Below are positions 1 to 48,896 of a DNA stretch of 48,896 nt, in pieces. The translations under genes were made by a program, and so were the position numbers. Position 1 is the first letter of the stretch. Each line of letters starts with the position of its first letter. Source of the DNA: an uncultured Gammaproteobacteria bacterium (GTDB taxonomy: Bacteria > Pseudomonadota > Gammaproteobacteria > SZUA-229); NCBI GenBank assembly GCA_913065105.1, contig CAJXZZ010000011.1:1-48896 (forward strand), given 5' to 3'. The notes beneath the pieces are model-generated. The model was not told the DNA's origin, made no database searches, and worked only from the letters and a program-made list of their open reading frames with translations.

Positions 1-1
1 T

Positions 2-130
2 GTAGAATCCGTCACATGGTTATTTTTATCGCTGAAAAAGTGGAATCATTTAATAGATGGAATGTAATCCTGGTGGTAGACAATACACGGCTACAACGTG
101 CCCGCATTAAATTAAGCCAGAAAAAACCAG
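2..130 (+). pseudogene. bioA: 5' part of bioA, interrupted by stop codons
   Basis: This stretch is in the same frame as the bioA reading frame that follows and still reads like the BioA N-terminal region: LIDGM, then SWW, then IHGYNVPALN, then the residues leading into LDKMAHVMFGG. Three in-frame stop codons (TAA 65-67, TAG 77-79, TAA 113-115) fall where BioA has ordinary residues (DGMSSWWAAIHGYN in E. coli). Two Trp codons upstream also sit where Gly would be expected. Either the gene is a recent pseudogene or the extreme end of the assembled sequence carries base errors. The putative changes can be read as G to T or C to A, which I note without being able to test it. Confidence 0.7.
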
Positions 131-1204
131 TTGGATAAGATGGCGCATGTCATGTTTGGCGGTCTCACCCATGCGCCTGCCGTCGAACTGTGTAAAAAAC
201 TCGTCGAAATCACACCTGATAACCTTGATAGCGTTTTTCTTGCAGATTCAGGTTCTGTCTCTGTCGAAATAGCCATGAAAATGGCCCTGCAGTACTGGCA
301 GGCTAAACAACAACCTGAAAAGACAAAATTCATCAGTCTAAGAAATGGTTACCACGGTGACACCATCGGCGCGATGTCTGTCTGTGACCCGGTTACCGGT
401 ATGCATACCTTGTTTAGTGATATCCTGGCAAAAAACTTTTTCATCCCTTCGCCAGAATGCAAGTTTGGTGAACCGTGCCAGACAGAACATATTGAAAATT
501 TAAACACGACATTAGAGAAGCATCATGCATCGGTCGCCGCACTTATCCTGGAACCCATCGTACAGGGCGCTGGCGGCATGAAGTTTTATTCGGCTGATTA
601 TTTACAGCAGGCCAAATCATTATGTGAAAAATATAATGTATTACTGATTGCTGATGAAATAGCCACCGGTTTTGGTCGCAGCGGAAAACTCTTTGCCTGT
701 GAATACGCTGGTATTTCACCCGATATCATGTGTCTTGGAAAATCGCTTACCGGCGGTTATATGACGCTTGCGGCAACGTTATGCAGCAAAGAAATCAGCC
801 AGACTATAAGCGATTATCCACCTCATGTTTTCATGCACGGACCAACCTTTATGGCTAATCCGTTAGCCTGCTCTGTCGCACTGGCAAGCATCCGTTTATT
901 ACAGGAATCAGACTGGCAGGCTAACGTTAATAACATCGAACAGATGTTAATAAAAGGCCTGAAAAAGTGCTCTCAGTTAGACGATGTTGAAGATGTACGT
1001 GTATTGGGCGCGATCGGTGTCGTCGAATTAAAAAATACGGTGAATATGGCGAAGATTCAGCAGGCATTTGTTGATGTTGGGGTCTGGATCAGACCATTCG
1101 GTAAACTCGTTTACCTTATGCCGCCATATACCATTGAACAGCGAGAGTTAAACACCTTAACAAATGCTATTTTCGACGTGCTTAATAATGGAAAACACTT
1201 ATAA
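131..1204 (+). CDS. bioA: Adenosylmethionine-8-amino-7-oxononanoate aminotransferase (5' truncated frame)
   Basis: This is the PLP enzyme that converts KAPA to DAPA in biotin synthesis, using SAM as amino donor. The frame shown is 357 residues against about 425 in the family. It opens at a TTG inside the conserved QLDKMAHVMFGG segment, so the start is an artefact of the upstream stops rather than a true start. Clear motifs are LADSGSVSVE, NGYHGDT, the EPIVQGAGGM segment, DEIATGFGR (Asp175), the PLP lysine in CLGKSLTGG (Lys204), HGPTFMANP and the end segment GVWIRPFGKLVYLMPPY. Without the N-terminal part carrying the SWW substrate-pocket residues the product should be inactive. If the upstream stops are sequencing errors, this is a normal full-length bioA. 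Confidence 0.9.
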   Translation: MDKMAHVMFGGLTHAPAVELCKKLVEITPDNLDSVFLADSGSVSVEIAMKMALQYWQAKQQPEKTKFISLRNGYHGDTIGAMSVCDPVTGMHTLFSDILAKNFFIPSPECKFGEPCQTEHIENLNTTLEKHHASVAALILEPIVQGAGGMKFYSADYLQQAKSLCEKYNVLLIADEIATGFGRSGKLFACEYAGISPDIMCLGKSLTGGYMTLAATLCSKEISQTISDYPPHVFMHGPTFMANPLACSVALASIRLLQESDWQANVNNIEQMLIKGLKKCSQLDDVEDVRVLGAIGVVELKNTVNMAKIQQAFVDVGVWIRPFGKLVYLMPPYTIEQRELNTLTNAIFDVLNNGKHL

Positions 1205-1417
1205 ATCCCATATACTCTAATCTAATACAAATGTTTCATTACTCAGCATATAGATAGTTACCAGGACGCTACCATCGAAGCCAATAAATCGCTTTGTCGA
1301 CCATTATTTCTGTCACTTGCCGTTATCGTCGCAGGCATTGTTTTCGTCTTTAACGTTCTGCCAAAACTCGGTAGTCCGTCACTGCTAGAACAAATAAAAA
1401 GCGACGGCCAACTTGTC

Positions 1418-2710
1418 GTGCTTACTAGAAACAGCCCAACAACGTATTACGAAGATGCTGATGGCCCAGCTGGCATCGAATATGAGATGGCAAAAATGTT
1501 TGCTGATGAGCTTGGTGTTGAATTAACACTACTTATTCCTGATTCGTTTGATGATCTACTCGCTAAGATAAGTGATAACTCTGCACATATTGCTGCTGCT
1601 GGATTAACCATCACCAAAGAGCGTGAAAAAATCTATCGCTTTGGTCCTCCATATCAGGAAATTATCGAACAATTCATTTATAACGTCGCCAATAAACGAC
1701 CAAAAAGCCTATCTAAACTGAACGGAGGCACTCTGGAAGTCGTAGCGAATTCAAGTCATGAAGAGCGATTAAAACATCTATCAGAGCGTATTCCTGACCT
1801 GATCTGGAAATCAAATCATGATCTTGATAGTGAAGAATTATTACAGATGGTGTCTGACGATATCATTGATTACACCATCGCTGACTCTAATGAACTGTCA
1901 CTAAATCAACGCTTTCTGATTAATTTACGTGTTGCTTTTGACGCTAGCGAGACTCAGCATCTCGCCTGGGCAATGCCAAAATCAGACGATAATAGTCTGT
2001 TTTTAGAAGTACAGAAATTCTTTAAGCGAATAAAGAAAAGCGGTGATTTAACACGCATGATTGAACGCAACTATGGACACGTTGAAGACTTCGATTATGT
2101 TGGCACTAAAATCTTCAGACGGCACATAGAAATAAGGTTACCTGAACACCAGCTATTCTTTGAAAATGCTGCCACAGAATATGGCGTGGACTGGCGTTTA
2201 ATTGCTGCCATGGGATATCAGGAGTCTCATTGGGATCCCGATGCCGTATCACCGACCGGTGTGCGCGGCATCATGATGCTGACATTAAAAACAGCAAAAG
2301 AGATGGAGATAAAAGATCGCCTCGACCCTGAAAGTAGCATCTCGGGAGGCGCAAAATATTTCAAAAAAACGCTGGAACGTATCGATGAAAGCATTACAGA
2401 ACCAGATCGAACCTGGATGGCGATGGCCGCCTACAATGTTGGTTATTCTCACCTACAAGACGCACGAAAAATAGCGAGAAAACTCAATAAAAACCCAGAC
2501 CTCTGGATTGATGTAAAGCAGACATTGCCACTTTTAGCCAAAAGAAAATGGTATAAACAAACGCGTTATGGTTATGCCAGGGGTTGGGAGCCAGTACGAT
2601 ATGTCGAAAATATTCGTAGCTACTACGATATTCTAAAATGGGTTGATGAGGGTGATGCTGAATCAACACCCGCACCTGAAGAGTTTTTGAAAATACCGAA
2701 CAGCTTATAA
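1418..2710 (+). CDS. mltF: Membrane-bound lytic murein transglycosylase F
   Basis: MltF cleaves peptidoglycan glycan strands to 1,6-anhydro products at the outer membrane. An N-terminal SBP-bac-3-like domain (TRNSPTTYYEDADGPAGIEYE onwards) is followed by a C-terminal SLT domain with the catalytic Glu in GYQESHWDP (about residue 269 of this frame), then SPTGVRG, MAAYNVG and the RYVENIRSYYDIL end. The GTG at 1418 lies inside the first domain. The frame stays open back to 1226 and encodes a hydrophobic segment (LFLSLAVIVAGIVFVFNVL) and the usual LEQIKSDGQLVV, so the real protein begins upstream. No ATG, GTG or TTG exists there in frame; an ATT at 1238 or a frameshift from ATG 1231 are possible. 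Gene order with bioA suggests co-transcription. Confidence 0.9.
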   Translation: MLTRNSPTTYYEDADGPAGIEYEMAKMFADELGVELTLLIPDSFDDLLAKISDNSAHIAAAGLTITKEREKIYRFGPPYQEIIEQFIYNVANKRPKSLSKLNGGTLEVVANSSHEERLKHLSERIPDLIWKSNHDLDSEELLQMVSDDIIDYTIADSNELSLNQRFLINLRVAFDASETQHLAWAMPKSDDNSLFLEVQKFFKRIKKSGDLTRMIERNYGHVEDFDYVGTKIFRRHIEIRLPEHQLFFENAATEYGVDWRLIAAMGYQESHWDPDAVSPTGVRGIMMLTLKTAKEMEIKDRLDPESSISGGAKYFKKTLERIDESITEPDRTWMAMAAYNVGYSHLQDARKIARKLNKNPDLWIDVKQTLPLLAKRKWYKQTRYGYARGWEPVRYVENIRSYYDILKWVDEGDAESTPAPEEFLKIPNSL

Positions 2711-2741
2711 AAAAGTCAGCGCGCCAAAGAGATAAAAAATG

Positions 2742-3575
2742 TTATTTCTTTTTACGATAAAACAACCCTGCAGGATGTTCCACACGCTCCAGATCATCAC
2801 TAAAAGCCACAACCGCCTGGTTACTTCCAGTAACGAAAATACCACCTGATTTAAGCAGCTCTGAAAACTGTTGAAGGATACCGGCTTTTACACCATTTGA
2901 ATAATAAACAAGATCTTCTGGGCAGATGATTAGGTCCATAGCACCGAGTGGCTGAAAATTTTCTTTCAGGTCACATTGGCTAAAACTAACCATCTGGCGA
3001 ACCTTGTCCTTAATCTGACCATTATTCTCTTTATTATCGAATGAGGTATATAACTTTCTGTAAGTGTCACCAAGGCCAGCTAATTGCAACTCGCTATAGG
3101 TTGCTGATTTTGCCTGAGCGATACTTTCGCTTGAAATATCAGTCGCAACAATTTGAAATTGTTTAACATCGCCACTGCTGTGCTCATAACCTAATGCTTC
3201 CATTGCTAAAAGATAGGCCAATTGCCCCTGTCCACAACCTACCAGCAAAATTTTTGCTTTTTCAGGTAATTGGGCAAATACATAATTGTGCAGAAGTTTT
3301 TTTACTTCAGAACTTAAATGCCAACTCGACTGGCGTTGTGATATAGCATCTAACACACTAGAAAGTATGGCAGAATGTCTTTCATCAGCATGTCCACCCG
3401 CCATGCCCTCAGCAAGAGACGCTAGAGATTCAAGCTTATACGCTGATAAAAGCGGCTCAATTCTTTCCACCAGATTACTACGTTGCTCGTCTGGAACAAC
3501 AACACCCAATACATTTTGCAGGGTCACGAGTAGAGTTTCATAATCATCAATGTTATGAGATGCAGCAGATGGCAT
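2742..3575 (-). CDS. CheR-like SAM-dependent methyltransferase, degenerate
   Basis: The protein has about 277 residues from ATG 3575, which has an AAGG ribosome site upstream; a TTG 66 bases further out is less likely. The second half follows the CheR fold: a SAM-binding glycine loop VGCGQGQLAYLLAM, ATDIS, then DLIICPEDLVYY and a final SGGIFVTGSNQAV segment. In true CheR chemotaxis methyltransferases the third motif reads CRNVLIYF; here Arg-Asn is replaced by Pro-Glu, so receptor methylation is doubtful. The N-terminal part (about 100 residues) is helical and poorly conserved. No chemotaxis genes lie nearby. It stands alone between mltF (convergent) and recO. Function unknown beyond likely SAM binding. 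Confidence 0.75.
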   Translation of the reverse strand: MPSAASHNIDDYETLLVTLQNVLGVVVPDEQRSNLVERIEPLLSAYKLESLASLAEGMAGGHADERHSAILSSVLDAISQRQSSWHLSSEVKKLLHNYVFAQLPEKAKILLVGCGQGQLAYLLAMEALGYEHSSGDVKQFQIVATDISSESIAQAKSATYSELQLAGLGDTYRKLYTSFDNKENNGQIKDKVRQMVSFSQCDLKENFQPLGAMDLIICPEDLVYYSNGVKAGILQQFSELLKSGGIFVTGSNQAVVAFSDDLERVEHPAGLFYRKKK

Positions 3576-3751
3576 ATTCAGACCTTCAGAGGGATAGTAA
3601 AAGCGTACTGTAAAGCATAGAAGGAAAATGCCGAAGTTCAATAATCGGTGCTATTTATAGCAATAATTATTGTAGATAATATAATTACGGGTTCCGCCTG
3701 AAACCACGAGAATATGGCTATATATTATAGACTTAGCGGTAATTAATTCAG

Positions 3752-4480
3752 TTACAGTCCAACGGGCTTAAATAACTCCCTACTTTTCAGCTGTTTATTA
3801 CCCAGATGATGATTAATGACATGCCGCATTAATCGTTTTAGTTCAACTAAATATTGAGGATTTTCTGATATCGACTGGTATTGTTCATCTGCTAGAGCAA
3901 GCAGACAACTTCCCGATATCTCCGGTACATTACCTGGCACAGCTTCCCGACCTTTTACCGGTCCATGTTCGAGATAATATCGATAGGTCGAATCAGCCAG
4001 AATAGCCTCTCCTGTATCAGCTTCAGTATGTAAACTTAACCCAAAACCTAATAATTCCAGCAATTTTATTTCAAATTGCCGCAGTGTAATCTCAAGATTT
4101 TCATGGTTTTCCAGTGAGTACAGGCAGTGATGATAATGCTTAAAAACAGCTTCTTGAACATCATCTTTATGTAATAAATACATCAATAACTCATTGATAT
4201 ACATAGCAGATAACAGAGGTTTGTTTTTTAAAACAGGCGCTTTTAAATCGGCTCTTTCTACACTTTTTAAATATGGCATATTTCCTTTGCCTTGCCAGCT
4301 AACCACTAATGGCGTAAACAGCAACAAACTGCCCGCCAGTTTGCTGCGCGCGCCACGGCTGCCTCTTGCCATTAATGACACACGGCCATAATCCTTTGTT
4401 AATACTTCAAGAATACTACTGGTTTCGCGGTAAGCGCGCTTATGCAGGATGTAAGCAATCTGCGTGTTAACGACGTTCAT
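3752..4480 (-). CDS. recO: DNA repair protein RecO
   Basis: RecO mediates loading of RecA on SSB-coated single-stranded DNA in the RecFOR pathway and anneals complementary strands. The 242-residue length is typical. The N-terminal OB fold shows the family pattern AYILHKRAYRETSSILEVLT, the basic loop MARGSRGARSK and LLLFTPLVVSW; the helical C-terminal region ends in LMRHVINHHLGNKQLKSRELF, a standard gammaproteobacterial RecO ending. It follows era on the same strand, in the rnc-era-recO order common in Gammaproteobacteria. Here pdxJ, often next, is missing. A 94-base gap with AGTGAATAG-type inverted repeats separates it from era. Confidence 0.95.
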   Translation of the reverse strand: MNVVNTQIAYILHKRAYRETSSILEVLTKDYGRVSLMARGSRGARSKLAGSLLLFTPLVVSWQGKGNMPYLKSVERADLKAPVLKNKPLLSAMYINELLMYLLHKDDVQEAVFKHYHHCLYSLENHENLEITLRQFEIKLLELLGFGLSLHTEADTGEAILADSTYRYYLEHGPVKGREAVPGNVPEISGSCLLALADEQYQSISENPQYLVELKRLMRHVINHHLGNKQLKSRELFKPVGL

Positions 4481-4486
4481 TTATGA

Positions 4487-4569
4487 TAGTGAATAGTGAA
4501 TTTTTGTCACCGTGAGTGAAACATAGCAATGCGTCTCGTTGTTTTTAACTATTCGTTATTCACTAATCA
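4487..4569. repeat. Inverted copies of an AGTGAATAG-like motif between era and recO
   Basis: The gap holds AGTGAATAGTGAA near 4488 and the inverted form TTATTCACTAATCACT near 4555, so the spacer could fold into an imperfect stem. Simple repeats of this kind are frequent in proteobacterial intergenic DNA. There is no clear T-run, so a role as a terminator is unproven. Confidence 0.45.
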
Positions 4570-4574
4570 CTGCT

Positions 4575-5486
4575 CTACTCACCGTAGCCTAATCCGCGCA
4601 GGGCACGTTCATCATTCGACCAGCCTTCACGTACCTTCACCCAAAGGTTCAAGTACACTTTATTATCGATCATTTTACTGATATCTTCCCGTGCTTTGGT
4701 GCCGATACTTTTTAAGCGAGCACCTTTTTTGCCGATGATTATGGCTTTTTGACCCGCGCTCTCAACATAGATGGTGGCATGAATATGTACGATGTCTTTT
4801 TCTTCAACAAACTTGTCGATATCAACGGTTGAGGTATAAGGAAGTTCCTGACCTAATTCACGTATCAGTTTTTCACGTATGATTTCTGCAGCAAGAAAAC
4901 GCGTACTTCGATCAGTGACTTGATCATCAGGATAAAAATGTTCGTTTTCGGGAAGTAAAGGCTCAATCTTTTGCTCGAGGATATCAACGTTGTCACCGTT
5001 TAGTGCGGAGACAGGAATAATCTCGGTAAAATCATAGTGCTTGGACAGTTCCTGAATTAACGGCAACAGCTGTTTTTTATCTTCCAGCATATCCATCTTA
5101 TTCACCACCAGCAGCACAGGACAATTTACTGATTCCAGTTTTTCAACGATAGCCTGATCTTCATCCGTCCACTTTTTAGCCTGGACGACAAAAAGAATAA
5201 CATCGACATCATTTAATACCGATGTTGCTGCACGATTCATGTATTTATTAATTGCTGTACCACGACGTTGATGTATGCCTGGTGTATCAACATAGATCGC
5301 CTGCACATTTCCAGTCGTTTTTAAACCAAGAATCTGATGTCGCGTGGTCTGTGGTTTTCGCGAGGTGATACTCAATTTCATACCAAGAATATAATTGAGC
5401 AGCGTAGACTTACCAACGTTTGGTCGCCCGACGATCGCAATATAACCACAATGTTTAACTTGATTCATCAATACCGGTTCAGTCAT
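4575..5486 (-). CDS. era: GTPase Era
   Basis: Era is an essential GTPase that binds the 3' end of 16S rRNA and helps mature the 30S subunit. From ATG 5486 it has 303 residues, the usual length. The GTPase domain shows G1 GRPNVGKS, G3 DTPGIHQ and G4 NKMD. The C-terminal KH domain holds IIGKKGARLKSIG. The protein ends in RALRGLGYGE. The frame can be read 87 bases further upstream, but that segment lies inside rnc and is not Era-like, so the ATG overlapping the rnc end by eight bases was chosen. The overlap suggests translational coupling with rnc. Confidence 0.96.
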   Translation of the reverse strand: MTEPVLMNQVKHCGYIAIVGRPNVGKSTLLNYILGMKLSITSRKPQTTRHQILGLKTTGNVQAIYVDTPGIHQRRGTAINKYMNRAATSVLNDVDVILFVVQAKKWTDEDQAIVEKLESVNCPVLLVVNKMDMLEDKKQLLPLIQELSKHYDFTEIIPVSALNGDNVDILEQKIEPLLPENEHFYPDDQVTDRSTRFLAAEIIREKLIRELGQELPYTSTVDIDKFVEEKDIVHIHATIYVESAGQKAIIIGKKGARLKSIGTKAREDISKMIDNKVYLNLWVKVREGWSNDERALRGLGYGE

Positions 5487-6183
5487 TTTTTTTACCTTCG
5501 AAATTAGCTTCAACCTCAGCAATAGCTTTTTCTGCGGCAATTTGCTCTGCTTTACGACGGCTTTTTCCTTCACCGTTAACGTCTATATCGATCTGCTTAA
5601 TACTGCATCTCACGTGAAAAACCTGTGCATGTGCCTGCCCGGTAATATTTGTCACCTGATAATCAGGCAGTGCTAAACCACGGGACTGTAATAATTCCTG
5701 CAATTGTGTTTTAGGATCTTTTAAGCTCTGCAGGTCAGTGGGTGATGCCAGTCTGTTTGTGTATAAACGAACAATCAACTCTCGACAAGGTTCAAATCCA
5801 CCATCACAATAGACTGCTCCCAATATGCTTTCTACTGCATCAGCAAGAATGGACGGCCGGCGAAACCCGCCACTTTTAAGTTCACCAGAACCTAAACGGA
5901 TCACATCGCCTAGTTTCAACTGATTAGCAATGACAGCCAGAGATTCTTTATTAACCAGATTTGCACGCAGACGACTTAAGTCACCTTCCTGAACATCGGG
6001 GTATTGTTTAAATAACTCATCCGCAATAACAAAGTTTAATATCCCATCACCCAAAAATTCAAGGCGCTCGTTATTTATAGCGGCATAACTTCGATGAGTT
6101 AACGCCTCGTTTAATAATTCGATATTATTAAACGAGTATTCAAGTTTTTTTAATAAAACATTAATGGCATTAGACTGCACCAT
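5479..6183 (-). CDS. rnc: Ribonuclease III
   Basis: RNase III cuts double-stranded RNA, processing rRNA precursors and some mRNAs. From ATG 6183 (preceded by GAGAAG) the product has 234 residues. The signature NERLEFLGDG sits at about residues 38-47 and supplies the acidic metal ligands; the second acidic cluster is in LADAVESILGAVY. A double-stranded RNA-binding domain fills about residues 155-225 with the SRRKAEQIAAEKAI motif. A GTG 30 bases upstream is a weaker start. It sits between the DUF4845 gene and era, the standard lepB-rnc-era arrangement. Confidence 0.96.
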   Translation of the reverse strand: MVQSNAINVLLKKLEYSFNNIELLNEALTHRSYAAINNERLEFLGDGILNFVIADELFKQYPDVQEGDLSRLRANLVNKESLAVIANQLKLGDVIRLGSGELKSGGFRRPSILADAVESILGAVYCDGGFEPCRELIVRLYTNRLASPTDLQSLKDPKTQLQELLQSRGLALPDYQVTNITGQAHAQVFHVRCSIKQIDIDVNGEGKSRRKAEQIAAEKAIAEVEANFEGKKND

Positions 6184-6215
6184 AAAACTTCTCGGTGTAA
6201 TCCCTATCTGCACTA

Positions 6216-6593
6216 TTAGCGGATAGGTATTTTAATTTCGTGTTTAAAGGTAACGATGAAATCAAGGGTACCAATTAATTTTCCTCGTGGCTCATATTCG
6301 ATGGTTACAATATTTTCACCACGTCCTTTTTTAGCAGAAACATACTCAGGCTTGATATCATACACGCTGTTTAATCTTAAGCGTTTCATAACCGAGACTT
6401 TTAACTCTTTTGCAGACATCCCTATTGATTTAGGATCTTGCTCCACTCTTTCCATAACATCTTTAACACTTCTATCCGTCATATAAACCGGTATCACATT
6501 CATCGCAATCACGGCCTGGAATAATAGAAAAACAATAACCACAACCATGCTGATCATCGTTAAACCCTGTTGCTTTTTCATTAATTTTTTCAT
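6216..6593 (-). CDS. DUF4845 family membrane-anchored protein
   Basis: This small protein (125 residues, or 121 from the internal Met) has a pilin-like N-terminal helix (QQGLTMISMVVVIVFLLFQAVIAM) followed by a soluble domain ending in GTLDFIVTFKHEIKIPI. It matches the DUF4845 family usually found between lepB and rnc in Gammaproteobacteria, as here (17 bases from lepB). Function is unknown; the anchor resembles type IV pilin or pseudopilin starts but lacks the pre-pilin Gly-Phe-Thr-Leu-x-Glu cut site, so it is not called a pilin. Confidence 0.85.
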   Translation of the reverse strand: MKKLMKKQQGLTMISMVVVIVFLLFQAVIAMNVIPVYMTDRSVKDVMERVEQDPKSIGMSAKELKVSVMKRLRLNSVYDIKPEYVSAKKGRGENIVTIEYEPRGKLIGTLDFIVTFKHEIKIPIR

Positions 6594-6609
6594 TATGCGA
6601 CCACCTCTC

Positions 6610-7410
6610 TTATTTAATTATGTTGCCGATCCGGTCTAGATGAAGCTCATCACTAAAATGCATCCAGATCATAAAGGCTTTACCGACCAAATTACTTTCG
6701 GGCACAGGCCCCCAGACACGGCTATCATTACTATTATCACGATTATCACCCATCACGAAATACATGGCCTCTGGAACGATGTATTCACCCTGCAGATTAT
6801 TTGGCCTCGCGGGCAATAACAAAATAGAGTGTTCAGCATCTTCAAGTTTTTCAACATATTCATTAGCATATGTCTGTCCAGGTCCCTTGTATTGACCAGT
6901 AAAATCTCTTGCTACCGGCTGGCTGTTTACATATAAAACTTTATTGTAATACGCTATGTGGTCACCCGGTAACCCTATTACCCGTTTTATGTAATCCAGA
7001 TTTGGGTCACGAGGATAACGAAACACGACGATATCACCACGTTCTGGTGTGCTTAGACCCACTACGGTTTTATTGAGTACGGGAAGTTTGATACCGTAAG
7101 CAAATTTATTGACCAGAATAAAATCACCGATATACAACGATGGCAACATTGAACCAGAAGGGATACGAAATGGCTCAACAACAAAACCGCGCAGTAAAAA
7201 GACGATCAATAAAACCGGGAAAAATGATTTGGAATATTCGACAATAACAGGTTCTTCGCCTTTACGGCTAACGTCTACGCCCTGATGAGTTTCCGAGGAG
7301 GTATTAATCACCTGGTTACGTTTGGGTTCAAGATACCATTTATCGATCAACCAGACAGTTCCAGTAAATACGACAGCTATGAATAAATAAAAAGAAAAAT
7401 CAATAATCAT
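6610..7410 (-). CDS. lepB: Signal peptidase I
   Basis: LepB removes signal peptides from exported proteins at the outer face of the inner membrane. The 266-residue protein has two N-terminal membrane segments (about 4-22 and 62-79) and the S26 catalytic dyad: Ser87 in RIPSGSMLP and Lys142 in YIKRVIGLPGD. The later box MGDNRDNSNDSRVWGPV is also intact. It lies downstream of lepA with a 58-base gap, and upstream of the DUF4845 gene, rnc and era, forming one probable transcription unit. Confidence 0.96.
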   Translation of the reverse strand: MIIDFSFYLFIAVVFTGTVWLIDKWYLEPKRNQVINTSSETHQGVDVSRKGEEPVIVEYSKSFFPVLLIVFLLRGFVVEPFRIPSGSMLPSLYIGDFILVNKFAYGIKLPVLNKTVVGLSTPERGDIVVFRYPRDPNLDYIKRVIGLPGDHIAYYNKVLYVNSQPVARDFTGQYKGPGQTYANEYVEKLEDAEHSILLLPARPNNLQGEYIVPEAMYFVMGDNRDNSNDSRVWGPVPESNLVGKAFMIWMHFSDELHLDRIGNIIK

Positions 7411-7468
7411 TACAAGTTCACAATAAAATCTTTGTTAAAGTTTAGGAGGTATTTGTTAATTATCTACC

Positions 7469-9259
7469 TTATGTGTCTACTTTCAGGACAGCTAAAAAAG
7501 CTTCCTGCGGTATCTCTACCTTGCCAAACTGTTTCATGCGTTTTTTACCCTTTTTCTGTTTCTCCAGCAATTTACGCTTACGTGAAACGTCGCCACCATA
7601 ACATTTTGCTATTACATTTTTACGCAAAGCTTTGACCGTAGAGCGCGCAATAATATTACGACCTATGGCTGCCTGAATAGCAATATCAAACATCTGGCGT
7701 GGAATTAACTCACGCATCTTATCGACCACATCGCGGCCACGTCGAGTGCAGACGTCACGATGAGCTATCATAGAAAGCGCATCGACCCGTTCGCTGTTGA
7801 TAAGGATATCCACCTTGACCAGATCCGCTGCCTGAAAACGATCGAATTCATAATCAAATGAAGCATAACCGCGGCTCACTGATTTCAGACGGTCAAAGAA
7901 ATCGAGCACCACTTCACTCAAAGGCATCTCGTAGCTCAATGAGACCTGGTTACCCATATACTGCATGTTCAATTGTACACCACGTTTTTCAACACACAGT
8001 GTCATCACATTACCGAGATAATCCTGCGGCACCAGAATATTTGTTTTTATGATCGGCTCTCGCAGCTCTTCGATAAAATTTACTTCGGGTAAATCTGCCG
8101 GGTTATGAATCTCGTAGACCTCACCTTTCATATTCAAAACCTCATAGACTACGGTCGGCGCAGTAGTGATCAGGTCTAAATCGTATTCACGTTCAAGTCG
8201 TTCCTGAACGATCTCCATGTGCAACAGGCCAAGGAAACCGATGCGAAAACCCAGACCTAATGCTGAAGAGTTCTCTGGCTCGTATTTTAACGATGCGTCA
8301 TTTAACGTGAGTTTATCGAGTGAATCACGAAAATCATTGTAGTCATCAGAACTAACCGGGAACATGCCTGCGAATACACGTGGCTGGACTTCCTTGAATC
8401 CCTCAAGCGCCTGACTCGCCGGGTCATCCGTCATGGTGATGGTATCGCCTACTTTTGCTGAATCAATTTCTTTCAGACTGGCAATAATAAAACCTACCTG
8501 ACCGGCAGACAGACTCTCACGATCTTCACGCTTAGGCGTAAACACACCGACCTTGTCCACCAGGTAACTTCTCTGCGTAGACATCACTGTCATTTTTTTA
8601 CGCGGCGTTATCGTGCCCTGTTTGACGCGAACCAGAATAATCACGCCGACATAGGGATCAAACCAGGAATCGATGATCAGGGCCTGTAACTGCGCCTCCC
8701 GTGTGCCACCTGGTGGTGGAACTTCAGCGACTATCTGTTCCAGTAACTCATGAATACCTTCACCGGTTTTTGCGCTTACGCGTAATGCATGACTGGCATC
8801 GATACCGATAACTTCTTCAATCTCTTCACAGACACGCTCAGGTTCAGAAGCCGGCAGATCAATTTTGTTCAAAACAGGAATAACTTCGAGGCCCTGCTCA
8901 ATGGCGGTATAACAATTAGCAACACTTTGTGCTTCAACACCCTGGGAGGCATCAACGATAAGTAAAGCGCCTTCACAGGCGGCCAGTGAGCGTGAGACTT
9001 CGTAGGAGAAGTCCACATGCCCGGGGGTATCAATAAAATTCAACTGATAGATTTCACCATCATCCGCTTTATAATTTAGCGTGACACTTTGCGCTTTAAT
9101 GGTAATGCCTCGCTCACGCTCAATATCCATTGAATCCAGTACTTGAGCGTTCATCTCACGTTCAGTTAGACCTTCACAGGCCTGAATCAGACGATCAGCC
9201 AGTGTCGATTTACCGTGGTCGATATGGGCGATAATGGAAAAGTTACGAATATTTTTCAT
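7469..9259 (-). CDS. lepA: Elongation factor 4 (LepA GTPase)
   Basis: LepA is a ribosome-bound GTPase related to EF-G that acts during translation under stress and in 30S assembly. The 596-residue length is exact for the family. Motifs: G1 [10 protein letters not shown], switch region [11 protein letters not shown]3 DTPGHVDF, G4 NKID, and the LepA-specific C-terminal domain containing [19 protein letters not shown] and ending [10 protein letters not shown]. It heads the lepA-lepB-DUF4845-rnc-era-recO row. The ATG at 9259 begins directly at [17 protein letters not shown], as in other LepA proteins. Confidence 0.98.
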
Positions 9260-9319
9260 TAAATATTATTATCTAGAAGCCGGGTTATTATAAGATTATC
9301 AAGGGTTTATTTTAAGACG

Positions 9320-9580
9320 CTATTTCTTCACGGTGTTTTCGATTTCAAGCAATAAAACCTCAGAATCCAGAAAATACTCACAAAGTGTTTTTTCATCAAA
9401 GGTTAATACCGGCACTTTACTGCCATATCGTTGTTCCAGTTCAGGCTCATTATCAATGTACTGGCGTTTTACAGTAATATTAAATTTTTCTATAAATGGC
9501 CGTAATTCATCTTCCATGGCTTCGCACAATGGGCAATTACTGCGTGAATAAAGTATGAATTGCAACGGCGTACTCATCAA
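9320..9580 (-). CDS. Glutaredoxin-like protein (DUF836 family)
   Basis: This 86-residue protein has a thioredoxin fold of glutaredoxin size with the active-site motif CPLC in LYSRSNCPLCEAMEDEL and the cis-Pro segment SKVPVLTF. It probably performs thiol-disulfide exchange, but its partner is unknown. The second Met (9577) is as good a start as the first. It lies between the rse genes and lepA, a location that small thioredoxin-fold proteins often take in Gammaproteobacteria. Confidence 0.85.
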   Translation of the reverse strand: MMSTPLQFILYSRSNCPLCEAMEDELRPFIEKFNITVKRQYIDNEPELEQRYGSKVPVLTFDEKTLCEYFLDSEVLLLEIENTVKK

Positions 9581-9598
9581 ATATGAAGATAAAGTTGA

Positions 9599-9742
9599 CT
9601 AATGTGTCATGATCACAGACAGAAAAAAACCGGCCAAGCCGGTAATAAATACCAAAATTTCTACCACAATTGTCATCCAGACATAATCGCCAACCACGTC
9701 AGCAAACCAGTAGCGGAGTTTACCATGATAGTAACAACGCAT
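9599..9742 (-). CDS. Tiny single-pass membrane protein, hypothetical
   Basis: The frame is open from 9847, but the ATG at 9742 gives a more plausible 47-residue protein, MRCYYHGKLRYWFADVVGDY followed by a hydrophobic helix (TIVVEILVFITGLAGFFLSVI) and MTH. I recognise no family. The upstream part of the frame is Cys- and Ser-rich and not protein-like. It sits in the gap between rseC and the glutaredoxin-like gene where a mucD/degP-type protease gene is often found in relatives. It may be a real small envelope protein or chance. Confidence 0.4.
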   Translation of the reverse strand: MRCYYHGKLRYWFADVVGDYVWMTIVVEILVFITGLAGFFLSVIMTH

Positions 9743-9856
9743 GTCATCACTATTCAGCGTGCTTCTGGCTAGCTTCGGTTCAAGGCGATGAATTAGGCAG
9801 GTAAATGAGATCTCTATTAACGCAGATCCAGAGCCACACAGAGACAATCTGAGCAG

Positions 9857-10312
9857 TTACTTATGAGCAATAATTTTTCTCAGCACGACCGGTGCAAATA
9901 AATGTACGCTGGACTGACGTGAAAAATACCATTTAGATACTAATGAACCGAATACTAATCCCATAATGGCTGTTGCAGCGGTCATCAGATCACGGTATTG
10001 CGTAGCGGCAGCCAAGAAGTAATCTGCCAGTAAAGCAAACAGCAGCATCGCCAAAATGGGAATAACGTACATAACCAGCGAACCTTTAAGCAGTGCATCC
10101 TCAGAGATGCCAACGACAACAGTATCCCCCACATCTGCATTGACACTATTATCTGCCTGGAAATGAGTGAATTTTCGTCCAACTATTTTGGACAACAAGG
10201 AAGTACCGCATCCTTTATTTGCCGCACAGCTACCACAGGCAGATTGCGTTTGCGCCTGAAGAAAAAGAACACTTCCTTTTATTTCAATTACTTGCGCTTG
10301 CTCTTCAATCAT
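9857..10312 (-). CDS. rseC: RseC family protein (SoxR-reducing system / sigma-E regulator)
   Basis: RseC is an inner-membrane protein of the rpoE operon and is also linked to the reducing system for SoxR. The 151-residue protein carries the cysteine cluster C-G-S-C-A-A-N-K-G-C near residues 25-34, a beta-rich middle part with GDTVVVGISEDALLKGS, and two membrane segments (about 81-100 and 108-128). Its start overlaps the end of rseB by four bases, indicating translational coupling in rpoE-rseA-rseB-rseC. Confidence 0.9.
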   Translation of the reverse strand: MIEEQAQVIEIKGSVLFLQAQTQSACGSCAANKGCGTSLLSKIVGRKFTHFQADNSVNADVGDTVVVGISEDALLKGSLVMYVIPILAMLLFALLADYFLAAATQYRDLMTAATAIMGLVFGSLVSKWYFSRQSSVHLFAPVVLRKIIAHK

Positions 10313-11313
10313 TTAGCGGCTTCATCCTGGTGCATTTTGACCGTGGACTGCGCCATTAACTGCACCGTTTTTGCTGGCACCTCTCCCACTACTGTGACGA
10401 AATAATTGTCCACTGCGCTACCAAATGCATTCACTGCACCCATCGACGAAGAGCCCTGTAAATGCTTCCCTGTGCCTTGATTTGATTCAACGAAAACTGA
10501 AACCGAAGCCAGGCCGTCAGAGTACACCATGTGTAACAGATCCGGTGATGAAGTTTCGGATGATCTAGCCGCTGACGATTGCGAATAACGCATAGTACTT
10601 TGCGTTAACATAAAACCTCTAGGCAAACGGGCAACTTTCCATCCTGTCTCCGTGAGATTCTGCACATCAGCTCTTGGCTCATCGAGCAGCTGTTGCTTAA
10701 ATTGTTCAAACTGCGGTAATTCAAACGTCTGAGAAGGTATTTTTGGCAGGTAGTCTAACGAGGTGAACATCATTTGTTCAATAACCATCTTATCCTCATC
10801 AACCAGGTCACAGCGCAGCAACATGCCAGTGTTTTTATCTACCCAGTAACGGTAACCGTAGCGGTACTGGTCCTTCGGCAATAAATCAACAACCAGACTC
10901 GAGTGATTCGCTATGCGGTCGTCTTCAAGGCGGTCCATCGAATAAAATTGTTCGAGCTGCTCTATATTGTCCGGTAACTGAGGGTGTAACGGCTTTTTTT
11001 TATCGTTATGACGAATGGTGATTATTTCACGATCCGGGAAAATCGAGATAACCCGATTGTTATGCCTGAGGACTTTTCGTGGTTCACCGTTAAGTGCTTC
11101 CAGACTTTCCCACACACCTTTATCATCTACACCATGAGTAACATGTAAGGCTGAAAGTTTATCTGACTTCCTTAAAATAAATGTACCCTGATAGTTTTGG
11201 TTCTGGTCTGCATCTGACATGCGTTTTAACATGTCAAACAAGTCAGCTGCGAAACTGTTTGCACTAAATAAAAAAAGAAATAAAGCCGCAACAGTATTAG
11301 GGAGTGAACGCAT
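10309..11313 (-). CDS. rseB: Sigma-E factor regulatory protein RseB
   Basis: RseB is the periplasmic sensor that binds the anti-sigma factor RseA and protects it from cleavage until envelope stress releases it. The 334-residue protein has a signal peptide (VAALFLFLFSANSFAAD) and the two-domain RseB fold: an N-terminal LolA-like part starting DMLKRMSDADQNQNYQGTF and a C-terminal part with GWKVARLPRGFML and the VSVFVE segment. It lies seven bases downstream of rseA and overlaps rseC. Confidence 0.93.
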   Translation of the reverse strand: MRSLPNTVAALFLFLFSANSFAADLFDMLKRMSDADQNQNYQGTFILRKSDKLSALHVTHGVDDKGVWESLEALNGEPRKVLRHNNRVISIFPDREIITIRHNDKKKPLHPQLPDNIEQLEQFYSMDRLEDDRIANHSSLVVDLLPKDQYRYGYRYWVDKNTGMLLRCDLVDEDKMVIEQMMFTSLDYLPKIPSQTFELPQFEQFKQQLLDEPRADVQNLTETGWKVARLPRGFMLTQSTMRYSQSSAARSSETSSPDLLHMVYSDGLASVSVFVESNQGTGKHLQGSSSMGAVNAFGSAVDNYFVTVVGEVPAKTVQLMAQSTVKMHQDEAAK

Positions 11314-11320
11314 TAATGTT

Positions 11321-11908
11321 TTACTTCAGTGGCTTATTTTCAATCTCATAACTAACCGCTCTTACGTAAGGCAATCTTCCCTGCAAGGTGTCCTGAGTGG
11401 CGAACTCCAGATGCTGGTTAACCAGATGCGGGTCTAATTCGGTGGCTTTTTTATCGACTGATTTATTTTCAACCGCTACCTGTACCGCTGGCTGCTGTTC
11501 AACGTTTTTTGCTATAGCTGTATGTGTTCCAGCTTCCTGTCCAGACAGGGTAACGACCATAACAACAGCGACTGAAGCTGCCACCGCCATGCCTGCAGCA
11601 GGTTTAAACCAGGCCGACAAATCGAACAACGCAGTTTTACTGCCAGTCGATGCACGTGCAGAGGTTGAGTGAGTATCAACAGCAAGATTTTCATCTGCCA
11701 GTGCTGTTCGCACCGCATGACTGACATCTATAAAAGATGAATCACTCATCTCACCGCGCAAGACATCACCCATTAGTTGATAACGTTGAGCGACCTTAGA
11801 ATCTTCAGGATCAGCTGATAAAGAAAATGACATCAGCTCATCACGATGCATGTCATCATCCAGAAAAGCCGATATTTTTTCTTTACGTTTACTTGTCAAA
11901 TCACTCAT
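11321..11908 (-). CDS. rseA: Anti-sigma-E factor RseA
   Basis: RseA holds sigma-E inactive at the inner membrane until cleaved by DegS and RseP. The N-terminal domain (KEKISAFLDDDMHRDELMSF, then RYQLMGDVLRGE) matches the RseA sigma-binding region. A single membrane helix (PAAGMAVAASVAVVMVVTL) lies near residue 105, followed by a periplasmic tail. ATG 11908 (MSDLTSK) was chosen over the two upstream Met codons at 11914 and 11920; the difference is only a few residues. It follows rpoE with a 75-base gap. Confidence 0.88.
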   Translation of the reverse strand: MSDLTSKRKEKISAFLDDDMHRDELMSFSLSADPEDSKVAQRYQLMGDVLRGEMSDSSFIDVSHAVRTALADENLAVDTHSTSARASTGSKTALFDLSAWFKPAAGMAVAASVAVVMVVTLSGQEAGTHTAIAKNVEQQPAVQVAVENKSVDKKATELDPHLVNQHLEFATQDTLQGRLPYVRAVSYEIENKPLK

Positions 11909-11983
11909 AACCATAACCACATTTAAATATTAATTTAGTTGACTGCTATTACAATACAACATCAACAGTCTGTTAGTGCACTA

Positions 11984-12592
11984 TTACTTCGAATGGTTCG
12001 ATAGATGATGACTATTTTCATCAAGTATCGGCGCCAGTTTACTGTCGATGGCCTCACGTGCACGGAATATCCGTGATCTCACCGTGCCTATCGGGCAATC
12101 CATAACCTCAGCAATATCTTCATAACTCAATCCTTCAATTTCCCGCAAAGTTATCGCCTCGCGTAGATCTGAGGGCAGGTCCCCCATTGCTTGTTTAATC
12201 GTTGCTTCAAGTTCTGATGCCAGAGCCTCACGTTCCGGCGTAGCATATTCTTTTAACCATTCACTGGCGCCATAATCTTCTGCATCCTGTACATCGATGC
12301 TATTAGCCGGGTTTTTCCGCGACTGTGAAACCAGGTGATTTTTCGCAGTATTGATCGCAATCCGATATAACCAGGTATAAAACGCACTCTCACCACGGAA
12401 GTTAGGTAGAGCACGGTAGGCTTTTATAAACGATTCCTGTACCACGTCAGGCACATCTGACTGATTTCGTAAAAATCGGGAAACCAGCTTAGACAATCGC
12501 AACTGATACTTCAGTACGAGTAGATCAAATGCTTTGTTATCACCTTGCTGTACTCTGACGACCAGTTCCTGGTCTATCGCACGTTCGCTCAT
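11984..12592 (-). CDS. rpoE: RNA polymerase sigma factor RpoE (sigma-24)
   Basis: This is the ECF sigma factor for the envelope stress response. The 202-residue protein has region 2 (FDLLVLKYQLRLSKLVSRFL, DVVQESFIKAYRAL, FYTWLYRIAINTAKN) and region 4 (LREIEGLSYEDIAEVMDCPIG followed by TVRSRIFRAREA). It is first in rpoE-rseA-rseB-rseC, the standard order. A sequence upstream resembles a sigma-E promoter, which would give autoregulation. Divergent nadB shares the control region, also as in many Gammaproteobacteria. Confidence 0.96.
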   Translation of the reverse strand: MSERAIDQELVVRVQQGDNKAFDLLVLKYQLRLSKLVSRFLRNQSDVPDVVQESFIKAYRALPNFRGESAFYTWLYRIAINTAKNHLVSQSRKNPANSIDVQDAEDYGASEWLKEYATPEREALASELEATIKQAMGDLPSDLREAITLREIEGLSYEDIAEVMDCPIGTVRSRIFRAREAIDSKLAPILDENSHHLSNHSK

Positions 12593-12632
12593 CGAAACCT
12601 CTTTTTAATAAGCGACGTATCACCCTGCAAAC

Positions 12633-12661
12633 TGTGACCGAAAAATTTAGCTATAGTTCCC
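12633..12661 (-). promoter_or_regulatory. Possible sigma-E promoter of rpoE
   Basis: Read on the minus strand, GGAACT (complement of 12655-12660) is followed after 15 bases by GGTCAC (complement of 12634-12639), similar to the sigma-E pattern GGAACTT, about 15-16 bases, TCTGA. The -35 match is strong and the -10 match only partial. Position 40-70 bases before rpoE fits an autoregulatory promoter. Confidence 0.5.
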
Positions 12662-12662
12662 A

Positions 12663-12692
12663 TTGCTTATAAGTTTTTGAATTTAGTATAAT
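12663..12692 (+). promoter_or_regulatory. Possible sigma-70 promoter of nadB
   Basis: TTGCTT at 12663-12668, an 18-base spacer and a perfect TATAAT at 12687-12692 precede nadB by about 50 bases. It lies back-to-back with the putative rpoE promoter. Confidence 0.5.
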
Positions 12693-12742
12693 TGGGAACC
12701 AAACTTACATTATTTTAGCCCAATCATAAAGTTAAATAACAC

Positions 12743-14386
12743 ATGCCTATAACTTACCAACATGACGTTCTGATAATCGGTGGTGGTGCCGCCGGTCTTA
12801 GTCTGGCCCTGAGAATTGCAGATCAATGCAGTGTCGCCATTATCACCAAAGGCCCCAGTATGGACGGCAGTACCTATTATGCGCAGGGTGGCATGTCTGC
12901 AGTACTTGGCGGTGAGGACTCCTTTCAGTCACATATCGAAGACACCTTAAATGTTGGCGGCAGCTTATCTAATGCAGAAACCATTAAATATGCCGTTGAA
13001 CACGGTCCCGAAAATATCCGCTGGATGCAGGAACTTGGCGTGCCGTTCAGCAGTGAAATATTTAAATCAGGCCAACGTGAATTACACTTAACCCGTGAAG
13101 GCGGACACACTCACCGCCGTGTCGTTCATGCTGCCGACGCTACAGGCAAGGCAATAAGTGATACCCTGGAAAATCACGCACGGCATCATGACAACATCTC
13201 TTTTTATGAAAGTCATATTGCTGTCGATCTGATTACCACAGAAAAACTGGGCGACGAAGACATCCCAAACACCTGTATCGGTGCATACGTACTCAATAAT
13301 AAAAGTGACCGTGTAGAAACTTTTCAGGCACGCTTCGTGGTGCTCGCTACCGGTGGTGCCAGTAAAGTTTACCTATATACCAGTAACCCCGATGGTTCTA
13401 CCGGTGATGGTATAGCGATGGCATGGCGCGCCGGTTGCAGTGTCGGCAACATGGAATTTAACCAGTTTCACCCAACCTGTTTATATCACCCCGAAGCAAA
13501 ATCATTTCTCATCAGTGAAGCGGTACGTGGTGAAGGCGGCAAGCTATTATTACCCGATGGTAAACGGTTCATGCATAAGTTTGATAAACGCGGAGAACTG
13601 GCCCCGCGTGATATCGTGGCTCGCGCCATCGACCATGAAATGAAACGCTTAGGTGTACCCTGCCTGTATCTAGATATCAGTCACCGCTCACCGGCCTTTA
13701 TCGCTTCACATTTTCCAACTATCCACGAGCGTTGTTTGCAATTCGGCATCGATATAACGAAAGAGCCTATCCCCGTGGTGCCGGCTGCTCACTACACCTG
13801 TGGCGGTGTTAATACCGATCTGAACGGACTTACCGATATCGAAAATCTATATGCTATCGGTGAGACTGCACACACCGGGTTACACGGTTCCAACCGTATG
13901 GCCAGTAATTCATTATTAGAGTGCCTGGTATTTGCCCAGTCAGCAGCAAAAGACATTTCATCGCGCGCCAGCAAACCCCATCGACATCAAAAAATTTCGG
14001 GCTGGGATGAAAGCCGGGTCACCGACTCAGATGAAGAAGTAGTTATCTCGCACAACTGGGATGAATTGCGCCGTTTCATGTGGGACTATGTCGGTATCGT
14101 GAGAACCAACAAACGTCTGGAACGTGCCATGCATCGTGTCAGTTTATTGCAACAGGAAATTGCTGAATACTACAGTCACTTCCGTATCAGTAGTGATTTA
14201 ATCGAGTTACGCAATTTAACCCTGGTGGCAGAATTAATTATCCGTAGCGCGATGTCTCGCAAAGAAAGTCGCGGCCTACATTTTTCACTTGATTACCCGG
14301 TAGCAGATGAATCGTCTGTGGCGAAAGACACTGTTTTAATACCACAACACAGACCAGTCACAAAAAAAATCAAAATAATAAAATAG
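12743..14386 (+). CDS. nadB: L-aspartate oxidase
   Basis: NadB oxidises L-aspartate to iminoaspartate with FAD, the first step of de novo NAD synthesis; NadA is its partner and is not in the window. The 547-residue protein begins with the FAD-binding motif [18 protein letters not shown], then [18 protein letters not shown], the ATGGASKVY loop, the FHPTCLYHP segment and EAVRGEGG, and ends the FAD part with [17 protein letters not shown]. The C-terminal helical domain follows. The neighbourhood with rpoE in divergent orientation is common in Gammaproteobacteria. Confidence 0.97.
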
Positions 14387-14459
14387 GTAGTTACCTGCTG
14401 TAAGTGAGCAGTTGCTGATCACCTATACTTATATCTCAACCTTATATCTCGGTATATTT

Positions 14460-15275
14460 ATGTCACAAGCAAGTTATTTAATTGAACCTGATGATCTTGA
14501 ATCATTACTCAGCAATGAAAACATCGTCATTGTAGATTTATGCAAAGCCAAACAATACGCACAGGCCCACATCCCCAATGCCCATTTTGTTAATTATACA
14601 GACATTGTAAAAATTGATAAGCCGGTGATGGGTTTGTTACCCGACAATGAAAGTTTTTCTGCTTTATTATCCAGTTTGGGAATCTCAAAAAAATCACTCA
14701 TCGTTGCCTATGATGACGAGGGTGGTGGTTGTGCCGCTCGTTTTGTCTGGACCTTACATGTTTTCGGTCATGAAACAGCCGTAGTGCTTAACGGCGGTCT
14801 GCACAGCTGGGCAAACGAAGGCCACCCTCTCAGCAATATCACACCGGTAAAACCTGAACCCAGTGGATATGCGCTGAAAAAAACACATCATCACACAGCA
14901 ACACGCGCTTTTATCCAGACTCACTTAGATGATGATAACGTGGTTTTTCTCGATGCCCGCTCGTTAGCAGAATATAACGGCGAAAAACTATTTGCCACCA
15001 AAGCTGGTCACATCCCTGGGGCAATCCATTATGAGTGGACTGAATCAATGAATCAGGCGAATAATCTTCGCCGTTTACCTGAAGAAGATATTCAACAGCG
15101 GCTTGATAGTCTGGGTATTACAAAAGACAAAGAAGTGGTCTGTTACTGTCAGTCACATCACCGTTCTGCTTACTCATGGCTGGTTTTAAAATCTCTAGGT
15201 TACCCGAGTGTTTTAGGCTATCCCGGTTCATGGTCTGAATGGGGAAACCATCCTGATACCCCGGTTGAAAGATAG
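14460..15275 (+). CDS. Sulfurtransferase with two rhodanese domains
   Basis: The protein (271 residues from ATG 14460; an earlier alternative start at 14412 adds a poorly conserved leader) has two rhodanese modules. The N-terminal one is inactive-like, with DDEGGGCAARFVWTLHVFGH and LNGGLHSW. The C-terminal one holds FLDARSLAEYNG, GHIPGAIH and the active loop CYCQSHHRSAYSW with the likely catalytic Cys, then GYPGSWSEWGN. Such enzymes move sulfane sulfur from thiosulfate or mercaptopyruvate to acceptors; the true donor cannot be read from sequence. In a sulfur-oxidising cell it may serve sulfur trafficking. Confidence 0.88.
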   Translation: MSQASYLIEPDDLESLLSNENIVIVDLCKAKQYAQAHIPNAHFVNYTDIVKIDKPVMGLLPDNESFSALLSSLGISKKSLIVAYDDEGGGCAARFVWTLHVFGHETAVVLNGGLHSWANEGHPLSNITPVKPEPSGYALKKTHHHTATRAFIQTHLDDDNVVFLDARSLAEYNGEKLFATKAGHIPGAIHYEWTESMNQANNLRRLPEEDIQQRLDSLGITKDKEVVCYCQSHHRSAYSWLVLKSLGYPSVLGYPGSWSEWGNHPDTPVER

Positions 15276-15349
15276 TTGGCAGTGATTTTAAAAATCATCA
15301 CCCCTTTTAAAATAGTTTTACGCTTTTTAACTGCAAACTGACGACTTCT

Positions 15350-15898
15350 TTATATCGTAAGTATATTCTCGCGATAGTATCTGAGCTCAGCAATAGAGTC
15401 TTTTATATCCTCCATCGCCAGATGACTTGATTCTTTGCTATAAACCATTTTCTTTTCTGGTGCCCAGCGACTGGTCAGCTCTTTTAAGCTACTGACATCA
15501 AGATTACGGTAGTGGAAGAAATCTTCTAGTCGTGGCATGTAGCGTGCGAGAAAACGTCTATCCTGACAGATACTGTTACCACACATGGGTGACTTCTTTT
15601 CTGGCACATACTGCTTTAAAAATGCCAGCGTCAAATTCTCTGCTGTTTCCTCTGAGATTGCGCTATTGTGCACACGATCAGTCAATCCAGATTTACCGTG
15701 TTGATTGGTGCACCACTCATCCATATTATTCATCACATCATCAGGCTGATGCACCACTATAGAAGGTCCCTCATCAAGAACATTCAAATTTTTATCGGTG
15801 ATAATTGTGGCAATTTCAATAATGACATCTGAATTTGGATCCAGACCAGTCATTTCGAGATCTATCCAGATCAGGTTTTCATCACTTAATTTCGCCAT
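15350..15898 (-). CDS. orn: Oligoribonuclease
   Basis: Orn degrades di- to pentanucleotide RNAs to mononucleotides and also clears pGpG from c-di-GMP turnover. The 182-residue length and the DEDDh exonuclease motifs are typical: [11 protein letters not shown] at the N-terminus, [13 protein letters not shown] in the middle with [10 protein letters not shown], and [13 protein letters not shown] with the catalytic His. It lies divergent from the M48 protease, phhB and rsgA, as in many Gammaproteobacteria. Confidence 0.96.
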
Positions 15899-16037
15899 AG
15901 TTTAATATTCATCCCAATTTATATAGTAAGTATCTTAATTCAATAGTTTTAACAGTGTTTTTTGCAAAGCCAATCAGTGGTATATTTGCAAAGGACTAGA
16001 TAATACAAGCAACTGCTGATAACACAAAGAGTTTTTA

Positions 16038-17288
16038 ATGAACGAGTTACATATTTTTACCCTTTTCTTCCTTGCCATGCTGCTGATATCAACCTTGATG
16101 CGTTTATATCTTTCGCAGCGTCAGATAAATTATGTCTCACAGCACCGGGCCAAAGTGCCTGACTCATTTGCTGAAAATATTTCTCTGCAAGATCACCAGA
16201 AAGCCGCTGATTACACCACTGCAAAAGTAAAATTCGGCCGCTTGCCTCTATTCTATGAAGTGGCTCTTATACTCTTCTGGACGCTTGGCGGTGGCCTGCA
16301 ATGGCTGGACCAGAATATTCTGGCGTTAGATCTCAACCCCATACTTACCGGCATCAGCGTGATACTGGTTTTCACCTTTATTTCGTCCATGCTCGACTTA
16401 CCCTTCTCGATCTACAGCACCTTTGTTATCGAAGAAAAGTTTGGTTTCAATCGCACGACGATAAAAACTTTTATTATCGACATGATCAAAGGCAGCCTTT
16501 TAGGACTAGCTATCGGCGTACCGCTGTTATATGTCATCTTATGGCTGATGGAGCAGACAGGTGATCAATGGTGGATATACACCTGGCTTGTTATCAGTGG
16601 TTTCAGCCTGTTTATGATGTGGGTCTACCCCACCTGGATCGCCCCTATATTCAACAAATTCGAGCCATTGGAAAAAGGTGAGACCCTCAACCGGATAACC
16701 AGTTTGCTGGAACGTTGCGGTTTTAACAGTAATGGTATTTTTGTGATCGATGGCTCTAAACGTTCATCACATGGTAATGCTTACTTTTCCGGTTTTGGCC
16801 GTAACAAACGCATTGTATTTTTTGACACCCTGCTGAAGATGCTTAGCGACGATGAACTGGAAGCAGTGCTTGCGCACGAGCTGGGACACTTCAAGAAAAA
16901 ACACATTATCAAAGGCATACTGATCTCTTTTGCAACAACCCTGCTTGGGCTTGCGTTACTCGCCTGGCTGATGAAAGCAGAATGGTTTTATAGCGCTTTA
17001 GGTGTCAGTCAGACTTCGACCTATATGGCATTACTTTTATTCACATTGGTATTGCCTGTTTTTACCTTTGTATTCCAGCCCTTATTCAGTATCTTTTCAC
17101 GTAAAAATGAATTTGAAGCAGATGCGTTTGCTGCTGAACAGACAGACGCTAAATATCTTATCCAGGCACTTGTTGGACTCTATCGCGAAAACGCAAGTAC
17201 ACTGACGCCCGACCCTCTCTATTCTGCTTTTTATGATTCTCACCCGCCGGCACCGGTGAGAATTTCACATCTGAACGCTCACGCATAA
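16038..17288 (+). CDS. M48 family membrane metalloprotease (Ste24-like)
   Basis: This 416-residue integral-membrane zinc protease belongs to the CAAX protease-1 / Ste24 group. Several membrane segments surround the zinc motif HELGH in EAVLAHELGHFKKKH, and the downstream ligand is in the segment FSRKNEFEADAFA. The N-terminal part carries DLPFSIYSTFVIEEKFGFN, a Ste24 signature. Bacterial members are thought to act in membrane protein quality control; substrates are unknown. It is the first gene of the M48-cytochrome-phhB-rsgA row. Confidence 0.92.
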   Translation: MNELHIFTLFFLAMLLISTLMRLYLSQRQINYVSQHRAKVPDSFAENISLQDHQKAADYTTAKVKFGRLPLFYEVALILFWTLGGGLQWLDQNILALDLNPILTGISVILVFTFISSMLDLPFSIYSTFVIEEKFGFNRTTIKTFIIDMIKGSLLGLAIGVPLLYVILWLMEQTGDQWWIYTWLVISGFSLFMMWVYPTWIAPIFNKFEPLEKGETLNRITSLLERCGFNSNGIFVIDGSKRSSHGNAYFSGFGRNKRIVFFDTLLKMLSDDELEAVLAHELGHFKKKHIIKGILISFATTLLGLALLAWLMKAEWFYSALGVSQTSTYMALLLFTLVLPVFTFVFQPLFSIFSRKNEFEADAFAAEQTDAKYLIQALVGLYRENASTLTPDPLYSAFYDSHPPAPVRISHLNAHA

Positions 17289-17366
17289 TTAGCTACATGG
17301 ATGTAACATAGTAGAACAATTACACGGAATAAAAAATCCGTGAAAAAATATAACCAGGATATAACT

Positions 17367-17675
17367 ATGAAAACACTAACCAAAAAAATATTTAACTTTC
17401 TTGTTCTTCTATCAACGATGAGTATTTGCAGCATTAGTTTTGCCAGTGAAGGTGAAATCACAGATCCCATTGCACACGGCGAAGAAGCGCATAAAAACCA
17501 CTGTTATAAATGCCACACCGATGATATTTATACGCGTGAAAATAGCTTCGTAAAATCGATCGATGCTTTAAGCAAACAGGTAGTGCGCTGCAAAGAAGGT
17601 AGCGATATACCCTGGTTCGATGAAGATGCTGACGCTGTTGTGCAATTTCTAAATAAAAAATATTATCGCTTCTGA
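17367..17675 (+). CDS. Small monohaem cytochrome c, periplasmic
   Basis: From ATG 17367 the product has 102 residues: a signal peptide (KKIFNFLVLLSTMSICSISF, cut near FASEG) and one haem-binding site C-Y-K-C-H in AHKNHCYKCHTDD. The possible distal Met is not obvious, so the sixth ligand is uncertain. The C-terminal part has WFDEDADAVVQFLNKKYYRF, a helix typical of class I cytochromes. It may carry electrons in respiration or sulfur oxidation; the specific partner cannot be deduced. Spacing to phhB is 11 bases. Confidence 0.85.
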   Translation: MKTLTKKIFNFLVLLSTMSICSISFASEGEITDPIAHGEEAHKNHCYKCHTDDIYTRENSFVKSIDALSKQVVRCKEGSDIPWFDEDADAVVQFLNKKYYRF

Positions 17676-17686
17676 AGATAAAATTA

Positions 17687-18037
17687 ATGATTGAAGCCTC
17701 ATCTGAATTAAAGCCACAACAATGCAGCAATCTTGCTGATTCTATCTCTGTACTGAACGACGATGATACCTCAGCTTTATTGCAACAACTGGATCCTCAA
17801 TGGCAGTTAGACCCGTCACAGAAAACCATCAGTTTTAGTTACACGTTTAAAAACTATTACCAGACAATAGCTTTTGTGAATATCATTGCACAGATAGCAC
17901 ATCAACAAGACCATCACCCTGATCTTCTGGTTAGCTATAACCGTTGTACCGTCACCTATAGCACTCACAGTGTTGGCGGCCTATCAATCAATGATTTCAT
18001 CTGTGCCGCAAAAATTAATGCCGCACAGAACCTCTAA
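17687..18037 (+). CDS. phhB: Pterin-4a-carbinolamine dehydratase
   Basis: The enzyme dehydrates 4a-hydroxytetrahydropterin in pterin recycling; it is often retained without phenylalanine hydroxylase, as seems true here (phhA not seen in this window). The 116-residue protein shows the conserved FVNIIAQIAHQQDHHPDLLVSY segment with the catalytic His pair and TVTYSTHSVGGLSINDFICA. It lies 11 bases before rsgA, the usual gammaproteobacterial arrangement. Confidence 0.93.
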   Translation: MIEASSELKPQQCSNLADSISVLNDDDTSALLQQLDPQWQLDPSQKTISFSYTFKNYYQTIAFVNIIAQIAHQQDHHPDLLVSYNRCTVTYSTHSVGGLSINDFICAAKINAAQNL

Positions 18038-18048
18038 GTTCTTTTAAT

Positions 18049-19044
18049 ATGGCAAAACGCAAATTATCAAAACAACAACAACGTCGCATAGCTTCACAAC
18101 AGGAAAATAAAATACAGGACGACAAACTACAGCTAGATGAATCCAGCACACAAACTGCTCGAATCATCAGTCATCATGGCCGTCAGTTATATGCCGAAAC
18201 CGAAAATCTGGAAAAAATAAAATGTAAAATTCGACAGAATTTAGGTGACCTCGCCTGCGGTGATTATGTTTTGTTACAGCAGGCACTCAATGCCACCGGA
18301 GAATCACAGAATGTTGTTGTCGCAGTTAAAGAACGAACAAACCTGCTGGTAAAAACCGGTTTTGCAGGCGCCGTAAAACCCGTCGCTGCAAACATTGGAC
18401 AACTGGTCATAGTCACCTCGCTTAGACCTAAACCAAACCCTTATCTTATCGACAGATATCTAACCTCTGCGGAGAACCTGCCAGCAAAAGCTGTTATCGT
18501 CATAAACAAAGTCGATCTACTGGATGATGAGACAAAAAAGATTGCGGAAGACTTAACCAGGTTATATCAAAACATCGGTTATCAGGTAATTTACACCAGC
18601 ATAAAAAATAACATCGGTATAGATGAGCTATCAGAGGCATTAAGTAATACCACCAGCATACTAGTGGGTCTGTCTGGCGTAGGGAAATCTTCGCTGGTCA
18701 AGGCGATCCTGCCAAAAGAAGAAATAAGAATAGGTGCAACATCGGAGTCAACGGGAGAAGGCAAACATACAACAACAGTTTCTGCACTCTATCACCTGAA
18801 AGGAAACGGCATTATTATCGATTCACCCGGAGTGCGCGATTTCACACCCATAAACAAAAGCCAGCATGAGATCACCCATGGCTTTGTCGATGTAAGAAAA
18901 TTCCATGGCGCATGTAAATTTGCCAATTGCAGTCATCTGAATGAACCTGGATGCGCGATGAAGGCAGCCGTTAAAAATGGTGATCTAAATGAACAGCGCT
19001 TCAACAATTATCTGCGTTTAGTTGCTGAGTTTAATGAACTGTAG
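18049..19044 (+). CDS. rsgA: Ribosome small subunit-dependent GTPase A
   Basis: RsgA (YjeQ) helps late maturation of the 30S subunit. The 331-residue protein has the circularly permuted GTPase order that defines the family: an N-terminal OB domain, then G4 (VINKVDLL), G1 (GLSGVGKSSL) and G3 (IIDSPGVRDF), and finally a zinc domain with CKFANCSHLNEPGC. It ends the M48-cytochrome-phhB-rsgA row. Confidence 0.96.
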   Translation: MAKRKLSKQQQRRIASQQENKIQDDKLQLDESSTQTARIISHHGRQLYAETENLEKIKCKIRQNLGDLACGDYVLLQQALNATGESQNVVVAVKERTNLLVKTGFAGAVKPVAANIGQLVIVTSLRPKPNPYLIDRYLTSAENLPAKAVIVINKVDLLDDETKKIAEDLTRLYQNIGYQVIYTSIKNNIGIDELSEALSNTTSILVGLSGVGKSSLVKAILPKEEIRIGATSESTGEGKHTTTVSALYHLKGNGIIIDSPGVRDFTPINKSQHEITHGFVDVRKFHGACKFANCSHLNEPGCAMKAAVKNGDLNEQRFNNYLRLVAEFNEL

Positions 19045-19078
19045 CGTTCGCTTAAATTTTAACGTTTAAATTTAACTC

Positions 19079-19942
19079 TTAAAGACTGGCTGTTTTGAGT
19101 CTAAAGTTTACCGAAATAGGATTATGGTCAGATGACGAAACCGGCCACACTTTATTATTTACTATTTCCAGCTGTCGATAAAAAACGTGATCAATAGCAT
19201 TACCAAAAACATGTGTCTTATTATTAACCGGATAAGCAATCTTCGATAACGCCAGGCGATTAACCAACTGCTCCACTTCAACCATTCGATCATCGCTCCA
19301 GCTGTTGAAATCACCAGCTACAATCATCGGGCCGTCATGATGTTCGATGGCAGCATATAAACTCTCCAGTTGCTGGTGGTAGTTACTTACGCCAAAAGTA
19401 AAATTGATGCCATGAATATTGGCAACTAAAAGCTTCTTCTCAGAACCGTTTATCTTGTAGTAACTAACCAATGTTGATTTTGGAATCCGAAGCAACGGTT
19501 CCTGATCTTTAAAACCACAACTATAAACAGCGATAGAATTAGCAGCCGTCATCACACCCGCCGCGGTACCATTTAAATGGAACGCAGTGTTCATCACCCA
19601 GGTGAAATCATTGGTTTCTAACAGGCCAGTTAACTCTTCATCTAAAGTCGCTTCCTGAATTGTCATTACATCATGACTCTGCGCAAAGGAAGATAAATCC
19701 TGCTGCCAGTTTTCACCATTACCCTTGTAGATATTCCAGTTTAAAAAAGAAATCTTTTCAGGATCAAGTCCTCGTGTATATTCTGCAGGAAGATCCATCA
19801 CCGGTTCCACATCACACGATTGCGTTGTACTGCTCGCAGCTTCTGCATTTGAAACCAGCTGCAATTTGCTGTTGATACTGACGCATGCAGTTAACAAAGG
19901 GATTGCAAGCAGTAATGTAAAGTTTCTAACGCTAGTTAACAT
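19079..19942 (-). CDS. Endonuclease/exonuclease/phosphatase family lipoprotein
   Basis: The 287-residue protein starts with a lipoprotein signal (FTLLLAIPLLTACVS, lipid Cys at 20) and continues with an EEP fold: ISFLNWNIYKG, TIQEATLD, VANIHGINFTFG, IVAGDFNSWSDDR and the final SSSDHNPISVNF. These give the catalytic Asn, Glu, His and Asp residues of the DNase I / sphingomyelinase superfamily. Being lipid-anchored in the envelope, it could act on nucleic acid or phospholipid; the substrate cannot be assigned. It is divergent from a phospholipase D-like gene, which may favour a lipid role. Confidence 0.88.
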   Translation of the reverse strand: MLTSVRNFTLLLAIPLLTACVSINSKLQLVSNAEAASSTTQSCDVEPVMDLPAEYTRGLDPEKISFLNWNIYKGNGENWQQDLSSFAQSHDVMTIQEATLDEELTGLLETNDFTWVMNTAFHLNGTAAGVMTAANSIAVYSCGFKDQEPLLRIPKSTLVSYYKINGSEKKLLVANIHGINFTFGVSNYHQQLESLYAAIEHHDGPMIVAGDFNSWSDDRMVEVEQLVNRLALSKIAYPVNNKTHVFGNAIDHVFYRQLEIVNNKVWPVSSSDHNPISVNFRLKTASL

Positions 19943-20151
19943 AGGGTGATCTAAAATAATTGATATTTATTATTGATATTATAGTATGCGGATAATCATA
20001 CAAAATTCAAGTATCAGACAACAACCTGCCCAATAAGTTTATAGTGATAATATACACGCATATTCAATAACTTACAGCCGGGACACGGTGTTAGCGTGAT
20101 TTACCTAATTGGCTAACCACACACATAAAACATGATAAGTTAACAATCATT

Positions 20152-21588
20152 GTGAAAGACAACGACAACAAATCAGGATTTTACTTATTAGGTGATAACA
20201 CTGATGCATTTGTTGCTCGGTTCGCACTTGCTACTATAGCTAAAAAAACTTTAGACATTCAGTATTACATCATGCATAACGATGCCAGTGGTCAATATCT
20301 GGCCTATGCAATCCTGTCCGCCGCCGACCGTGGTGTTCATGTCCGTATACTGGTTGATGACATTAATCTATCTGGTCACGACAGTCGCCTGAAGATGCTT
20401 AGCCAGCACGACAACATTGAAATACGAATCTTTAACCCTCTCTCTAATCGTGAATGGTTTAGAAATATTGAGTTGATGATCAACCTCGATCGTGCCGGTC
20501 GGCGCATGCATAACAAAGTTTTCATGTGCGATAATTCTGCTGCAATTATCGGCGGCAGAAATATTGGTGATGAGTATTTTGACGCTAGACAGAGTTTAAA
20601 TTTTGTTGACTTAGACTTATTAACAGTCGGGCCAATCGTTGGCGAGATCACGAATAGTTTTAATGATTACTGGCATAGTGATTGGGCTACACCAATAGAA
20701 AAATTAAGCACGTCTCGAGTTGTAAAGAAACACCTCACCACTATTAGAAGAAAGTTAAAAGATAAATGGTTTCTTGCAAAAAACACACAATATTTTCAGT
20801 CTCTACGGCAAGCAGACCTAACAGAAAAAATCATCAACAAACAAATCCTTTTTATCTGGGCAAATGCTGAATTGTTTTATGACAGCCCTAACAAAGTTGA
20901 CAAAAACACAGCAGAAAAAACCACCCATTTCGGCCCGCAGGTAATGCCCTATTTCGAACAAACGAAGGAAGAATTACTCATCGCTTCCCCCTATCTTGTA
21001 CCGGGAAACACAGGGTTACAGTGGCTGATAAACAAACAAAAAACGGGAATAAAAATAAAGATATTAACCAACTCACTTGCTACCACTGACGTCATCGCTG
21101 CGCATGCAGGTTACCGTAAATATCGCAAGAGTATGATTAATGCCAGTATTGGTCTGTTCGAACTGAAACCGAACGCACGGCATCTAGGCTCAAAAACAAG
21201 AAACCTGATAAAAGGCTCATCAAATGCCAGCCTGCATGCAAAGTATATGGTTGTTGATCGCCAGTATGTTTTTATCGGATCAGCCAACCTCGATCCACGT
21301 TCACGCAATTTGAATACTGAAATTGGTATCATGGTAAACAGTAAAGTGCTCGCTCAACAAACCGTCGAAATATTCGAAAGAACGACATCACTCGAAAACA
21401 GTTACCAGGTATCACTTAAACAGAAATCTAAAAATAGAAGCAGCGGTCTTTCAACTGACACGAATCTGTTATGGCTGACCGAGGAAGATGGAAATATCAA
21501 ACATTACTTTCAAGAACCGAAAGCCAGTTTCATAAAGAAGTTAGGCGTCTTTATTTTAAGTCTACTGCCAATAGAAAGCCTGTTGTAG
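20152..21588 (+). CDS. Phospholipase D-like protein (cardiolipin synthase group)
   Basis: The protein has two HKD motifs: MHNKVFMCDNSAAIIGGRN near residue 120 and LHAKYMVVDRQYVFIGSANLD near residue 362, plus LDIQYYIMHNDASGQYLAYAIL early on. This matches the YmdC/ClsC-type family that makes or remodels cardiolipin and related phospholipids. The frame starts at GTG 20152 and lacks the N-terminal signal or lipoprotein segment many relatives have; the frame stays open back to a TAG at 20092, so the N-terminus could be shortened by that stop. The C-terminal segment ends in a hydrophobic helix. Confidence 0.88.
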   Translation: MKDNDNKSGFYLLGDNTDAFVARFALATIAKKTLDIQYYIMHNDASGQYLAYAILSAADRGVHVRILVDDINLSGHDSRLKMLSQHDNIEIRIFNPLSNREWFRNIELMINLDRAGRRMHNKVFMCDNSAAIIGGRNIGDEYFDARQSLNFVDLDLLTVGPIVGEITNSFNDYWHSDWATPIEKLSTSRVVKKHLTTIRRKLKDKWFLAKNTQYFQSLRQADLTEKIINKQILFIWANAELFYDSPNKVDKNTAEKTTHFGPQVMPYFEQTKEELLIASPYLVPGNTGLQWLINKQKTGIKIKILTNSLATTDVIAAHAGYRKYRKSMINASIGLFELKPNARHLGSKTRNLIKGSSNASLHAKYMVVDRQYVFIGSANLDPRSRNLNTEIGIMVNSKVLAQQTVEIFERTTSLENSYQVSLKQKSKNRSSGLSTDTNLLWLTEEDGNIKHYFQEPKASFIKKLGVFILSLLPIESLL

Positions 21589-21660
21589 AGAGATTCATTT
21601 TATCGCTAACGCCAAAAGACATCCCATAAAAAAACAAACAGCAATAATATTTTCCCGCTA

Positions 21661-22119
21661 TTACTTTCTTCTGGATTGAAAAAAACTCTGCAATAATGAT
21701 TTACTTTCTTCAGCTGACACACCCGATACCACATTAAAAACATGATTATGCTGATTAGCTTGCAGTAAATCGAAAGCGCCGCCTAATGCGCCGGTACGCG
21801 GCTCTGATGCGGCATAGACCACTTTAGATACGCGCGCATGGATCATCGCACCGACACACATCGAACAGGGTTCTAGCGTGACATACATTATGGTATCGAT
21901 AAGGCGGTAGTTATTAAGTTTTTTACCGGCGGCGCGCATCGCCATGATCTCAGCATGCGAAGTCGCATCAAAACTGGTTATGGGTTGATTCCAGCCTTCG
22001 GCAATCAGCTGATCATCTTTCACAATAACCGCACCGACCGGAACTTCTCCCGCCGCTTCTGCTTTACGCGCAAGCTCTAGTGCTTTCCTCATCCATTTGA
22101 TATCAGTTTCAGTAGCCAT
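21661..22119 (-). CDS. tadA: tRNA-specific adenosine deaminase TadA
   Basis: TadA deaminates A34 to inosine in tRNA-Arg(ACG) so that it can read three codons. The 152-residue protein has the zinc and catalytic residues of the deaminase fold: HAE at about residues 55-57 and PCSMC at about 84-88, then the family block YAASEPRTGALGGAFDLL. Its start is separated from guaA by a palindromic element. Confidence 0.95.
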   Translation of the reverse strand: MATETDIKWMRKALELARKAEAAGEVPVGAVIVKDDQLIAEGWNQPITSFDATSHAEIMAMRAAGKKLNNYRLIDTIMYVTLEPCSMCVGAMIHARVSKVVYAASEPRTGALGGAFDLLQANQHNHVFNVVSGVSAEESKSLLQSFFQSRRK

Positions 22120-22139
22120 AAAATAAGATGTTTTTTAAT

Positions 22140-22263
22140 TTGAGTGGTGTGATTTTTATTTAGCTACAAGGCATAAATAAAAATATAAACGCAGCGTACA
22201 ATCGTACGTGAGTATTATATTTTTATTTATAACGCCGTAGATGAAAAAAAAGCGCATCACTCA
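22140..22263. repeat. Nested palindromic element between tadA and guaA
   Basis: The intergenic DNA is a long imperfect palindrome. Outer arms are TGAGTGGTG at 22140 and its near-complement CATCACTCA ending near 22263. Inner arms are CTAC followed by ATAAATAAAAATATA (left, from 22163) and TATATTTTTATTTAT followed by GTAG (right, ending 22239). The centre has GCGTACAATCGTACG. The design resembles REP or MITE-like intergenic elements of Gammaproteobacteria. It has no transposase. On the minus strand it would form a strong hairpin between guaA and tadA and may end transcription. Confidence 0.75.
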
Positions 22264-22273
22264 GGTTAAAAAA

Positions 22274-23842
22274 TTATTCCCACTCGATCGTGGCTGGCGG
22301 CTTGCCGGAGATATCGTAGGTAACACGTGATATACCATCAACTTCATTGATGATACGCGTAGAGACATGACCAAGAAAATCATACGGCAGGTGTGCCCAG
22401 CGCGCGGTCATGAAATCGATCGTCTCTACTGCACGCAGCGCGACCACATAATCATAACGGCGACCATCACCCATGACACCGACTGACTTCACCGGGATAA
22501 ATACGGTGAATGCCTGACTGACGGTATCGTATAAATTATTTTTGTATAATTCTTCGATAAAGATATGATCGGCCAGACGCAACAGATCAGCGTACTCTTT
22601 TTTGACTTCACCCAATATCCGCACACCTAAACCCGGACCAGGAAATGGATGACGATAAACCATGGCGGATGGCAGACCAAGTTCAACACCGATCTTACGC
22701 ACTTCATCTTTAAACAGTTCACGCAACGGTTCTACCAGTTTCAATCGCATGCCTTCTGGCAGACCACCGACATTGTGGTGTGACTTGATCAGGTGAGAAT
22801 TTTTACTGTCTGCCGACTCGATGACATCAGGATATATCGTACCCTGCGCTAACCAGTTGGCATTGGTTAATTTATTTGATTCTTCTTCAAAGATTTCAAC
22901 AAAGACTCGCCCGATAATTTTTCGTTTTTGTTCCGGGTCATTAACACCGCTTAACTCGGTTAGAAAACGCTCTTCGGCATCGACACGGACAACTTTAACG
23001 CCCATGTTTTCCGCAAAGGTAGCCATCACCTGATCACCTTCATGGTGACGCAGCAAACCGTTATCGACAAACACACAGGTTAGCTGGTCACCGATCGCCT
23101 GATGCAATAAAGCAGCAACAACAGAGGAATCAACACCACCGGACAGTCCTAGCACAACATCATCACTGCCTACCTGCTGGCGAATGCGCTCGATGTTATC
23201 CTGAATAATATTGCCCGCTGTCCAGTCAGCCGCACAGCCGCAGATATCGTGCGCGAAACGTTCGATGATACGTTGACCCTGTTTGGTATGCGTGACTTCA
23301 GGATGAAACTGCAGTCCATAAAAATGACGCGACTCATCGGCTATACCAGCTATAGGCGCGTTATCTGAACTTGCGATGCATGAAAAATTTTCTGGCAACT
23401 CATCAACTCTATCACCGTGTGACATCCATACGTCGAGCAAACCAAAACCGTCTTCAGTCACTTGATCTTCGATGTCTTTTAGTAAAGCACTGTGATTACG
23501 CGCTCGCACCTGGGCAAAACCGTATTCACGATGTGTTGAAGCGCCGACTTTACCGCCCAGCTGAGCTGCCATGGTCTGCATGCCGTAGCAAATACCTAAT
23601 ACTGGAACCCCTGCTTCAAAAACATACTGCGGTGCGACCAGGGTATCGTCTGCAGTAACCGACTCAGGACCACCCGACAGGATAATACCGTTAGGTTTAA
23701 ACGCTTTTATCTCATCTGCTGTCATCCCGGAATGGTGCACTTCGCTGTAAACACCGGCTTCACGAATACGGCGAGCGATTAACTGGGTATATTGCGAACC
23801 AAAATCAATGATTAAAATTCGATCTGAATGGATGTCAGTCAT
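22274..23842 (-). CDS. guaA: GMP synthase (glutamine-hydrolysing)
   Basis: GuaA aminates XMP to GMP. From ATG 23842 it has 522 residues. The glutaminase half begins [20 protein letters not shown] and has the nucleophile in GICYGMQ and the His-Glu pair in [10 protein letters not shown]. The ATP pyrophosphatase half has the P-loop [16 protein letters not shown]. The C-terminal dimerisation part ends in the typical PPATIEWE. An upstream frame extension of 14 residues is not family-like. It follows guaB, 146 bases away, across a perfect inverted repeat. Confidence 0.97.
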
Positions 23843-23877
23843 AGTACTGTTTCTGTATATAATTATAAAAAATTTTA

Positions 23878-23956
23878 TCCGCAAATGAACGCAAAAAACG
23901 CAAATAAAAACTTTTAAAAGTTTTAAAAATTTGCGTTTTTTGCGTTCATTTGCGGA
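23878..23956. repeat. 28-bp perfect inverted repeat between guaB and guaA
   Basis: The left arm 23878-23905 and the right arm 23929-23956 are exact reverse complements over 28 bases; arms consist of short units such as GCAAATGAAC, GCAAAAAAC and GCAAAT. The 23-base loop itself contains the palindrome ACTTTTAAAAGT. The transcript would fold into a long hairpin. Units of this type recur as intergenic repeats in other proteobacteria, to my recollection. It lies upstream of guaA on the minus strand. Confidence 0.85.
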
Positions 23957-23988
23957 CTAATAAAAGTTTATCTCTTTGAACCGATATT

Positions 23989-25446
23989 TTAAGAAGACCT
24001 ATAATTAGGTGCTTCTTTGGTAATAGTCACATCATGGACATGTGATTCAGACATACCGGCTCCGGATATACGGACAAACTCAGGTTTGGTACGCATCTCA
24101 TCCAGATCTTTGCAACCGACATAACCCATACTCGAGCGCAGTCCACCCATCATCTGATGCACGATTGCACCCATTGGACCTTTATAAGCAACTCGGCCTT
24201 CGATACCTTCAGGCACCAGCTTTTCACTGCCTTCAGAAGCATCCTGGAAATAACGATCACTGGAACCCTGCTTCATGGCGCCGATAGAACCCATGCCACG
24301 GTACGATTTATAAGAACGGCCCTGATATAAGATCACGTCACCTGGCGCTTCTTCTGTACCGGCCAGCATACCACCAACCATTATGCAGTAACCGCCGGCA
24401 ACAATGGCTTTAGCCATATCGCCCGAATAACGAATGCCGCCATCGGCGATCAACGGCACACCGGTACCCTCGAGCGCTTTTGCCACATTTGCTACCGCGG
24501 TAATCTGCGGTACACCGACACCAGCAACGATACGTGTGGTACAGATAGAACCTGGGCCAATACCCACTTTCACACCATCAGCGCCAGCGGCAACAAGGGC
24601 GGTTGCCGCAGCACCGGTAGCAATATTCCCACCGATTACCTGCACATCATAATTTTTCTTCACCCATGACACCCGATCCAGCACTGCCTGTGAATGTCCG
24701 TGCGCGGTATCTACGACGATAACATCAACCCCTGCTTTTACCAGCGCATCAACACGCTCTTCCGTACCTGCACCGGTACCAACTGCAGCGCCCACACGTA
24801 GACGGCCTTCACTGTCTTTCGCCGCGTTCGGGTAATCGGTCGATTTTTGAATATCTTTTACCGTAATCATGCCGCATAACTGGAAGTTATCGTTCACTAC
24901 CAACACACGTTCAATACGGTGTTCGTGCAGTAAAGACAGCACTTCTTCCTTAGACGCGCCTTCTTTGACGGTCACCAGTTTATCTTTCGGTGTCATCACA
25001 TCAGTCACCGGTTTATCCAGTCCCGTTTCGAAGCGAACATCACGACTGGTCACCAGACCTATTAATTCATTATTTTTAACCACGGGCATGCCTGAAATTC
25101 TGTATCTTTCACGCAACGCCATAACATCACGAACAGTCATTTCCGGCGTCACCGTCACTGGTTCGGTAATTACACCACTTTCGTATTTCTTTACCGTATT
25201 AACTTCTGCCGCCTGCTCAGCAGGCGTCAGGTTTTTATGGATAATACCGAGACCGCCTTCCTGCGCGAGTGCAATAGCAAGACGAGATTCAGTTACCGTG
25301 TCCATGGCGGCAGACAGTAAAGGAATATTCAGGGCGATATCGCGAGTGACTTTGGTTTGTAGTGATACATCTTTTGGCATCACCACCGAGTGCGCAGGAA
25401 CCAATAAAACATCATCAAAGGTTAAGGCTTCTTCGACTATACGCAT
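23989..25446 (-). CDS. guaB: Inosine-5'-monophosphate dehydrogenase
   Basis: GuaB oxidises IMP to XMP, the committed step of guanine nucleotide synthesis. The 485-residue protein starts [20 protein letters not shown], has a pair of CBS domains at about residues 90-205, and the catalytic loop [17 protein letters not shown] with the active Cys. The flap holds [10 protein letters not shown] and [11 protein letters not shown]. It is first in guaB-guaA. Confidence 0.98.
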
Positions 25447-25478
25447 AACAATTCCCGCTTGGATTTGAAAAGCGGCTC

Positions 25479-25507
25479 ATTATAAGCCCCAGCGGCATTT
25501 GTAACAA
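25479..25507 (-). promoter_or_regulatory. Sigma-70 promoter of guaB
   Basis: On the minus strand TTGTTA (complement of 25502-25507) is followed by a 17-base spacer and a perfect TATAAT (complement of 25479-25484), ending about 33 bases before the guaB start. Box match and spacing are close to ideal. Confidence 0.7.
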
Positions 25508-25603
25508 GATTTCTCTGCTATTTGTCTGTAAAATAATTATACAAAAGTCGTCTTTTGGAGTATAAATGTGACCTCCAATAAAAACTATCACCAGAGAGAG
25601 TAC

Positions 25604-25912
25604 ATGAAAGCTATAAAATTAGGTCTAATCTCACTTATCATTGCGTTTCTTGGCGCTTGTAGCACCAACTCAACAGAAACTTCTGCCAGTTTCGATGATT
25701 CCGTAAAAGATGCAAATGCAACCATAGATCAAGCTAAAGCGGCTGATTACGAATGGCGAGATAGCCGTAAAATACTAAAAAAAGCAACAAAGTTAAATGC
25801 TGAAGGTAAAACTGATGAAGCGATGAAACTAGTCGCTAAAGCCAAGCAGCAAGGAACCATCGCTATCGCTCAAGCCAAAGAACAATCTGATGTGGCAGGT
25901 CCTAGATTGTAG
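25604..25912 (+). CDS. Small lipoprotein, SoxXA-binding protein (SoxK)-like
   Basis: From ATG 25604 (preceded by an AGAGAGAG ribosome site) the product has 102 residues with a lipobox LGAC (lipid Cys19). The mature part is alpha-helical: ATIDQAKAADYEWRDSRKIL, then KKATKLNAEGKTDEAMKLVA and QQGTIAIAQAKEQSDVAGPRL. As I recall, this layout (YEWRD followed by an amphipathic repeat and a final NAGP-type end) matches the SoxXA-binding protein SoxK/SAXB that helps SoxXA in thiosulfate oxidation. No sox gene is adjacent, so the role is an inference. A strong terminator follows directly. Confidence 0.65.
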   Translation: MKAIKLGLISLIIAFLGACSTNSTETSASFDDSVKDANATIDQAKAADYEWRDSRKILKKATKLNAEGKTDEAMKLVAKAKQQGTIAIAQAKEQSDVAGPRL

Positions 25913-25927
25913 ATTTTCAAAAAATCG

Positions 25928-25970
25928 AAAGGCCTGTAACCACCCAATTTAAGGTTACAGGCCTTTTTTT
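25928..25970 (+). terminator. Rho-independent terminator after the SoxK-like gene
   Basis: AAAGGCCTGTAACC (25928-25941) pairs with GGTTACAGGCCTTT (from 25953) and is followed by a run of T. The stem is about 14 bp with an 11-base loop. It isolates the small lipoprotein gene from xseA, which starts 20 bases later. Confidence 0.93.
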
Positions 25971-25989
25971 ATGGTCAGATAAAAACATC

Positions 25990-27354
25990 ATGTCAGATTC
26001 ACACAACGATAAAATCTATAGCGTTAGTTCTCTCAATTTATCGGTCGCAAACCTGCTTGAGCAAGAATTCGCCTGGATTTGGGTAGAAGGTGAAATATCA
26101 AATCTGGCGAAACCGACATCCGGACATATTTATTTCAGCCTGAAAGATAGCTCCGCACAGGTCAGTTGCGCAATGTTTAAGGGCCGCAACCGCTCAGTTA
26201 ACTTTCAGCCAGAAAATGGCAACCAGGTAATGGTACGCGCCAAAGTCAGCCTGTATCAACCACGTGGCAATTATCAATTGATCGTTGACCGCATGGAACA
26301 AGCCGGTGATGGCGCCTTACGCCAACAGTTTGAAGCATTAAAAATCAAACTTGCCGCGGAAGGACTGTTTGATGAAACAAACAAACAGGCGTTACCCGAG
26401 TTACCCGAATGTATCGCTATTATCACATCAAAAACCGGCGCTGCCGTTCATGATGTTTTAAGCGTCATCGAAAGACGATTTCCTTCAATCCCGGTGAAGT
26501 TATTCCCGGTACCGGTACAGGGCAGTGATGCTGCACCGGCGATATGCAATGCGATTAAGCTAATCGATGAAAACGTAGCCGACGGCACTTTAAACTGTGA
26601 TCTCATCTTATTGGTACGAGGCGGCGGCTCACTGGAAGACCTCTGGTCATTCAACGAAGAAACTGTCGCGCGTGCAATATTTGATTGCACCATCCCCATC
26701 GTTTGTGGTGTCGGTCATGAAGTCGATGTCACCATCGCAGATTTTGTTGCCGATGTTCGCGCCGCTACCCCCACTGCCGCCGCAGAAACGGTCACACCTG
26801 ATCAGTCTTCCTGGTTACAGTCATTTGACTGGTACCAACAACGACTACAACAACTGATCAAAAACAAGATTGAGCGCCATCAGGAAAAAGTCCAATGGAC
26901 GCACCAACGCCTGCAACAACAACATCCTGAAAACCAGATACAGTACTCCAGGCAACGCACCGAGGAACTTAAAAATCGATTAATTCGCTGTGGCCAGTCA
27001 ATGCTACATTTTCATCAGAGCAAACTGGCGACAAATAAGGCCAAACTCAATGCGCATAATCCGATGTTGCTGATAAAACAAAATCAGCAATCCGCGCAAT
27101 TTTTAACTTCGAGGCTACAACAGGCGACGTTAAACCTGTTCACACACAAAAAATCAGTGTTAAGTAATGTAGCCCGAACATTAAACGCCATCAGCCCATT
27201 GCATACACTGGAACGTGGTTACTCGATAACCTTGAACGACAAAGGTTCTGCCCTGTTATCAGTTGAACAGGTGAAAGCAAACGATACGATTGAGACACGG
27301 TTACATAATGGTCGCATTATCAGCCAGGTGAAACGCTGTATTAATGAAGAATAA
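25990..27354 (+). CDS. xseA: Exodeoxyribonuclease VII large subunit
   Basis: XseA is the large subunit of exonuclease VII, which degrades single-stranded DNA in both directions; XseB is not in the window. The 454-residue protein has the N-terminal OB fold (YSVSSLNLSVANLLEQEFAW, WVEGEISNLAKPTSGHIYFS), the catalytic core with RGGGSLEDLWSFNEE, CGVGHEVDVTIADFVADVRA and ATPTAAAE, then a long coiled coil and the end LERGYSI. It starts just after the preceding terminator, so it needs its own promoter, which I could not identify. Confidence 0.96.
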   Translation: MSDSHNDKIYSVSSLNLSVANLLEQEFAWIWVEGEISNLAKPTSGHIYFSLKDSSAQVSCAMFKGRNRSVNFQPENGNQVMVRAKVSLYQPRGNYQLIVDRMEQAGDGALRQQFEALKIKLAAEGLFDETNKQALPELPECIAIITSKTGAAVHDVLSVIERRFPSIPVKLFPVPVQGSDAAPAICNAIKLIDENVADGTLNCDLILLVRGGGSLEDLWSFNEETVARAIFDCTIPIVCGVGHEVDVTIADFVADVRAATPTAAAETVTPDQSSWLQSFDWYQQRLQQLIKNKIERHQEKVQWTHQRLQQQHPENQIQYSRQRTEELKNRLIRCGQSMLHFHQSKLATNKAKLNAHNPMLLIKQNQQSAQFLTSRLQQATLNLFTHKKSVLSNVARTLNAISPLHTLERGYSITLNDKGSALLSVEQVKANDTIETRLHNGRIISQVKRCINEE

Positions 27355-27591
27355 CAACTATTATTTTTGTTAATGAAGCACGTATCAAAGTCCAATAAAA
27401 TAATATGACTCAAAAAGATGGTTAACCCGCAATAATGGTTTATTCTATGTACTTGCAAATCTCATTTGCAATGCATAACAAAACTATGGTAAAAAGTCGC
27501 TCGCTATAAATACGCAGATCAAAAAATTAAAGTAAGTTATTGATTTTTATAGGATCAGCTATCAGCTAACAAGAAATATTTGGAGTTTTCA

Positions 27592-28026
27592 ATGGCAAAC
27601 ACAGCGCCAAACACAAATCACGGTATTAAGCCTTATAAAGAAAAAAAAGGCGAAGAATACATGAGTGAAGGTCAGATCCAACACTTTAAAGATATTCTTG
27701 ATGCGTGGAAGACAGAATTGATGTCAGAAGTCGACCGCACCGTGGACCACATGAAAGACGAAGCGGCTAATTTTCCAGATCCAGCCGACCGCGCGACTCA
27801 GGAAGAAGAATTTAGTCTTGAGCTACGTACCCGTGACCGTGAACGCAAACTGATCAAAAAAATTGACGACACATTGTCACTGATGAGTTCGGGCGAATAT
27901 GGTTATTGTGAGACCTGTGGCGTCGAAATCGGTTTACGCCGTATGGAAGCACGTCCAACAGCAACACAATGTATCGACTGTAAAAGTCTGGATGAAATCA
28001 AAGAGAAACAGACTCGCGGTAAGTAA
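27592..28026 (+). CDS. dksA: RNA polymerase-binding transcription factor DksA
   Basis: DksA binds the secondary channel of RNA polymerase and works with ppGpp in the stringent response. From ATG 27592 (TGGAG ribosome site 10 bases upstream) it has 144 residues. The coiled coil begins at HFKDILDAWKTELMSEVDRT with the tip Asp residues in FPDPADRATQEEE, and the zinc finger is C-E-T-C and C-I-D-C. It is next to gluQ, a standard pairing. Confidence 0.96.
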   Translation: MANTAPNTNHGIKPYKEKKGEEYMSEGQIQHFKDILDAWKTELMSEVDRTVDHMKDEAANFPDPADRATQEEEFSLELRTRDRERKLIKKIDDTLSLMSSGEYGYCETCGVEIGLRRMEARPTATQCIDCKSLDEIKEKQTRGK

Positions 28027-28052
28027 TATTACCGTAGTGTTCGAATCTAAAA

Positions 28053-28083
28053 GAGCCGGTATTTTTATATCGGCTTTTTTTTA
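28053..28083 (+). terminator. Rho-independent terminator after dksA
   Basis: AGCCGGTAT (from 28054) pairs, with one G-T pair, with ATATCGGCT, and a run of eight or more T follows. It starts 25-30 bases after the dksA stop codon. Confidence 0.85.
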
Positions 28084-28277
28084 GCCAATAAAAAAGGCTT
28101 TATCACCGTGGAGGACGCAGAGTTTTTATAGAAAACAAACACAACTAAATTTTTCTCTGTGTCTCGCAACTGCTCCTCGGTAACTGCTCCTGCGTTACCC
28201 TAATACCGTCCATCCATGGACATATGCGTTGCTCTACTTACGGACTCCTGTCCTAATCTGTGGTAAAAATCTGTTAA
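28084..28277. repeat. Intergenic DNA between dksA and gluQ with short repeats
   Basis: No gene is seen. AACTGCTCCT occurs twice (28168-28177 and 28182-28191), and GTCCATCCATGGAC (28208-28221) is a short inverted repeat. GGACTCCTGTCC follows near 28252. The mixture looks like a remnant of a REP-type element. It places gluQ on a separate transcript from dksA. Confidence 0.45.
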
Positions 28278-29168
28278 ATGCCCAACAATCAATCACAAAA
28301 CTATATTGGCCGCTTCGCCCCTTCCCCGACTGGCCCGGTTCATTTCGGCACACTCATTGCTGCCGTCGGTAGTTACCTGCAGGCTAAGAAAAATAACGGT
28401 GTCTGGTTGCTACGAATCGAAGATGTTGATATCACACGCAAGATCGAGGGCGCTGACGTTGATATTCTAAACACACTAGAAGCTTTTGGTTTTGAGTGGC
28501 AGGGTGACATCGTCTATCAATCAGAGCGCAGCGAATATTACCAGCAGGCGTTGGACCAGCTCATAACCCAGTCACTGGTCTTTCCCTGTATCTGTTCACG
28601 CAAACAGTTAGCCGAATCAAACAGTGATGTCTATCCCGGTACCTGCCGTGATCGCAAGCTACCTGAAAAAAACCAGCATGCCCTGCGACTGCAGGCAAAA
28701 GACATCAGTATCAAATTTAACGATACTGTAATGGGTGCGCAGTCACAGAATATTAAACAGCAATGCGGTGATTTTATAATCAGACGACGCGATAATTTAT
28801 TTGCCTATCAACTGGCGGTGGTGGTTGACGATGCCCTACAAAACATCACCGAGATAGTGCGTGGTGCTGACCTGCTCGATTCCACCGCCAGGCAGATTTA
28901 TTTACAGCAATTGCTTCACTACCCCACACCCGATTATTGTCATCTACCACTGGCGATTGACGCTACCGGCAATAAAATCAGTAAATCAGAGGGTGCTGTA
29001 AAGATAGACATCAACAACAAAGAAAAATCACTCATCAGTGCGCTGAACTTTCTTGGCCAGCAAGCACCAGCAGAACTGGTTAAATCTAACATTAATGACA
29101 TCTGGAAATGGGCGATAGATAACTGGGACATCGGCCAGGTGCCCAAGACAAAGAGCAGTCAAATATGA
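28278..29168 (+). CDS. gluQ: Glutamyl-Q tRNA(Asp) synthetase
   Basis: GluQ (YadB) charges glutamate onto queuosine at position 34 of tRNA-Asp. The 296-residue protein is a class I synthetase fragment without an anticodon-binding domain. It shows RFAPSPTGPVHFGTL (HIGH-type motif), RIEDVD, the zinc site CICSRKQL with GTCRD, the DDALQNITEIVRGADLL segment and KISKSEGA (KMSKS motif). The location just downstream of dksA is the classic one. Confidence 0.95.
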   Translation: MPNNQSQNYIGRFAPSPTGPVHFGTLIAAVGSYLQAKKNNGVWLLRIEDVDITRKIEGADVDILNTLEAFGFEWQGDIVYQSERSEYYQQALDQLITQSLVFPCICSRKQLAESNSDVYPGTCRDRKLPEKNQHALRLQAKDISIKFNDTVMGAQSQNIKQQCGDFIIRRRDNLFAYQLAVVVDDALQNITEIVRGADLLDSTARQIYLQQLLHYPTPDYCHLPLAIDATGNKISKSEGAVKIDINNKEKSLISALNFLGQQAPAELVKSNINDIWKWAIDNWDIGQVPKTKSSQI

Positions 29169-29257
29169 ATCATCGCTGGTTTGTTGCGGCATGTTTTTAG
29201 CTGGAATCCAAAACAACAATTTTATATTTACCTGACTTTCTCAAGCTAAAAACCCCC

Positions 29258-29284
29258 TCAGGTTTAATTAGAAATTAAACCTGA
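29258..29284. promoter_or_regulatory. Perfect 12-bp dyad upstream of acs
   Basis: TCAGGTTTAATT (29258-29269) and its exact complement AATTAAACCTGA (29273-29284) flank the loop AGA. No T-run follows, so this is more like an operator or a hairpin in the acs leader than a terminator. It lies about 52 bases before the acs start. Confidence 0.55.
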
Positions 29285-29335
29285 CACAGTGTATGCTAAT
29301 GCAAAATAACAAGTTGAAAAACAGGGGAAAACACC

Positions 29336-31300
29336 GTGTCTGGTATCGAAATTAATTCTGTCTTAACCGAAACCCGTTTATTTAAACCCAGTGCTGAATT
29401 CACTGCAAAAGCACGAATCAAACCCGAAGATTTAGCAGCCTTAAATAAACAGGCTGAAGACGATTACGAAGGCTTCTGGGCAGATCAGGCAAAACAGCAC
29501 ATCGACTGGCATACAGCCTTCACAAAAACACTGGACGACAGTCAGGCACCACATTACAAATGGTTTAGTGATGGCAGCATGAATGTCAGCCACAACTGCA
29601 TCGATCGCCACCTGGCGACCAAAGCAGATAAAACCGCGATTGTCTTCGAAGGTGAAGCAGGTGACACAAAAAACATCAGTTACCAACAACTGCATGACGA
29701 TGTCTGCCAGTTCGCCAATGCATTAAAAACCAAAGGCATAAACAAAGGTGACCGCGTCGTCATCTACATGCCGATGGTTCCAGAAGCCGTGGTCGCTATG
29801 CAGGCATGTGCGCGCATAGGCGCAATCCATTCTGTCGTGTTCGGCGGTTTTTCAGCAGAATCCTTACGCGACCGTATCGAAGACGCACAGGCCGTCATGC
29901 TGATCACTGCCGATGGCGGTACCCGTGGCGGTAAAACGGTCGAACTGAAAGAAGCGGCAGACAAAGCCTTAAGCAATGGCTGCAGCAGCATTAACAATGT
30001 CATCGTTTTAAAACGCAGCGGGCATGCTATCGCGATGCAGGAAGGCCGCGACACATGGTGGTCCGACGCGGTTGCCGGCATGGACAAAACCTGTGAACCT
30101 GAATGGGTCAACGCTGCCGACCCTTTATTTTTGCTCTATACCTCTGGCTCGACCGGCAAACCAAAAGGCATCCAACACTCCAGCGCAGGTTATCTGCTCA
30201 ATGCGATTACCACTAACCTGTGGGTGTTCGATCTACAGGACAACGACGTTTTCTGGTGCACCGCAGATGTCGGCTGGATTACCGGCCACACCTATGTAGC
30301 CTACGGTCCACTGGCCGTTGGCGCGACTATCGTCATGTTCGAAGGCGCTCCCGTCATACCCGATGCCGGTCGCTTCTGGAAAATGTGCGAACAGCATAAA
30401 GTGACCATTTTCTATACTGCACCTACTGCGATACGTGCGTTGATGCGATTTGGCGACGAATTCCCCAACCGTTATGATCTATCTTCACTGCGCCTGCTCG
30501 GCACCGTGGGCGAACCGATCAACCCCGAAGCATGGATGTGGTATCACACCGTCATCGGTAAAGAACGCTGCCCGATCGTTGATACCTGGTGGCAGACCGA
30601 AACCGGCGCCAATGTACTAACGCCTATCCCCGGTGTGACCGCAACAAAACCAGGCTCCTGCACACTGCCACTGCCCGGTATGGATGTCGATGTGGTCAAT
30701 GAAGAAGGCGAATCCATCACCGAGGCGAACAAAGGCGGTTATCTGGTCATCAAAAAACCATGGCCATCGATGTTAAGTACTATCTGGGGAGATGATCAGC
30801 GATACATCGATACTTACTTCCCGAAATTTGGCGGCAAGTATTATCTTGCCGGTGACAGTGCGCGTCGTGACGAAGACGGTTACTTCTGGATCATGGGACG
30901 CATCGATGATGTATTAAATGTCTCCGGTCATCGTCTTGGTACCATGGAAGTAGAGTCCGCACTGGTGGCTCACGAGGCGGTGGTAGAAGCGGCAGTTGTC
31001 GGTCGCCCACATGAGATCAAAGGTGAAGCCATCGTAGCTTTTGTTATCTGTCAAAATGAACGCCCGGTGGGCGAAGCAGCCGAAAAGATGGTGACCGAGT
31101 TACGTAACTGGGTCGGTGAACAGATCGGTGCCATCGCCAAACCCGATGAAATACGTTTCGCAGACGGCTTACCTAAAACACGTTCAGGAAAAATCATGCG
31201 ACGTTTATTAAGAACCATTGCCGCCGGTGAAGAAATTACTTCCGATATATCTACCCTGGAAAATGAAGCCGTGGTTGCACAATTACAGGGTGAAGCATAA
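29336..31300 (+). CDS. acs: Acetyl-CoA synthetase
   Basis: Acs makes acetyl-CoA from acetate, ATP and CoA. The 654-residue length is standard. Motifs are the AMP-binding [16 protein letters not shown], the [13 protein letters not shown] segment, the [20 protein letters not shown] hinge region and the regulatory Lys in [13 protein letters not shown]. It starts at GTG, preceded by AGGGGA. A dyad symmetric element lies upstream. Acetate assimilation would allow mixotrophy in an organism that also has RuBisCO. Confidence 0.97.
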
Positions 31301-31343
31301 TACTGTAATTATATTGTTATGATCTGTTTTAGGAGATTTTCTG

Positions 31344-31769
31344 ATGAATAGCTGTTGCACACAAAAAGAAACAGCAGGACACTACCCGAAGTCACATTGC
31401 TGCCCTGCCAACGGAAAAGCCTATGCAAGCGTTAAACGTAAAACACTATTACATCACATAACACAGCCATGGCTTAAGCCAGTAACTGAACAGGGTTATT
31501 ACTTCTGCACCGACTCTGATTGCGACGTGGTTTATTTTGGACAGGATAATTCGATTATTCATAGAGACGAAGTAAGAACGAATGTCGGACAAAAATCAGA
31601 TGATAAAAACGCAGCTATCTGTTATTGCTTTGGCGTAACAAAAGATCAAACACGTTTAGATGACAGCATTAAAAATTTTATTACTCAACAGACAAAAGAA
31701 TCACTTTGCTCATGTGAAACGAGCAATCCTTCAGGTCGATGCTGTTTAAAAGATTTTCCAAAATCATAA
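31344..31769 (+). CDS. Cysteine-rich CopZ-like [2Fe-2S] protein
   Basis: The 141-residue protein has Cys pairs at the N-terminus (NSCCTQKE, SHCCPANGK), then YYFCTDSDCDVVYFG, AICYCFGVTKDQ and the end SLCSCETSNPSGRCCL. This layout matches the N-terminal domain of the Archaeoglobus CopZ type (zinc site plus a [2Fe-2S] cluster in a BFD-like helix pair), annotated in bacteria as copper chaperone CopZ-family protein. No heavy-metal-associated domain follows, and no copper ATPase is adjacent. Its end overlaps the open frame of the HPP gene only if the earlier start of the latter is used. Confidence 0.75.
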   Translation: MNSCCTQKETAGHYPKSHCCPANGKAYASVKRKTLLHHITQPWLKPVTEQGYYFCTDSDCDVVYFGQDNSIIHRDEVRTNVGQKSDDKNAAICYCFGVTKDQTRLDDSIKNFITQQTKESLCSCETSNPSGRCCLKDFPKS

Positions 31770-31777
31770 AAAATACA

Positions 31778-32731
31778 ATGATTGAAAAAATTCTGCAATA
31801 TATTGGGTTCGAACGCTATCGTGTTGGTCATACCGAAAAAATTGCTTCTGCCCTCGGTGCCTTCTTAGGCATATTAGTGGTATTTTATTCGAGCACCTAT
31901 TTTTTACCCGACGCTTCATCATATCTGATCGTTGCCTCAATGGGCGCATCTGCCGTACTGCTATTTGCTGTACCGCACGGCCCGCTCTCACAACCCTGGC
32001 CACTGATTGGCGGCCACCTTATATCTGCTGTCATCGGCGTTACCTGCGCGAAATTCATCCCTGATATATTTATTGCCGCACCACTTGCCGTAGGACTAGC
32101 TGTTGGTGCAATGTATTATTTTCATTGTATACATCCTCCGGGCGGTGCAACGGCTTTGTCTGCGGTAGTAGGTGGCAATGCGGTGCATGATCTGGGTTAT
32201 CAATTTATAGTAAGCCCTGTTCTTATAAATGTTATCGCAATACTCAGTGTTGCTATATGCTTTAATTTCTTCTTTAAATGGCGACGCTACCCTGTATACC
32301 TTGCACAAAAACAGGCCGCTGCGAATAAAACAAAATCTGACAACACCTATGGCACTATAACGCATGAAGACTTTGTTTACGCGCTGAGTGAATTCGAATC
32401 CTTTATCGATATTTCAGAAAATGATCTGCTGAAAATATATGATTTGGTTACGCACCGTCATCACAGCGCGAACATTCAATACCAGAACTTACAACACGGC
32501 CATTATTACAGTAATGGTGAACACGATAAGCTCTGGTCTATTCGCCAGATCGTAGATTGGTCCGACGCTAATGAAGCTGGTGAAGAAAAACTCATCTACA
32601 AAATTATCGTAGGCGAAAACAGACGCGATTCAGGCGTAATGACTAAAAACGAATTTTCCAGATGGGTTAAATATGAAGTTGTTCGTGATGATGAAAACTG
32701 GCGCCGTCTCGATGACTCAGCAGAAAGTTAG
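31778..32731 (+). CDS. HPP family integral membrane protein with C-terminal domain
   Basis: From ATG 31778 the product has 317 residues. The first 170 or so form the HPP domain with four hydrophobic segments and the name-giving motif in FHCIHPPGGATALSAVVGG. HPP proteins of chloroplasts and cyanobacteria are linked to nitrite transport; a similar role here is unproven. Instead of the CBS domains seen in some relatives, the last 120 residues form a soluble, charged domain (FVYALSEFESFIDISENDLL onward, then LWSIRQIVDWSDANEAGEEK) I cannot assign. It lies 8 bases after the CopZ-like gene, probably one operon. Confidence 0.82.
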   Translation: MIEKILQYIGFERYRVGHTEKIASALGAFLGILVVFYSSTYFLPDASSYLIVASMGASAVLLFAVPHGPLSQPWPLIGGHLISAVIGVTCAKFIPDIFIAAPLAVGLAVGAMYYFHCIHPPGGATALSAVVGGNAVHDLGYQFIVSPVLINVIAILSVAICFNFFFKWRRYPVYLAQKQAAANKTKSDNTYGTITHEDFVYALSEFESFIDISENDLLKIYDLVTHRHHSANIQYQNLQHGHYYSNGEHDKLWSIRQIVDWSDANEAGEEKLIYKIIVGENRRDSGVMTKNEFSRWVKYEVVRDDENWRRLDDSAES

Positions 32732-32748
32732 ACTTACAACAGCTGTAA

Positions 32749-33018
32749 ATGAAACTACAGATAAAGATCATTCCCTCTTCATCTAAAGACTGTATCGCAG
32801 GCTGGTTAGACGACACTCTCAAGGTAAAAGTTAGAGCCCCGCCAGACAAAGGTAAAGCCAATAAAGCCGTCATAAAAGTCCTGGAAAAAAATCTTGATCT
32901 AGCGAAAGGATCAATTAGTATCAGCAGTGGGACAACCTCGAGTAGAAAAGTTATTGAGATAGTTTGCGAAGACGATAATATTATTCAACAAAAGTTAGCG
33001 GCAATATTAAAGAATTAA
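32749..33018 (+). CDS. DUF167 family protein (YggU-like)
   Basis: This 89-residue protein carries the DUF167 pattern: IKIIPSSSKDCIAGW, LKVKVRAPPDKGKANKAVI and the later SGTTSSRKVIEI. The family is universal but without a firm function. In many Gammaproteobacteria it is next to yggT, but here it lies between the HPP and HAD genes. Confidence 0.9.
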   Translation: MKLQIKIIPSSSKDCIAGWLDDTLKVKVRAPPDKGKANKAVIKVLEKNLDLAKGSISISSGTTSSRKVIEIVCEDDNIIQQKLAAILKN

Positions 33019-33092
33019 CAAGACGCCATTAGAAGTTAACATTGCCTTTAGTTATTTTCGGCAGTACAATAATTTTTATTGCCGGTGAAATT

Positions 33093-33869
33093 ATGTCAGC
33101 CATGCTCTTCGATCTCGATGGTGTTTTATATGAAGGCGACAGATCAATTAATGGTGCTGCTAACACTGTGAAATGGTTTGATCAAAACAACATCCCTCAC
33201 CTTTTTCTGACCAACACCACTTCCATATCACGTAGTGAACTTGTTACAAAACTTGCCGGCTTCGGCATTAAGTCAAACAAAGAAAATTTTCTTACGCCAC
33301 CCGTTGCCGCCAGACAATGGTTACAAAATAACAAGGTAAACCGCATTGCACTGTTTGTTCCTGAGACAACCAAAGAGGAATTTTCAGATTTTAATCTGAT
33401 AACAGACGAGCATGAAAAAGTTGATGCCGTTGTTATCGGCGACCTGGCTGAACAGTGGACGTTTGAAACCATGAACCGGATCTTTCGAATTTTAATCAAT
33501 AACCCGAAAGCAAAACTGATCGCTTTAGGTATGACACGTTACTGGCGAACCGCTAATGGTTTACAACTGGATGTTGGGCCGATGATTAAAGCATTTGAAT
33601 ACGCAACAGGTACCACCGCTGTCGTTACCGGGAAACCGGCGATAGAATTTTTTCAGGCCGCGGTCAGTTTGCTGGGAGAGAAAGATAATAGCGTTATGAT
33701 TGGCGATGACATACGTGGCGACATTCAGGCCTCACAAAAGGCTGGTTTAAAAGCCATACAGGTTCGTACCGGAAAATTTACTGCAGCTGATCTTGAGTCA
33801 GGTATTAAACCGGATGTTATTCTTGATTCAGTAGCGCAACTACCTGAGTGGTGGCAAACGAATATGTGA
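33093..33869 (+). CDS. HAD superfamily IIA hydrolase (LHPP-like)
   Basis: From ATG 33093 (GGTGA upstream) the product has 258 residues. HAD motif I is LFDLDGVLYEGD, motif II is in LFLTNTTSISR, motif III Lys in GKPAIEFFQAA and motif IV in VMIGDDIRGDIQASQKAGL. The IIA cap and overall pattern match the LHPP-type phosphatases (TIGR01458-like). Substrate not assignable. The frame is open 51 bases further upstream, but that segment is not conserved in the family. Confidence 0.88.
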   Translation: MSAMLFDLDGVLYEGDRSINGAANTVKWFDQNNIPHLFLTNTTSISRSELVTKLAGFGIKSNKENFLTPPVAARQWLQNNKVNRIALFVPETTKEEFSDFNLITDEHEKVDAVVIGDLAEQWTFETMNRIFRILINNPKAKLIALGMTRYWRTANGLQLDVGPMIKAFEYATGTTAVVTGKPAIEFFQAAVSLLGEKDNSVMIGDDIRGDIQASQKAGLKAIQVRTGKFTAADLESGIKPDVILDSVAQLPEWWQTNM

Positions 33870-34040
33870 CTTTAGAAGTCACGCTGTTGGTTGGCTACGA
33901 AACGCAATAGTTAAATATATACCCCCCTTTGATTCAAATGATTCTTTACAACTATGTTATTCAAGCGATTCAAGTAACTGAAGAATTTCACCACGAATAC
34001 TGCTTATTTCAGCCATAATCAAATCCAAAATATGACTCAA

Positions 34041-34066
34041 CATTCCCACGCGCGAGCGTGGGAATG
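34041..34066. repeat. GTGGGAA-type intergenic hairpin
   Basis: CATTCCCACGC (34041-34051) and GCGTGGGAATG (34056-34066) are exact complements around a GCGA loop. This CATTCCCACGC / GCGTGGGAATG hairpin is a sequence I have seen as a dispersed intergenic repeat in many proteobacteria. It lies in the gap between the HAD gene and convergent nudF; the rest of the 209-base gap holds no gene I can support. Confidence 0.8.
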
Positions 34067-34078
34067 AGAAATTCTTTA

Positions 34079-34669
34079 TTAAAGCCACTCCTTACGTATT
34101 CGATCACGATTCAAACGAAACCATTGCAGTGCGATGATAGGTGCGGCGGAATCAATTCTGCCGCTGTCCAGCCAGTCGAAGGCCTGTTCACTGCTGATGA
34201 CATGCACTTTAATATCCTCGCCCTCTTCATCGAGACCGTGTATTCCGTTTATATGAGAACTATCAGTGCGTCCAAGAAAAATCTGTATCTGTTCATCTGA
34301 ACCGCCCGGGCTGGAATAGTAGTGATACATTTCTACCAGATCGCTTACTTCACACCCCGCCTCTTCATGGGCTTCTCTGTGCACCACTTCTTCGGCCGAT
34401 TCGCCTGTCTCCTGGTATCCAGCGATTATCTCGATTAACCACGGACCGCTTTTATCTTCACCGGCACCGATTCTAAATTGTTCGACGAGTACCACTTCAT
34501 CTCGCACCGGGTCGTAGGGAAGCACGGCGACTGCCTGCCCTCTATCCAACAGTTCACGAGTAAGAACCGGACTCTGTCCACTGGAAAATAATTCGTGCTG
34601 CAACTCAATTTTACTTAGTTTAAAAAAGCCCTGATAGATTATTTTTTTCTTGATGACTGACCATTTCAT
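34079..34669 (-). CDS. nudF: ADP-ribose pyrophosphatase (NudF, Nudix hydrolase)
   Basis: The enzyme hydrolyses ADP-ribose to AMP and ribose 5-phosphate. The family pattern is KKIIYQGFFKLSKIELQHEL, then VLPYDPVRDEVVLVEQFRIG, the Nudix box GYQETGESAEEVVHREAHEE plus AGCEV, YSSPGGSDEQ and VISSEQAFDWLDSGRIDSAA, ending in LQWFRLNRDRIRKEWL, very like E. coli NudF. The start is uncertain: ATG 34669 is used; ATG 34681 and TTG 34708 are possible and none has a good ribosome site. Confidence 0.92.
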   Translation of the reverse strand: MKWSVIKKKIIYQGFFKLSKIELQHELFSSGQSPVLTRELLDRGQAVAVLPYDPVRDEVVLVEQFRIGAGEDKSGPWLIEIIAGYQETGESAEEVVHREAHEEAGCEVSDLVEMYHYYSSPGGSDEQIQIFLGRTDSSHINGIHGLDEEGEDIKVHVISSEQAFDWLDSGRIDSAAPIIALQWFRLNRDRIRKEWL

Positions 34670-34763
34670 AGCGACAATCATCTTGCACAATATTTGTATA
34701 ATTCTCAAACATTAAGTTATATACAACAGCCTATAACGCGAATTAAAAAGGCATCGAATACTA

Positions 34764-34809
34764 ATCTTGCACGCTACGCAGCGGTAAGCGCTAATAATCA
34801 GTGCAAGAT
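34764..34809. repeat. Inverted repeat downstream of pcm
   Basis: ATCTTGCAC at 34764-34772 and GTGCAAGAT at 34801-34809 are exact complements with a 28-base loop. There is no adjacent T-run. It may stabilise or end the metK-pcm transcript on the minus strand; it is otherwise unexplained. Confidence 0.5.
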
Positions 34810-34884
34810 AAAAGCCAGGCATTGTGACTAATATGAAATATATATCGTTTCTTCATTTCAGAAATGTAGTAGTTAATCGTTTAA

Positions 34885-35547
34885 TTAAACGGGATGTTCG
34901 CCCTGGAAGGGAACAAAAGCGACACCAAGAATATCCCTGATACTAAGTTCACCATCTTCGTCTTTTTCAACCAGTGTCAGTTCCTGAGACAGATACTGTT
35001 GACCTACAGGAATCACCATACGGCCACCGGGTTTGAGCTGCTCGATCAGCGCCTCAGGTATATGTGTCGCGGCAGCGGTGACAATGATACCGTCGAAGGG
35101 GGCATGCTCTGGCCAGCCATCATAACCATTACCAGCCTTACACTCGATGTTGTCATAACCAAGTTTTTCGAAACGTGTTTTCGCCATGTCAGCAAGCGCA
35201 GGAACATATTCGATGGTATAAACCTGTTTGCACAATTGTGAAAGGATAGCGGCCTGATAACCTGAACCGGTACCGATTTCCAATACGGTATCGTCTTTTT
35301 CAAGCTCAAGCAGGTCTGTCATTAGCGCAACGATATAGGGTTGTGAAATTGTCTGGCCATGACCGATAGGCAATGGCCCATTATAAAATGCACTATCAAG
35401 ATAAGTCTTTGGTACGAACTTATCGCGTGGTATTGCTAATAAGGCGGCCTTCACTTTTGGGTCAAGTCTATCCTTGCCGGTCATCCTGCGTGTGTAGTTG
35501 TATTCACTTTCGATCTCATCGAGCAGGTGCTGTATTTTTTTCTTCAT
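34885..35547 (-). CDS. pcm: Protein-L-isoaspartate O-methyltransferase
   Basis: Pcm uses SAM to methylate isoaspartyl residues in aged proteins and so starts their repair. The 220-residue protein has the family motifs AYNGPLPIGHGQTISQPYIVA (here FYNGPLPIGHGQTISQP), VLEIGTGSGYQAAILSQL, TIEYVPAL, PFDGIIVTAAATHIPEAL and KPGGRMVIPVG. It lies 15 bases after the SAM synthetase gene, so the SAM supply and this methyltransferase are co-expressed. Confidence 0.96.
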   Translation of the reverse strand: MKKKIQHLLDEIESEYNYTRRMTGKDRLDPKVKAALLAIPRDKFVPKTYLDSAFYNGPLPIGHGQTISQPYIVALMTDLLELEKDDTVLEIGTGSGYQAAILSQLCKQVYTIEYVPALADMAKTRFEKLGYDNIECKAGNGYDGWPEHAPFDGIIVTAAATHIPEALIEQLKPGGRMVIPVGQQYLSQELTLVEKDEDGELSIRDILGVAFVPFQGEHPV

Positions 35548-35562
35548 GATCTGTCACCCCAC

Positions 35563-36768
35563 TCAGTAAACCAGCAATGTTCCGCTGACGAGCGCCTGCC
35601 TGATCTGATCCATACGCTCCAGCTTATCGTTGACGATGTCATCAACTGATTTTCGAATAGTTTCTATGTTGCCTCCATCCGGCAACGACACACGGATATC
35701 GACGATCATAGGTTGTTTGATGGGCGAGCCAATGCGACTGACAAGGTAACAATAAGCTTCGGTAACCTCATCCAGTTTCTGTACCAGAGCGAAAGCGATT
35801 TGTTGCGCCACAATGTTGTAGAGCTTGCCAACATGGGTTACCGGATTTTTACCGGCGGCGGCTTCCATGTTCATTGGTCGGTACGGGGTTATCAGGCCAT
35901 TCACCCGATTGCCGCGTCCAACTTCACCATCATCGCCAGATTCAGCCGAGGTGCCTGTCACTGTCATAAACAGACTGTTTGTATCTACATCATCTGCTGC
36001 ATTGACGGTTACCTTTACATTTCTGTTTGTTAGTGTTTTTGCGGTCTGCTCTACCAGTCTGGCAAGCTGCAATTTTTTTTGTACATAGTCATCGACATCG
36101 GTGATATAGCGGTCGATAAACGCGCAGGAAACGGTAAGTTCGATGTCTTCGTCGCTTCGTATCGCCATAACTTTTATATCTTCTCCGGTTTCCGGATATG
36201 CGACTTTTGTCTCAACGGAGTTCAGGGTTTGTTCAACCTGTAATACGATGCGCTCCATTTCGCTGAGGGGGGCATAACCAACACCGCAGGATGTATCGTT
36301 GGCCAGCGCGATGCCGGTTGCTTCCTGACGCAGATACAGTTCGACCAGGTCGGCCGAGCCGGGGCGAATCAGGCTGTGTAGTTTGACGTGGTGTTCAGGA
36401 TCAAGCTCATGAAAGTTTGCTTTCAACCAGCGAGTGCAACTTTGTTCAACCAGATCGTCGATGGGAACACTGATACCTTTATATTCACTGGTTGCACGCC
36501 CCGCGAGAAATATTTCCATTGGCAAGATGATTTCCCCACCGCCAAATTTCGCTTGTGAGCTACCTCCCCAGAGCAAGGCTTTGTCCACATTGTGATGCAG
36601 CACGAGACCAAAGTTATCCAGATAGAACTGGCATAAGGTACGGCTAAGTTCTTCAGCCAGTGCATCGCAGATCGTATCCGGATGACCGATGCCTTTGCGT
36701 TCAACAATTTCAACTGGCTGACTGTAATACGGTGTTTGGCAAAGTGAGAGGTGTGAATGGGTAACCAT
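35563..36768 (-). CDS. Methionine adenosyltransferase, archaeal type
   Basis: The enzyme makes SAM from methionine and ATP. The 401-residue protein is of the archaeal MAT family (PF01941), not the usual bacterial Met[59 protein letters not shown], then [18 protein letters not shown], the [20 protein letters not shown] segment and [20 protein letters not shown]. Bacterial MetK motifs (GHPDKVADQISD and GAGDQG) are missing. This type occurs in a minority of bacteria. It is paired with pcm; whether a normal metK also exists in the genome cannot be seen. Confidence 0.92.
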
Positions 36769-36829
36769 TATCAGTATTGTCCCTTCATATAATGCTTAAT
36801 ACGTATCGAAGCGAATAACTCGCAAAATC

Positions 36830-36863
36830 GCAGTACCTGGCATTACCAAATGCAAGGTACTGC
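36830..36863 (-). terminator. Hairpin after hsp20, possible terminator
   Basis: A 15-bp stem with one mismatch: GCAGTACCT then GCATT on one side, AATGC then AGGTACTGC on the other, with a small loop. Read on the minus strand it comes just after the hsp20 stop codon and is followed by GATTTTGCG, a weak T-tract. A terminator function is likely but not strong. Confidence 0.6.
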
Positions 36864-36870
36864 AAAGTCC

Positions 36871-37356
36871 TTATTTAATCTCAATCTGTCTGCGATGAGA
36901 TTTCTCCATTTTTGGAATAGTGAGCTTTAAAACACCATTTTTGAAAGAAGTTTTAACATTTTCCTCATCAACATCAGCAGGTAAAAGAACCGAACGATAA
37001 ATTTCGCTCTTACTGATTTCCTGTTTCAGATAATCACCCTTTTCCTGTTTCTCTTCATGACAGGTCTTTGCTTTAATTACAAGTTGATTGTTTGTTATCG
37101 ATACTTCGAGATCTTTTTTATCGATGCCTGGTAATTCAGCTTTGACTAAAATTTCTTTATCTCTGTCGATAACATCCATCTTGGGCATATCGCTAAAAGA
37201 AGCGCGTGAAAAAAGATCAGGTATCTTGTCTCCATCAAATGAGTTATGCCAGAAGCGTTGGAACATGCTCTCAACTTTATTTTCGAACTCCCTAAAAGAA
37301 GACAAATAATCATGCTGCTCGTTGGTTGTAGTTTTAGAAATATCTTTTGTTTTCAT
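36871..37356 (-). CDS. Small heat-shock protein, Hsp20 family
   Basis: The 161-residue protein has the alpha-crystallin domain: MDVIDRDKEILVKAELPGID, KDLEVSITNNQLVIKA and the closing KTSFKNGVLKLTIPK motif with the C-terminal IEIK. Hsp20 proteins bind unfolding proteins without ATP. A GGGGGGA ribosome site lies upstream. It has its own gap on both sides; no CIRCE element or sigma-32 promoter was clear. Confidence 0.94.
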   Translation of the reverse strand: MKTKDISKTTTNEQHDYLSSFREFENKVESMFQRFWHNSFDGDKIPDLFSRASFSDMPKMDVIDRDKEILVKAELPGIDKKDLEVSITNNQLVIKAKTCHEEKQEKGDYLKQEISKSEIYRSVLLPADVDEENVKTSFKNGVLKLTIPKMEKSHRRQIEIK

Positions 37357-37571
37357 TTTAAATCCCCCCAGGTCATTACATCAACTTACTACATATACCA
37401 TGCGTTCCTGGAGAGTATATTGACCCTGATCAAGTCTTCTGTATCAGTTGAAAAATCCTTATGCGACAATTCTTATATAACCACTTTGTTAAATTGGCCA
37501 TAATTTAATTCCGCACCCTCTTTTTCTCAAATGTTGCAACAGTAGAGAGCCGACCGATCTCTCTCATCTTG

Positions 37572-38483
37572 TTATTCATATTTCACACCCAGGACCTTAT
37601 GACTTTCTGTAAGGATGTAATCCAGAAATGTTCGGGCGACCAGAGAGAGTTTTCGGCCTTTTAAATGTACCGCGTACCACCGTCGTTTCAGAGGAAAACC
37701 TTCCACATCGAGTACCGTCAATTTGTTTACATCCCGTTCTAACTGCACACTGTGCAATGATAGAACAGCTATTCCCAAACCCGCCATTACAGCCTGCTTA
37801 AGCGCTTCACTACTGCCCAGCTCCATATAAGGCTCAATTTTAACGCCATGCTCTTTCATTAACTGATCGAACACATACCTTGTTCCGGAACCAGATTCGC
37901 GAATTAAAAATCGTTGTTTGGCCAATTCCTCTATGGTGATATTTTTTTTATTCGCCAATGGGTGATCAGCAGGGGCAACGATACCTAGAATATTGTTGAG
38001 AAAAGGATATGCTTCAAGATTTTCATCATCGGGTATCTGTCCCATGATGACAAAATCATCCTCATTATTCATTAATCGTTCAATGACACGTGCACGGTTG
38101 GTAAACTTTAATTTTGGCTCTACGTCGGGGTACTGTTGTAAAAATGCACCTAATAAATTGGGTAAAAAATATTTTGCGGTGGTGACCACGGACATCTGCA
38201 GGGCACCTTTTACCGTGCCTTTTAGTTCTTCTATTGAATTTTTTAAAGTATCGACTCTATTTAGAATATCAAGACTGGCTTCATACATCGTTTTTCCAGC
38301 GGCTGTTGGGAAGGTTTTTTTACCAATCTGCTCAAAAAGAGGTAACCCCACCTGTTCCTCCAGACGCTTAATCTGAATAGAAACAGCAGGTTGCGTTATA
38401 AATAGCTCTTCAGCAGCTCGCGTATAACCGCCCAGTCGAGAGACAGATTCAAAGATTCTTAATTGCTGTAATGTTAGATGCAT
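37572..38483 (-). CDS. cbbR: LysR-type transcriptional regulator, CbbR
   Basis: CbbR controls the Calvin-cycle genes in response to metabolites such as RuBP or NADPH. From ATG 38483 it has 303 residues. The winged HTH is LQQLRIFESVSRLGGYTRAA followed by EELFITQPAVSIQIKRLEEQVG; the effector domain shows ILGIVAPADHPLANKK and LIRESGSGTRYVFDQLM, typical of CbbR. The frame extends 81 bases further upstream, but the extension is not conserved. It is divergent from cbbL, the usual place. Confidence 0.93.
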   Translation of the reverse strand: MHLTLQQLRIFESVSRLGGYTRAAEELFITQPAVSIQIKRLEEQVGLPLFEQIGKKTFPTAAGKTMYEASLDILNRVDTLKNSIEELKGTVKGALQMSVVTTAKYFLPNLLGAFLQQYPDVEPKLKFTNRARVIERLMNNEDDFVIMGQIPDDENLEAYPFLNNILGIVAPADHPLANKKNITIEELAKQRFLIRESGSGTRYVFDQLMKEHGVKIEPYMELGSSEALKQAVMAGLGIAVLSLHSVQLERDVNKLTVLDVEGFPLKRRWYAVHLKGRKLSLVARTFLDYILTESHKVLGVKYE

Positions 38484-38684
38484 AACCAGACCCATAAACA
38501 AATGTATATGTAATTTATAACAAAAAGTAATTTTTATAAATAGTAAATCGGCGTTATATTTCATTCCATCCTAATTGGTGGCGTCAGAAGACTGTCGTGC
38601 TTAGGACTAAATATTTAACTTTGAAAATGCAACTAGAAGATTATTTTTAAAGTTTATCGATAAGTAACGTATGAGGAATACAAC
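38484..38684 (+). promoter_or_regulatory. cbbR-cbbL intergenic control region
   Basis: The 201-base AT-rich spacer has two direct copies of GTAATTT (38510-38516 and 38527-38533) each followed by a TTATAA box (38515-38520 and 38534-38539), a pattern fitting a LysR-type operator (T-N11-A family) near cbbR. No confident -35/-10 pair for cbbL was found. A strong ribosome site GAGGAA ends the region 8 bases before the cbbL ATG. Confidence 0.5.
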
Positions 38685-40103
38685 ATGGCAAAGACCTATA
38701 GCGCGGGCGTAAAAGAATACCGCGAAACGTACTGGACACCAGATTACACTGTTAAAGATACAGATCTTCTGGCTTGTTTCAAAATTACACCACAAGACGG
38801 TGTACCTCGCGAAGAAGTTGCTGCTGCGGTAGCAGCTGAATCTTCAACGGGTACCTGGACTACAGTTTGGACTGACCTTTTAACTGACCTTGATTACTAC
38901 AAGGGCCGTTGTTACGCAATTGAAGACGTTCCAGGTGATGATACTTGTTTCTACGCATTTGTTGCTTACCCTATCGATCTATTCGAAGAAGGTTCTGTTG
39001 TAAACGTACTGACTTCTTTAGTTGGTAACGTATTCGGCTTTAAAGCACTACGTGCACTTCGTTTAGAAGATATCCGTTTCCCAATTGCTTATGTAATGAC
39101 TTGTAATGGACCACCACAAGGTATCCAGGTTGAACGTGACATTCTAAACAAATACGGTCGTCCTCTACTAGGTTGTACTATTAAACCTAAACTGGGTCTT
39201 TCTGCTAAAAACTACGGTCGTGCCTGTTACGAAGGTTTACGCGGCGGTCTGGATTTCACTAAAGATGACGAAAACGTAAACTCACAGCCATTCATGCGCT
39301 GGCGTCACCGTTTCGACTTCGTTATGGAAGCTATCCATAAAGCTGAAGCTGAAACAGGTGAGCGTAAAGGTCATTACTTAAACGTAACTGCTCCTACTGC
39401 TGACGAAATGATGCGTCGTGCTGAGTACGCTAAAGAAATTGGCGCACCTATCATCATGCATGACTACTTAACGGGTGGTCTTTCTGCTAACACTCAGTTG
39501 GCTCAATGGTGTCAGAACAACGGTATGCTGTTACACATTCATCGTGCTATGCATGCTGTACTTGACCGCAACCCGCACCACGGTATTCATTTCCGCGTAC
39601 TTACTAAAGTTCTTCGTCTGTCAGGTGGTGATCACCTTCACTCAGGTACAGTTGTTGGTAAATTGGAAGGCGATCGTGACGCAACGTTGGGTTGGATCGA
39701 CATCATGCGTGATTCATACATCAAAGAAGATCGTTCACGCGGTATCTTCTTCGACCAGGACTGGGGCGCAATGCCAGGTGTTATCCCTGTCGCGTCTGGT
39801 GGTATCCACGTATGGCACATGCCTGCGCTGGTTAGCATCTTCGGCGATGATTCTTGTCTGCAGTTCGGTGGTGGTACATTAGGTCACCCCTGGGGTAACG
39901 CTGCAGGCGCGGCTGCTAACCGTGTTGCGGTTGAAGCTTGTGTTGAAGCACGTAACTCTGGTGTTGAGCTTGAGAAAGAAGGTAAGGACATTCTTACTAA
40001 AGCGGCTGCTCATAGCCCAGAACTTAAGATTGCTATGGAAACCTGGAAAGAGATCAAATTTGAATTTGATACGGTTGACAAGATTGACGTAGCCCACAAA
40101 TAA
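38685..40103 (+). CDS. cbbL: RuBisCO large subunit, form IA
   Basis: CbbL fixes CO2 onto RuBP. The 472-residue protein is form I, green-like type [20 protein letters not shown] at the start; Lys167 and Lys169 in [15 protein letters not shown]; carbamylated Lys193 with Asp195 and Glu196 in [15 protein letters not shown]; loop 6 in [12 protein letters not shown]; and [12 protein letters not shown]. All key catalytic residues are present. The following cbbS, cbbQ and cbbO fit a non-carboxysomal IAq operon. Codon use favours GGT, CGT and GTT, as in highly expressed genes. Confidence 0.98.
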
Positions 40104-40113
40104 AAGCGTCATC

Positions 40114-40194
40114 TAGCGCGTTCTGGCGGCGTTGCTGAAAAGGATTATGTATTAATAATACACTCACCTTTTCGCGCCTTGCCAGATCGCACTA
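40114..40194. repeat. Long imperfect inverted repeat between cbbL and cbbS
   Basis: The left arm 40114-40143 (starting TAGCGCG, then CTGGCGGCG and ending GAAAAGG) pairs imperfectly with the right arm 40167-40194 (starting CCTTTTCGCGCC, ending GATCGCACTA). The middle has GTATTAATAATAC, itself nearly palindromic. In the cbbLS mRNA this would make a stem of about 25 pairs. It resembles dispersed REP/MITE-like elements of Gammaproteobacteria and may stabilise cbbL mRNA or lower cbbS transcription. Confidence 0.75.
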
Positions 40195-40237
40195 CCTAAC
40201 ACTTTTACACATACAATTAAAATTTGGAGTAAATCAC

Positions 40238-40597
40238 ATGAGTGATGTACAAGATTACAATTCAAGCTTAAGCGATGCTGCTGCAAGCCGTAAATATGAA
40301 ACTTTTTCTTACCTGCCTGCTTTGAGTGTTGAGTCAACTCGCGCTCAGATTCAATATATCGTTGATAAAGGCTGGAATCCAGGTATCGAACACACAGAAC
40401 CAGAAAATGCGGTTAGCAATTACTGGTACATGTGGAAACTACCTTTGTTTGGTGAAACCGATGTTGATGTCATTCTGGCTGAACTTGAAAACTGCCATAA
40501 AGCGCATCCAAATAACCATGTACGTCTGTTAGGTTTTGATAACTTTAAGCAGTCTGCTGGTACAGCATTGGTTGTTTTCCGTGGCGTTTCTGTTTAA
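40238..40597 (+). CDS. cbbS: RuBisCO small subunit, form I
   Basis: CbbS completes the L8S8 RuBisCO. The 119-residue protein shows [45 protein letters not shown] and [20 protein letters not shown], the form IA pattern. TTTGGAGT before the start serves as ribosome site. It is separated from cbbL by 134 bases with an inverted repeat and followed by a terminator. Confidence 0.97.
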
Positions 40598-40629
40598 GAA
40601 CGACAAGGTTTATACCCTATAGCTGGATA

Positions 40630-40669
40630 AAAAGCCTCTGCCGGAGACATATCTGTCAGAGGCTTTTTT
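40630..40669 (+). terminator. Rho-independent terminator after cbbS
   Basis: AAAAGCCTCTG (near 40630) pairs with CAGAGGCTTTTTT (from 40657), ending in six T. It closes cbbLS about 33 bases after the stop, so the downstream genes cbbQ and cbbO are expressed by readthrough or by their own promoter. Confidence 0.92.
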
Positions 40670-40711
40670 GCCTATAATGCACGACAACATTCACTAGTCA
40701 GAGAGTTTTAT

Positions 40712-41023
40712 ATGGCACGTCCAGATAAGTACGTTGGAGTTCAAAACGAAGTTAATGGCGGCATGACCACGATTGGGAAAATCATTCGTGATGCCTGGGT
40801 CTTTGGCTTAATTGAAGAAAACGAAACTTGTGAAGGTTGGAATTTTGCGGGTGTTGATGCCTTATTGGATAAGGTTAATAAAGAATGGGATAAATATGGT
40901 TGTCAGGTGAGTAGCTTACCAGCAGAGCTATTTGAAAAGCACCAAAGAATTCATGGCAAGGCAATGGAAGATGCTCGCGCAAGTGGATGGTGTGGAGAAG
41001 TAGAAACTGAGGACGAGAAATAA
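40712..41023 (+). CDS. Small conserved-looking protein between cbbS and cbbQ
   Basis: This 103-residue acidic protein begins MARPDKYVGVQNEVNGGMTT and has IGKIIRDAWVFGLIEENETC, then CEGWNFAG, VNKEWDKYG and AELFEKHQRIH, ending in a charged tail. I recognise no domain. It has a GAGAG ribosome site (CAGAGAGTTTTATATG) and follows the cbbS terminator; TATAAT at 40673-40678 with weak -35 may provide a promoter. Its place inside the RuBisCO activase gene row points to a link with RuBisCO or CbbQO, but the role is unknown. Confidence 0.75.
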   Translation: MARPDKYVGVQNEVNGGMTTIGKIIRDAWVFGLIEENETCEGWNFAGVDALLDKVNKEWDKYGCQVSSLPAELFEKHQRIHGKAMEDARASGWCGEVETEDEK

Positions 41024-41130
41024 TACGTCGCAGTAATAATTTTTATTTTTGTAGCCTGTTGTTAGCGTTAATGGCGAATATGCTGCAAGAACAATTTAAA
41101 CATAGATCAAACGAAGAAGAGAGAGTGACC

Positions 41131-41952
41131 ATGTCTGTTACTGAAAACGTTGTAGATGCCGAGCAATATCTAATCAAAGATGAACCTTACTATGAACCAG
41201 TGGGTAAAGAGCTAGCGTTATACGAATCTGCTTATGACGTTCGTATGCCGATGATGATCAAGGGACCTACCGGTTGCGGAAAGTCACGTTTTGTTGAACA
41301 CATGGCCTGGAAACTTGGCAAACCATTGATTACGGTTGCCTGTAATGAAGATATGACCGCATCTGATCTGGTAGGCCGTTTTCTGTTAGATAAGGATGGC
41401 ACCAAATGGCAGGATGGTCCTTTGACCACCGCAGCTCGTATGGGTGCTATCTGTTACCTCGACGAGATAGTTGAAGCACGACAGGACACCACTGTTGTTA
41501 TTCACCCGCTAACCGATCATCGTCGCAGCCTGCCGTTAGATAAAAAGGGTGAGTTAATACAGGCGCACCCTGATTTTCAGTTAGTCATCTCTTATAACCC
41601 TGGTTATCAGAGTTTGATGAAAGACTTAAAACAATCGACCAAACAACGTTTCGGTGCGATGGACTTTGATTATCCAGAAGAAAAAATTGAAATTAATATC
41701 GTTGCCAAAGAATCTGGAGTCGATCCAGTAATCGCTGAAAAACTAGTGCATATCGCACATCGTGCTCGCAACCTGAAAGGCCATGGTTTAGATGAAGGTA
41801 TTTCTACACGTCTGCTGGTCTATGCCGGCCAGCTTATCGCTAAAGGTGTACCGCCACTAGATGCCTGCAGCATGACAATGGTGACACCATTAACTGATGA
41901 CCCCGACATGCGCGATACACTTAACGCTGCGGTAGAAACATTTTTTGGCTAA
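41131..41952 (+). CDS. cbbQ: RuBisCO activase AAA+ subunit CbbQ
   Basis: CbbQ is a MoxR-type AAA+ ATPase that with CbbO removes inhibitory sugar phosphates from form IA RuBisCO. From ATG 41131 (AGAGAG ribosome site) it has 273 residues. Walker A is GPTGCGKS at residues 45-52, Walker B is CYLDEIVEARQ with Asp111-Glu112, and the DKKGELIQAHPDFQLVISYNP segment with sensor 1 is present. The extra TTG-started segment from 41059 is not conserved. Confidence 0.96.
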   Translation: MSVTENVVDAEQYLIKDEPYYEPVGKELALYESAYDVRMPMMIKGPTGCGKSRFVEHMAWKLGKPLITVACNEDMTASDLVGRFLLDKDGTKWQDGPLTTAARMGAICYLDEIVEARQDTTVVIHPLTDHRRSLPLDKKGELIQAHPDFQLVISYNPGYQSLMKDLKQSTKQRFGAMDFDYPEEKIEINIVAKESGVDPVIAEKLVHIAHRARNLKGHGLDEGISTRLLVYAGQLIAKGVPPLDACSMTMVTPLTDDPDMRDTLNAAVETFFG

Positions 41953-41998
41953 AACAAGTTCGACACAAGTGTTGTTCTGATAACGATAGAAATTTATT

Positions 41999-44353
41999 AT
42001 GTCGATGAAGCTCGAAGATTACGAAGATTTACTTGCAGATGTAGCGCCTGAGATTCGTGATGTGCTTGAAAGTACATTTCAAGAAGCATCACGCGTGATG
42101 TCTCCTACGGGTTTGCAAACGTATATGGATGGCGCAAAAACTTTGTGTAATCTTGGACGAGGCTCGGGTGTTGTTATCTCTTATCTACAGGAAATGCCAT
42201 TAGTCGCAAAGGAATGTGGTGAAGATGTGGTCGGCGATTGCTTAACAGCGGCGATGAAACTTTCTTCAATGACTTCTGCTGAAGTGGTCACTCTGTTATT
42301 TAGCAGTATGCCAACAGCAGCACGTAACCTGGGTGATGCCGAACTCTTCCGTGGATATCTGACGCTCATTCATCAGCTTGCATCAACCGCTTCGCGCGGT
42401 GTGCGCCCGATGCTTAATCATATCGATGAATTATTATCTAAACTAACACTCAGTGGTTTACGCCGTTGGGCTCAATTTGGTTCTCAGGCTTATCGTCGAG
42501 ATTTTAATAATCTAACGGCTTACTTTAATCTTGAGTCCGCTGACAGTCGCGCGGTATTACAAAAAGAACGCCGTGGTATCCTGTTCATAAAAACCCAGCG
42601 AAAATTAAATTTTTATCTGCGTGCCTTATGGGGGCGAGATTTTTTCTTGCGCCCGACCGGTGCCGACTTCGCTGATTTTCGTCCCTTTATCGAACATCGT
42701 ATATTGCATCTGCCTGATGCACTTGATGATTGTGGTGACATCCCGGGGCTAGAGCTTTATCGTGCAACGGCTGCACACATGGCTTCACACATGATGTACT
42801 CGACTGCGCCAATTTCTGCTGAGGGGCTTAGCCCGGCACAGATGTTTTTTATCGGGCTGGTGGAAGATGCGCGTATCGAGTATAAAGCCATCAATGAATT
42901 TCCTGGTCTAAAGAAACTCTGGCGTTCACTGATGGATGTACCCCGTGAAGATAAGGGGGAAGAAAAAGCTGAACATCCAACCATGCCCTTGCTAGAAAAA
43001 TTTTCTATCATGCTACTGGATTCGACAGTGAACTCGGACGACAAAGAGCTGAATGCACTCGCGAAAAAGTTTCATGATGGCATCTTCGATAATCAGGATA
43101 ACAACAATTTCTGCTGGCATCTTGGTCTCGATGTTTTTAATTTATTCTCATCGCGTAAAGAAGTACCTAGCCTGCGTATCCTCGAACGCATCGATATCCC
43201 TTACCGTGACGACAATCGTTATGTCTGGGAGTTTGAAGAATTTAGCTGGGAAGTCGAGTATGAATATATGCCCGCTAGTCAGCGCCAGGTAAGGCGTGAG
43301 GTTAGCGTTATCGAAATGGCCAATGAAGTCGATTGTGAATTAGCCGGTGATGACGCACAGGAAATCTGGACCTGTTCAACCAATATGCGTCCTTATGAGG
43401 ATGACCTGACTGATGAACAGGTTAGCTTCAATGATATGTGGGGCAAAGAACCGGTTTCCGACCCCTACCATTACCAGGAATGGGATTATCAGATACAGCT
43501 GCACCGTCCTGACTGGGTATCTGTTTATGAACGTCGTCAACCGCGTGGTTTTGTCGAAGATATTCAGGCGATCATCGATGAATACAGACCAGTGGCGCAT
43601 CGTATAAGACAGATCATCGATCTATTAACGCCGGAAGGCGTGCAACGTGTGCGTAATATGGAAGATGGTGACGAAGTCGATATCAATGCCGCTATCGATG
43701 CCATGATTGCGATTCGCATGGGTGAGCAGCCTAACACCCGCATCACCATGCGCAACGTATTAAAGACTAGAGACCTGTCAGTCGTACTGTTACTGGACCT
43801 GTCCGAATCGACTAATGAACCGATGAATGGTTCAGAAAAAACCGTATTACAACTGACGCGTGAAGCTGCCACTCTGGTTGCTACTGCAATCGAAGGTATT
43901 GGTGATCCTTTTGCTATTCATGGCTTTGCCTCCGACGGGCGTCATGATGTGCAATATTATCGTTTTAAAGATTTTAGTCAGCACTTCGATGATGAGGCAA
44001 AATCTCGGCTTGCAGGCATGAAAGGCGGACTATCAACGCGTATGGGTGGTGCGTTACGTCATGCGGGTCAGCACCTGTTAAAGCAGCAGGAAAAACGCAA
44101 GTTAGTATTATTAGTCACTGACGGTGAACCTGCCGACATCGATGAACGTGACCCACAGCATCTGCGCCACGATACTAAAAAAGCCGTGGAAGAACTCTAT
44201 AGTACAGGCGTACTTACGTATTGTTTAACGTTAGACCCCAATGCCGATGATTATGTGAAACGAATCTTTGGCGCTAATAACTACACGATTATTGACCATG
44301 TCGATAAGTTACCAGAGCAGTTGCCCACTTTGTTTGCGAGCCTGACGGCATAA
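41999..44353 (+). CDS. cbbO: RuBisCO activase adaptor CbbO (VWA domain)
   Basis: CbbO carries the substrate-recognition part of the CbbQO activase. The 784-residue protein has a long helical N-terminal domain and a C-terminal VWA domain with an intact MIDAS motif DLSES (Asp600, Ser602, Ser604), which holds the metal that contacts RuBisCO. A negatively charged central part is visible around residues 380-520. It is the fourth gene of the block, 46 bases after cbbQ and 24 bases before the aldolase gene. Confidence 0.96.
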   Translation: MSMKLEDYEDLLADVAPEIRDVLESTFQEASRVMSPTGLQTYMDGAKTLCNLGRGSGVVISYLQEMPLVAKECGEDVVGDCLTAAMKLSSMTSAEVVTLLFSSMPTAARNLGDAELFRGYLTLIHQLASTASRGVRPMLNHIDELLSKLTLSGLRRWAQFGSQAYRRDFNNLTAYFNLESADSRAVLQKERRGILFIKTQRKLNFYLRALWGRDFFLRPTGADFADFRPFIEHRILHLPDALDDCGDIPGLELYRATAAHMASHMMYSTAPISAEGLSPAQMFFIGLVEDARIEYKAINEFPGLKKLWRSLMDVPREDKGEEKAEHPTMPLLEKFSIMLLDSTVNSDDKELNALAKKFHDGIFDNQDNNNFCWHLGLDVFNLFSSRKEVPSLRILERIDIPYRDDNRYVWEFEEFSWEVEYEYMPASQRQVRREVSVIEMANEVDCELAGDDAQEIWTCSTNMRPYEDDLTDEQVSFNDMWGKEPVSDPYHYQEWDYQIQLHRPDWVSVYERRQPRGFVEDIQAIIDEYRPVAHRIRQIIDLLTPEGVQRVRNMEDGDEVDINAAIDAMIAIRMGEQPNTRITMRNVLKTRDLSVVLLLDLSESTNEPMNGSEKTVLQLTREAATLVATAIEGIGDPFAIHGFASDGRHDVQYYRFKDFSQHFDDEAKSRLAGMKGGLSTRMGGALRHAGQHLLKQQEKRKLVLLVTDGEPADIDERDPQHLRHDTKKAVEELYSTGVLTYCLTLDPNADDYVKRIFGANNYTIIDHVDKLPEQLPTLFASLTA

Positions 44354-44377
44354 TGCGCCAGATATTAGGAGTAACCC

Positions 44378-45556
44378 ATGCCTTTGGTTAATATGCGCGA
44401 CATGCTGTATCACGCCTACGACAATAATTATGCGGTAGGTGCTTTTGATCTAGTCAGCCTGGACTTTTTAGAAGCCGTTATCGACGCTGCAGAAAGCTGT
44501 CGCTCTGCCGTTATCCTAAGTATTGCAGAGCCTCATTTTGCCTATTACGATTTTGAGCTTTTTCTGCCCGCCGTCGAAGCCGCAGCAAAACGCGCCTCTG
44601 TTCCTGTCGCCATTCAACTGGATCATGGCAGCAGCTTTGAGTCAGCGGTAAAAGCGATTAACCTGGGATGCAATGGTGTCATGCTCGACGTATCAGACCA
44701 GAGCTTTTCTGACAACATAGATCAAACCCGGGCGGTTGCCGAGATGGCACATCAATGTGGTGTTTCGGTGGTGGGCGAACTCGGTTATGTTGCGGGCAAA
44801 GAAGGTGAAGGTGCTGAGCAACACCCAGGAGAAACTACTTTCACCCTTCCCTCTGAAGCTAAAGCCTATGTAGAAAGGACCGGTGTTGACTTCCTGGCGG
44901 TGTCTATCGGCACGGTACAGGGTCGAATGAACGGTCGCGCAAAACTTGATTACGTACGTCTCAAGCAACTCAATCAGGCGGTCAATATTCCATTGGTTAT
45001 TCATGGTGGCAGCGGTCTGAATGAAGATCAGTTTCATAAATTGACATCCAATGGCGTTGCCAAGATTGATTATTACACAGCACTTTCAGATGTCGCAGCA
45101 AAAGCGATGCGAAAACGCAGTAAGGAAAACCCTAACGGCAGTTTTACCGACCTTAAAAAAGATGTAAAAGAAGCCATCGGTTTAGAAGTTCAACGCTGTC
45201 TTCGTCAGTGGGGTAGTGCCGGACGCGCAGCGGAAGTACTTGAACGATGCGAACCCTGGCTATCCGTTGAACATCTTATTGTTCATAATGTAAGTGCGCA
45301 GCCTGGCCAGTCAGTCGACAGTCTAATGTCTGAAGGCAAACGAATACTTTCCCAGATACCGGGTGTGCGAGAAGTATTTACTGGTGAGGCGATGAAAGAA
45401 AATAGTAAATATAGTTTCTGCTGGTCAGTACGGTTTACACATAAAGCTGCGCTTGATAGCTTTCGAGAACATCAGGGTTTTGATGCTTTTTTAAAGAAAC
45501 AGTTTAACTCTAACGTCAGCGACCTGGTCTGTATCGATTATCAGGAAAAAACATAG
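44378..45556 (+). CDS. Class II aldolase with C-terminal Dabb domain
   Basis: Residues 1-290 are a class II (zinc) aldolase barrel: AVGAFDLVSLDFLEAVIDAA, IQLDHGSSFESAV with Asp82 and His83, GELGYVAG with Glu134, and PLVIHGGSGL with His209. At the usual second zinc His (GT-HG in relatives) it has Gln181 in IGTVQGRMNG. From about residue 297 a second domain follows: VEHLIVHNVS, then ILSQIPGVREVFTGEA, FCWSVRFTHKAALDSFREHQ and DLVCIDYQ, which fits the stress-responsive A/B barrel (Dabb) family. Calvin-cycle aldolases cleave FBP and SBP; the missing zinc ligand makes activity uncertain. Last gene of the cbb block. Confidence 0.85.
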   Translation: MPLVNMRDMLYHAYDNNYAVGAFDLVSLDFLEAVIDAAESCRSAVILSIAEPHFAYYDFELFLPAVEAAAKRASVPVAIQLDHGSSFESAVKAINLGCNGVMLDVSDQSFSDNIDQTRAVAEMAHQCGVSVVGELGYVAGKEGEGAEQHPGETTFTLPSEAKAYVERTGVDFLAVSIGTVQGRMNGRAKLDYVRLKQLNQAVNIPLVIHGGSGLNEDQFHKLTSNGVAKIDYYTALSDVAAKAMRKRSKENPNGSFTDLKKDVKEAIGLEVQRCLRQWGSAGRAAEVLERCEPWLSVEHLIVHNVSAQPGQSVDSLMSEGKRILSQIPGVREVFTGEAMKENSKYSFCWSVRFTHKAALDSFREHQGFDAFLKKQFNSNVSDLVCIDYQEKT

Positions 45557-45557
45557 T

Positions 45558-46043
45558 TCAGTCACTTTCAGATTCAGGCCTCAACGGCAGGATACTGACT
45601 TTACAGTCTGTGTTCAATGAATCACGATGACGCTGATCGATCAGTAGCATCGACTGATAGAATTCACTACTCAGTCTATTTTGAATTTCAGACATATCCT
45701 CACCGTAAAAGATAACCCGGCAATCCATATTCTGCGTTAAACCCTCACGTTGATTAGCATTTATTAACGGATGCCAGGAAACCCTGATCAGTCGACCGCC
45801 TTCATCACCGCGAGTCGCATAAGCCAGACTATCGACAAACCAGAAGGCATTTTTTTCTATTATTGCAAGATATTGCAAAGAACGTATCGGAATAAACAGA
45901 TGGCTCGACTGGCTTCGATTAAGCAGAACATGCGCTAGATTATAGGTTTGCGACAATAACCGAGTTGTCTGGCAAAAAAACTCATCAGGTGTAAAAAATG
46001 ATTGCGTATCATGAGTTGTCATACCATAAATTGTAGCATTCAC
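45558..46043 (-). CDS. Hypothetical protein
   Basis: This 161-residue soluble protein has no motif I recognise. It begins at GTG 46043 or, slightly shorter, at ATG 46022 (MTTHDTQSFFTPDEFFCQTT). The middle shows SLQYLAIIEKNAFWFVDSLA and ISWHP-like SWHPLINANQRE; it ends in a Pro-rich tail. It is convergent with the aldolase gene with a one-base gap and follows cti on the same strand by about 75 bases, so it may be in the cti transcription unit. Confidence 0.6.
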   Translation of the reverse strand: MNATIYGMTTHDTQSFFTPDEFFCQTTRLLSQTYNLAHVLLNRSQSSHLFIPIRSLQYLAIIEKNAFWFVDSLAYATRGDEGGRLIRVSWHPLINANQREGLTQNMDCRVIFYGEDMSEIQNRLSSEFYQSMLLIDQRHRDSLNTDCKVSILPLRPESESD

Positions 46044-46117
46044 CCGTGATCAAGGCACGCTACTATCAAAAGACACATTACTCACTGAATAAAAGAGTAC
46101 TCGCTTTTAATAGTTAC

Positions 46118-48541
46118 TTACCGGTTATCATATCGATTTAGGTCAAATAGACCTGATAATACCGGCTGCTCACGTGCATACTGTTTTTTAAACCAGTCCG
46201 CATGTTGCCAGAACTCTTCACTGGTCCGGCGCTGACCATAATGCGCAACAAACACTTCATACTGCTGACGATTTTCGAGTCCATTATATTCTTCAACAAA
46301 ACGTTCAATATCATCCAGCGCTACCACATAAAAGAAATTAGGATAAGAGCCTTCCAACCGCCTGACAATTGTTTGCGTATCTTCTTTATAATCACGCTGA
46401 TCTATCGCTTTCTCATCGGCGAACAAGGAAGTAACATTTGTATAGGCCTTATTGCTGATCATGGTATAGGCGAGATCATCTTCCGGTTTACCTCCCATCT
46501 TCACGCGAACAAAAGCAAGGTCTGGCAAAATCTGGATGACTATCCCGTCCATTTTTGTCGCTCGCTGCATTGCTTTGTCGACGCGCAACACATTCTTGTT
46601 CGCCTTAGGTTTGCATTTATCAGATGTGCAGCGATTAATGTAGTCGCCATCACCTGCCATTGGACCAAGATACTGCTCAAGATGCTGGTACAGTTCTAGC
46701 TGAGGATCATCTGTTTGATAACCGAGAACATACTCTTTGTTTAACCAGGTCATTGCATCTCCCTCGTCACCCTTGTCACCCTTACGTAGACCCTGGTACC
46801 AGCCATCACGAATGGCTGTTCGTTTGTCTGCGGGCAGAAAAGCCAGGAACTCGTCCTCGCCTTCGGTGCGCAGAAAATCCATGTACAGACGGGTATTTAA
46901 CTGGTGACCAAGATTGCCATAAACATCAAAGCCAGCCACCAGTAAATAGTGGATCCGCTCCAGTATCGAGTAATCGATTACCCAGGCAGTTTCCGGGTAA
47001 TCACCGATAAACCCATAGTTAACCGAAGCACTATCGAAATGCCTGAATATAGTTAAAGCAGCATTTGGGTTTTTGCCGTCACCATCCCAGATATAACTCA
47101 TGGCATCATCAAGATTGACTGGTTCGAAATCTTTCGAAGTTTTGAGTTTCATTTCAATATATTTCTGGAACAGCTTCTTGTAGTAACGATTGACGCTGAA
47201 CAGCTTGAAGGTATCTTCCAGCTCAGCGGGTGATGCCAGGTATTCTGCAGTGGCGTCCAGTTCCGCATCATCCAGTGACATAATATCGGCTTCAGGATCA
47301 AAGAACACCACCCAGAACTGGTCTTCTATAACACTCAATGCTATCTGACCACGACAGACAGGGCCCTTGATAAAACCTTCGATAAAGAACCGTGATTCGT
47401 CCAGCAAAAATTTATAACGTGATCTGACCGGGATAGCAGCAAAGGCCTTTATCGGGTTTGATGCGATTGATGGCTCATAAGACGGCAGACTCGCCACTTC
47501 GTATTCTGCATCGATAAACAGTTCCTTGTAACGCTGCATACGTTTATCTGAGAGATCGTAAACCATATGCGTCTTGGCAACGATACTGCCCTGATGACGC
47601 ACCAGTCGATAGTAGACAGAGCCCGCCGGGGCTCCATAAGGGCGCCGCGTTGGAATTATATCAACGGGTTTACCCGGTGCTGTGCTCGAACGTACCAGGC
47701 GATAGAATTCGCGATTATCGGTGCCATCAAAATGCAGATGCGCCTGGAACAGGTGTTCGTACAGGTAACGAGCCACCAGCCTTGTTTTGTTATCACTGGC
47801 TTTGTTGCTGCTTCCCTTATTACCGCTGCCATTGAGAAAGGCTTCCCATTGTTTTATCTGCTTTGCTGCAACTGTTGATGGTGCTTCATCTTCTGGCATA
47901 GGTGTGCCCTGCGCCAGCCAGTGCACCAGCGTGGTGTATTCATTTTTATCCAGGCCTGGCATCGCATAAGGCATACCTCCCTTGGGATGTTTGGCGGCGT
48001 ATTTGTCAAACTCATCCAGTGTCGGACATGTCTGTTCACGATCGAGGCTTACATCAAAATCATCACTGAGCATGCCTGTTTGTGCCTGTGGGTATAACCG
48101 TTTTTGACGCAGCATGCGATACATAACCGAGTTTTCAAGATTTCTAATCTTATTCGGTTCGCCCTCATTCAACACCGTTTCGAATCCCTTCTGCCGCCAT
48201 TCTTCAGTAGACATCGCATCGATAAATAAACGTGTCGGCTCATCGGCTGTTAGCCGCTCTGCATTATAGACTTTCTTTTTATTGGCACCACGATGAATAC
48301 CTTCAGGAGATGTCAGTTTTAACTGACAGGGGGCATCGTAGCAACCGTGACAGACCACGCAACGGTTTTCGAGAATCGGCCGCACCTTATCTTTATAAGA
48401 TATGTCTTCCTTTGGCAGTGTGTATAGCAGATCATTTTCGATGATTGCCTGCTCAGCAGTAATGGATTTTTCTGGCGATGAACAGGCAGATAACAATAGC
48501 AACAGCAAAATAATGCTGATCAATGTTGTCACTTGTCTCAT
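46118..48541 (-). CDS. cti: Fatty acid cis/trans isomerase
   Basis: Cti converts cis unsaturated fatty acids of membrane lipids to trans forms in place, a rapid answer to solvents and heat. From ATG 48541 it has 807 residues and starts with a lipoprotein signal (IILLLLLLSACSS, lipid Cys20); the frame also allows a longer start at 48625. A haem-c site C-V-V-C-H sits near residues 61-65 in ENRCVVCHGCYDAPCQ. The family blocks TRRPYGAPAGSVYYRLVRHQ, FDPEADIMSLD and DYSILERIHYLLVAGFDVYG follow. Confidence 0.95.
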   Translation of the reverse strand: MRQVTTLISIILLLLLLSACSSPEKSITAEQAIIENDLLYTLPKEDISYKDKVRPILENRCVVCHGCYDAPCQLKLTSPEGIHRGANKKKVYNAERLTADEPTRLFIDAMSTEEWRQKGFETVLNEGEPNKIRNLENSVMYRMLRQKRLYPQAQTGMLSDDFDVSLDREQTCPTLDEFDKYAAKHPKGGMPYAMPGLDKNEYTTLVHWLAQGTPMPEDEAPSTVAAKQIKQWEAFLNGSGNKGSSNKASDNKTRLVARYLYEHLFQAHLHFDGTDNREFYRLVRSSTAPGKPVDIIPTRRPYGAPAGSVYYRLVRHQGSIVAKTHMVYDLSDKRMQRYKELFIDAEYEVASLPSYEPSIASNPIKAFAAIPVRSRYKFLLDESRFFIEGFIKGPVCRGQIALSVIEDQFWVVFFDPEADIMSLDDAELDATAEYLASPAELEDTFKLFSVNRYYKKLFQKYIEMKLKTSKDFEPVNLDDAMSYIWDGDGKNPNAALTIFRHFDSASVNYGFIGDYPETAWVIDYSILERIHYLLVAGFDVYGNLGHQLNTRLYMDFLRTEGEDEFLAFLPADKRTAIRDGWYQGLRKGDKGDEGDAMTWLNKEYVLGYQTDDPQLELYQHLEQYLGPMAGDGDYINRCTSDKCKPKANKNVLRVDKAMQRATKMDGIVIQILPDLAFVRVKMGGKPEDDLAYTMISNKAYTNVTSLFADEKAIDQRDYKEDTQTIVRRLEGSYPNFFYVVALDDIERFVEEYNGLENRQQYEVFVAHYGQRRTSEEFWQHADWFKKQYAREQPVLSGLFDLNRYDNR

Positions 48542-48704
48542 TGGTGTTTCAACAGACACATAGCTATGCCTTGCCGTTAATGTATTGTTATCAAAATTCA
48601 GTACTGACTCAGTTATGTGTTTCATAAAATACTCGTGTAAATTTATATATGTTCTGCAGTTTTAATTGTACTCGTAAGATAATGGATCAACAAAAAGATA
48701 ATTT

Positions 48705-48896
48705 TTATCGATTATCATACTCATCTATAGATACATTATCTTGCCACTCAACGCCGTTAATGCCAAAGTTGTAACCAACATTAAACAGCTTTAACATCTT
48801 ATCAGGATTAAATTCCGTAGCGTCATCGACATTGTTCTCATCCTTTGGCACGGCGGCCATACGGAACTTAAACCCTCTTTGCGCAGTGCTGTCATA
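48705..48896 (-). CDS. C-terminal end of an unidentified gene
   Basis: The reading frame enters from the right edge and ends at TAA 48705-48707, giving the last 63 residues of a larger protein: it contains RGFKFRMAAVPKDENN, then PDKMLKLFNVGYNFGINGVE and a final WQDNVSIDEYDNR. I do not recognise the family with confidence; a patatin-like phospholipase end is a weak guess. It lies 163 bases upstream of cti on the same strand, so may share its operon. Confidence 0.5.
   Translation of the reverse strand, partial: YDSTAQRGFKFRMAAVPKDENNVDDATEFNPDKMLKLFNVGYNFGINGVEWQDNVSIDEYDNR

Follow-up and report, generated by a model that had tools for sequence, protein, structure and literature searches.

Class II aldolases and Dabb proteins are the closest described counterparts of the protein considered here. 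Dabb domains of other proteins form dimers, and in the class II aldolase (FBA) of Helicobacter pylori His180 is, reportedly according to a 2018 JBC paper, the general base for C3-C4 cleavage. The H180Q variant of that enzyme has been crystallised with FBP and DHAP (5ud1-5ud4). In Escherichia coli, the zinc ligands of the aldolase are His110, His226, His264 and Glu174 (PMC11194214), and the FbaA variant H226A retains wild-type-like F6P 4-epimerisation, with its zinc proposed to sit on H110, H264 and E175 (PMC5434028). As for Rubisco, activase genes are described as removing inhibitory sugar phosphates from the enzyme (PMC8718961). One such inhibitor, xylulose-1,5-bisphosphate (XuBP), is prepared in the laboratory from DHAP and glycolaldehyde phosphate in an aldol addition (PMC10212915).

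An aldolase-Dabb fusion in a Rubisco operon

The window, by which we mean the whole 48,896-nucleotide stretch of DNA that was analysed, carries at 44378..45556 (+) a gene with an ATG start whose 392-aa product is a class II ketose-bisphosphate-aldolase barrel joined to a C-terminal Dabb domain. The barrel (residues 1-290; 44378..45247, +) was recognised by PF01116, which covers residues 4-283 with an E-value of 1.2e-76 and 258.3 bits against a gathering score of 25.5, as well as by structural alignment of an AlphaFold2 model. This single-chain model, built with a 60-sequence alignment, reached a pLDDT of 91 for the fusion, and its barrel matched class II aldolases at VIA Z 35-40. The Dabb domain (residues 295-389; 45260..45544, +) was matched by PF07876 over residues 317-389 (E 1e-7; 33.0 bits against a cut-off of 25), and a profile of the fusion family extended the match to residues 295-388, with E-values of 9e-10 for the Dabb structure 3bde and 4e-5 for olivetolic acid cyclase. 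In the AlphaFold2 model this domain has the order beta-alpha-beta-beta-alpha-alpha-beta; folded alone from its single sequence (pLDDT 73), it led Foldseek to Dabb folds. Both Pfam domains were matched in all 21 relatives scanned. The aldolase-like barrel over residues 1-290 and the C-terminal Dabb fold that the preliminary description had read from the sequence are thus borne out by profile and structure searches. Among NCBIfam names for the barrel, every match fell under its own cut-off.

The gene is a Rubisco-operon accessory. Divergent from cbbL lies a CbbR-like LysR regulator (37572..38564, -; PF03466 and PF00126, with CbbR as the best NCBIfam match, below cut-off). It is followed on the forward strand by cbbL for the form I Rubisco large subunit (38685..40103; profile matches), cbbS for the small subunit (40238..40597; Pfam), a gene for a 103-aa protein without a Pfam match (40712..41023), cbbQ for the MoxR-type AAA+ activase subunit (41059..41952; PF08406 and PF07728), cbbO for the VWA-domain activase adaptor (41999..44353; PF00092 and context) and the fusion. 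A gap of 24 bp separates cbbO from the fusion on the same strand; it holds an AGGAG motif resembling a ribosome-binding site (44367..44371, +), and a simple scan of its + strand returned no promoter- or terminator-like site. Relatives of the 103-aa protein, an unnamed Rubisco-operon protein, occur in 22 collected loci, as a rule in the stretch that separates cbbS from cbbQ in green-type operons. Convergent to the fusion lies a gene for a 161-aa protein (45558..46043, -) that is remotely related (hhalign E 3.8e-6, probability 87%) to a family of about 120 aa without a Pfam match, here called c7. This family is present in 18 collected loci, in most of them with the activase gene on one side and the fusion on the other (for example L040:6333-6701 and L014:281-658). 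Beyond it, at 46118-48625 (-), is coded an 835-aa protein with a CVVCHGCYDAPCQL motif, which we take to resemble fatty acid cis/trans isomerase.

The fusion is far from confined to this genome. Its profile matched 52 genomes in a class-wide draw of 369 gammaproteobacterial genomes, which is a draw rather than a census, with one genome per species and many MAGs; full-length matches were also found outside the class, in four further genomes of the phylum. A Rubisco large chain was present in 176 of the 369 genomes, namely in 50 of the 52 with a fusion vs 126 of the 317 others (Fisher p 6.5e-16, shared ancestry ignored), a co-occurrence that is a strong lead and not a corrected statistic. Within loci, whose visible context is bounded by contig ends, the fusion often lies directly 3' of Rubisco-activase genes of all types seen: green-type cbbLS-QO, red-type cbbLS-X, where it follows cbbX (L041, L046, L112, L114, L125, L137, L138 and L140), and form II cbbM-QO, where it stands after or between cbbM, cbbQ and cbbO (L105 and L128). 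The distinct, autotrophy-linked aldolase suspected in the preliminary description has thus found its support in genome counts and operon linkage alike. Coverage of 80% of the window protein was not reached by any plasmid record, and no paper on an aldolase-Dabb fusion was found in a literature search with little coverage of subscription journals. The fusion points to a widespread gene family, apparently not described before, that accompanies Rubisco and every type of activase seen here. Some copies (L139, 1052-9580; L141, L152 and L156) lie near genes for the inorganic-carbon transporter DabA, NuoL/Mrp-like DabB-type proteins and BMC shell proteins, and a P-II protein gene is found near the L156 copy.

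Active-site substitutions in the Gln-type clade

The preliminary description had singled out a glutamine, Gln181 in GTVQG (44918..44920, +), in place of a zinc-ligand histidine. Alignment upheld this: the residue falls exactly on His180 of H. pylori FBA and on His226 of the E. coli enzyme, whose ligands His110, His226, His264 and Glu174 correspond to His83, Gln181, His209 and Glu134 of the window protein. Of the three zinc-ligand histidines, H83 and H209 are therefore present and the second is Gln. The change is accompanied by others that had not been described, namely His80 to Gln (AIQLDHG vs AIHLDHG; 44615..44617, +), the loss of Glu132, here Val (VVGELG vs VEGELG; 44771..44773, +), and Asn231 to Asp (KIDYYT vs KINYYT) in the sub-clade of the window copy. 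Position 80 is Gln in 16/16 Q-clade and His in 45/45 His-type sequences, the latter set having been picked for His at 80, 181 and 209; position 132 is Val, Ile or Thr in 16/16 Q-type sequences and Glu in all 45 of the comparison set. Residues 216, 223, 256, 260 and 264 also differ systematically between the two sets. Kept in the window protein are Asp82 and His83 (44621..44626, +), the catalytic Asp and a zinc-ligand His, and the third zinc-ligand histidine, His209 (45002..45004, +); Asp82, His83, Glu134 and His209 are kept across the Q clade, as is Asp104 except in L132. Glu142, taken as the enediolate-protonating Glu, is present in the window copy and lost in L006, L039 and L057.

Among 70 fusion sequences gathered from gammaproteobacterial genomes, most keep His80, Glu132 and His181. 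In a tree built without columns 80, 82, 83, 132, 181, 209 and 231, the 16 Q-type sequences and L153, which has Arg181, formed a single clade of 17 rows with support 100/99, and Gln80 and Gln181 are fixed in all 16 Q-type sequences, which come from several families. Barrel dN/dS was 0.02-0.08 in Q-clade pairs vs 0.04-0.15 in sampled His-type pairs, all hand-picked and several with saturated dS, such that constraint in the Q clade is no weaker than in the sampled His-type pairs; in nearly every pair the Dabb domain evolves faster than the barrel. A loss of constraint in the Q clade was considered and rejected on these values.

Survey of the loci answered the question, raised at the outset, of how often the fusion follows cbbO: it lies 3' of cbbO in 15 of the 16 Q-type loci, often with a c7 gene between and, in the window, at a distance of 24 bp, and this is the operon linkage expected of a component of the Rubisco/CbbQO activase. 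The exception is L132, whose divergent CbbR-like neighbour is 53 bp away. Counting any Rubisco or activase neighbour, the linkage was 15/16 for Q-type vs 22/48 for His-type copies (Fisher p 0.0009, relatedness ignored).

Several separate fusion copies (L143, L152, L156, L052 and L136) carry other altered residues at catalytic positions, a pattern that suggests repeated loss of catalysis within the family. In one genome (L054 7731-8593; G028:C19) the Q-type fusion is a pseudogene interrupted by several stops, next to a cbb operon that is intact in all other respects, and the fusion is therefore dispensable there.

Possible roles of the fusion

The altered metal, the lost catalysis and the regulatory or scaffold role put forward in the preliminary description are all conceivable. 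Sequence data favour a protein in which ligand binding would be kept and cleavage lost, without deciding between the readings below. Our preferred reading, held tentatively as the likeliest single one although not one that we would call probable, is that the Q-type protein binds sugar bisphosphates but can no longer split them by retro-aldol cleavage, and that it works for Rubisco and CbbQO as a sensor, buffer or scaffold. On the published H. pylori mechanism, H181Q would take away a zinc ligand that doubles as the general base for C3-C4 cleavage; since Gln181 equals the H180Q variant, the Q-type protein would be expected to bind its substrate and not cleave it, with a ketose bisphosphate held intact as FBP and DHAP are in the H180Q crystals. 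Because a whole lineage keeps the His-to-Gln changes, the protein probably binds rather than cuts Rubisco-type sugar phosphates. The barrel could then act beside Rubisco and CbbQO in any of the three capacities named, while the Dabb domain might supply a surface for oligomerisation or partner binding. Where a His-type relative occupies this operon slot, it has probably remained an active ketose-bisphosphate aldolase, with a sugar phosphate related to Rubisco as its substrate. Given that a ketose-bisphosphate aldolase adjoins activases of several types, a handling of inhibitory sugar phosphates is suggested. A more specific proposal, which we consider rather unlikely as it stands, is that this pseudo-aldolase-Dabb protein belongs to the Rubisco-CbbQO activase system as an additional component, where it would capture or sense the inhibitory ketose bisphosphates that Rubisco releases, and that it derives from a catalytic aldolase of the same slot via two active-site His-to-Gln changes.

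Several points speak against the preferred reading: some catalysis could remain, as 4-epimerisation does in E. coli H226A; zinc might still be bound via H83, H209 and E134; Glu142, which a pure binder would presumably not need, is kept in the window copy; and the pseudogene marks the fusion as dispensable in one genome. The main rival is an altered enzyme that would hold its metal via His83, His209 and Glu134, possibly with Gln181, and carry out another sugar-phosphate reaction, be it epimerisation, isomerisation or slow retro-aldol cleavage. We regard this as a real possibility, though we would not expect it to be the case. In its favour, E. coli FbaA H226A, altered at the very residue that is Gln181 here, keeps F6P 4-epimerisation (PMC5434028); D82, H83, E134 and H209 are conserved in the Q clade as in a working site, and purifying selection is strong. 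Against it, the clade has replaced two more active-site residues, His80 and Glu132; Asn231 has become Asp in the sub-clade of the window copy; and three members have lost Glu142.

A different view of the whole family, His-type included, is that it cleaves XuBP, a Rubisco misfire product, to DHAP and glycolaldehyde phosphate next to the activase that sets it free; the Gln-type would then trap the same ligand. Such a cleavage is chemically reasonable because the laboratory synthesis of XuBP (PMC10212915) is an aldol addition of the same two compounds, and the fusion adjoins both QO- and X-type activase genes and, once, a CbbY-like HAD gene. Relatives of the HAD protein in the CbbY position of Cupriavidus necator (42-56% identity; putative CbbY) are, however, found in 38/39 fusion genomes vs 37/40 others, so that the fusion does not replace CbbY, and we consider this view of the family improbable. 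The neighbouring HAD gene is seen in L105 (G247:C79), where it follows cbbM-cbbQ-cbbO-fusion after about 27 bp.

It is very improbable that the window protein is an ordinary Calvin-cycle FBP/SBP aldolase (CbbA) carrying a neutral change, as its PF01116 match and its position in the operon could suggest. Three PF01116 proteins are coded in the window genome: the window fusion, a second aldolase-Dabb fusion on contig C89 with an intact GTVHG (57% identical to the window protein) and, on contig C23, a 345-aa FBA coded after a pyruvate-kinase-like ORF. The C23 protein is 70% identical to C. necator CbbA vs 29% for the window fusion, and we therefore assign the role of Calvin-cycle aldolase to C23; the name 'Calvin-cycle aldolase' given to the fusion in the preliminary description is not supported, and a CbbA identity for it was rejected. 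In addition, the window protein misses the TIGR00167 cut-off for ketose-bisphosphate aldolases (201.4 vs 215.6 bits), which a His-type paralogue, L038, passes with 221.4 bits. A separate FBA of about 350 aa is present in each of 16 other genomes, which were selected because they carry a Q-type or Q-clade copy and which include that of the pseudogene. Finally, a decaying remnant without function, for which the pseudogene in G028 and the divergent copies with broken sites (L143, L152, L156 and L052) might be cited, is scarcely credible, as barrel dN/dS of 0.02-0.08 indicates that the Q-clade fusion is not decaying and Gln80 and Gln181 are fixed in 16/16 sequences from several families.

Comparison with known systems

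The fusion family is found in about one in seven of the sampled gammaproteobacterial genomes, almost only where Rubisco is present. Its Q-type clade resembles a natural copy of a variant made by crystallographers, and because that variant has been crystallised, a test of binding without cleavage is within reach. The proposed role of the Q-type protein, if true, would add to our understanding of how bacteria manage inhibitory sugar phosphates and could be relevant to Rubisco engineering.

With known class II aldolases the fusion shares the barrel fold (VIA Z 35-38, 33-39% identity) together with Asp82, His83, Glu134 and His209, and it differs from them in having Gln at the second zinc His and at His80, in the loss of Glu132, in the added Dabb domain and in its place in a Rubisco-activase operon. 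The H. pylori H180Q enzyme (5ud1-5ud4) has the same His-to-Gln change at the aligned position; that substitution was made in the laboratory, whereas Gln181 occurs in nature, where a clade has fixed it together with His80Gln and the loss of Glu132. The C-terminal domain is the one known from 3bde (Mll5499), olivetolic acid cyclase and At3g17210, which are stand-alone proteins, while here it is joined to an aldolase. CbbY, the xylulose-1,5-bisphosphate phosphatase, is likewise a sugar-phosphate-handling protein coded beside Rubisco activase genes (PMC10212915), but it is a HAD phosphatase of unrelated fold and coexists with the fusion. CbbA of C. necator and of Afipia is, like the fusion, a class II aldolase coded near Rubisco genes; unlike the fusion, the C. 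necator enzyme has 345 aa and lacks a Dabb domain, and the two are 29% identical.
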